From the NCBI GenBank assembly GCA_949283655.1, contig CASDTH010000036.1, positions 1-37,905 of the forward strand: a stretch of 37,905 nucleotides of DNA. The letters are read 5' to 3'. The notes under the pieces were generated by a model that saw only the letters and a list, made by a program, of their open reading frames with translations, ran no database searches and had not been told where the DNA came from. Both the position numbers and the translations under genes were made by a program. Positions 1 through 37,905 of this stretch are shown in pieces; position 1 is the stretch's first letter, and each line of letters begins with the position of its first letter. The DNA comes from an uncultured bacterium (GTDB lineage Bacteria; Bacillota; Clostridia; Oscillospirales; Acutalibacteraceae).

Positions 1-76
1 CTGCCGTGCCCGAGAACGCAGCGAGCGCCCGCCTGAGCCTGCCGGGCGGCGCTGCTTCCCCCTGTACGCCGATGCT
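1..76 (+). repeat. Repeat C, partial copy cut by the window edge
   Basis: This segment aligns with the reverse complement of 31522-31602. The shared core reads CCCGAGAACGCAG, then one variable base, then GAGCGCCCGC, followed by a short GCCGG/CGGCG-type palindrome and a CTGTA/TTGTA-type end. Only the 3' part of the element is present; the rest would lie left of position 1. It contains no convincing ORF. The function and family name are unknown to me. That the two copies are related is seen directly in the sequence. Confidence 0.7.
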
Positions 77-117
77 GGTTCTCTTGTCAGCCGACAAGAG
101 AATGAGGTCGCGTACAG
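62..117. other. Nested inverted repeat (long hairpin)
   Basis: The inner stem TTCTCTTGTC (79-88) pairs perfectly with GACAAGAGAA (93-102) around the loop AGCC. The outer stem CTGTACG (62-68) pairs perfectly with CGTACAG (111-117). There is no T-tract, so a Rho-independent terminator is unlikely. It abuts the end of repeat C and is absent from the other repeat C copy. It could be a mobile-element end or an RNA fold. Confidence 0.6.
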
Positions 118-180
118 CGAAACCTGGCACTCATTAAAAGTTAAAATCAAACCTCATGGCCGCGCCACAAACAACATGAT

Positions 181-400
181 TTATTTTCCCGCTCGGGCCG
201 CGGGGGCCCATCCTTTTCCCTTCGTCGGAAAAGGATGCAAAAGGACGTTGATAAACGGCACTGCGGCGGCGGTTTATAAATTAGCCACACCACAGCGCGT
301 TCGGCGAACGCTTCCCGAACTCACCGCCTCACGGCGGCTCAAACATGCGGGAAGGTTCGCTTTTTGCCCTTCGGGCCAAAAAGTCCCCTCACGTGCACGC
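181..400 (-). repeat. Repeat module A, copy 1 (candidate structured RNA)
   Basis: This is a diverged duplicate of 36694-36910, in the same orientation. Shared blocks include TTTTCCCGCTC, GGCCGCGG, GCAAAAGG and AAGTCCCCTCACG. Three hairpins occupy matching positions: 209-219 with 227-237 (11 bp), CCGCC 324-328 with GGCGG 333-337, and 360-369 with 373-383. Read on minus, the middle hairpin has a GTGA loop, a GNRA tetraloop in RNA, which is invariant between copies while its stem changes. A short reading frame can be opened on plus (176-406), but it is not conserved in copy 2. No known RNA family is assigned. Confidence 0.65.
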
Positions 401-412
401 ATTTAGTGGCAT

Positions 413-562
413 CAGTTGCCGCCTGGGCCTATCGTTACGCCTGAGGCGTTAAACCACTTGCAGGTTAGATTCACGTTCGGGCGGGTCAAGACCCAACCCT
501 ACACATCTCTCCGGTAGGGTCGAGTCTTGACTCGACCGCCCAGCGGGGCCTTCAGTCTATCT
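413..562 (+). repeat. Repeat module B, copy 1
   Basis: This segment shares TGCCGCCTGGGCCTATC (417-433) and GGGGCCTTCAGTCT (545-558) with the opposite strand of 36967-37046. A hairpin, ACGCC 437-441 / GGCGT 445-449, sits where the other copy has CCGC/GCGG. Relative to module A this copy is inverted compared with copy 2. A long hairpin at 479-541 sits between the two conserved ends and appears to be an insertion. Confidence 0.6.
479..541. repeat. REP/MITE-like long hairpin inside module B
   Basis: The arms are GGGCGGGTC (479-487), AAGAC (488-492) and ACCCTAC (496-502). They pair in order with GTAGGGT (514-520), GTCTT (524-528) and GACCGCCC (534-541), with small bulges. The long, slightly imperfect pairing without a T-tract resembles a REP-type or MITE-type palindrome more than a terminator. 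The matching place in the other module B copy lacks it. Confidence 0.5.
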
Positions 563-620
563 CAGCGGCAACTGCTCCCGGCTCTCACATCTAACGTCTG
601 GAATCTGACATCTGAATAAG

Positions 621-655
621 GGGCGCGTTGCAGAATGAATATCTGCAACGCGCCC
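621..655 (-). terminator. Strong hairpin after the GH36-like gene
   Basis: GGGCGCGTTGCAGA (621-634) pairs perfectly over 14 bp with TCTGCAACGCGCCC (642-655) around a 7-nt loop. It starts just 8 nt past the stop codon at 663. On minus the following tract is only CTTATTC, so the terminator is good in stem but weak in U-run. Confidence 0.7.
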
Positions 656-662
656 TTGTTTA

Positions 663-3491
663 TTATACTTTCACCTCATCATAGGCCAGCGCACGGTTGA
701 GCAGGCATACCTCGCCGCAGGCAAGCGGCCCCGCCATCACAGGGCCTGCCACAAGCGGCTCATTGACATGCGATGCATCGTAAGCAGATGCGTCCAGCTC
801 CCCATCGATATACAGCTTGAGCATCCCGTTTCGCTCCCGTAGGGCGTCAATGCGCCGCTCACGGCCATCGTTGAGCGGTTTCGTAGAGTGAACCTCCAGC
901 TCACCCACGGCAAAGCAAAGCCGGCCCTCCTCATCCATCGAAACAGCAAACGCTCCCTCCTGCCGGAGAAGCTCCGTGCCCGCCGCCTGTGTCCGCAGGG
1001 AGAAACGTAGGGTAAATTCCCCTCTTCCCTCAGCGCCGTTGGGCGACAGGCTTGCTCCATCAGCTGCCGTGGCACGGAACACCACATCGTCGGGATAATA
1101 GGTAACCCGCGCCTCCGTCTGCACCGCATTACCCGCACAATCCGCAAGGCTTAACTGCGCCGCCATCGGCTCGTAGGGCCGGAACGGCTCCCGCCGGGAG
1201 GCAATCACCGTGTGATAATCCGCGCAGAGCTGAAGCTCCGCTGGCACGCCGCCGAGCAGGATACGCGCCCCCGCAAGGCTGACGCGCTGATCAAAGCGGA
1301 AAAGCGCCGCATGATCAGAAATCGTTTTGGCCGCGATAAGCTTTGCCGCCTGACGGCCCGGCGCGCCAAAGCGCAGCACCCGCACCTCATGCGCGGCCAA
1401 CGTAACCTTCACCTGATCGCCATACTGATACACCTTGCCCTCCGGGCTGGCGGCGTAGGGCAGCACCTGCGTGCAGCTCATATCCGCCGCGCCCTCGGCC
1501 ACACCGATCAATCGATCCAACGTGAGCGTATATTCCTGTGTAACATTTGCAGGGTTACGCAGCGAAACCAGACCTTCCGCGCCATCCCACGCTGAATAAC
1601 CGTAGACATCTCCGCCCGCAGGCGTTTTACCGAGCAGCTTCGCATGCCGCAGGATGTGGAAATTCTGCTCCGCCCATTGCAGCACCTCGGCGCAGACCTG
1701 CCATTTCTCCTCATCAAACAGGTTAAAGCTGAAATATAGCTCCCAGAAGGAGGTGCCGCGCATGGCCAGCTGGTAGAGATATTTGCGAAATTCCTCCGTA
1801 GTGGCCTGGATGGTCTTTTTGGTGCGCGGCGATTTCACCGTGTTGCCATAGATCGGGTCATGGTTATACAGGTGCGCCAGCGGGAACTGGAGCTCCCGCA
1901 CCGCTACAAAATCAAAATAACGGTCATCACGGTAGGTCATCATCCGATCAACGTCCGAATCCTGCTTCGAGCCGCCCTTCGACGGAATCTGGAAGGAGTG
2001 GTCGCCGCTGTTTTGCATCCAGATGGAATTGACCCATTGCAAAAACCAGGGGCTTGGGTTGACATAGCAGGTGAAATTGATCCACAGGCTCTTGCCCTGC
2101 TCCTCACGCTGGCGGCGCATTGCGTCGAAGATATCCGTCCAGTTCTCCCAAAGCTCGGTCGTGAAATACATATCGTGCTCGCCGCCGGTCATGTGCCCGT
2201 GCTTCTTTTTGGGGCAGGGGCGCAGAGCAAAGCCATCCAGCTTCCAGTAATTGAGGTCAAACCGCTCCATAAAATCCAAAAACAGCTTTTTGACCCCCTG
2301 CTGATAAACCGGGGCCGCCACACAAATATCCCTGGATTTGGGGTTTTTATAGCCGTTGCCGGCCCTTTGGATATGCCGGGCAAATTTCGGCGTATCGGAG
2401 GTGTAGCCGCCGCGCGGGCCAAGCCACAGGCCAAAGTGGGAAGAAAACCGCTTGGCCAGCGCTGCGCTGGGGTAAAGCTCCTGCGGGAATTTTTGATTAA
2501 AGCCCCAAAAGCCCTTGCTGTAATCATTCCAGCCGTCATCCACCACGTAGGCATCCATTGGCGCGACGCCGTGCTGCGTCAGCCCCTTTTCCATTTCATA
2601 AAAGGAGCCGACAATGTTTTCCGACGTGATATCGAGCATATGATCGTACCAGGAATTATACTGCTTGCGGAACTCTGTTTTGGTGGAGATCGTTTCGATA
2701 TAGCGGAAGAAATCGCTTTGCAGCACCTCCCTATCGTCACTACGCGCTGCGCCGATGACAGCAGGCCAAGAGAGGAAAACGCCATCTGTCTTGCGCAGCT
2801 GAGAAAAGGCCTTGCCAGAAACATACCGGCTGCGCACCATACCGGCCTCGGCGCGCGTATCCGCAGCAGGGAACTCATTGCCCAAAAAAAGCGAACCGAG
2901 ATACACCGGCTGCCCAAGCCCCATGTGGAAGCCTGAAATATTGGCAGGCTCCATATCAGGCCGCGACCACACCGCCACCCCGGCCGGGGCCCGGAGGGCC
3001 GGCAGGTCGAGCGACTCTAAAACAAGCGCATCCGCCGCACGCTCTGGTACGGATACCTCTATGTATTCCCGCAGGAAGGGATCCTCCGCCCGGAGCACCG
3101 CCACTAGCCGCACAGTCACAGGCACGCCGCGAATCTGCGCCGGTGCAAAGGAGATGCACAGCGCCCGCCCGCCGGGGATTTCCGCGCAAGCCGCGCCGCA
3201 AACGGCAAGCGCCCCTGCACAAAGCTGCACTGCGCTGCGCCCGGAGCCCCAGTGCAGCACAAACTCCTGGGAATCCCCTTCCATCTCATAAACGGCGGGC
3301 TTGCCATCCACCCTGTGGTTAACAACCGCGCCGGGGCGCAGGCTGCCATTCTCTATCAGATAAGCACGTTCTACGCAGGCATTCCCAAAAACAATCCCTT
3401 GCGATGTGCGGCGGAGGAACACCTCCCCCCCCAGATCGCCCTCCAGCGGGGCAAAGGGCAGGGATGCCGTGGTAAAGGGCTGAAATCTCAT
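663..3491 (-). CDS. GH36-like (clan D) glycoside hydrolase with C-terminal LamG-like domain
   Basis: The 942-aa protein is probably a retaining alpha-galactosidase-type enzyme. An N-terminal beta-sandwich region (about 1-270) is followed by a (beta/alpha)8 barrel. The barrel carries DDGW (318-321) and YWKLDG, in which D419 fits the clan D nucleophile. The segment QNSGDHSF around 493-500 offers D497 as possible acid/base. The last ~180 residues resemble a concanavalin/laminin-G-like fold (ending VCLLNRALAYDEV). I chose the ATG at 3491 because AGGAAGGTG lies 8 nt upstream; the frame stays open further up but without a better site. There is no signal peptide, so it is likely cytoplasmic. No sugar transporter or regulator is adjacent. 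The exact substrate cannot be told from sequence. Confidence 0.8.
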   Translation of the reverse strand: MRFQPFTTASLPFAPLEGDLGGEVFLRRTSQGIVFGNACVERAYLIENGSLRPGAVVNHRVDGKPAVYEMEGDSQEFVLHWGSGRSAVQLCAGALAVCGAACAEIPGGRALCISFAPAQIRGVPVTVRLVAVLRAEDPFLREYIEVSVPERAADALVLESLDLPALRAPAGVAVWSRPDMEPANISGFHMGLGQPVYLGSLFLGNEFPAADTRAEAGMVRSRYVSGKAFSQLRKTDGVFLSWPAVIGAARSDDREVLQSDFFRYIETISTKTEFRKQYNSWYDHMLDITSENIVGSFYEMEKGLTQHGVAPMDAYVVDDGWNDYSKGFWGFNQKFPQELYPSAALAKRFSSHFGLWLGPRGGYTSDTPKFARHIQRAGNGYKNPKSRDICVAAPVYQQGVKKLFLDFMERFDLNYWKLDGFALRPCPKKKHGHMTGGEHDMYFTTELWENWTDIFDAMRRQREEQGKSLWINFTCYVNPSPWFLQWVNSIWMQNSGDHSFQIPSKGGSKQDSDVDRMMTYRDDRYFDFVAVRELQFPLAHLYNHDPIYGNTVKSPRTKKTIQATTEEFRKYLYQLAMRGTSFWELYFSFNLFDEEKWQVCAEVLQWAEQNFHILRHAKLLGKTPAGGDVYGYSAWDGAEGLVSLRNPANVTQEYTLTLDRLIGVAEGAADMSCTQVLPYAASPEGKVYQYGDQVKVTLAAHEVRVLRFGAPGRQAAKLIAAKTISDHAALFRFDQRVSLAGARILLGGVPAELQLCADYHTVIASRREPFRPYEPMAAQLSLADCAGNAVQTEARVTYYPDDVVFRATAADGASLSPNGAEGRGEFTLRFSLRTQAAGTELLRQEGAFAVSMDEEGRLCFAVGELEVHSTKPLNDGRERRIDALRERNGMLKLYIDGELDASAYDASHVNEPLVAGPVMAGPLACGEVCLLNRALAYDEVKV

Positions 3492-3600
3492 GAGCAAACA
3501 CCTTCCTGCAAATTGTTGTCTAGCCAATACAAGCCAGAGGAGCCGCTCCCCCGACCGCACTATTGTAGCAAAGACACCCGCTGTTTGCAAGCGCAAGAAA

Positions 3601-3641
3601 GGGGCGCATGAAAAAGGCTTTCTACCCTCTCTATGCGCCCC
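3601..3641 (-). terminator. Terminator after the small Cys-rich gene
   Basis: GGGGCGCAT (3601-3609) pairs perfectly with ATGCGCCCC (3633-3641). On minus the stem is followed by TTTCTTGC. It lies between the 66-aa gene and the GH36-like gene, so the two are probably separate transcripts. Confidence 0.6.
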
Positions 3642-3690
3642 GATGGGCCGGCCTTTTCGCCTTGTTGCAGCCCACAAAAGAGCAAAACCG

Positions 3691-3891
3691 TCATCCGTCT
3701 TGCAGGCTGGAGGGGCTGGTTTCCTCCCCTCTGAGCAGCCGGTTTTTGCAGCCGCCTGCTTTTTCGCAGGCGCCCGCATTCATACAGCGCAACCGCAGCC
3801 CATTCTGCGCATCCATCTGCTCTTCCATCACGACATTACGGCCAATCACCCAGCAATATTGCTCTCTCGCCTTCGAATAGCCGCGCTCCAT
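3691..3891 (-). CDS. Small Cys-rich hypothetical protein (66 aa)
   Basis: This small soluble protein has four cysteines: one in EQYCWVIGRN and three in the segment RLRCMNAGACEKAGGCKN. The clustered C-x5-C-x5-C spacing suggests metal binding or redox chemistry, but no function is known to me. It has its own good promoter (3927-3956), a ribosome site (GGGTGAT) just before the ATG, and a downstream terminator at 3601-3641. These support a real gene rather than a chance frame. Confidence 0.6.
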   Translation of the reverse strand: MERGYSKAREQYCWVIGRNVVMEEQMDAQNGLRLRCMNAGACEKAGGCKNRLLRGEETSPSSLQDG

Positions 3892-3926
3892 ATCATCACC
3901 CGCTTCTCCGTTTTGTTCTCGATTTT

Positions 3927-3956
3927 AGTATATTCATCAGCAAAGCGGATAAACAA
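3927..3956 (-). promoter_or_regulatory. Sigma-A-type promoter of the 66-aa gene
   Basis: Read on minus, -35 TTGTTT (3956-3951) and -10 TATACT (3932-3927) are separated by 18 nt. It lies about 35 nt upstream of the start codon at 3891. Confidence 0.55.
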
Positions 3957-4039
3957 TCGCTGTGTGAAAAATATATGAATACAGGGCATCATATTTGTCC
4001 AATAATATTTCATAAATATGACAGGGAGGCTGATGCTTC

Positions 4040-4336
4040 ATGGATAGCAACTTCAAGCTCACCGTTTTGGAAAAGGTTCGCAAGGCCCCGGCACAGCTGA
4101 CGCCGGAGCAAAAGCTGCTCGGGGATATCCGCGATATCTGCCGGCGGATCGATACCGCATATGCCCGCTTTGAATATGAAGAGGACGCCGATCTGGTGGA
4201 GGCTGCCATCTATGAGCTGGAAGCACTCAAGGCCCGTTACCGGTACCTGCTGCGCATTGCCAAGGAGCAGGATGTCCACGGGGCGGCGATCAAGCCCGTC
4301 TGGGGCGCAAATGGAAGGATGGATACCATGGGGTAG
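4040..4336 (+). CDS. yaaL: DUF2508 (YaaL-like) protein
   Basis: The 98-aa soluble, charged and mostly helical protein belongs to the DUF2508/YaaL family (e.g. KLLGDIRDICRRIDTAYARF and a Tyr-rich ALKARYRYLLRIAKEQ). In many Firmicutes yaaL lies between recR and bofA. Here recR is absent but bofA follows directly. The start ATG follows GGGAGG by about 10 nt. Its stop, TAG at 4334-4336, falls in ATGGGGTAG, exactly at the junction with the bofA frame. Its function is unknown; conserved linkage suggests a sporulation or housekeeping role. Confidence 0.8.
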   Translation: MDSNFKLTVLEKVRKAPAQLTPEQKLLGDIRDICRRIDTAYARFEYEEDADLVEAAIYELEALKARYRYLLRIAKEQDVHGAAIKPVWGANGRMDTMG

Positions 4337-4590
4337 GTCTGACTGTTACGCTTTATGCGGCCGGAATCGCGGCAGCGCTGATCATCCTCGGCGCGATGCT
4401 GCGTTCCGGCCATGCACTGAAGGCCGTGCTTATGAGCGTTTTGCAGGGCGTGGCGGCGCTGTTTGCCGTCAACGTCCTCGGCACGCTGACAGGCGTGACG
4501 CTGGCCGTTAACTGGTGGACACTGGGGGCCAGCGCTCTGGGAGGGACAGCGGGGGTCATCCTCCTGCTGGGGCTAAACGTAATTTTGTAG
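4328..4590 (+). CDS. bofA: BofA-type pro-sigma-K processing inhibitor, start unclear
   Basis: BofA is a small membrane protein of the outer forespore membrane that, with SpoIVFA, restrains the SpoIVFB protease. The homologous frame begins VGLTVTLYAAGIAAALIILG and ends GLNVIL, about 86 aa with hydrophobic helices, matching BofA length (B. subtilis 87 aa). The frame has no ATG, GTG or TTG at the proper N-terminus; the first ATG (4396) would remove the first helix. At the GGGG run (4330-4333) the yaaL frame ends in ATG GGG TAG. A -1 slip, or one extra G in the true sequence, would join the frames as MGVGLTV. The feature start is set at that ATG by inference. Confidence 0.7.
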
Positions 4591-4626
4591 AAAATAACGC
4601 TGGAGAGCAGACGAGATTACATAGAC

Positions 4627-4654
4627 GCCCTATGCCGCCTCTGTGGCATAGGGC
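4627..4654. terminator. Perfect hairpin between convergent bofA and spoIVFB-like genes
   Basis: GCCCTATGCC (4627-4636) pairs perfectly with GGCATAGGGC (4645-4654) around an 8-nt loop. It lies 37 nt past the bofA stop and 46 nt past the stop of the convergent gene. Neither side has a clear T-run, so a terminator role is only probable from position. Confidence 0.45.
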
Positions 4655-4699
4655 CTGCCTGCGTCTGCATTCTGGCACTCATATTCAAATCGCTGCCTG

Positions 4700-5305
4700 T
4701 TAAAGATTCCCTCTCTCAGCTACCAGCAGGAAGCAAAGATAGCCCACCGCCAGCAGGAGAGAAACGTTATACCCGCTGCGCAGTAGGAAAAAAAAACCCA
4801 AAAAAGCGCACGGCAACAGGCAGAGGGTAGAAAGCACCGCAACCGCTCTGCGGGCTGTACGCATACTATACCGGCGGCATAAACAAAAATAGAGCGCCCG
4901 CCCGCCATCCAGTGCGGAAACCGGCAGCAGATTAAACAGGGCAAGCGACAGGTTGACCAGCGCTGCCTCCGCCAGGCGCGCATCCTGCCGCCAAGCGCCG
5001 CAGGCCAGCAGCAGGGCAAAGAGGAACAGATTCACAGCAGGCCCTGCAAGCGCCGCCAAGGCCTCCTGTGTGAAGGACAGCCCCTGCCCTTTTGCGCGAA
5101 CAATCTCCATCCCGGCAAACCCAAGCCGCAGCTCGCGTGGCGTTTCACCACACCTTTTCAGGCATATCAGATGCCCCGCCTCATGCAAAAGCGCCGCACT
5201 GAGGCAGGCCGCCGTCCCGCTCGCGTCATAAAAGAGCATCAGCGTAACGGCGGCCGCAAAGGGAAAGCCGATGGATACCGTCATCCCCCAAGCGTTAAAC
5301 TGCAT
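4700..5305 (-). CDS. spoIVFB: SpoIVFB-like site-2 metalloprotease (M50)
   Basis: This is an intramembrane zinc protease of the family that in B. subtilis cuts pro-sigma-K in the mother cell. It shows HEAGH (zinc ligands and catalytic Glu) in a membrane segment, the second M50 motif NLLPVSALDGG supplying the Asp ligand, and several hydrophobic helices. The protein is about 201 aa from the chosen start; SpoIVFB itself is longer (288 aa) with a C-terminal CBS domain that is absent here. I chose the ATG at 5305, overlapping the end of the upstream gene by 11 nt (ATGCAGTTTAA), suggesting translational coupling; ATG 5284 is an alternative. The SpoIVFA-like neighbour and nearby bofA support the assignment. 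Confidence 0.8.
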   Translation of the reverse strand: MQFNAWGMTVSIGFPFAAAVTLMLFYDASGTAACLSAALLHEAGHLICLKRCGETPRELRLGFAGMEIVRAKGQGLSFTQEALAALAGPAVNLFLFALLLACGAWRQDARLAEAALVNLSLALFNLLPVSALDGGRALYFCLCRRYSMRTARRAVAVLSTLCLLPCAFLGFFFLLRSGYNVSLLLAVGYLCFLLVAERGNL

Positions 5306-6170
5306 CCCTGTATGTGTTATCCGCCCCGAGCAGCCATGCGGGATTATGCAAAACACCGTCCAAGCGCACCTCAATATGCAGATGCGGCCCTGTTGCCATG
5401 CCGGTAGCCCCTACCAGAGCAATCGTCTCCCCTGCCCGGACAACCACCCCCTCCTGCGCAAGGATCTCGGAGCAGTGACAATAGGTCGTCTCCAGACCAT
5501 TCGCATGGGCAATTTTAATAAAATTCCCATCTCCTTCGGAAAAGCCGACCTCCTGCACCATGCCGGGATAAGCGGCGGCGATGCGGGTGCCCTCCCCGGC
5601 GGCAATATCCATGCCACGGTGAAAGCCAAGCTGCTTCGTAATGGGATGGATGCGGTAGCCAAAGGCAGAGGTCACCCGCCCCTCTACCGGGCGGATAACC
5701 GGCACGCTTACCACACAGGGGGCAAAGGACGCACCAGCCACAGGCGCCTTTCTGCCTTCAAACAGCGGTTCATCCACGCCGCCCATGCCATCCGTTTCCT
5801 GCAGCGGCTGTGTGCTGGCGGCGCTCTCCTCAACCGGCGTATCCTCTGACGCGTCGCCGGCCTGTGCATCCGCTCCCCGCCAAGCATCCGCCGGGGCAAA
5901 CACAAAAGCCCCCACCTGCCGGAACGCAGCGGCGGCATCCTGCAGTGTCCAATCCTCAGACAGCATCTGGTCAAAGGCATCCCGCAGCACCTTTTGCGCG
6001 TTGGGATTGGTGCGCACGATGAGAAAAGCACCCACCAGCAGCACAATACAGACGGCAAGCTGTGCCGCAACAACGCGCACCAGATAATCCCGCCGGCCAC
6101 TGCGCCCCTTCCCTGCTTTCTCATCATTCGTCCGAATTCGCTCCCGCTGATAAGCTTGTAATTCATCCAT
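5295..6170 (-). CDS. spoIVFA: SpoIVFA-like membrane-anchored M23 (LytM) peptidase
   Basis: The 291-aa protein has a short charged N-terminus, one membrane helix (about 33-51, VVAAQLAVCIVLLVGAFLIV), a linker, and a C-terminal LytM domain. The LytM zinc site looks complete: HRGMD (His-x3-Asp), the YCHCSE histidine, and HLH. Layout and position directly upstream of the M50 protease match SpoIVFA, which tethers and regulates SpoIVFB. With intact ligands it could also be an active SpoIIQ-like endopeptidase. The start ATG has GGGTG upstream. It is the first gene of the pair. Confidence 0.75.
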   Translation of the reverse strand: MDELQAYQRERIRTNDEKAGKGRSGRRDYLVRVVAAQLAVCIVLLVGAFLIVRTNPNAQKVLRDAFDQMLSEDWTLQDAAAAFRQVGAFVFAPADAWRGADAQAGDASEDTPVEESAASTQPLQETDGMGGVDEPLFEGRKAPVAGASFAPCVVSVPVIRPVEGRVTSAFGYRIHPITKQLGFHRGMDIAAGEGTRIAAAYPGMVQEVGFSEGDGNFIKIAHANGLETTYCHCSEILAQEGVVVRAGETIALVGATGMATGPHLHIEVRLDGVLHNPAWLLGADNTYRDAV

Positions 6171-6347
6171 TCGATTTCACCCGCCACGCTGAGAAGCCCG
6201 AGTGCACTCCCCATTCATCCGCACTGGCCGACTCTTATACAGGCTATGGGAGACGGCCAGCGTCCTTTTTCATCTATATGCGCAGGCGTCGCGAAAAAGT
6301 AGTCAACGATTCTTGATGATATCGCCGCACCAAAAAGTGCGTATTTT

Positions 6348-7400
6348 TCAGGGTGCGGATGGAGTATCCGTTTTTTCATTCCGCCTTGTCTGAAAAACCA
6401 GGAGCAAGGCAGCCGCTAAAATACAAATACCGGCAGCAACACAGGCCGCAATCCGTGTGGCGGACCACTGGCCGGCGCCGGACTCTCCGGTGGCCGGGAT
6501 GGCGACCGTTTCCATCGGCTCCCCCAACGCATCCCCTTCCAGAGATGCTCCCCTGCCCGGCTGCCCCTGCACTGCTGAATCATATGCCTGCGGCTGCTGC
6601 GCTCCACCCGGAGTTTCGCCGCCCAAAGCTTCGCTCTCATACAGAACGCTCCCCTGGAAGTGCGTGGAGGAAACATGCTCTTCCGGCTGCGGAGCTGCCG
6701 TTACTTCTCCACCACCTGATGCGTGATGAGTGGTATGGGCCTCACTCGCCCCGGGCCGCTGCTCCGAGCTGGCAACAGGCTGCGTTTGCACGGCTGTTTG
6801 AGAAGGCTCAGTGACCAGGGGCGCTTTCGTAGACGATTCCTCCGGTGTGGCCGTGGAGGTGGTAATCGGGGCGCCGGTATCCAGCGTTAGCTCACAGGCA
6901 CGGCTCTTTTTCCCCGCACCGTCTGTAAACCAAATGGAAACTGGAAGCCGCCCGCCTGGGAACGCGCTGGCACGGGTTATTTCCACCTCCAGCACATAAT
7001 CTCGATTATAGCCGCCTGCCTGATAAAATCCAGCAGCCCGTGCAGTATATCCGCCCCCTGAAAGCCGAGCTTCCCCATCGGGTGAAACGCTGAGCTCTGC
7101 ATTTCCCAGCTGGATATGAATACGGGAATGCCCCGCCGCGCCGGAAAACGCCTCATCAATCACCTGCAACGCAAAACAAATGCAGCGCGACGGCGCATCC
7201 ACCATAGCGCGCACATCCGCGTAGGAAATGCGGCATCCGCTCTCCTCCTCGCTTGTTAAAAGCGTGGTAAACAAAGCGCCTTCCCATTCTGCCGGTTGAA
7301 TATAACCGTCAACAGAAATCCCCTCTGCATGGGCGGGAAGGGAAAACAGCACAGCAAAACACAGCGTGATCACACAGAGCGCACATAAGCATTTTTGCAC
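6348..7400 (-). CDS. Secreted cell-surface protein with CBM9/DOMON-like N-terminal domain
   Basis: The 350-aa protein has a signal peptide (VQKCLCALCVITLCFAVLF, cleavage near AHA-EG). A beta-rich domain opens with ISVDGYIQPAEWEGA, a pattern typical of CBM9/DOMON-like modules. After it comes a long Ser/Thr/Pro/Gln-rich linker (about 180-300), then a C-terminal membrane helix followed by Arg-rich residues (QTRRNEK). This is the layout of an anchored surface adhesin or sugar sensor. I chose the GTG at 7400 because AGGAGGG ends 6 nt before it; a TTG 21 nt upstream lies before that site. The ligand is unknown. Confidence 0.7.
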   Translation of the reverse strand: MQKCLCALCVITLCFAVLFSLPAHAEGISVDGYIQPAEWEGALFTTLLTSEEESGCRISYADVRAMVDAPSRCICFALQVIDEAFSGAAGHSRIHIQLGNAELSVSPDGEARLSGGGYTARAAGFYQAGGYNRDYVLEVEITRASAFPGGRLPVSIWFTDGAGKKSRACELTLDTGAPITTSTATPEESSTKAPLVTEPSQTAVQTQPVASSEQRPGASEAHTTHHASGGGEVTAAPQPEEHVSSTHFQGSVLYESEALGGETPGGAQQPQAYDSAVQGQPGRGASLEGDALGEPMETVAIPATGESGAGQWSATRIAACVAAGICILAAALLLVFQTRRNEKTDTPSAP

Positions 7401-7483
7401 AGAAAGCCCTCCTAAAGTCAAATTTCAAAATTGCAAGTGGCTTTCTTTTATCATATAAGGATTTTATGAAAACAGGAGAATTT

Positions 7484-7498
7484 GTGAAAACATTTCAC
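7484..7498. promoter_or_regulatory. Small inverted repeat upstream of the surface-protein gene
   Basis: GTGAAA and TTTCAC form a perfect 6-bp inverted repeat with a 3-nt spacer, in AT-rich DNA about 85 nt upstream of the GTG at 7400. It could be an operator, but could also be chance. Confidence 0.25.
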
Positions 7499-7591
7499 TA
7501 GAATAATTATTTCCCGTTTATTCTAACAGGCCTTCCATCATTTCCTTTGCTTTGCGGCTGCCGCTCTCACCGGAAAACGAGCTGTTTCCCT

Positions 7592-7633
7592 AAAAAAGGC
7601 GCTCTTCCCAGCCGAAAAGCTGAAAAGAGCGCC
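7592..7633 (-). terminator. Terminator of the MacA/MacB-like operon
   Basis: On minus, GGCGCTCTT (7633-7625) pairs with AAGAGCGCC (7607-7599) and is followed by TTTTTT. It lies about 50 nt past the permease stop codon. Confidence 0.85.
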
Positions 7634-7681
7634 CTGAAAAAGATCACTGATCCTATTCACGGAAATCAAATACTTTTGCAA

Positions 7682-8926
7682 TCACTCACGTCGAAGGGCT
7701 TCGATCGGCGGCATTTTCGCCGCTTTGCGCGCGGGGTAAATGCCAAAGAAAATGCCAATTGCACTGGAAAAACCGACCGAAATCAGAAGGGTGCTGAATT
7801 TGACCGCCATGGGAATATCCATGATATAGGCCACGAGCGCTGCGCCTGAGACGCCAAGGATCATACCAATCACGCCGCCAATCAGGCACAGAATTACTGA
7901 TTCTGTTAAAAATTGGAACAGAATCGTCCTAGTTCGTGCGCCCAAAGCCTTTCGAATGCCGATCTCGCGCGTTCGCTCACTGACGGAAACATACATAATA
8001 TTCATCACGCCGATCCCGCCGACCACCAGCGAAATCGCACTGACTGCGGCGATAAATGTGGTGAACACGCTGATGACCTTATCGAGCAGCTCAATGTAAG
8101 TTGCCATATTGGTGATGGTATATGCCTCACGGTCAAAATTGTTGTGCCGGGCTTGCAAAATGTTTTTGGCAGTGTTCCCCGCAGCATCCAACTGATTCTC
8201 ATCCTTTGCGGAGATATACACCATATTGTACCGCCCACTCGACCCCATCAGGGAGGATACCACCGGGGCAGGTGCAATCACATAACACATGTTGCCCATC
8301 GTGTTGCTCATTTGCTGCATCTGCTCCATCAGAGCTTCATTATCCATACCGCCCATCAGTGCAGAAACATCCATCACGCCAATAATTCGCAAGCGAACGG
8401 TCTTATCGCTGACCGTCACATTAATATACTCTCCAACCACGTTTTCATAGCCAAACAGGGCCTGTGCATTCATCCCGTCTATGATGCACACGTTGCGCCC
8501 AGCCTCATATTCCTCCTGCGTAAACATCCGGCCATAGCTTGCGGAGAGCTTTGAAATCTGCTCCATATCAGGGGCACAACCCACAGGGAAGCACATTCCG
8601 CTCTCATTATTCGCCTCAAAGGTTCCCATACCAAGCAGGAAAGGGGAAACATAATCAATACTGGCCTGCCCTTTGAGCGCTTCCAAATCATCATCTGTGA
8701 TATAATCACTCGCAGAGGTACCCTTTTGATTCACCTGAATAGAGATTGCGCTCTGCCCCATATCTTGAATCATACCCACAATATAGTCGCGGCCACCGTT
8801 GCCCACCGTGATAATTGCAATCACGGAGGCCACGCCGATGATGATGCCGAGCATAGTCAGCAAGGAGCGCAGAAGATTCGTGCGGATGCTGAAAATCGCG
8901 ATGCGGATATTTTCCTTGATATTCAA
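7682..8926 (-). CDS. MacB-like ABC transporter permease (FtsX/MacB fold)
   Basis: The 414-aa permease belongs to the MacB/LolC/FtsX (ABC3) family. One N-terminal membrane helix (SLLTMLGIIIGVASVIAII) is followed by a ~220-residue extracytoplasmic MacB_PCD-type domain. Three C-terminal helices contain the conserved SERTREIGIRKALGA coupling segment. Such permeases export peptides, toxins or lipids by mechanotransmission and need a cytoplasmic ATPase. Unlike E. coli MacB there is no fused ATPase, and none is adjacent. It lies 17 nt downstream of the adaptor gene, so the two form an operon closed by the terminator at 7592. Confidence 0.88.
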   Translation of the reverse strand: MNIKENIRIAIFSIRTNLLRSLLTMLGIIIGVASVIAIITVGNGGRDYIVGMIQDMGQSAISIQVNQKGTSASDYITDDDLEALKGQASIDYVSPFLLGMGTFEANNESGMCFPVGCAPDMEQISKLSASYGRMFTQEEYEAGRNVCIIDGMNAQALFGYENVVGEYINVTVSDKTVRLRIIGVMDVSALMGGMDNEALMEQMQQMSNTMGNMCYVIAPAPVVSSLMGSSGRYNMVYISAKDENQLDAAGNTAKNILQARHNNFDREAYTITNMATYIELLDKVISVFTTFIAAVSAISLVVGGIGVMNIMYVSVSERTREIGIRKALGARTRTILFQFLTESVILCLIGGVIGMILGVSGAALVAYIMDIPMAVKFSTLLISVGFSSAIGIFFGIYPARKAAKMPPIEALRRE

Positions 8927-8943
8927 ACTTTACCGCCTCCGCA

Positions 8944-10575
8944 TCAGTTGGTTTCAGAGGAGATGACGCTTTCCCCCTCTTCTTGGACTGTCACACGCGC
9001 GCCATCCGCCAACGTCTTGGAGGGAGCTCTCACGATTTGATCCCCCACAGAAACGCCGGAGAGGATCTGATACATCGTGTCGGAGACAAGGCCGGTTTCC
9101 ACCTCGGTTTTCGTTACAATGCCTTCCTCTTCGTTATAGACGAAAACATACTTTTTACCTTCCTCCACAAGGAGCGATTCCAGCGGAATCAATGTTGCGC
9201 CGGACGCTGCATCCGTCTGGATGGCGATATCCACATCAACGCCGATGATCACACTTGCATCCGGGTTATTGATCTTTACCTTCGCCGGAATGCTGCTGGA
9301 GCTCCCAGCGCCGGTGAGGCTCCCTGCCAGATTGCTCAGATCCAGCCCGCCGCCTGAGGACGCCACCGGGCTGATAAAGGAAACCTCGCCATCCAGCTCG
9401 CCGCTGGCCGTAGTGATAACGGCCGGCATACCGGTTTTCACATTGAGCACATCATATTTATCCAACGAGAAGGAGGCATAAAACTGCCCATAATTCTCCA
9501 CCGTCATCCCCACGTTCGCACCGGTGCCAAGGGATGTAAGCGTATTCATCAGGCTGTCGAGATCCGTTCCGCCGGAAACAGCCTGCAAAATAGAAGAGAT
9601 ATCAAACGAGCCGGTAGTAGCAGATGCTCCTCCGCCCTGATACGTTTCTCCCGCCGTGATGTTGACCGCCGTCACAACGCCGTCATCCTCTGCCACCCAG
9701 CCGTTTTGCAGGCTTTCCACCATGGTCTCCATCTCATCGAGCGATTTTTTACTGGCATCCACCACCAGCTTATAGGTCCTGGACAGTGTGCCGTTCTGCT
9801 GCGCCTCCAGCGTAGTCTTCTGGATTTTCAGCTGTGCCAAATCCATCTGCGCCTGAATCAGCTCTGTAGAAGCGGAGCCTGCCATAGAAGACAGGTCAAA
9901 CCCATTCTCCGCCATTTGGGTAAGCTGCTCCATCAGCTTCTGTATCTGCGAAACCGTACCGTTGGCCCCGAGCAGCTTATCAATGATGGCCTGAATCTGA
10001 CCCTGCAGCGTGTTCGGTGTGGTTGTAGCCTCGGTCGCGGCCTGCGTCTGCTCTGAGGCGGCAGCCTGCGTGGTTGTTTGGGCAGCCTGCGCCTGCTGGG
10101 TGAGCGCTTCTATCTTTTTCTCCAGCTCTGCGATATCCGCGTTGACCTGCGGGAGCTTGACCTTCGCCTCGCTCGCCGCCGCAAGGGAATTGTTGTAGGT
10201 TTGCAGCGCTTCATTATACGCGGCGCGCCGCTCGCTGAGCTTGCCAGAAAGGGAGGATACGTCAAAGGTGGCCAGCACATCCCCCTTTTTCACGTGGTCT
10301 CCCACTTTGACATTCACCGTGAGCACCTTTGTGCCCTCCAGCAGGGAAAAATTTGTCTGGTTGTCAGACTCAACCGTCCCGGAAGCGATCAGCTCCTGCT
10401 GGATATCACCCTGCTCAACGCTGACAAGCGTCACAGGCGTGCCCGGCTCCGGCCGGACGAGGAAGTAGATAAGCAGCGCAATTGCCAGCACAACAGCAAT
10501 CACACCCACAATCACGGCTGTCTTCTTCCCCTTGGAAAGTGCCTTGAATTTTTCCAACTCTCTCACCGCTTTCAA
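8944..10575 (-). CDS. MacA/HlyD-family membrane fusion (adaptor) protein
   Basis: The 543-aa protein has one N-terminal membrane anchor (TAVIVGVIAVVLAIALLIYF). Next comes a first half-lipoyl motif (VNVKVGDHVKKGDVLATFD), then a long helical hairpin interrupted by a Gln/Ala/Thr-rich stretch (about 165-192). A second lipoyl half (WVAEDDGVVTAVNITAGE) and beta-barrel and membrane-proximal domains follow. It should partner the downstream permease. In Gram-positive bacteria such adaptors guide substrate across the wall side. The start is TTG at 10575 with AAAGGG about 8 nt upstream; a GTG 9 nt later is possible but has no site. Confidence 0.85.
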   Translation of the reverse strand: MKAVRELEKFKALSKGKKTAVIVGVIAVVLAIALLIYFLVRPEPGTPVTLVSVEQGDIQQELIASGTVESDNQTNFSLLEGTKVLTVNVKVGDHVKKGDVLATFDVSSLSGKLSERRAAYNEALQTYNNSLAAASEAKVKLPQVNADIAELEKKIEALTQQAQAAQTTTQAAASEQTQAATEATTTPNTLQGQIQAIIDKLLGANGTVSQIQKLMEQLTQMAENGFDLSSMAGSASTELIQAQMDLAQLKIQKTTLEAQQNGTLSRTYKLVVDASKKSLDEMETMVESLQNGWVAEDDGVVTAVNITAGETYQGGGASATTGSFDISSILQAVSGGTDLDSLMNTLTSLGTGANVGMTVENYGQFYASFSLDKYDVLNVKTGMPAVITTASGELDGEVSFISPVASSGGGLDLSNLAGSLTGAGSSSSIPAKVKINNPDASVIIGVDVDIAIQTDAASGATLIPLESLLVEEGKKYVFVYNEEEGIVTKTEVETGLVSDTMYQILSGVSVGDQIVRAPSKTLADGARVTVQEEGESVISSETN

Positions 10576-10703
10576 ATACTGAACCCTTTGCAGAAGCAGC
10601 CAGGCATGGTGATGCCACCGCCGTATAGCTCCGCAGAATACTACTTCTCAGCTTACCGAAAAGACGCTGAAAATGCAGTTGCTTTCTGTAAACAATTTAT
10701 GAA

Positions 10704-11966
10704 TTATTTATGTCCGATATCCGTGCGGTAATGCGCGCCTTCAAAATGAATGCTGTGCACGCCCTCATACGCCCTGCGCAAAGCGGCATCCAAAGTATCC
10801 CCGCAGGCTGTAACGCCCAGCACACGGCCACCCGCTGTGTAAAATTTGCCATCCTGATAGGAGGTGCCCGCATGGTATACCGTTACGCCCTGCAACTGGC
10901 CGTTTTCATCCATGCCGGTGATCTCCAGCCCCTTCGGATATGATTTTGGATAGCCGCCGGAGGCCATCACCACGCACGCACAGGCGTTTTCCTCCCATTC
11001 AATTTTCTGCTGTGCAAGCGTACCATTCACAACCGCCTCCACGATATCGATGAGGGGCGTTTTCAACCGGGGCAGGACGACCTGCGTCTCCGGGTCGCCA
11101 AAGCGAGAATTGTATTCAATCACCTTCGGCCCGCTGGCCGTAATCATCAGCCCAAAATACAGGCAGCCCCTGAAGGGCCTCCCCTCTGCACGCATAGCGC
11201 GAATAGTCGGCAGGAAAATCTCCTTCATGCAGCGCACGGCGAGCTCCGGCGTGTAGTAGGGGTTCGGGCTGATGGTGCCCATGCCACCCGTATTGGGGCC
11301 TTTGTCGCCGTCATAAGCACGCTTGTGATCCATAGACGACACCATGGGCTTCACGGTTTCGCCATCCGTAAACGCCAGCACAGATACCTCCGGGCCGGTG
11401 AGAAATTCCTCCACTACAACGCGGCTGCCAGATTCCCCAAAAATTTTATCCTCCATCATGGAGTGTAGGGCTTCTTTGGCCTCCGCTTCATTCTGCGCAA
11501 TGACCACGCCCTTGCCGAGCGCAAGGCCATCTGCCTTGATGACGGCAGGCCACGTATTCTGCTCCAAAATGTAAGCAAGCGCCTTTTCCGGCGCGTCAAA
11601 TACCTCGTAACGCGCCGTGGGGATGCCGTATTTCTGCATCAGGTTTTTCGCAAACACCTTGCTGCTTTCAATTTCCGCCGCTCTTCTGGAGGGACCAAAG
11701 GCGCAGATTCCCGCCGCCTCCAGCGCATCCACCATGCCTGCGGCAAGCGGATCGTCCGGTGCGACAAACACGAGGTCGATCTGCTGCGCCTTGCTGAAGG
11801 CGACAACACCCTCAATATCCATTGCAGAAAGCGCAACGCACTCCGCATCGCGCGAAATGCCGCCGTTGCCCGGCGCGCAATAAATTTTTTCCACCCGGGG
11901 GCTTTCCTTCAATTTGCGGATGAGCGCATGCTCGCGCCCGCCTCCGCCGATCATCAGAAGTTTCAT
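10704..11966 (-). CDS. purD: Phosphoribosylamine-glycine ligase
   Basis: PurD (GAR synthetase) joins glycine to phosphoribosylamine using ATP, the second step of purine synthesis. The 420-aa protein opens with MKLLMIGGGGREHALIRKL and has an ATP-grasp core (IKADGLALGKGVVIA, and GFR-like RPFRGCLYFGLM) and the conserved EYNSRFGDPETQVVLP segment. I chose ATG 11966 because GGAGGAAA precedes it; upstream in-frame codons lack a site. It is the last purine gene of the operon, 17 nt behind the frameshifted S51 peptidase. Confidence 0.95.
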   Translation of the reverse strand: MKLLMIGGGGREHALIRKLKESPRVEKIYCAPGNGGISRDAECVALSAMDIEGVVAFSKAQQIDLVFVAPDDPLAAGMVDALEAAGICAFGPSRRAAEIESSKVFAKNLMQKYGIPTARYEVFDAPEKALAYILEQNTWPAVIKADGLALGKGVVIAQNEAEAKEALHSMMEDKIFGESGSRVVVEEFLTGPEVSVLAFTDGETVKPMVSSMDHKRAYDGDKGPNTGGMGTISPNPYYTPELAVRCMKEIFLPTIRAMRAEGRPFRGCLYFGLMITASGPKVIEYNSRFGDPETQVVLPRLKTPLIDIVEAVVNGTLAQQKIEWEENACACVVMASGGYPKSYPKGLEITGMDENGQLQGVTVYHAGTSYQDGKFYTAGGRVLGVTACGDTLDAALRRAYEGVHSIHFEGAHYRTDIGHK

Positions 11967-11982
11967 CCTGTTTCCTCCGTCC

Positions 11983-12593
11983 CTATAGGATTTCAATTTG
12001 CTCTGTTGCATCCACCCAAACGCCGTGCTCATCATCAAGCCGGATCACCCGGCGGCCAGATTTTTTCTCATAGGTCTCCACACGCTCCTCAAAGCGTTCA
12101 AACCGCGGCAGATATCTGTGATAGTGTGGCAATATCTCACCCCGGTGACTCCCATGCCAGTGGAATCCTCTCCGCCAGCCTGCATTCGTAGCTCCGGGCT
12201 GAAGCGATCCACCAGCTCCATTGATTCCTGCATGGCCAAGCTTCCCGCGCTCACGCCAATGAACAACCCGCTCGATTTCAGCTCCTGCAAATACAGCTCG
12301 CAATGCGCCTCCCGCATCCTGCGCACCAGATAAAAAGGGTTCCCACCAATGCATTCAACCACCTGATAGGCAAAAAGCTGGCCGGCTGGTTGATGATCAA
12401 AATCAAAAAAATCAACGGCAAGGCCCAGCCTTTCCAATTCACTGCAAAGCCGGGGCACATGATAGTCCCTTTCTTTAAAGCCGACGGAAGCAGTGGTCAC
12501 CAACGCCGCCCGCCGAACACCGGCGGGGAGCGCTCTTTTTGCCGCTTTGCGCAGCCGCCGTGAAGTTAAGCCGTTGGAGGTCATCAGCAGCAT
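11983..12593 (-). pseudogene. S51-family peptidase (dipeptidase E-like), frameshifted
   Basis: The first frame (from ATG 12593, AGGAGG upstream) carries the S51 nucleophile motif FIGVSAGSLAM, with Ser at about residue 115. It follows the family as far as STGMGVTGV. The rest continues in the -1 frame as ILPHYHRYLPRF, supplying the conserved His, and runs to VDATEQIEIL at 11983. The switch falls at a GGGG run (minus strand; 12140-12143). Restoring one G gives a ~203-aa protein of near-family length. S51 serine peptidases cut Asp-X dipeptides or related substrates. The gene lies inside the purine operon between the formyltransferase and purD. Sequence error or genuine inactivation are both possible. 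Confidence 0.75.
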
Positions 12594-12668
12594 TTTGCTC
12601 CTCCTCTTCATCATCCCATAAAGCGCCAGCCGCCAGGCACGCATCCGCCTGACGGCCAGGGCATGCTT

Positions 12669-13847
12669 TTAATGGTGAAAAAGGCGGATCCCCGTAAACG
12701 CCATCGCCATTTGGAAGCGGTTGCAGGTTTCGATCACATTGTCATCCCGGATAGAGCCGCCCGGCTGAGCGATATACCGCACGCCGCTGCGGTGCGCACG
12801 CTCGATATTATCACCGAACGGGAAAAATGCATCTGAGCCGAGGGAGACGCCGTCAAGCGTTTTCAACCATTCCTGCCGCTCCTCGCGGGTGAGCGGCTCC
12901 GGCTTCACGGTAAAAAATTGCTCCCACACGCCGTCCGCCAGCACATCTATATAATCGTCGGAGATATAGACATCGATGGTGTTATCGCGATCCGGACGGC
13001 GGATATTCTCCACAAAGGGCAGCGCGAGCACCTTCGGATGCTGGCGCAGATACCAGTTATCCGCCTTATTGCCCGCAAGGCGCGTGCAATGCACACGGGA
13101 TTGCTGGCCCGCGCCCACGCCGATAGCCTGGCCATCCTTTACATAGCACACGGAATTTGACTGCGTGTATTTCAGAGTAATCAAAGAGATAATCAGATCG
13201 CGCTTTGCAGCATCGGGGAGCATTTTATTCTCCGTGACAACATTTTCAAGCAGCGCTTCATCGATTTTGAGCTCGTTGCGCCCCTGCTCGAAGGTGACGC
13301 CAAACACATCCTTGTGCTCTACCGGCGCAGGGCGGTAGGAGGGATCGATCTGCACAATGTTATAACCGCCCTTGCGCTTGCCCTTCAGAATTTCGAGCGC
13401 CTCCGGCTCATAGCCGGGCGCGATGATTCCATCGGACACCTCGCGGGCAATCAGCCTGGCGGTGGGCACATCGCATGGTTCAGACAAAGCGATCCAGTCG
13501 CCGTAGGAGGACATTCTGTCCGCACCGCGCGCGCGCGCATAGGCGTTTGCAAGGGGCGACAGTTCCAGATCATCCACAAAATAAATTTTTTGCAGCGTCT
13601 CGCTCAGGGGCAGGCCGACCGCCGCGCCCGCCGGGCTGACATGCTTGAAGGAAGCTGCGCTTGGCAGGCCCGTCGCTGCCTTAAGCTCACAGACCAGCTG
13701 CCAGCTGTTGAATGCGTCGAGAAAATTGATATAGCCCGGCTTGCCATTTAGCACTGTAATCGGCAGCTCGCCTCCATCCTGCATAAAAATACGGGAGGGC
13801 TTTTGATTGGGGTTGCAGCCATATTTGAGCATCAGCTCGTTTGCCAT
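12669..13847 (-). CDS. Stand-alone AICAR formyltransferase
   Basis: The 392-aa enzyme corresponds to the AICAR transformylase domain of bifunctional PurH, adding the formyl group from 10-formyl-THF to AICAR. Motifs include MLKYGCNPNQKPS near the N-terminus, ASFKHVSPAGAAVG (Lys-His pair of the transformylase), VGAGQQSRVHCTRLAG, and GSDAFFPFGDNIERAHRSGV. The IMP cyclohydrolase domain is missing; a separate PurO-type enzyme is encoded just upstream. This split layout is sometimes called PurV in the literature. ATG 13847 is chosen for the GAAAGGA site 8-9 nt upstream. Confidence 0.92.
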   Translation of the reverse strand: MANELMLKYGCNPNQKPSRIFMQDGGELPITVLNGKPGYINFLDAFNSWQLVCELKAATGLPSAASFKHVSPAGAAVGLPLSETLQKIYFVDDLELSPLANAYARARGADRMSSYGDWIALSEPCDVPTARLIAREVSDGIIAPGYEPEALEILKGKRKGGYNIVQIDPSYRPAPVEHKDVFGVTFEQGRNELKIDEALLENVVTENKMLPDAAKRDLIISLITLKYTQSNSVCYVKDGQAIGVGAGQQSRVHCTRLAGNKADNWYLRQHPKVLALPFVENIRRPDRDNTIDVYISDDYIDVLADGVWEQFFTVKPEPLTREERQEWLKTLDGVSLGSDAFFPFGDNIERAHRSGVRYIAQPGGSIRDDNVIETCNRFQMAMAFTGIRLFHH

Positions 13848-13909
13848 GAAAACCATCCTTTCTAAACGAAAGCGCCGGGCAGACGTAAGCGGCCTGCCCG
13901 TGCACTGTT

Positions 13910-14614
13910 TTATTGATTTTTATTGATCACACGGGTCTCCTCAGAGCCATCCGCTAAACGGATAAACCGCACGAAGAGGGAAACCTTATTGGCCTCGTTG
14001 AGATTCTCCCAGACAAGGCTTGTGAAAGCATCGATATCGCCCTCTACCTTCACAAGCTCCGGCTCGCCCTCAAAGGAGGGCACCGGGTCGCCATCGCCCA
14101 GATAGGTGTGGATAAAATGCCCCTCGCCTGCCACCGGCTGCGGATATTCATAGAAAAAGCGCTGCACGGAGGCTGCGTTTCCGTTGGCACTCTTGAGGAT
14201 GGAGAGGCGGTAGCCGCCATCCTTCTGCACCAGGCCGGAAATACGCGGCGTCAAAATGGGAGGATCCGGCTCAAAAGTGCGCATCCGCAGCGCCTCTTCA
14301 AACGTTTTCTCCGCCGAGAGGAATTCATAGACCGTATCCGTTTGATCGCCGTTGGTCACGATGGTAGCGGCGCCGAGCTTACGCACCGGCCAATAAATGA
14401 CAAGGCTCGGATCCTTGAGCTTGGCAGGATCAAACGCCTGGGTCCGCAGGCCTCCATCCTCCTCCACAAAAACGCGGTTGCGGCTGTTTTCACTGCGCCC
14501 CATGATGAAATAGGCGATGACGGCCTTTTCCCCATCGGCGCTCCGGCCGAGTACAATGCCACGGCCGGGGTAGGTATTGGCGCGCAGCACCGCGCCGAGC
14601 TCCTGAATCTGCAT
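13910..14614 (-). CDS. purO: PurO-type IMP cyclohydrolase
   Basis: The 234-aa protein matches the IMP cyclohydrolase family first known from archaea (PurO). It opens YPGRGIVLGRSADGEKAVIAYFIMGRSENSRNR and ends in a beta-rich region with HTYLGDGDPVPSFEGEP. It closes FAICAR to IMP, the last step of the pathway, replacing the cyclohydrolase half of PurH. It sits directly upstream of the stand-alone formyltransferase, so the two together do the PurH job. The start ATG has AGAGGGAA upstream. Confidence 0.88.
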   Translation of the reverse strand: MQIQELGAVLRANTYPGRGIVLGRSADGEKAVIAYFIMGRSENSRNRVFVEEDGGLRTQAFDPAKLKDPSLVIYWPVRKLGAATIVTNGDQTDTVYEFLSAEKTFEEALRMRTFEPDPPILTPRISGLVQKDGGYRLSILKSANGNAASVQRFFYEYPQPVAGEGHFIHTYLGDGDPVPSFEGEPELVKVEGDIDAFTSLVWENLNEANKVSLFVRFIRLADGSEETRVINKNQ

Positions 14615-14639
14615 TCTGGTTCCCTCTTTCTCTCCTGTT

Positions 14640-15272
14640 CTAGACTATCTGAAGTTTGAACTCTGGATTCTGCAATCGATCTTCCCACAATGCGCACTGT
14701 TGCTCCACCGCGCGCGGCAGCAGCACCCACTCCGCCTGCTCCATCACGCGGCGCTGCAGCGTTTCGGGCGTGTCGCCCGGCTGCACCTCCACCGCCTTTT
14801 GCAAAAGGATCGGCCCGCCATCGGGGATTTCGTTGACGAGATGGACGGTCGCGCCCGTCACCTTCACGCCGCGCGCCAGCGCCGCCTCGTGCACGCGCAG
14901 GCCGTAATACCCCTTGCCGCAAAAGGAGGGGATCAACGCGGGATGAATATTGAGGATGCGATCACGGTACGCCGCAATCACCGCAGGGCCAAGGATGGAT
15001 AAAAAGCCGGCCAACACGACGAGCTGTGCCCTGCACGCTCGCAGGGCATCCAGGAGAGCGTCATCATACGCCTGCTGCGAAGCAAAGCTTTTGCGGGATA
15101 CTACAACACCTTCAATGCCCGCATTGGCCGCACGGGTGAGCGCATACGCATCCGGGCGGCTGGCGATGACGCGCACAAATTCGCCGTGCGGGATCTCCCC
15201 ACGCGCTTTTGCATCGAGCAGAGCCTGCAGGTTTGTACCACCGCCGGAGACCAGCACCGCTATTCTCAGCAT
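14640..15272 (-). CDS. purN: Phosphoribosylglycinamide formyltransferase
   Basis: The 210-aa GAR transformylase transfers formyl from 10-formyl-THF to GAR. It starts [20 protein letters not shown] and carries the catalytic stretch [12 protein letters not shown] (Asn-x-His) and [15 protein letters not shown] with the family's conserved acidic residue. The start overlaps the purM stop by 7 nt (ATGCTGA), indicating translational coupling. Confidence 0.95.
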
Positions 15273-16300
15273 AGCTCGATCCCTTTCTCGCCCTCGCGTA
15301 CCTCGCCGAGGATGCAGGCCTCTTCCCCATTCTCGCAGAGGATACGCACGGTCTCATCCGCCTGCTCCGGCCCAACGGCAATGCACAGGCCGATGCCCAT
15401 GTTGAAGGTGTTATACATATCGTGCTCTGAGATACCTTCGCTCTGGATCATCTTGAAGATCGGCCGCACCGGCACCTTTGCCTTCTCAATGACAGCGCGC
15501 AGGCCTTCCGGCAGCATGCGCGGGATATTCTCATAGAAGCCGCCGCCCGTGATGTGAGAAACACCGTGGACGTTTACCTGCTCCATCAGCGCCAGCAGGG
15601 GCTTTACATAAATGCGCGTGGGGGTGAGCAGTTCCTCGCCCAGCGTTTTGCCAAACTCATACATATAGAGTTCCAACCGCTCCGGCGTAATGTTAAACAC
15701 CTTGCGCACTAGGGAAAAGCCGTTGGAGTGCACGCCGGAGGACGCCACGCCGATGAGCGCATCCCCCGCCTTGACAGCATTGCCGTCAAGCAGCTTCGCC
15801 TTGTCCGCCATGCCTACGCAGAAGCCGGCCAGATCGTACTCCTCCTTGGGGTAAAAGCCCGGCATCTCCGCCGTTTCGCCGCCAATCAGTGCGCAGCCCG
15901 CCTGCACGCAGCCCTCCGCTACGCCGGAAACAATCTGCGCCACGCGCTCCGGCACATTTTTACCTACTGCTACGTAATCCAGAAAAAACAGCGGCTTCGC
16001 ACCGGCGCAGGCCACATCGTTTGCGCACATGGCAACACAGTCGATGCCGACTGTATCGTGCTTATCCATCATAAAGGCCAATTTCAGCTTGGTGCCCACG
16101 CCATCCGTCCCGGAGACGAGCACAGGCTCCTTCACCCCGGTCAGATCCGGTTGAAACAGGCCGCCGAACCCGCCGATGCCGGAAAGCACGCCCGGCGTTT
16201 GCGTGCGCGCCACATGCCGCTTCATCAGCTCCACCGCCTTGTAGCCTGCGGTGACATCCACACCCGCCTCGCGGTAGCTGTCGGAATAACTGTCCATCAT
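15266..16300 (-). CDS. purM: Phosphoribosylformylglycinamidine cyclo-ligase (AIR synthetase)
   Basis: PurM closes the imidazole ring of FGAM with ATP to give AIR. The ~344-aa protein shows [41 protein letters not shown] and [16 protein letters not shown], all family hallmarks. The start is ATG 16300 or the adjacent ATG 16297; AAAGG lies 11-12 nt upstream. It follows purF and overlaps purN. Confidence 0.95.
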
Positions 16301-16359
16301 GATAACCCATCCTTTCCCCAACAAACGAGCCGTATCCTGCTGAGCAAGCGTCGTTTTTA

Positions 16360-17805
16360 TTATTTTGGCTGCTTCGCAAGGGAAGCGAGCTTTTTGCTGA
16401 ATTTATCCTCCGGCTGCTCCTGCGGCACATCAATCGGATAATTCCCCGTAAAGCAGGCGTCACAGAAGCTGGAGGTAGAGCTGCTGGCGATTTTATGCAG
16501 GCTCTCCAGGCTGAGGTAACCCAGAGAATCCGCGCCGATCTGCTTGCAGATCTCGTCAATGCTCATCCGGCAGGCGATCAGGTATTCCCGCGAGCTGATA
16601 TCCGTGCCAAAATAGCAGGGATGCAGAAACGGCGGGGAGGAAATGCGCATATGCACCTCTTTCGCGCCCGCCTTGCGCAGCAGCTCAATAATGTGCGCGC
16701 TGGTCGTGCCGCGCACAATCGAGTCATCCACCAGCACCACGCGCTTACCGTCAACCGCCGCACGCAGGGGGTTGAGCTTAATGCGCACGCTACGCTCGCG
16801 CTGCTCCTGAGAATCCTGAATAAAGGTGCGGCCGATATAGCGGTTTTTAATAAAGCACATGCCATAGGGGATGCCGGATTCATTCGCATAGCCAATGGCG
16901 GCATCCAACCCGGAATCCGGCACGCCGGCGACAATATCGGCCTCCACCGGATATTCACGCGCGAGATATTTGCCCGCACGCTGACGCGCAAGGTGCACAC
17001 TCGCGTTGTCGATCACGGAATCAGGCCGTGCGAAATAGACATGCTCAAAAATGCACAACGAGCTCTTCTGCCCACAGTGGTCGCGGATGCTGTGAATGCC
17101 GTTTTCATCCGCAATGACAATTTCGCCCGGCTCAATATCGCGGACGAACTCCGCGCCGAGACTGTCAAGCGCACAGGTTTCGGAGGCAAAGATGTAGCTA
17201 TCCTCCAGCTTGCCGATGCACAGAGGCCGAAAGCCCTGCGGATCGCGCACTGCGATCATCTTGCGGGGCGACATCAGCACAAAGGAATAGGCGCCCTTGA
17301 TCTGGTGCATCGCCCGGTTGATCGCCTGCTCCACACTCCCGGATTCCAGCCGTGCGCGCGCAATCATCAGGGCGATAATCTCCGCGTCGCTATCCGTTTG
17401 GAAAATTGCGCCCTGCCGCTCCAGCGGCTCGCGCAGCTCGTGGGTATTGACAAGGCTGCCATTGTTGGCAATCGCGATCGTCCCCTTGGCATAGCGCATA
17501 ACAAGGGGCTGGGAATTCGCACGCTCCGACATGCCGCCGGGCGAATAGCGCGTATGGCCAATGCAGATATCCCCTCCCCCATCTTTCGACAGCTTCTGAA
17601 GCGTATCCGCATCAAAAACATCCGGCGCAATACCAAGGTCGCAGTGGTAATCGACCACACCGCCCCGGTTGATGGCGATTCCGCAACTGATCTGGCCCCT
17701 GTGCTGCAGGGCATACAGCGCCAGATAGGTCAAATGCACGGCATTGAAATGGTTTTTATTATAGATTCCAAAAACGCCGCATTCCTCATGAGGCTTGTCA
17801 AACAT
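16360..17805 (-). CDS. purF: Amidophosphoribosyltransferase
   Basis: PurF makes phosphoribosylamine from PRPP and glutamine, the committed step. The 481-aa protein has a short propeptide and then Cys9 in EECGVFGIY, expected to become the N-terminal nucleophile after processing. The PRPP loop is [17 protein letters not shown]-terminal [11 protein letters not shown] matches the cysteine pair of [4Fe-4S] enzymes of the B. subtilis type, so it is probably oxygen-sensitive. ATG 17805 has AGGAGG 8 nt upstream. Confidence 0.95.
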
Positions 17806-17852
17806 TGCAGTTCCTCCTGATTGATAGGGTTTCAAAGACAACGGTAAAGCAA

Positions 17853-18350
17853 TTAAAGCGCAGCCGCCTTGAGCTGCAGAGCGGCATCCTTTTCCAGCAC
17901 CTTTTGCGCCATATCCTCTTTCATCTGGGCAAGCTTCTGCGCAAGGCTCTCCTCTGTGATGGCCAGCATCTGCACGGCCAGGATCGCCGCGTTTTCCGCG
18001 CCGTCAATGGCGACGGTCGCCACCGGGATACCGGAGGGCATCTGGACGGTGGCAAGCAGGGCGTCCAACCCGTCGAGCGTAGAGGATTTGACTGGGATAC
18101 CGATCACCGGCAGCGTAGTATGCGCTGCCAGCACGCCGCCGAGATGCGCCGCCTTGCCGGCCGCTGCAATAATCACACCAAAGCCGTTCTCCTTAGCCTT
18201 TGCGGCAAAATCCGCAGCAGCAGCCGGGGTTCGGTGCGCGCTCATCACATGCGTTTCTACCTCTACGCCGAAATAGCGCAGCCTTTTAATCGCCGCGCTG
18301 ACGACGGGCAAATCGCTATCGCTGCCCATGATAACTGCAACCTTCTTCAT
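17853..18350 (-). CDS. purE: N5-CAIR mutase, class I PurE
   Basis: The 165-aa enzyme interconverts N5-carboxyaminoimidazole ribonucleotide and CAIR. It has MGSDSDLPV, the catalytic SAHRTP and [22 protein letters not shown]. No purK follows, and purC, purL and purB are not in the window either. It is the first enzyme gene of the operon, about 30 nt downstream of a leader terminator. Confidence 0.95.
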
Positions 18351-18380
18351 AACTCGTTTCGCACTCCTTCTTCATTATCT

Positions 18381-18416
18381 AAAAAATAAAACAGCTGCCG
18401 CGCAAAGCGCCACAGC
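18381..18416 (-). terminator. Terminator/attenuator in the purE leader
   Basis: On minus, GCTGTGGCGC (18416-18407) pairs with GCGCGGCAGC (18403-18394) around TTT, with one mismatch and one wobble, followed by TGTTTTATTTTTT. It lies between the leader promoter and purE with no other promoter seen in between, so transcription of the operon must read through it. That is the arrangement of an attenuator. Confidence 0.7.
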
Positions 18417-18428
18417 CAGCCAAATTGC

Positions 18429-18521
18429 TTATTTTTGCCGATCAGACGGTGCGCAGGCGCAGCCAACCCCCTTGCAGGAGGTGCAGACGCGATCACATAG
18501 CGGCACGCCTGTCCCGTTCAT
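18429..18521 (-). CDS. Small Cys-rich leader ORF upstream of purE (30 aa)
   Basis: The reading frame starts with ATG at 18521 behind GGAGAGG at good spacing and ends with TAA at 18429. It encodes 30 residues with five Cys (positions 9, 13, 16, 21, 23), e.g. CDRVCTSCKGVGCAC. The terminator begins 12 nt after its stop. It may be a regulatory leader peptide, a tiny metal-binding protein, or an incidental frame in a structured RNA leader, since GACGGT next to its start can pair with ACCGTC near its end. Confidence 0.4.
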   Translation of the reverse strand: MNGTGVPLCDRVCTSCKGVGCACAPSDRQK

Positions 18522-18559
18522 ACCGTCCTCTCCATTCCATATGATTTAAACCATAATAA

Positions 18560-18588
18560 ATTCTAGGGCAATCATAAAAAAAAAGCAA
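18560..18588 (-). promoter_or_regulatory. Promoter of the purine operon leader
   Basis: On minus, -35 TTGCTT (18588-18583), a 17-nt spacer containing a T-run, and -10 TAGAAT (18565-18560). It lies about 40 nt upstream of the leader ORF. No clear purine riboswitch core or PurR box was recognised by eye. Confidence 0.55.
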
Positions 18589-18701
18589 GTCCATCCGACT
18601 GTAAAAAAGTTTTTCTACATATATATTGAGGAATGCGGAGCACACATTTGCTTATTTTGTATATTATGACAAGCAATCTGGAATGGGAGGAGTCGATCGA
18701 A

Positions 18702-19295
18702 TTGACAAAACATTTTTTTGCCGTTCTCCTTTGCCTGCCTGCGCTGTGCTGCCTGCTCTGCGCCTGCTCCAGCGGTAGTCTTCTCACCGAAGATACCTTC
18801 CTTGAGCGCTATAACGCGCTGGATGGCGCGCAGCAGCTACAAGCGGCCGACGCTCTGGCAAAGGAAGAAGACGCGTTTCTCGGGCATGCTTATTTTCTCT
18901 CCCCAGGCGAGGGAGAAACCTACCTGATGACCTTGTATATCAACAGAGAAACGGCCGAGCTGCAGGCCTGTTCCCTGCTCTACGCCCGCCTAGAGGAGGC
19001 GGCGGAAAGCCCTTCCCTTGCCGCGCTCCTCTCCCGCATGACGCAGGCGTTCACAGGAGAGGACGCGCAGGTGTGTGAGGAGGCGCTAAAAAAAGCCGGT
19101 GCTTTGGGAACGCCAGGTTCCGGCAGCGCATCGCCCTATGAGTGGAACGGTTTTTATCTGGAGCAGGAGCCGGTTGCGTTTGGGTGGAAATTTACCGTCA
19201 CCCGAACGGACGGCAGTTCTCTCTTAAATGGGGAGGCGGCCCTTCCCACCTCACAGCCGGCGCAAAATTCCCCCTCCAGTATGGCGGCGGAATAA
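18702..19295 (+). CDS. Putative lipoprotein, function unknown
   Basis: The 197-aa protein has a signal peptide rich in Leu and Cys and a lipobox-like LLCACSSG, so it is probably lipid-anchored outside the membrane. The mature part is acidic and helical. No family is recognised. The start is TTG 18702, chosen because GGGAGGAG precedes it by about 8 nt; an ATG further upstream (18633) lacks a site. It is divergent from the purine operon and ends in the terminator at 19334. Confidence 0.65.
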   Translation: MTKHFFAVLLCLPALCCLLCACSSGSLLTEDTFLERYNALDGAQQLQAADALAKEEDAFLGHAYFLSPGEGETYLMTLYINRETAELQACSLLYARLEEAAESPSLAALLSRMTQAFTGEDAQVCEEALKKAGALGTPGSGSASPYEWNGFYLEQEPVAFGWKFTVTRTDGSSLLNGEAALPTSQPAQNSPSSMAAE

Positions 19296-19333
19296 AAAGG
19301 TGCGAGGCTCCCTAACGGCTACAAGCCTACACC

Positions 19334-19360
19334 GGCGCGTGTCTTCGCGCCCTTTCTTTT
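19334..19360 (+). terminator. Terminator after the lipoprotein gene
   Basis: GGCGCG (19334-19339) pairs with CGCGCC (19346-19351), followed by CTTTCTTTT. The stem is short but the T-rich tail is good. Confidence 0.6.
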
Positions 19361-19530
19361 CACACACCGATCCGTTCGTTTCCCGCCGGAAAATGTGGAG
19401 CCCCTCCCGCTACTGGCGTTCGCATTTAATGCGTTACGCCCGCAGGGAAAGTCCACGTCATATTTCCGATTTTTGTTGAATCCATAGGGGTTTAATGCTA
19501 CAATAAAAGGAATAGAAGGGATTGGTGTGT

Positions 19531-21597
19531 TTGAGCCGCAAGAAGTGGTGTATTGCACAATATGATAAGGATTGCGCGGCCGCTCTCGCCGAAGCGTGCG
19601 GGCTGGATCCGTTCGCGGCGCTGCTGCTCGTTTCCCGTGGCATACAGACGCCGGAGCAAGCGCGCAGCTTTCTGGAGGAAGGCACTTCAGATGCCTTTGA
19701 CCCGCTGTGCCTGCCAGATATGGGCAAGGCAGTCGCCCGTATCCGAGCGGCTCTGGAGCGTTATGAGCGCATCGCCGTCTATGGGGATTACGATGCAGAT
19801 GGCGTAACCGCTACGGCGCTGCTATATTCCTATCTGGAATCGCAGGGGGCGGATGTATTTTACGCCATCCCAGAGCGGGAGGCGGAGGGCTACGGCCTGC
19901 ACCGCTCCTCCATCGACGAAATGGCGGCGCGCGGTGCGAAATTGATTATTACGGTAGATAATGGCATCAGCGCGCTGGAGGAAGCGGAATACGCCGCTTC
20001 ACTGGGGCTGGAGCTGGTCATCACAGATCACCACAGGGCAGGCGAGGCCCTGCCGCGCGCAGCGGCTGTTGTTGACGCGCACCGGCAGGATTGCAGCTGC
20101 CCCTTTCGCGATCTGTCCGGCGTGGGCGTCGCCTTTTATCTAGCCGCAGCGCTGGAGGGCGACGCAGAGCCCCTTTTTGACGATTACGCCGACCTGGCTG
20201 CCTTGGGCACGGTGGCGGATATTGTCCCCCTCCATGGGGAAAACCGCCGCTTGGTGCGCCGTGGCCTTGCGCGCATGAATGCAGGCGCCCGCCCTGGCCT
20301 TTCCGCCCTGCGCACACAGGCCGGGTTTGCAGAAAAGCCCCTCTCCTCTGTCAGCATCGCGTTTACATTGGCGCCGCGCATCAATGCGGCGGGCCGCATG
20401 GGCTCGGCACAGCGTGCGCTTCGCCTCCTGCTCAGTGAGGATGAGGAGGAGGCCACCTCCCTCGCGCAGGAAATCTGCCAGGCCAATGCTCTGCGCCAGG
20501 AGACGGAGCAGGAAATCCTGCGTGAAGTAGAGCGGCAGTTGGATGCAACCCCCCAACACCGTTTCGACCGCGTGCTGGTTGTCGCCGGGAATGGCTGGCA
20601 CCCAGGCGTGCTCGGCATTGTCGCGGCACGACTGGTGGAGACCTATGGGCGGCCAAGCATTGTCCTCACCTCGGATGGGATGCAAGCCAAAGGCTCCGGC
20701 CGGAGCCTTGAGGGCTTTTCCCTCTATGATGCGCTGAAGGCGTGCCGGGCAACGCTGTTTCAATTCGGCGGCCACACGCTGGCAGCCGGCTTGGAGCTTG
20801 CAGCCGGTGAGATCGGCGCTTTCCGCGAGGCGATCAATGCTTATGCTGCGCAGCAGGACATGCCCTACCCCACGCTGCGGCTGGATTGCCGGCTGAACCC
20901 GGTTTATCTCACGCTGGATATGGTGGATGCTGTCAGCGCACTTGAGCCCTTTGGCGCAGGCAACCCGCAGCCTCTATTCGGCTTATTCCGTATGCGGCTT
21001 GAGGCTGTGCAGCCGGTGGGTGGCGGCAAGCATCTACGCCTGCGTTTTTCCCGCGGCGATGTGCAGATCACTGCGGTGCGGTTTGGCGTTCCTCCCACAG
21101 AATTCCCATATCAGGTTGGGGACGTAACGGATCTCGCCGTGCGAGTCTCCCGCAGTGAATTCCGTGGGCGGGCGGGCCTTTCTATCCAGATTCACGACAT
21201 GCGCCTCTCCGGCACGGATGAAGATGCGCTGCTTGCGTCTCAGCGGCTTTATGAAGCGTACCGCCGCGGGGAGCTGCGCACATTGGAGCAGGCGCGGCAG
21301 GCGCTGCCCTCCAGGGAGCAGATGGCGCAGCTGTACCGCATGCTGCGTGCGAACGCCGGCTGGCGTTTTGGCGCCGAGCTACTCTGCCTGCGGCTTATGG
21401 GTAAAGGCGGGAGCTTTTGCCAGGTTCAAGTTGCTCTGGACGCGTTGGAGGAGCTCCATTTGATTCAGAAAACCGAGGAGGGGAATATTCTCCTCCCGCC
21501 GGATACAATAAAAGTAAACCTTGACGATTCCCAGATTTTGCAGAGCCTACGGGCAATAGGAGGCGACAGCGATGGCACAGCCAAAAGAGACGCTTAA
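19531..21597 (+). CDS. recJ: Single-stranded-DNA exonuclease RecJ
   Basis: RecJ is a 5'-3' ssDNA exonuclease of the DHH superfamily, used in recombination and repair. Its motifs are YGDYDADGVTA, ITVDNGISA, VITDHH and LGTVADIVPL in the DHH part. DHHA1-type motifs GNGWHPGVLGIVAARL and KGSGRSLEGFSLYDAL(x)2C follow, with FGGHTLAAGLEL. An OB-like segment and extra C-terminal residues come after. I prefer TTG 19531, 10 nt past AGAAGGG; TTG 19522 and GTG 19525 lie too close to that site. Its end overlaps the relA/spoT start by 26 nt. Confidence 0.93.
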   Translation: MSRKKWCIAQYDKDCAAALAEACGLDPFAALLLVSRGIQTPEQARSFLEEGTSDAFDPLCLPDMGKAVARIRAALERYERIAVYGDYDADGVTATALLYSYLESQGADVFYAIPEREAEGYGLHRSSIDEMAARGAKLIITVDNGISALEEAEYAASLGLELVITDHHRAGEALPRAAAVVDAHRQDCSCPFRDLSGVGVAFYLAAALEGDAEPLFDDYADLAALGTVADIVPLHGENRRLVRRGLARMNAGARPGLSALRTQAGFAEKPLSSVSIAFTLAPRINAAGRMGSAQRALRLLLSEDEEEATSLAQEICQANALRQETEQEILREVERQLDATPQHRFDRVLVVAGNGWHPGVLGIVAARLVETYGRPSIVLTSDGMQAKGSGRSLEGFSLYDALKACRATLFQFGGHTLAAGLELAAGEIGAFREAINAYAAQQDMPYPTLRLDCRLNPVYLTLDMVDAVSALEPFGAGNPQPLFGLFRMRLEAVQPVGGGKHLRLRFSRGDVQITAVRFGVPPTEFPYQVGDVTDLAVRVSRSEFRGRAGLSIQIHDMRLSGTDEDALLASQRLYEAYRRGELRTLEQARQALPSREQMAQLYRMLRANAGWRFGAELLCLRLMGKGGSFCQVQVALDALEELHLIQKTEEGNILLPPDTIKVNLDDSQILQSLRAIGGDSDGTAKRDA

Positions 21598-23839
21598 CAC
21601 GGAGCTGCACGGCAGCCTGCCGGTGATTCGGGATAACGCCGCAAAGCCCAAGGCGCAGCCAGCCGCACCCAAAGCGGGCGACGGCTATGCCGCCCTGCGG
21701 GAGCTGCTGGCCAAAAGCTTCACCGAGGCTGAAATTGCCCAGGTAGATAAAGCCTATGCCCTCGCACGCCAGGCGCATGAGGGCCAGCTGCGCTATTCCG
21801 GGGAGCCCTATATCATCCACCCCATCTGTGTGGCGCGTATCCTCGCGGAGATGGGGATGGATCAGGAATCCGTCATCGCCGCGCTACTGCACGATGTGGT
21901 GGAGGATACGGACGAAACGCTGGAAGATATCACGGCCAAGTTCGGCAAGGCTGTGGCCTACCTTGTGGACGGCGTGACCAAGCTCGGCAAGGTACCGCTC
22001 TCCACCAAGGAGGAGCAGCAGGCGGAGAATATCCGCAAGATGCTGCTTGCAATGTCGCAGGATATCCGCGTGATCATCATCAAGCTGGCGGACCGCCTGC
22101 ACAATATGCGCACGCTGAATTTCAAGCCGCCGCAGAAGCGGCGCGATACAGCGCTGGAAACGCTGGAAATCTACGCTCCCATTGCGCACCGTCTCGGTAT
22201 CCGCGCCATCAAGGAGGAGCTGGAGGATCTCGCCATCAGCTATCTTGACCCGGTTGCCTACCATGAGATTGAGGAATCCATCCAGCTCCAGGGCAACGCG
22301 CGGCGGGAATTTTTGGAGGAAATTAAGGCCCGTATCCAGGCGCGCGTCGATCAGGTGGTGCCCGGCGCGCACATTGACGGCCGCATCAAAAGTGTGCACG
22401 GCATCTACCGCAAAATGTATATGCAGAATCATAACTTCGATGAGATTTATGATATCTACGCTGTGCGCATCATCGTCGATTCCGTAATCGACTGCTACAA
22501 CTGCCTGGGCATCATCCACGATATGTTCCGCCCGATCCCGGGCCGCTTCAAGGATTATATCTCCACACCGAAGCCAAATATGTATCAATCCCTCCACACA
22601 ACCGTTATCGGCAAGGAAGGCGTGCCGTTTGAAGTGCAGATCCGCACGTGGGAAATGCACTACACAGCAGAATATGGCATCGCCGCGCACTGGAAATATA
22701 AGCTTGGCATGTCCGGCAAGGATAAATTTGAGGAGCGGCTTGCATGGATCCGCCAGCTGCTTGAAAACCAGAAGGACAGCGAAAATGTTGAGGATATCGT
22801 CCAGACGATCAAAAGCGACCTCGTGCCGGACGATGTGTTCGTCTTTACACCGCGCGGCGATGTGATCAACCTCCCCAGCGGCGCAACGGTCATTGATTTT
22901 GCCTATGCTATCCACTCTGCCGTCGGCAACCGTATGGTGGGCGCGAAGGTAGATGGCAGGATCGTCCCGCTCGATTATCAGGTAAAAACCGGCGAGATTG
23001 TCGAGGTGCTCACCTCCGCACAGCCTGGCAAAGGCCCAAGCCGGGATTGGCTGAAGATCGTGCGCACCAGTGAGGCGCGCGGCAAAATCCGCGCCTGGTA
23101 CAAAAAGGAGAAACGGGAGGAGAATATTGCCGAGGGCAAGGCGGAGCTTGAGCGGGAATTCCGGCGCAACAACATCCGCTTGACAGACGATGCGCTCAAG
23201 GAGTTTTTGCAGAAGCTCGCAGAGCGGCAGCATTGCAACTCCATGGAGGATTTCTATGCCGCCATCGGTTATGGCGGCATCTCCATCCAGCGCATGATGC
23301 CTGCAATCAAGGAAGCTTACTACAAGCTCATCAAAAGCAACCAGCCGCCCGAGGTAGTCATCACGCCGCCAAAGAAGCGCGTGCGCAGCAGCGAGGGCGT
23401 GATTGTGGAGGGGATCGACAACTGCCTGATCAAATTTGCGCGCTGCTGCAGCCCGCTGCCGGGCGATCAGATCATCGGCTTCATCACACGCGGGCACGGC
23501 GTGTCTATCCACAAGCGGGATTGCACGAACGTGCCGCAGGTGATCGCCCTGTGCAACGAGCCGGAGCGGTGGATCACCGCTTATTGGGATAAAAACGTGA
23601 AAGAGGAATTTAAATCCTCCCTGCTTATCACCTGCCTGGATCGCGTGGGGCTGCTTGCGGATGTTTCCGGCATGCTCGCCAACATGCATGTGATGATTCA
23701 CTCAATGAACACGCGCGAATTAAAGGACGGCCGCTGCACGCTGACCATGACGATCACGGTGGACGGCGTGGAGCATCTGCGCAGTGTGATGGCGAAAGTG
23801 GCAAAAATCAGCGGCGTTTTAAAGGTGGATCGCTCATAA
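21572..23839 (+). CDS. relA: Bifunctional (p)ppGpp synthetase/hydrolase
   Basis: This long RelA/SpoT homologue (755 aa) makes and degrades (p)ppGpp. The HD hydrolase domain (about 50-200) has HPICVARILAE and LLHDVVEDT (His107-Asp108). The synthetase domain (about 245-355) has RIKSVHGIYRKM, the RFKDYI motif and PKPNMYQSLHTTV. The TGS domain is DVFVFTPRGDVINLPSGAT and the C-terminal ACT domain runs from LLITCLDRVGLLADVSGML. An intact HD site and RFKD loop suggest both activities. It starts inside the recJ end, with AGGAGG 7-8 nt before ATG 21572, so the two are coupled, as is common in Firmicutes. Confidence 0.95.
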   Translation: MAQPKETLNTELHGSLPVIRDNAAKPKAQPAAPKAGDGYAALRELLAKSFTEAEIAQVDKAYALARQAHEGQLRYSGEPYIIHPICVARILAEMGMDQESVIAALLHDVVEDTDETLEDITAKFGKAVAYLVDGVTKLGKVPLSTKEEQQAENIRKMLLAMSQDIRVIIIKLADRLHNMRTLNFKPPQKRRDTALETLEIYAPIAHRLGIRAIKEELEDLAISYLDPVAYHEIEESIQLQGNARREFLEEIKARIQARVDQVVPGAHIDGRIKSVHGIYRKMYMQNHNFDEIYDIYAVRIIVDSVIDCYNCLGIIHDMFRPIPGRFKDYISTPKPNMYQSLHTTVIGKEGVPFEVQIRTWEMHYTAEYGIAAHWKYKLGMSGKDKFEERLAWIRQLLENQKDSENVEDIVQTIKSDLVPDDVFVFTPRGDVINLPSGATVIDFAYAIHSAVGNRMVGAKVDGRIVPLDYQVKTGEIVEVLTSAQPGKGPSRDWLKIVRTSEARGKIRAWYKKEKREENIAEGKAELEREFRRNNIRLTDDALKEFLQKLAERQHCNSMEDFYAAIGYGGISIQRMMPAIKEAYYKLIKSNQPPEVVITPPKKRVRSSEGVIVEGIDNCLIKFARCCSPLPGDQIIGFITRGHGVSIHKRDCTNVPQVIALCNEPERWITAYWDKNVKEEFKSSLLITCLDRVGLLADVSGMLANMHVMIHSMNTRELKDGRCTLTMTITVDGVEHLRSVMAKVAKISGVLKVDRS

Positions 23840-23858
23840 ATTTGATGGGGGACCGAAA

Positions 23859-24209
23859 ATGGAGAAGCAGCTTGCGTCGGGTTAGGCGGCGCGCTGGGCG
23901 CTATCCTGCGCCACCTGAGGGATTTTTCCGCTTCTGACGCTGCTGACCAATCTGCCCGGTGCGGTTACCATCGGGTTTATCGCTGGTGCGGCGGCCCGCA
24001 ACAGAGCGGCTGCGTTGCCATCTCTATTTTGGAAAACGGGCGTCTGCGGTGGATTTACTACATTTTCCACGTTTTCGCTGGAGGCCGTTTCCCTGCTGGA
24101 AGGCGGCAGCAAAGCTCTGGGTGTGCTTTACATACTGCTCAGCGTTTTACTATGCCTAGGCGGGGCTTGTGCCGGCCAGACCGCCCATAAAACAGGCAGC
24201 TCAATATAA
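23859..24209 (+). pseudogene. fluC: Fluoride channel FluC/CrcB, disrupted
   Basis: FluC dimers export fluoride. Family signatures are present but split over frames. ATG GAG AAG CAG (23859) leads in frame 1. CVGLGGALGAILRHL follows in a second frame, one base out at CTT (23871-23873). From about 23919 IFPLLTLLTNLPGAVTIGF and CGGFTTFSTFSLE, with the Asn and Phe-box residues that line the pore, continue to GSSI in the first frame again, shifted near GGG 23919-23921. Even repaired it is ~116 aa and seems about ten residues short after the first helix, so decay is likelier than simple sequence error. It has no separate promoter seen and follows relA directly. Confidence 0.8.
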
Positions 24210-24270
24210 CCGCAACCCTCCCCTGTTCGTACCAATACGCATTTTTCACACGCCTAAGAAAGGAGCCGCC

Positions 24271-24999
24271 ATGCCGCTGGAACGTATTGATAAGCTGATC
24301 GCCTCCCAGGGGGCGCTTTCGCGCAGCGACGTGCGCAGGCTTGTAAGAAGCGGCGCCATCATGCTCAACGGCGCCTCTGTGCGGGATGCCGGGCAAAAAG
24401 CCGACCCGGAAGCGGATCGGATTACGGTTTCCGGCCAGCCTCTTCTCATTTCCAAATATCTTTATCTCATGCTGGATAAGCCGGAGGGAATTGTCTCGGC
24501 CAGCCGGGATCCAAAGCAAAAAACTGTGATTGACCTTGTCCCCGCAGAGCTTCGCCGGGGCGGGCTATTTCCCGCAGGGCGGTTGGATAAGGATACCACC
24601 GGCTTCGTGTTAATCACCAACGACGGCGATTTCGCCCACCGCATCCTCTCGCCCAAAAAGCATATCCCCAAAACCTACCTTGCGCGGCTCGCCCGCCCGG
24701 CGGATGAAACGCTCGCAGAAGCGTTCCGCTCCGGTGTGGTTCTGACGGACGGCACTCGCTGCATGGAGGCCGGGCTGCGGATATTGGAGGGCGGCGAAAC
24801 GCCGCTGGCAGAGGTGGTGCTCCGCGAGGGCAAATACCATCAGATCAAGCGGATGTTCGCCGCATGCGGCAACGAGGTCACGGCCCTGCGCCGCATTAAA
24901 ATGGGCAACCTTCCGCTCGATGAAACGCTCGGCCCGGGCGGATGCCGGCAAATCACGGCGCAGGAGCTTGAACGCATCACACAAGAACCCACACTTTGA
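24271..24999 (+). CDS. rsuA: RsuA-type 16S rRNA pseudouridine synthase
   Basis: The 242-aa enzyme carries an N-terminal S4 RNA-binding domain (ERIDKLIASQGALSRSDVRRLVRSGAIMLNG). The RsuA/RluB/E/F catalytic domain has LDKPEG and GRLDKDTTGFVLITNDGDFAH, where Asp in GRLD is the catalytic residue. KYHQIKRMFAACGNEV is also present. By length and S4 domain it fits RsuA, which modifies U516 of 16S rRNA, though RluB/F-type targets cannot be excluded. ATG 24271 follows AAGAAAGGAG. Confidence 0.88.
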   Translation: MPLERIDKLIASQGALSRSDVRRLVRSGAIMLNGASVRDAGQKADPEADRITVSGQPLLISKYLYLMLDKPEGIVSASRDPKQKTVIDLVPAELRRGGLFPAGRLDKDTTGFVLITNDGDFAHRILSPKKHIPKTYLARLARPADETLAEAFRSGVVLTDGTRCMEAGLRILEGGETPLAEVVLREGKYHQIKRMFAACGNEVTALRRIKMGNLPLDETLGPGGCRQITAQELERITQEPTL

Positions 25000-25015
25000 T
25001 AAGAGGTGTAAAAAC

Positions 25016-26659
25016 ATGAAACACAAGCGCACTCCCCTTGCCAAACGGCTGATGGCCGCCGCATCCGCTATCGCGCTGTTATTTAGCCTCACATCCTGCG
25101 CCGTGCCGCAAAAGGATGCAGAGTTGGCAATGCTCCCCACCTTAAAGGCAACGCAAGATGAAATCTTTTTGATGGATCGGGCCGCCCTGACAGAGAGCGA
25201 ATATATCATGTTGACCTCTCTGCAGGGCATCACCGCCCAAAGTGAGGCAAACATCTATATCAAGGATAGCGATAATACCGTATATCTGGAGCGCTATCTC
25301 AGCGAGCACAGCGAGATAACGCGCCGGGAATTTCACTCCGTGTGGGAGCTGGTCGCCGCCTGCATGGGCAGCATTGCGGAGAAGGGCTGCGTCCTGTTTG
25401 AGTATGGCAGCAATCCAACTGTGAATATGGCAGCCACCATATCGGGTGTGGAGGGCTGGCTCGCCGTTCCCGTTGAGCTGAAGGAGCAGGCGCAGCAGGC
25501 AGGGCTGACGGTCAAACGTGACTTGACAGAAAAAGACGGCGGCCAATATATTGCTACGCAGGAAAGCGTATTTGAGGAGTATCAGGGCAGGCTGAATAAC
25601 AACCTTGTCCTTCATCAGTCCCCGGAGCTTGTCACTCTGCGCGATTACGGCATCGCCACAAAGGCCTTTTGCTTTTATACGGATGAAGAAAACCGGGTGG
25701 AGGTCAAATTCCGCAATCGGGTTTTTGCTTGGGCAAAGCGAAATGCACCCGTGCTCGGCTGGAGTGCGGACGAATTGGGCTATGTAAAGCAAGCAAGCGA
25801 AAACGGGCTGTTTGTCCTCCCCTCAGACCACTGCACCAACCTGAGCTTTCTCACTGGATGGGATACACAAACGCCGGTGGAGCAGCGCAGCAGGGTGCAA
25901 ACAATCACAGCGGATAGCAGCAAGCACTATGTTGCGCTGGTGATGAGCGATGGCGATAACGTGCAGTGGTATGAAACGACACTGCCCTTCCGCGATCATT
26001 TTTATGACCGGGCGGCATCTTCTCACGATTATAAGCTCACCTGGACGGCCCCGCCGCTGCTGCACAAGCTTGCGCCCTCCGTGCTACGGTATATTTACGG
26101 CATGGCGTCAGAAAACGACCGGTTCATTGCCGGGGTATCCGGCACGGGCTATATCAACCCCACAGCATATCCGCAGGAATACTTGGCGGATTTTGTGGGT
26201 GCCTCCGTCTCCGCTATGAAGGATGCGGGGCTCAGCGGCCTTGCCATTTTGGATAACAGCACCTCCAAGCGCAAGCTGAAACGGGCGATGGCTACTTATG
26301 CACAGCGCAGCGAAATGAACGGTGCGCTCATGCAGATCGGCGATAAATATGAGGAGCTGGGCGGCGAAATCCTCTGGTGCGGCGATAAGCCCTTCATCAG
26401 CGCCAGAAAATCCTTCTGGTACACCTCTGATACGGAGGGGGAAACCGCCACCAAGGAGTGGATTGCGCAATTCGCCGAAGAGATCAACGCGCTCCCGGCG
26501 GATATCCACTCGCCCGACGGCTACTCCTACATCAACATCCACCCATGGTCCACCACAATGGCGGATCTGGACGAGCTTGTTTCCCTGCTGGATGAGGATG
26601 TGGAGCTTGTGTTCGCAGAGGAGCTCATCGAGCTGGTGCGGGCAAATGTGCCGCATTAA
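25016..26659 (+). CDS. GxGYxYP-type lipoprotein, putative glycoside hydrolase
   Basis: The 547-aa protein has a signal peptide and lipobox (LFSLTSCAVPQ) and so is anchored outside the membrane. The central and C-terminal parts resemble the GxGYxYP family (N- and C-domains). They include VALVMSDGDNVQWYE, the name-giving motif in a variant form SGTGYINPTAYP, and a final YSYINIHPWSTTMADLDELV. Family members are predicted glycosidases, often near polysaccharide genes, but activity is unproven. ATG 25016 has AAGAGGTG 8 nt upstream, only 16 nt behind rsuA. A terminator closes the unit at 26703. Confidence 0.75.
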   Translation: MKHKRTPLAKRLMAAASAIALLFSLTSCAVPQKDAELAMLPTLKATQDEIFLMDRAALTESEYIMLTSLQGITAQSEANIYIKDSDNTVYLERYLSEHSEITRREFHSVWELVAACMGSIAEKGCVLFEYGSNPTVNMAATISGVEGWLAVPVELKEQAQQAGLTVKRDLTEKDGGQYIATQESVFEEYQGRLNNNLVLHQSPELVTLRDYGIATKAFCFYTDEENRVEVKFRNRVFAWAKRNAPVLGWSADELGYVKQASENGLFVLPSDHCTNLSFLTGWDTQTPVEQRSRVQTITADSSKHYVALVMSDGDNVQWYETTLPFRDHFYDRAASSHDYKLTWTAPPLLHKLAPSVLRYIYGMASENDRFIAGVSGTGYINPTAYPQEYLADFVGASVSAMKDAGLSGLAILDNSTSKRKLKRAMATYAQRSEMNGALMQIGDKYEELGGEILWCGDKPFISARKSFWYTSDTEGETATKEWIAQFAEEINALPADIHSPDGYSYINIHPWSTTMADLDELVSLLDEDVELVFAEELIELVRANVPH

Positions 26660-26702
26660 CGGCCCTGCCCGAAGAAACATCCAACAACGAAGGAAAACAA
26701 AA

Positions 26703-26741
26703 GGAGCAGAGGAGGGTTCGCCCTTTTCTCTGCTCCTTTTT
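26703..26741. terminator. Bidirectional terminator
   Basis: GGAGCAGAG (26703-26711) pairs perfectly with CTCTGCTCC (26728-26736), followed by TTTTT on plus. On minus the stem is followed by TT and a further T-containing stretch. It serves the plus gene ending at 26659 and probably the convergent operon ending at 26779. Confidence 0.85.
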
Positions 26742-26778
26742 CAGCGCCATAATCCGCCCCGCAATTCAGGCCCCCTTT

Positions 26779-27621
26779 TTATTGCTCCAAACGCGCGCAG
26801 GCCCGGCCTGCGGCATAGGAAACTATGGCGCCGGCAGCCACACAGGCAATCTCAAGCGCCAACTCCGGCGGAGTGATCTGGCCAAATGGCACAATCATCA
26901 CCGTGCTCGCCGCCACAATCCCGAGGATGGCATGTGATATTCCGGAATACCATTTTTGGTATGCCGCATCCACCGCTTTGGGAAGCAGCAGCAGGCAGGC
27001 GCCGGCGCCCACTGCCAATGGGATACAAACCGGAAGCGACAGCCGGGAGATCCCCTCCAGCATCGGCTGATACAGCCCAAAGAACAGCAGAATAGTGGAG
27101 GAGCTCAGCCCGGGCACCACAAAGCTGACACCCCACATTACCCCGCAAAACAGAAAGCCCCACCCATCCGGTGCAATCTGGACGGAGGAGGTCTGCCTGA
27201 GCGCCAGCAGCACCCCTAACATTGCGGCAAAGCCAATACACATCGCCAGATAGGAGCAGCCCCTTCGCCCCTTTTTCCCCGCGTTGTGCCACAATTCCGG
27301 CATCGTGCCAAGGATAAAGCCGATAAACACACAGGTGACGGCCCGGCTGTTTTGCTCCATCAGCCATCCTGCCAGCCCCGACAGGCCGATAAAGCCGACC
27401 CCTATCCCGAGCAGAAATACGCACAGCTTCAACCAATGCGCACGGATGGCTTTGAACGGGTGCGACAAAAGCTCGAGCAACGGACGGTACATGCCGAACG
27501 CTACACACAGCGTGCCGCCGCTGATCCCCGGCATGATTGCCCCAAAGCCGACCACAACGCCCTGGAGCAGCCGCACGCTATTTTGTTTGATCCCTGTTTT
27601 GATCAGACGTCCCTTTTGCAT
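26779..27621 (-). CDS. popT: DUF368 family polyprenyl-phosphate translocase (PopT-like)
   Basis: The 280-aa polytopic membrane protein carries the DUF368 hallmarks: VVVGFGAIMPGISGGTLCVAFGMY near the N-terminus and the internally repeated VSFVVPGLSSSTILLFFGLYQPML. DUF368/PopT proteins have been reported to flip undecaprenyl phosphate back across the membrane for reuse in wall synthesis. The start ATG shares one base with the ktrA stop (TGATG), a strong sign of coupling. It is the last gene of the potassium operon. Confidence 0.85.
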   Translation of the reverse strand: MQKGRLIKTGIKQNSVRLLQGVVVGFGAIMPGISGGTLCVAFGMYRPLLELLSHPFKAIRAHWLKLCVFLLGIGVGFIGLSGLAGWLMEQNSRAVTCVFIGFILGTMPELWHNAGKKGRRGCSYLAMCIGFAAMLGVLLALRQTSSVQIAPDGWGFLFCGVMWGVSFVVPGLSSSTILLFFGLYQPMLEGISRLSLPVCIPLAVGAGACLLLLPKAVDAAYQKWYSGISHAILGIVAASTVMIVPFGQITPPELALEIACVAAGAIVSYAAGRACARLEQ

Positions 27622-28301
27622 CAAACTGTTTCCGCCCATTCCGATAAATGATTCAACCCGGCCTTGCTGCCGGCGACAAACATGATATCCCCTTTGCGAA
27701 ACACATAATCGGGATGAATGCTCTCAATAACCGCCCCATTGTTTTCAATCGCGATGATATTCAAACCAAACTGCCCGCGCAGGTTGACCTCCAAAATCGT
27801 TTTGCCCACTATTTTTTCCGGAATGATCAGCTTGGAGATATTGACCCGCTCGCTCAGCTGAATAAAATCCAGCATTTTGGAGGTCTCCAGGCGGTGCGCC
27901 AGGCGGATGGCCATATCGCGCTCCGGATAGACCACCTCCGCGCCGAGCTTGGCCAATATTTTGCCATGCTCGCTGCTGTTTGCCTTGGCCACGACCAGAG
28001 GAATCCCAAGCTCAACCAGGTTCAATGTAGTGAGGATTGAGGTGTCAATCTGCTCCCCAATGCATACCACCACCACATCGCAATTTTGAATGCCGGTTTC
28101 CATCAGGGATTTTTTATCCAGGCTTCTCACAATCATTGCGTTTTCTGTGATCTCACGGAACTCGCGGATTTTCTCCTCGCTCTTGTCCAAAACAAGCAGC
28201 TCTGCGCCGGAATCCGCCAGCTCCATCGCCAGGGCGTACCCAAACCGCCCCAATCCTATAATGCCATAAATAGCCTTATCCTTCTTCGGTTTATGAAACA
28301 T
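27621..28301 (-). CDS. ktrA: Potassium channel gating subunit, KtrA/TrkA-like RCK protein
   Basis: The 226-aa cytoplasmic RCK protein binds nucleotides and gates KtrB. RCK_N has GLGRFGYALA and, after strand 2, VLDKSEE with Asp favouring NAD(H)/ATP-type ligands. RCK_C (TrkA_C) spans about 140-226; in B. subtilis KtrA this domain binds c-di-AMP. ATG 28301 has CAGGAGGT upstream. It is 16 nt downstream of ktrB. Confidence 0.9.
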   Translation of the reverse strand: MFHKPKKDKAIYGIIGLGRFGYALAMELADSGAELLVLDKSEEKIREFREITENAMIVRSLDKKSLMETGIQNCDVVVVCIGEQIDTSILTTLNLVELGIPLVVAKANSSEHGKILAKLGAEVVYPERDMAIRLAHRLETSKMLDFIQLSERVNISKLIIPEKIVGKTILEVNLRGQFGLNIIAIENNGAVIESIHPDYVFRKGDIMFVAGSKAGLNHLSEWAETV

Positions 28302-28317
28302 AACTACCTCCTGCTTA

Positions 28318-29616
28318 TCAGCCAATTGCAATATTTCCGTTTGGATAGCGAATCCGCTCCCCCTGGGTAAAATGCCAGAGTGAGGCGATGGTCAGAGGGC
28401 CAAGCCGCCCAATGTACATAACCATAACCGACAACAGCTTACTGCCGTCAGAAAGGCCCGGCGTAATCCCCGTGGAAAGCCCGACCGTGCCGAAAGCGCT
28501 GGTGACCTCAAACAGCGCATCCATCAGCGAAATACTGGGCTCCATGACCACCATCAGATAGGTCCCCGTCAGAATAACGCCCAGGGCGATCAGCGTAATC
28601 ACCGCCGCCTTGCGGAAAGCGTCCGACGGGATAGAATAATGGAAGCCCTTCTCCGTCTCATTGGTGGCAGCCGACTTTATGCCCTGTAGCAGCACAAAAA
28701 AGGTGCTTGTTTTGATACCGCCGCCGGTCGAACCGGGGGAAGCGCCAATAAACATCAGAGCGGTCAGCACAAGCAGGCCGGACGTTGAAAACGTACCGAG
28801 CGGATAGGTGGAAAAGCCGGCTGTTCTGGCGGATACGCTGTGAAAGAAAGCGCCGAGCCATGTCACATCCTCGGTCAGCTTGATCAAAACGGCGCCAGCG
28901 GCGATTAAAACCACACTGACGGAGAGCACCACCTTCGTGTGCATAGAGAATTTTCTCCAGCAAAACCGCTTTTTCAATATCTCCTGAATCACCAGAAAAC
29001 CGATTCCCCCAAAAAAGATCAGCCCGCAGGTGACCAGATTCAGCATCACGTTATCCCGATAAGGAATCATATTTTGCAGATTGCCCAAAATATCAAAGCC
29101 CGAGTTGTTAAACGCCGCCACTGAGTGAAACAGACTGATCCCTGCGGCCCTGAGCGGCGGATAATCCTGGATAAACACCGTAAAACTCAAAACAGCGCCT
29201 GAAAGCTCAAAGACCAGCGTCGTCACAAAAATGCTTTTGACAAACCGGACCATCCCCTTGCCGGAATCCAGATTCATTGCCTCCCGGATCAGGCTTCTCC
29301 CCTTCAAATTGACCCGTTTTCCCATCGCCAGGATGATGCCCGCGCCCACTGCCGTTACGCCAAGCCCTCCGATCTGGATCAGGGAGCCCAGAAAGAACTG
29401 CCCAAGCGGCGTAAAGGTATCCCCTGCGTCAATCGCGATCAGCCCTGTCACACAGACGGCGCTGGTAGAGGTATATAACGCGTCAATATACCGCACGGTT
29501 ACGCCATCCTGAATGCTGCACGGTAACATCAGAAGCACGGAGCCCAGCAGGATGACAAGCGCAAAGCCCAGCGCGATGATGCGCCCTGGGGATTGCCGTT
29601 TAATCAGCTGAATCAT
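28318..29616 (-). CDS. ktrB: Potassium uptake membrane subunit KtrB/TrkH family
   Basis: The ~432-aa protein has four M1-P-M2 repeats. Each contributes a filter strand with Gly: TSTSAVCVTGLI, AFNNSGFD, SARTAGFST and AFGTVGLSTG. The conserved GASPGSTGGGIKT segment of the third-repeat gate region is also present. It imports K+ (with Na+ coupling in B. subtilis KtrAB). ATG 29616 has GAGG about 9 nt upstream; an in-frame GTG at 29652 is an alternative. It lies between kdpE and ktrA. Confidence 0.92.
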   Translation of the reverse strand: MIQLIKRQSPGRIIALGFALVILLGSVLLMLPCSIQDGVTVRYIDALYTSTSAVCVTGLIAIDAGDTFTPLGQFFLGSLIQIGGLGVTAVGAGIILAMGKRVNLKGRSLIREAMNLDSGKGMVRFVKSIFVTTLVFELSGAVLSFTVFIQDYPPLRAAGISLFHSVAAFNNSGFDILGNLQNMIPYRDNVMLNLVTCGLIFFGGIGFLVIQEILKKRFCWRKFSMHTKVVLSVSVVLIAAGAVLIKLTEDVTWLGAFFHSVSARTAGFSTYPLGTFSTSGLLVLTALMFIGASPGSTGGGIKTSTFFVLLQGIKSAATNETEKGFHYSIPSDAFRKAAVITLIALGVILTGTYLMVVMEPSISLMDALFEVTSAFGTVGLSTGITPGLSDGSKLLSVMVMYIGRLGPLTIASLWHFTQGERIRYPNGNIAIG

Positions 29617-29664
29617 AGCATATAGCCTCGCTTCCTGCAAAATCTCAAACACACGGTTTTCTGG

Positions 29665-30372
29665 TCACTCGCCGTCAATCATGCGGTAGCCCACACCGAG
29701 CTCATTGAGAATATAGGGGTTTTCACCCGGGCGGCTGCCAAATTTTTTGCGGATATTCGCCATATTGACCTGCAGCTTTTTGGTGCTGCCGGGATCCGGC
29801 CCGCCCCAAATGACACGGGCAATAGCGGCGTAGGTCAGCACCTTGCCCGAATGCTCGGAAAGCAGGGCGACAATGTTGTATTCCGTCTGTGTCAGCTTCA
29901 CCTCCCGGCCGTCAACGCAGACCTGCCTGCGGTCATAATCAATGACGAGCCCCCCGGCCGTAAACGTGCCCCCCGGGAGCGCGCCGGATGCCGCACTGTG
30001 CCGGCTGTTGCGCAGCGCCGCACGCACGCGCGCCATCAGCTCCCCCGTGCCAAACGGCTTTGCGATATAATCGTTTGCGCCCAGATCCAAAGCGGCAATT
30101 TTATCCTGCTCTGCAGTCCGTGCCGACAAAACGATGATAGGCACGATGGAATCCGTGCGAACCGTCCTGATAAATTCCTGCCCATCCTGATCCGGCAGCC
30201 CCAAATCCAAAATCACCAGATCCGGGGTATGGGATAAGAACATGGCGGTTCCTTGGGCGCATGTTTCCGCCGTTAAAACCTGATAGCCATTTGTATCGAG
30301 TATCATTTTGACAAAGCTGCGGATATTGGCTTCATCCTCTATGATGAGAATCTTGTATTTATTATTGCTCAC
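29665..30372 (-). CDS. kdpE: KdpE-like OmpR-family response regulator
   Basis: The 235-aa regulator has a receiver domain with phospho-acceptor Asp56 (VILDLGLPD), IIVLSAR and AKPF. Its winged-helix DNA-binding domain ends in KKLQVNMANIRKKFG and GVGYRMI. It most resembles KdpE. The GTG start overlaps the kinase stop by 11 nt, so the pair is co-translated. The likely target is its own operon and potassium transport genes. Confidence 0.88.
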   Translation of the reverse strand: MSNNKYKILIIEDEANIRSFVKMILDTNGYQVLTAETCAQGTAMFLSHTPDLVILDLGLPDQDGQEFIRTVRTDSIVPIIVLSARTAEQDKIAALDLGANDYIAKPFGTGELMARVRAALRNSRHSAASGALPGGTFTAGGLVIDYDRRQVCVDGREVKLTQTEYNIVALLSEHSGKVLTYAAIARVIWGGPDPGSTKKLQVNMANIRKKFGSRPGENPYILNELGVGYRMIDGE

Positions 30373-31426
30373 TTTCCGTATCCTCCATCTCCAGCGAAAA
30401 ACGGATCACCGTGCCCTGGTTTACGCTGCTCTCCACCTGAAGCTCCCCCCCGTGCGCCTTGATAATCGCAGCGCATACGGATAGGCCAATGCCCATATTA
30501 TGCTTGCTTCTGTCCGTTGGAAGAGCGCCCTTTTCTCCATATCCCTTCAGCAGTGCCTCCAGCCTCTCATGCGGAATCCCGCACCCGTTATCTGCAATTT
30601 CAAAAACCGCCCGGCTCCCGGCCGTGAAAACGCGCAGCGAGAGCCGCGTCATCCCTTTCGCATGGAACACAGCATTTTCCAAAAGATTGGTGAGCACCTG
30701 CTCAATCAGCATGGCATCCATGGGGATACTGATAAAGCGATCCGGGATTTCCACCTCAACCGGCTGCTGCGGATACCGCTTTTTAAATTTGAGAAGGACC
30801 GCGTCAATGAGCTCCTCTAAGACCGTCGGCGTTTTTACAACCGACACTCTTTCCCCGTCAATCCGTGTGACAGATAACAGGTTTTCCACCATCCGGATCA
30901 ACCACTCCGAATCCTCGCGCATTTCACGCAGCAGCTTTTGCTTCTGCTCCCTGCTCAGCAGGTCATAATTCTCCAAAATCGTAGAGCACGAGCCGTAAAT
31001 GGATGTCAGCGGCGTACGTAGGTCATGCGAAATTGCGCGAAGCAAATTGGCGCGCACTTTCTCTTTTTCGCTCTCCGCACGCATACGCTCCTGATTTTTA
31101 ATCCGTGTCGTCAATGTGCTGGTGGTAACGGCCACAAAGAGCATGGCAAGCGCTGAAACCAGATTCTCCGGCATGGAAAAATTGAACTCAAAAAAAGGGA
31201 AGGTAAAGGCAAAGTTAACCGCGAGCACGCTGAGCAGGGATGCAACGATCCCCCACACATACCCGCGGGTGGTCAAAGATACCAGAAACACTGCCAGCAC
31301 ATAGATCATCGGCGCCAGGACCTGCGTGCTGCACAGCTCTTGCAGCAGGATGACTGCCCCAAACGATATGGCCAGGATCAGCACCAGGATCAAAACATTC
31401 CTCATACGGCTTCGGGCTTTTTTCAT
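30362..31426 (-). CDS. Short KdpD-like sensor histidine kinase
   Basis: The 354-aa kinase has a four-helix membrane domain of DUF4118/KdpD type (about 10-105). HisKA follows with AISHDLRTPLTSIYGS (His134), then HATPase_c with NLLENAVFHA, DNGCGIP and GIGLSVCAAIIKAHGG. It lacks the ~400-residue N-terminal KdpD/USP region of full KdpD, so signal input must come through the membrane domain or linker. ATG 31426 follows GGGAGG. It is first in the operon kinase-kdpE-ktrB-ktrA-popT, and no kdpFABC pump genes are present here. Confidence 0.88.
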   Translation of the reverse strand: MKKARSRMRNVLILVLILAISFGAVILLQELCSTQVLAPMIYVLAVFLVSLTTRGYVWGIVASLLSVLAVNFAFTFPFFEFNFSMPENLVSALAMLFVAVTTSTLTTRIKNQERMRAESEKEKVRANLLRAISHDLRTPLTSIYGSCSTILENYDLLSREQKQKLLREMREDSEWLIRMVENLLSVTRIDGERVSVVKTPTVLEELIDAVLLKFKKRYPQQPVEVEIPDRFISIPMDAMLIEQVLTNLLENAVFHAKGMTRLSLRVFTAGSRAVFEIADNGCGIPHERLEALLKGYGEKGALPTDRSKHNMGIGLSVCAAIIKAHGGELQVESSVNQGTVIRFSLEMEDTESEQ

Positions 31427-31455
31427 AATAGCCTCCCAACATCACAACTGAGGGG

Positions 31456-31461
31456 ATTATA
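31456..31461 (-). promoter_or_regulatory. Extended -10 of the potassium operon promoter
   Basis: On minus, TGGTATAAT gives a perfect -10 with the TG extension; no good -35 is visible at normal spacing. It is about 30 nt upstream of the kinase start, so the 5' leader is short. Confidence 0.6.
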
Positions 31462-31521
31462 CCAAAATCGCGGTTAAGATACGGTAAAGGTTGTTTTAAC
31501 GAGCATATTTACGGCGCCTTT

Positions 31522-31680
31522 TCGCATCCGTATACAAGGAGAACATCGCCGTCCGGCGTGCTCAAGCGGGCGCTCACTGCGTTCTCGGGCAAGGAAGCAG
31601 GGAGAATTACGCGGCTAGGGGTGCGGCTACGGCGCTGAAAACCGATGGGTACCCTTGTACGCAGATGTTCCCTTTTATTA
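31522..31680 (-). repeat. Repeat C, full-length copy
   Basis: The segment aligns on minus with 1-76 over about 75 nt and extends further on the side missing from copy 1. Complementary blocks occur in interleaved order: TACAAGG 31533-31539, GAACATC 31541-31547, CCTTGTA 31653-31659 and GATGTTC 31664-31670. The first pairs with the third and the second with the fourth, the arrangement of an H-type pseudoknot. It holds no protein-like frame. It sits between the potassium operon promoter and the PBP terminator. Family and function are unknown. Confidence 0.65.
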
Positions 31681-31761
31681 TAAAATAGTTTTCAATTTTT
31701 TCAGCTGTTTCAAAATATTTTTTAATATTTTAAAAAACCATTATAGCGCAAGCCTCTAAAT
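31681..31761. other. AT-rich spacer
   Basis: This is the rest of the ~420-nt gene-free stretch 31427-31848: a T/A-rich segment with no ORF, promoter pair or repeat that I can support. The promoter, repeat C and the PBP terminator account for the remainder. Confidence 0.5.
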
Positions 31762-31801
31762 GAAAAAACGCGAGCATCTGACAGGCGCCTGTCAGATGCT
31801 C
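31762..31801 (-). terminator. Perfect 30-bp palindromic terminator of the PBP gene
   Basis: Positions 31772-31801 form an unbroken palindrome, arm GAGCATCTGACAGGC. On minus it is followed by GCGTTTTTTC (31771-31762) and on plus by ATTTTTCGCC, so it can act both ways. It lies 48 nt past the PBP stop. Confidence 0.85.
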
Positions 31802-31848
31802 ATTTTTCGCCTATAGATCTTCTGCGATAAACAGGTGCGGGCGCCGGC

Positions 31849-33465
31849 TTATTTCGTTTGCCCTGCGCCCCGCATGATATCCTCTGCAATTTCCTTAAAT
31901 ACCGGTGCGCCGTCTGTCGCACCGGAAGAGCCATCCTCCTTGAGCACTACGATAGCGTATTTTGGAGCATCCGCTGGAAAATATCCTGCAAACCAGGTGT
32001 GCAACGTTTCCATGCCGTTCTCGTCATACCAGCCGCTCTGCGCAGTTGCCGTCTTACCAGCCGCCGTGCCGCCCTCCGGCTTTGCGTGCTTGCCGCTGCC
32101 AGCCTCCACCGTCTGCGTCAGGAAGCGCTGAAGCACCTGCGCCGTGCTTTTCTCCATCGCTTGTAACGGCGGCTGAGGTTCTGCCGTCTCCAGCAAGGCC
32201 CCATTCTCATCCACCAGCCCTTCTACGAGGATGGGTTTCTGATAGGCTCCGTCATTGGCGATGCAGGCATAGAGAGAGGCAAGCTGTAGCGGTGTCGCCA
32301 AAAGCGTACCCTGCCCAAAGGCGAGGTTTGCCAACGCGGCCGGAGCGGTCAGTTCCTCCGCCTCGGGCAGACTCCCCGCCGGGGCGGTCAGGCCATCGGC
32401 CAACTCCGTTTGAATGCCAAAGCCAAGCCTGTCCGCCATTTCTACAATCTGCGCAGGCTCCAGCAAAGAGGCAAGGTGAATAAAATACGGGTTGCAGGAG
32501 ACTTCCATCGCCTGCTCCATATTGAGCGCTCCATGCCCGCCTTCCTCGTGGCAGTGAAACACGGTCTTCCCCTGTGTAATCGTCCCTGTGCAAGTGTAGG
32601 TAAGCGAGGGAGATACGCCGACCTCCAACGCCGCAGCTGCCACAACAGGCTTGAAAATGGAACCGACCGAATAAGGCGTGAGCGCCCGGTTAATCAGGGG
32701 AGAGGCTTCGTCGTACAGGCTTTTCGCCAGATTGTCCGGGTCAAAGGATGGAACGCTTGCCATCGCACGGATTTTGCCAGTCCCGATTTCCAGCACGACT
32801 GCCGCTCCCCGTTCAATTGACGAGTGGGAGAGCGCCCGTTCCACGCTCTGCTGAATTTCCCGGTCGATGGTCAACTGCACGCCCTTGGCAGAATCATAGC
32901 CCGTCCGCTCCACAGCTGGTTGTTCCCCGGTGAGCAACCGCCCCTGTGCATCCACCGAAAATCTTACGCGCAGATCGCTGTTTTCAAGCTGGAGCCAGCT
33001 GTCAAAGCTTTTTTCCAGCCCGGTCTCCCCATGCAGGCCGCCGCTGTCCAAATGACCAATGAGGTGCACAGCGGGCTGCCCGCTCTCATAACGCTGCTTT
33101 GCCGTTACAATCGTAATATCTGCGCAGTCAATTTCGGCCGTCTCCACCTCAACACTGACCGGATAGCCCTTGCTCATCTGCTGCCGGATCGTCTTTAATT
33201 CCTGCGCGCTCACATATGGCTCTATGGCGCTGAGCGCCTTCGGCGTCGGCTTTAATAAGGCAACATAACGCTTGCCCGCGTTGACCAGCGGCCGCCCTGT
33301 ACAATCATAAAATGTACCGCGCGCCGACCCGACTGTAATGGTGCGCGTGTGATTCTGCGCAGCCGCCTGGGCATAGCCGCCCTGGGAAATACTCAAAATC
33401 CGCACAAACAAAAGCCCCAGAGAAAGCGACATAACAAAAAAAACCGCGATTACCCGCTTAGCCAT
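31849..33465 (-). CDS. Class B penicillin-binding protein
   Basis: The 538-aa protein has an N-terminal membrane helix (about 5-24), a pedestal/dimerisation region, and a transpeptidase domain. Its motifs are GSIFKP (Ser269-x-x-Lys272), SCN, and KTATAQSG in place of KTG-T. It crosslinks peptidoglycan outside the membrane. At 538 aa it is short for PBP2/FtsI and lacks a PASTA domain, which fits small PBP2-like or spore-type class B enzymes. ATG 33465 follows AGAAGGGA. It appears monocistronic, and no elongasome or divisome neighbours are seen. Confidence 0.9.
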   Translation of the reverse strand: MAKRVIAVFFVMSLSLGLLFVRILSISQGGYAQAAAQNHTRTITVGSARGTFYDCTGRPLVNAGKRYVALLKPTPKALSAIEPYVSAQELKTIRQQMSKGYPVSVEVETAEIDCADITIVTAKQRYESGQPAVHLIGHLDSGGLHGETGLEKSFDSWLQLENSDLRVRFSVDAQGRLLTGEQPAVERTGYDSAKGVQLTIDREIQQSVERALSHSSIERGAAVVLEIGTGKIRAMASVPSFDPDNLAKSLYDEASPLINRALTPYSVGSIFKPVVAAAALEVGVSPSLTYTCTGTITQGKTVFHCHEEGGHGALNMEQAMEVSCNPYFIHLASLLEPAQIVEMADRLGFGIQTELADGLTAPAGSLPEAEELTAPAALANLAFGQGTLLATPLQLASLYACIANDGAYQKPILVEGLVDENGALLETAEPQPPLQAMEKSTAQVLQRFLTQTVEAGSGKHAKPEGGTAAGKTATAQSGWYDENGMETLHTWFAGYFPADAPKYAIVVLKEDGSSGATDGAPVFKEIAEDIMRGAGQTK

Positions 33466-33612
33466 TTTTATGCTTCCCTTCTGATATCAAAGTACAGGCA
33501 AGACATAGTATGCCCTATTTGACCCCGGACAAACTTTTTGAAATAACGCATATTTGCCGTTTTCCGTGCCTATAATTGGTAACAGAAATCCTAAAACAAA
33601 GGAGCTGTTTTT

Positions 33613-33846
33613 ATGCCGCGTCCCCGTAAGGCCATTGATTACGATGAGGAACTGACAAAGCTGGAGGCACAAATCACCCGCTGCGATAAAACCAAAGCCG
33701 AGCTGCTTGCACGCAGGCAGGAGCTGCTGGGCGCGAAGCGCGAGGCTGAGATGAGCGCGCTTTATGACGCCATGCAGCGCGCCGGCGTATCCGCAGAGGA
33801 GCTGATGCATCTGATCAATCAGGCGCCCTGCCAAAGCGCCGGATAA
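33613..33846 (+). CDS. Small coiled-coil protein (77 aa)
   Basis: The 77-aa soluble protein begins PRPRKAIDYDEELTKLEAQI. A charged, heptad-like helix covers roughly 10-55, then SAEELMHLINQ. This layout is common in small clostridial proteins of unknown role. It is supported by GGAG eight nt before the ATG and a TATAAT box at 33571-33576 without a clear -35. Overlapping minus-strand frames look like shadows. Confidence 0.65.
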   Translation: MPRPRKAIDYDEELTKLEAQITRCDKTKAELLARRQELLGAKREAEMSALYDAMQRAGVSAEELMHLINQAPCQSAG

Positions 33847-34019
33847 TTTTGACGCCAGTGATTTGGGATATTTCTGTAAAAAAACGCGCTACAGGGTTGG
33901 GAGCAGCAACAGGCCACAGCGGAATGACCGCCCGGTCAAATCACGGCCGGTTCTGGAACGCCTCGCTGCTGCCCGCCTGTATCGCAAGCTTTTGCCTGCA
34001 CAAATGAGTAATGGAACGC

Positions 34020-34913
34020 CTATGCTTCGGCCTCCGTCTGATCAAGGATCGGCTTTAGAAACGCCTGTGAGGAAATGCCGTGCGCGCGGTTATACCGGCC
34101 AAGGGTAAAAAGCCAATCCGTATCCTCCTGGCCGGAGGGGATTACATTTACCTTCTCCGCACAAGTAAAAGCTGCCTGAAAGCCCATCTCCTTAAGCACC
34201 TCTCTGGCAGCTTTACAATGCAGCCCATAGGGATAAGCCAGCGCGACCGGAGCTGTTCCGGTCGCCGTTTTGATCTTCTCCTGATTCAGCTGCAAATCCG
34301 CCCGCAAAATTTGCTGATAACGCGCTTTATCCTCCCCCTTGTTGATCGTACACCCGCGCCGTTTCGAGGTGATGGAGTGCATGTTGTTGGTATGGCTTTG
34401 AATCTCCACCAGCCCGCTTTTGCTGAGCTCTGTGATCTCCGGCCAGGTAAGGTAGGAATAGCCGAGGTGATGATCCTCCTTTTCCGTATAGGTATCGGCA
34501 TATTGGCCTACCACCGCCACTATCGCGTGCATCTGGTATTTTTGCAAAAGGGGAAACGCATAGGCATAAAAGCTCTCAAAACCGTCATCAAAGGTAAGCA
34601 TAACCGGCTTTTTCGGGAGGGGCGCTTTCTTCTGTGCATAGTCCAAAAGCTGACCGGTGGAGATCGGGGTAAATCCCCTCTCCCGAAGATAACGCAAATC
34701 CCCCTCGAACTCCTGCACGGAGACGGTATATTTCCCCTGCCGGCTCGCATTCGGCGACATATTATGATACATAATGATCGGCAGGCGCAGCCCTTCCTGT
34801 GGCTGGGCCTGCGCCGGCAAGGCATTTTGGGCCAACAGGGCGGCGGTAGCGGCAGCCAGCAAAATCGACCAGGCCGCGCACAGCTCCCATATCCGCTTCT
34901 TCTGAATTTTCAT
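34020..34913 (-). CDS. Polysaccharide deacetylase (CE4), membrane-anchored or secreted
   Basis: The 297-aa protein has an N-terminal hydrophobic segment (WELCAAWSILLAAATAALLA, ending near AQA). A NodB-homology domain follows: LTFDDGF (catalytic base and metal Asp), SHTNNMH (His-x3-His class metal site) and LAYPYG. It likely removes N- or O-acetyl groups from peptidoglycan or another wall glycan. I chose ATG 34913, with GAGGGG upstream; an ATG 24 nt further up lies before that site. Confidence 0.88.
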   Translation of the reverse strand: MKIQKKRIWELCAAWSILLAAATAALLAQNALPAQAQPQEGLRLPIIMYHNMSPNASRQGKYTVSVQEFEGDLRYLRERGFTPISTGQLLDYAQKKAPLPKKPVMLTFDDGFESFYAYAFPLLQKYQMHAIVAVVGQYADTYTEKEDHHLGYSYLTWPEITELSKSGLVEIQSHTNNMHSITSKRRGCTINKGEDKARYQQILRADLQLNQEKIKTATGTAPVALAYPYGLHCKAAREVLKEMGFQAAFTCAEKVNVIPSGQEDTDWLFTLGRYNRAHGISSQAFLKPILDQTEAEA

Positions 34914-35113
34914 CGTCACAAGCCCCTCTTCCCGCATTCTGTAAACCGGTGTTTGAGATACCGTTTTATATTCTATGTAAATGCAGCCGATAAAAGACTA
35001 ATCACAGCGCATCCCAAACGGCCGGATATTTTGCCTTCAAACAGCATATAGATCATAGCGTTCCACCCATCAGGCGCAGCCCTTTTATGGGCGCCAAAAG
35101 GAAGGGGAGCCTT

Positions 35114-35974
35114 ATGTTTGCCGTTTTGCAGGTCAGACCGCCGGAAAAAGGGATTCTCAAAAGAGGCTGGCGATATCTACACCCGGGAAAGCCGATCGCC
35201 GTGCAGGTCGCCGTAAAGGGCGGCGCGCCATTCCTCTGCGTGACCGTCTCCAAAAAGCGCGGACAAATTCCTTGGAAAGAAATTGGGTTTTACGCAGGGC
35301 GCTGCGCGGGCCGTATGCTGCTGCCAAACGGTCTGTTGCCACCTGCAGATTGTCCGGTCAAACCCTTTTGCCCCACCGCACTGGCGTCGCTTGCGCTGTT
35401 TCATACAGCATGCGCCGTGCTCGCCCAGCGGCATGCGCCGCCAGAGGGGGAGCGCATCACACTGGTGGACCAAACAGGAGCCCTTGCCCGCCGGGCCGAT
35501 AAGCTGCTCCCCTTCGCCGCTCTTGTGCGCATCGTCACACAGCGCCCCTCCGCCTACCAGCCGGCTGTGAAGCAGGCTATGGAGGAATATGGGGCCGCTC
35601 TTCTGGTGCAGGAGACTGGCATCGGAGCGGGGGATAGCACTGTTGTCATCGCTCCCTACGGCCTGAATGGTGATTTTGTGCCAGCTGCACGGTGCGCCGT
35701 CTTTCTCGGGGGCAGCAGCACATGCGAAACAGGCGGTGTAACCATTCGGGCAGAAGGCTTTGATCTGCCGGAGGCATACCGTCGATTGCTGCCGGAAGGA
35801 ATCGACGCGGATCGCTTCGCATGTGCCCTGTACGAGGCGTGCGGCCTGCGCGCACTCGGAGAGCAAACCTATACCCGGCTGCAGCTCTATGGCGCAACGA
35901 CCACGATCGGCGGCGCAGCCAAAATGCTCGGAGCGCTGCATAGGCAACAGAAGGAAGGCGAGCAGCGGCCGTAA
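35114..35974 (+). CDS. Conserved-looking hypothetical protein (286 aa)
   Basis: I do not recognise this family. The 286-aa protein looks soluble, with no signal peptide or membrane helix. Notable stretches are RGWRYLHPGKPIAVQVAVKG at the N-terminus, a central alternating strand/helix part (ITLVDQTGALARRADKLLPF, VRIVTQRPSAYQPAVKQAM) reminiscent of a Rossmann-like fold, and FLGGSSTCETGG. Cys residues are spread along it. ATG 35114 follows GGAAGGGGAG. It converges on greA with a shared hairpin between. Codon use matches its neighbours. Confidence 0.65.
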   Translation: MFAVLQVRPPEKGILKRGWRYLHPGKPIAVQVAVKGGAPFLCVTVSKKRGQIPWKEIGFYAGRCAGRMLLPNGLLPPADCPVKPFCPTALASLALFHTACAVLAQRHAPPEGERITLVDQTGALARRADKLLPFAALVRIVTQRPSAYQPAVKQAMEEYGAALLVQETGIGAGDSTVVIAPYGLNGDFVPAARCAVFLGGSSTCETGGVTIRAEGFDLPEAYRRLLPEGIDADRFACALYEACGLRALGEQTYTRLQLYGATTTIGGAAKMLGALHRQQKEGEQRP

Positions 35975-35989
35975 AAAAGTGCGCGGCAC

Positions 35990-36034
35990 AAAAAGCGCCC
36001 TCAAAAGCTGAATGTTATCAGCTTTTGAGGGCGC
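35990..36034 (-). terminator. Terminator of greA (shared with the 286-aa gene)
   Basis: GCGCCCTCAAAAGCTGA (35995-36011) pairs perfectly over 17 bp with 36018-36034 around a 6-nt loop. On minus it is followed by TTTTT. Confidence 0.9.
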
Positions 36035-36059
36035 ACTCACATTCTGACTGCTTATGCCA

Positions 36060-36557
36060 TCAGGCCCAGCGGCCTTTGTAATCATTCGGATAAATTTCCA
36101 TCACTTCAAAAGAAATCACACCGGCGGGAACCTCGACATCCACCTTATCGCCCAGGCGATGTCCAAGCAACGCCTTGCCGACCGGCGATTCATCAGAGAT
36201 CAGGCCGATATCAGGATCCGCCTGCGCAAAACCGACGATTTGGTAATCGTCTGTTTCATCCATCTCTACATCGCGCAGCTTTAGCTTGGAGCCGACATGG
36301 ATCACCTCTGTGCCCAATGCATCCTCATCGAGCACCTTGGCGTTTTCGAGCATCGCCTCGATCTCGCTGATGCGAGCCTCCAGCTTACCCTGCTCGCTTT
36401 TGGCCTCATCGTATTCGCTGTTTTCCGACAGGTCGCCAAAGGAAAGCGCCACCTTGATCTTTTCCGCCACATCCTTGCGGCCGACGGTTTTTAAATGCTC
36501 CAGCTCCGCCTGCAGCTCATGCAGGCCGTCATAGGTTAACAAAATTTCCTGCGGCAT
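36060..36557 (-). CDS. greA: Transcription elongation factor GreA
   Basis: The 165-aa factor rescues backtracked RNA polymerase by stimulating transcript cleavage. An N-terminal coiled coil carries the acidic tip GDLSENSEYDEAKSEQG. The C-terminal FKBP-like domain has SPVGKALLGHRLGD and IISFEV-type VISFEVMEI. I chose ATG 36557 because AAAGGATGG lies just upstream. It is transcribed from a perfect consensus promoter and appears monocistronic. Confidence 0.95.
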   Translation of the reverse strand: MPQEILLTYDGLHELQAELEHLKTVGRKDVAEKIKVALSFGDLSENSEYDEAKSEQGKLEARISEIEAMLENAKVLDEDALGTEVIHVGSKLKLRDVEMDETDDYQIVGFAQADPDIGLISDESPVGKALLGHRLGDKVDVEVPAGVISFEVMEIYPNDYKGRWA

Positions 36558-36574
36558 GCTTACCATCCTTTCAA

Positions 36575-36588
36575 GCCTCCCGGGAGGC
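36575..36588 (-). promoter_or_regulatory. Palindrome in the greA 5' leader
   Basis: GCCTCCCGGGAGGC is a perfect 14-bp palindrome between the promoter and the ribosome site of greA. It could be a protein-binding site or an RNA hairpin affecting translation. Confidence 0.3.
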
Positions 36589-36610
36589 CATACAATCACG
36601 CAATGTTACT

Positions 36611-36639
36611 ATTATAGCCATCTTGGAAGGCAGTGTCAA
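36611..36639 (-). promoter_or_regulatory. Consensus sigma-A promoter of greA
   Basis: On minus, -35 TTGACA (36639-36634), a spacer of exactly 17 nt, and -10 TATAAT (36616-36611): a full match to the consensus, suggesting strong constitutive expression. Confidence 0.85.
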
Positions 36640-36693
36640 GTCAGATACCAGATGTCAACCGCCAGATTCCAAAAACAATATATTTCACATATA

Positions 36694-36910
36694 ATATTTT
36701 CCCGCTCAGGCCGCGGAGGCCCCTCCTTTTCCGTTCGGCCGGAAAAGGAGGCAAAAGGGGCCGTTCTGCACGGTCAACGGCGGCACTGGTATGTTTTGGA
36801 ATCTCTTTGATGTGTTCGGCAAGCCACCCAAAAACTCGGCCACTCACGTGGCCTCAAACATTTTGGGTGTTTGCTTGCCTGCAAGCAGGCAAGTCCCCTC
36901 ACGAGCCCGC
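36694..36910 (-). repeat. Repeat module A, copy 2 (candidate structured RNA)
   Basis: This is a diverged duplicate of 181-400. Matching hairpins are 36722-36732 with 36741-36751 (11 bp), GGCCAC 36838-36843 with GTGGCC 36848-36853 around the invariant loop TCAC (GTGA on minus), and CTTGCCTGC 36874-36882 with GCAGGCAAG 36885-36893. Stem bases differ from copy 1 yet still pair. The element lies upstream of the greA promoter on the same strand. A 68-codon frame (36641-36847) crosses it but does not continue in copy 1. Confidence 0.65.
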
Positions 36911-36966
36911 CGGAAGTGTACGGAGCCTACCGCCGCTGGCCTACTGAAAGGCTCTGCCTCCGCGCC

Positions 36967-37046
36967 AGACTGAAGGCCCCGGAAGGTTTCTCCCGGAGTC
37001 TATAAGCGGTTCGGAGCCGCAAGCGGAAGGATAGGCCCAGGCGGCA
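36967..37046 (-). repeat. Repeat module B, copy 2
   Basis: On minus this matches module B at 413-562: TGCCGCCTGGGCCTATC (37046-37030), a CCGC/GCGG hairpin (37017-37026) where copy 1 has ACGCC/GGCGT, and GGGGCCTTCAGTCT (36980-36967). It lacks the long hairpin found in copy 1. Confidence 0.6.
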
Positions 37047-37288
37047 GTTAGAGATTGGACGGCAGATATTTTTAAGATGATAGATGAGAGAACCGCTAGA
37101 CTTTCCCTCAAAGGCGAAAGGCTAACACATGATTATTGACCATCCATTTGATGTATCATATTCCGGTATGGCAGCTTAAATTTGGGGGCTGATTTAGGTT
37201 TGAGCGTAGGGGCAGAGTTTTCATTTGACGCCTCGAATCCCTTAGTCCGCACCTTTTATTATCTAGATCCATAAAAGGAGGAAAAGCA
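37047..37288. other. Spacer upstream of the 55-aa gene
   Basis: This is the rest of the 730-nt gene-free stretch between greA and the small membrane protein. A weak promoter candidate on plus, TTGACC (37136-37141) and TATTCC (37159-37164) at 17-nt spacing, is the only signal seen. Confidence 0.3.
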
Positions 37289-37456
37289 ATGCTTCTCATC
37301 ACTTTATTGATCGCCTCTGCTCTGATGTTCTTCTTTGCGTTCTGCGCCCTACGCGCGCTTCGGGATTATTCCGGAACCTGGGTAATTTATTCCCTTTTGG
37401 CCGGTATAATGTTTGCGGTTGATTGCTTTGTGCTCTGCATAACCATCGGCGGATAA
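37289..37456 (+). CDS. Small membrane protein (55 aa)
   Basis: The 55-residue protein has two membrane helices: LLITLLIASALMFFFAFCAL (2-21), then a basic loop RALRDYSGTW, and VIYSLLAGIMFAVDCFVLCI (32-51). A near-perfect ribosome site, AAAAGGAGG, lies 7 nt before the ATG, the main evidence that it is translated. The family is unknown; size and topology would fit a small regulator of a membrane complex or a toxin-like peptide, but nothing shows this. A terminator lies 210 nt downstream. Confidence 0.6.
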   Translation: MLLITLLIASALMFFFAFCALRALRDYSGTWVIYSLLAGIMFAVDCFVLCITIGG

Positions 37457-37905
37457 AAGCCTTCCTATCTACTATAAAAAATCGTATTTGATTTTGTTCT
37501 CCCAAAATGTCTCGAACTGTGAAGGACCTTGCAAATACGGGCCCTTTCGGCCATTAGGGCAATTGCGACGCCAATCATTTTTGACGCTTTTGTCTCCAAT
37601 TGGTTCCATATTTCCTATGAAGATGTAAAACAATGCAAGCAGATATAAAAAAACAATACTCTGCGAAGGCGAAAGTATTCCTTGCTTTCGCCTTTTTGGT
37701 TGCCATATAAGCAGGGGCAGACGCACTTGTTAACAACACCGCTTCTCCTCTAAACTCCACGATCTCTGCGTTTGTCAATGATATGACCCAAGGAAGGCAG
37801 CAAGGCGATCAAGAGGAGAAAGCCATCCAAGGGTACGCATCGCCTTGTTGCTGCTCCAAGATAGATGAATCTCCAATTTCTCATTGAGCTCCTGAACAGA
37901 GGCAA
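37457..37905. other. Gene-free right edge with inverted repeats
   Basis: No supported gene is seen here. CGTATTTG (37483-37490) pairs with CAAATACG (37532-37539) around a 41-nt loop. GCAG-CAAGGCGAT (37797-37809) pairs with ATCGCCTTG and CTGC (37839-37854) with a 3-nt bulge. Minus frames of 67-84 codons overlap here but lack ribosome sites and family features. It may be the start of another repeat or a degenerate mobile element continuing past the edge. Confidence 0.35.
37666..37697 (+). terminator. Rho-independent terminator
   Basis: AAGGCGAAAG (37666-37675) pairs perfectly with CTTTCGCCTT (37685-37694), running into TTTTT. It probably ends the transcript of the 55-aa gene. Confidence 0.75.

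Follow-up and report, generated by a model that had tools for sequence, protein, structure and literature searches.

What kind of element is the hairpin-rich module that occurs near either end of the stretch of DNA analysed here (hereafter the window), a contig of 37,905 nt (C36) from a 2.59 Mb genome in 50 contigs? The original prediction described three hairpins at positions 181-400 and 36694-36910 and took them for a functional RNA. The hairpins and the paired changes between the two copies are all present in the sequence: stem 1 changes from CATCC/GGATG to CCTCC/GGAGG, stem 2 changes from CCGCC/GGCGG to GGCCAC/GTGGCC around TCAC (GUGA on the minus strand), and stem 3 is rebuilt. A repeat, D1, is present in the window at 182-232 and 36695-36745. 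Both window copies are single arms, and both are read on the minus strand. Their parts and the adjoining modules are as follows.

36695..37049, minus strand: copy 2, a single-arm unit standing alone, made up of spacer part, arm and pyrimidine hairpin and read from 37049 to 36695; sharp repeat-depth edges, 18 aligned copies
36778..36945, minus strand: arm of copy 2, about 170 nt; nhmmer arm profile, E 4.6e-47
36812..36906, minus strand: arm core of copy 2 (R1/R2), with GTGAGG, stem 3, P2, internal loop and S2 hairpin; 106.1 bits with model R1, the sequence itself being in the R1 training set
36819..36874, minus strand: shared module of copy 2, P2 - UGUUUGA - S2(GUGA) - GAGUU - P2'; 76 bits with model R3, the sequence itself being in the R3 training set
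36722..36760, minus strand: pyrimidine hairpin of copy 2 (stem 1 of the original prediction), with a duplicate pyrimidine tract ahead; sequence inspection, hairpin and tract counts
36946..37049, minus strand: spacer part of copy 2, which in complete pairs sits between two outward arms; copy alignment and arm profile
263..432, minus strand: arm of copy 1, class B; nhmmer arm profile, E 1.7e-39
297..396, minus strand: arm core of copy 1; 94.4 bits with R1, the sequence itself being in the R1 training set
304..359, minus strand: shared module of copy 1, P2 - UGUUUGA - S2(GUGA) - GAGUU - P2'; 60.3 bits with R3, the sequence itself being in the R3 training set
209..247, minus strand: pyrimidine hairpin of copy 1 (stem 1 of the original prediction), with a duplicate pyrimidine tract ahead; sequence inspection, hairpin and tract counts
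417..464, minus strand: spacer-side end of copy 1, common to relatives; boundary at 464 in many copies, inverted match of 417-459 to 37004-37046
72..107, no strand assigned: pyrimidine hairpin of a second type, TTCTCTTGTC / GACAAGAGAA, which replaces the 209-247 hairpin in other copies; comparison of copies
108..180, no strand assigned: repeated flank module with CACTCATT, found beside arms in either orientation; comparison of copies

Next to copy 1, positions 464-540 hold a small inverted-repeat module (GGTCAAGACC.. / GGTCGAGTCTTGACTCGACC) that recurs at other loci of the same genome at a depth of 8-12; its comparison with Rfam gave sub-threshold microRNA matches only. Further along, at 618-656, a strong GC-rich hairpin followed by a T-rich stretch (GGGCGCGTTGCAG..CTGCAACGCGCCC) recurs near other arm clusters (L024, L025) and looks like a duplicated terminator.

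Copy number, layout and placement in the genome

The original prediction spoke of two distant copies. Two arms do lie in the window, but the genome holds many: copy searches gave at least 68 and at least 57 matches to the two window copies, with the best 40 of 98 and the best 40 of 91 candidates scored. An arm profile run on 155 kb of fetched DNA from the same genome found 77 arm matches on both strands, 66 of them covering at least 80% of the length. The module is thus one arm of a dispersed repeat, predicted to fold, that is present in dozens of copies in its own genome, and chance does not account for it. Throughout this study, between 10 and 150 top candidates were scored in each genome; numbers of copies are therefore minima, and absences are provisional.

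In a complete unit, a spacer is flanked by two arms, each about 170 nt long and directed outward, and the two arms of one pair match on opposite strands with approximately 70% identity. Among 20 divergent neighbouring arm pairs, 17 stand back to back at a distance of 85-87 nt and the other three are 73, 133 and 144 nt apart; a further 5 neighbouring pairs are convergent and 3 are tandem. Outside the arms, exchangeable modules occur, namely the two kinds of pyrimidine hairpin and the CACTCATT module in either orientation, and the copies are mosaics of these.

Placement was determined using open reading frames (ORFs) as proxies for genes. The arms form 49 clusters, 30 of which reach contig ends, indicating that the repeat probably breaks the assembly. 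Of the 19 contig-internal clusters, 9 are flanked by convergent ORFs, 8 by tandem and 2 by divergent ones; a single cluster of the 49 overlaps an ORF at least 200 aa long. Since few of the elements sit on long ORFs or between divergent ones, many of them would be co-transcribed with neighbouring messages. The original prediction had argued against a protein-coding repeat, and we likewise ruled this out by the paired changes, by insertions and deletions that do not come in threes, and by the single cluster on a long ORF.

Predicted fold and covariation

The conserved core of the arm comprises a stem of any sequence (P2), an internal loop UGUYUGA / GAGUU and a terminal hairpin (S2). An alignment of cores from the genome itself (A1) was prepared from the 66 arms by collapsing 8 identical cores and leaving out two more, one because it did not match the cutting pattern and one because of a deletion, resulting in 56 cores of 95-101 nt. 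These display three main P2 versions, ten listed S2 forms and many stem-3 hairpins. With a class-specific register, 949 of 1008 paired cells are Watson-Crick, 41 are G.T, 15 are A.C and 3 are other combinations; without that register, 71.9% of the P2 cells are paired. The S2 helix is paired in 99.7% of the cells of the 56 distinct cores. The terminal loop, which had been described as an invariant GNRA loop, is GUGA in 55 of the 56 cores and so nearly deserves this description within the genome, but relatives carry GAGA, GAA, GAUA, GCA and others. The predicted conserved core is therefore the combination of P2, internal loop and S2, and not the GNRA loop.

Two wider alignments were prepared, both fitted to the structure. 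In A3, which covers the genome, a sister species and a second genus (57 distinct rows from 40 chosen sources), two-sided changes occur at 18 of 21 pairs, and 95.8% of the cells are paired compared to 69.3% after shuffling and 37.8-51.2% after sliding. In A5, which holds 66 matches across phyla from 53 chosen sources, two-sided changes occur at all 18 pairs and 82.8% of the cells are paired compared to 50.4% after shuffling; the outermost P2 pairs are poor, with 43 of 64 unpaired at the first pair. The loop motif is present in 53 of 56 rows of A1 and in 65 of 66 rows of A5, whereas in A4, the source of model R3, sequences were chosen by their loop letters and loop invariance is due to selection. 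In 166 of 259 distinct loop matches, which come from 117 genomes or contigs, 7 or more of the 9 P2 pairs are of the Watson-Crick type; for cross-genome swaps the figure is 7.2%. Counts of this kind are biased where they come from R3 matches, since R3 scoring rewards P2 pairing. As many of the 259 were chosen by R3, the viral set described below is the cleaner test of P2.

Single-strand folding energies were better than those of shuffled sequences on both strands, with z-scores of -3.9 (minus) and -2.9 (plus) for copy 2, where the minus strand is thus the stronger, and of -5.3 for copy 1 on the minus strand. A k-turn was considered for the internal loop and dropped on inspection, since the pairs on either side are incompatible with it. 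On the outward strand, 17 distinct G.T events stand against 8 A.C events, a difference that is not significant (p = 0.11). This excess leans towards the RNA strand proposed originally, without settling between RNA and single-stranded DNA.

No window match above the gathering threshold was obtained with Rfam 15, and permissive searches remained far below gathering scores. A known RNA family was rejected as an identity for the repeat on these empty searches. A match to a described RNA family had been named in advance as grounds for abandoning the idea of a new one, and none appeared in Rfam 15. What stands of the proposed functional non-coding RNA family is an element that is structured, dispersed, apparently non-coding and covarying and that has no Rfam 15 match; the assignment to RNA did not carry over.

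Distribution within the family and the order

By DNA similarity, the repeat was found in 2 of 40 genomes, its own and that of a sister species (G001). Covariance models, the check suggested together with the original prediction, extended this by one: model R1 detected the repeat in 3 of 200 genomes, which are the own genome, G001 and G152 from another genus of the family, and model R2 returned the same three among 398 family genomes (10 candidates scored per genome). In the order, R2 matched 1 of 394 genomes, the own genome only (10 candidates scored per genome). Both P2 and S2 are rebuilt in the G152 copy, and its loop is GAGA.

These data bear on the explanation that copies are selected as functional RNA elements, the arm acting in transcripts by stabilising or processing message ends or by binding a protein through UGUYUGA/GAGUU. 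The loop nucleotides are kept while the stems are re-paired, the terminal loop in the own genome is of the GNRA type, G.T outnumbers A.C on the outward strand, and placement is mostly between convergent or tandem ORFs; moreover, the conserved internal loop and the near-constant arm spacing would suit a functional RNA equally well. However, the G.T excess falls short of significance, each genome holds tens of similar copies in both orientations and as mosaics, and most related genomes gave no match with 10 candidates scored in each. We consider a functional RNA rather unlikely. Copy number, placement in both orientations and patchy range are more in keeping with a mobile repeat than with a non-coding RNA gene of the ordinary kind.

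Matches in other phyla

A first pattern scan gave 17 stretches, 9 from UBA1691 and 8 from elsewhere. One of the 8 (L124) is the record that holds the G152 copy, with the same place and score, and another (L120) belongs to a metagenome-assembled genome (MAG) of the Desulfobacteraceae (G751). R2 found nothing at E ≤ 10 in the stretches L117, L121, L122, L125, L129 and L130, and their pattern matches were accordingly treated as chance. Likewise, nothing was scored with R2 in L132, a single IMG/VR match. In the Desulfobacteraceae MAG, one spacer holds three R2 matches (E 1e-7 to 6e-5), only one of which had been selected by the pattern; all three fit the 98-nt arm model, and one has the loop GUGA. 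Over the whole MAG, R2 gave 48 matches (E ≤ 0.1) and R3 gave 58 (E ≤ 0.01). Beyond the element, several of its copies (e.g. L137, L143, L151, L153, L157) have another hairpin together with the words AAAAAGCTTTTTACGA, which looks like one more dispersed module of the MAG.

Within the phylum of the MAG, R3 matched 42 of 317 sampled genomes, the MAG included, and six genomes besides the MAG have 10-16 copies each (17 candidates scored). In a search of seven genomes that included the MAG and Chryseobacterium herbae, the genome of L130, R3 found two matches in the latter, neither of them inside L130, and none in the other five. The MAG and Chryseobacterium carriers belong to phyla that we take to be Desulfobacterota and Bacteroidota, respectively. 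Common to all phyla are a P2 of any sequence, UGUYUGA, a hairpin and GAGUU. As judged from these sequences, the repeat likely has relatives in two other bacterial phyla, a link that is drawn from a short loop motif and a low-complexity hairpin.

Viral contigs and phages

A sequence-only pattern scan of IMG/VR was performed with the reversed pattern as a control and gave 92 stretches for the pattern compared to 25 for the reversed one. Of the 92, 80 loci were fetched, and 22 of these have a P2 of 10/12 or more; the 58 pattern loci that lack a good P2 were not counted as members. When only unique viral flanks were considered, a P2 of 10/12 or more was present in 16 of 45; swapped partners reached this in 169 of 5000 cases and control loci in 0 of 25. 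In 34 of the 80 fetched loci (e.g. L166, L169), nearly the same sequence surrounds TGTTTGAGCGAAGCGAGTT with no P2 stem; this stretch may be a copy that has decayed, or it may serve as an attachment site. Rfam searches of 12 viral loci returned one tRNA only, and DNA similarity searches of the window unit against phages, of two viral loci against phages and of one viral locus against plasmids gave nothing.

At one place between two phage genes, the motif is present in 14 of 42 related phage loci and was not found in the other 28. These related phages carry what we assume to be Haemophilus-like uptake words. Among the 19 phage spacers that were compared, differences extend into the end of the upstream gene, and presence or absence of the motif is therefore not a clean insertion. 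L321 is an element whose hairpin has been lost. In L333, L337, L345 and L355, the same spacer holds other, unrelated inserts, and the place hence looks like an insertion hot spot.

A second module with a duplicated pyrimidine tract

Downstream of the loop module and on the same strand lies a second hairpin with a pyrimidine-rich 5' arm, which is preceded directly by a duplicate of its own tract. In the examples inspected, this hairpin starts 55-110 nt from the loop module, and once at 210 nt. It was counted downstream and upstream, respectively, of 33 and 6 of 41 copies in the own genome, 16 and 5 of 17 viral copies, and 5 and 2 of 28 copies in the phylum of the MAG, where it is weakly enriched; downstream counts were 1 of 3 copies in G001 and 0 of 1 in G152. 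Chryseobacterium copies did not pass the filter and were left out of this count.

An exact 7-letter duplicate of the tract was found in 27 of 49 cases, compared to 2.6% after shuffling. Direct matches (27) are as common as mirror matches (27). The duplicated tract might fold into a triple strand or into either of two alternative hairpins, and these counts do not distinguish the two options. Dispersed hairpins with a possible triple strand are also known from the BoxC / TM_ECO repeats, which the available part of PMC4666352 describes as dispersed G/C-rich intrastrand triplex repeats in pyrimidine-purine-purine order. Those form a CCCTCNCCC-type triplex, whereas the present tract would be pyrimidine-pyrimidine-purine; it also ends a structured arm, and no attached arm is described in that part of the source (PMC4666352).

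Could the matches across phyla reflect convergence, in which stable hairpins enclosing a GA-rich internal loop arose repeatedly, the family in the genus being an unrelated local repeat? By eye, little is common between phyla outside the module, stem 3 and the GTGAG segment are missing from some, and the pyrimidine hairpin is of low complexity. Against this stand the two modules that occur in the same order, at similar spacing and on the same strand, the three arm matches in one MAG spacer that fit the 98-nt model, including one with GUGA, when one alone had been selected by pattern, and the excess over the reversed control in IMG/VR. Convergence is in our judgement very improbable.

Search for a mobilising enzyme

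Two enzyme families, Y1_Tnp and RVT_1, were searched, and neither had a match in the own genome or in that of the sister species. In the phylum of the MAG, Y1_Tnp was present in 35 of 42 carriers compared to 18 of 35 sampled non-carriers (Fisher p = 0.003, kinship and genome size ignored). A copy of the module was found within the fetched flanks at 1 of 40 Y1 loci chosen from the matches listed in other carriers. RVT_1 was absent from G000, G001, G152 and G751 (0 of 4); overall, it occurred in 5 of 14 carriers tested and 2 of 12 non-carriers. Mobilisation by reverse transcription was rejected on its absence from these four genomes. No target duplication, clean empty site or autonomous version was seen at the loci inspected in the own genome and in phages.

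The association with Y1_Tnp would speak for a system like REP/BIME, mobilised by a REP-associated tyrosine transposase (RAYT) that has since been lost from the own genome. As outlined in the available part of PMC3733652, REP units of 20-40 bp carry GTAG or CGTC tags, are arranged as BIMEs and are associated with RAYTs. The present repeat is similarly intergenic, of high copy number, arranged in inverted pairs and biased towards gene ends. In contrast to REPs as described there, its core measures about 100 nt (95-101 nt in the 56 cores), its arm about 170 nt, and it is untagged and has no Y1_Tnp in its own genome (PMC3733652). Within 80 nt of the module, GTAG occurred in 3 of 59 own copies (30.9 expected) and CGTC in 18 of 59 (38.2 expected), and both were at or below expectation near the module in G001, G751 and the phylum loci; in viral loci they were slightly above it (GTAG 18 of 24, 13.8 expected; CGTC 12 of 24, 7.4 expected). 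No dedicated Y1 gene with flanking copies was found in the own and sister genomes, both rich in copies, or beyond the one instance among the 40 Y1 loci elsewhere, and 7 of the 42 carriers have no Y1_Tnp. Taken together, we regard a lost RAYT system as quite improbable.

Comparison with other repeats

A MITE has terminal inverted repeats that match those of an autonomous element, and a target-site duplication; here, the arms on opposite strands are approximately 70% identical, and neither an autonomous element nor a target duplication was found at the loci inspected. Small structured dispersed repeats that are probably non-autonomous include BOX, Correia and bcr1. The present repeat is of the same structured, dispersed type but appears to span phyla, while each of the former is, to our knowledge, confined to one genus or species group.

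The nearest described kind, judged by the description of MRSC-65-2 alone, is that of the mobile/repeat sequence candidates (MRSC) of PMC11109978, 250 of which are given in Table 1 of that source. According to the part of PMC11109978 used here, MRSC-65-2 has over 20,000 representatives in diverse phyla, with conserved UYCCGG repeats on a single long stem, and is taken by its authors for a selfish element whose RNA or DNA form they left open; MRSCs are frequently associated with transposase, integrase, nuclease or helicase genes. The present repeat has the covarying structure, the many copies per genome and the inconsistent orientation of an MRSC, and it resembles MRSC-65-2 as described there in its strongly covarying long stem, its dozens of copies per genome and its occurrence in diverse phyla; it differs in the UGUYUGA/GAGUU loop and the second, pyrimidine hairpin (PMC11109978). 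UYCCGG was not clearly enriched, being found in 15 of 59 own copies (8.6 expected) and in 0 of 7, 0 of 13, 5 of 32 (2.6 expected) and 1 of 24 in other sets. The available parts of PMC2267715 and PMC8632094 deal with other repeat families. A search of open-licence PubMed Central with the motif and core words found no description. The kind of element, a selfish structured repeat, is known, and the two-part design was not found described in that collection.

Proposed nature of the repeat and its implications

We conclude that the copies in the window are members of a dispersed repeat family with a predicted conserved fold and are probably non-autonomous mobile elements, on which a putative enzyme would recognise the folded single strand. 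The recognition signal would be the fold, which is kept while its letters are swapped in pairs. Copies would multiply in bursts within a genome and would be transferred between lineages, with phages included among the routes, and the mosaics would result from recombination of arms and end modules. More tentatively, and with less confidence than doubt, we propose one ancient, pan-bacterial, two-part selfish family, composed of the UGUYUGA/GAGUU arm and a pyrimidine hairpin capable of forming a triple strand, which would extend over Clostridia, Desulfobacterota, Bacteroidota and phages and would depend on a putative structure-reading mobiliser distinct from both Y1 transposases and reverse transcriptases.

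Should a single family indeed extend across phyla, with its loops preserved and its stems rewritten, its fold must be read by a shared machine, which would point to a new mobilising enzyme or to a new RNA partner. Such a family would also account for unannotated intergenic repeats and for assembly breaks like those in the present genome, and the covariance model R3 would let annotation pipelines mask or track these repeats.
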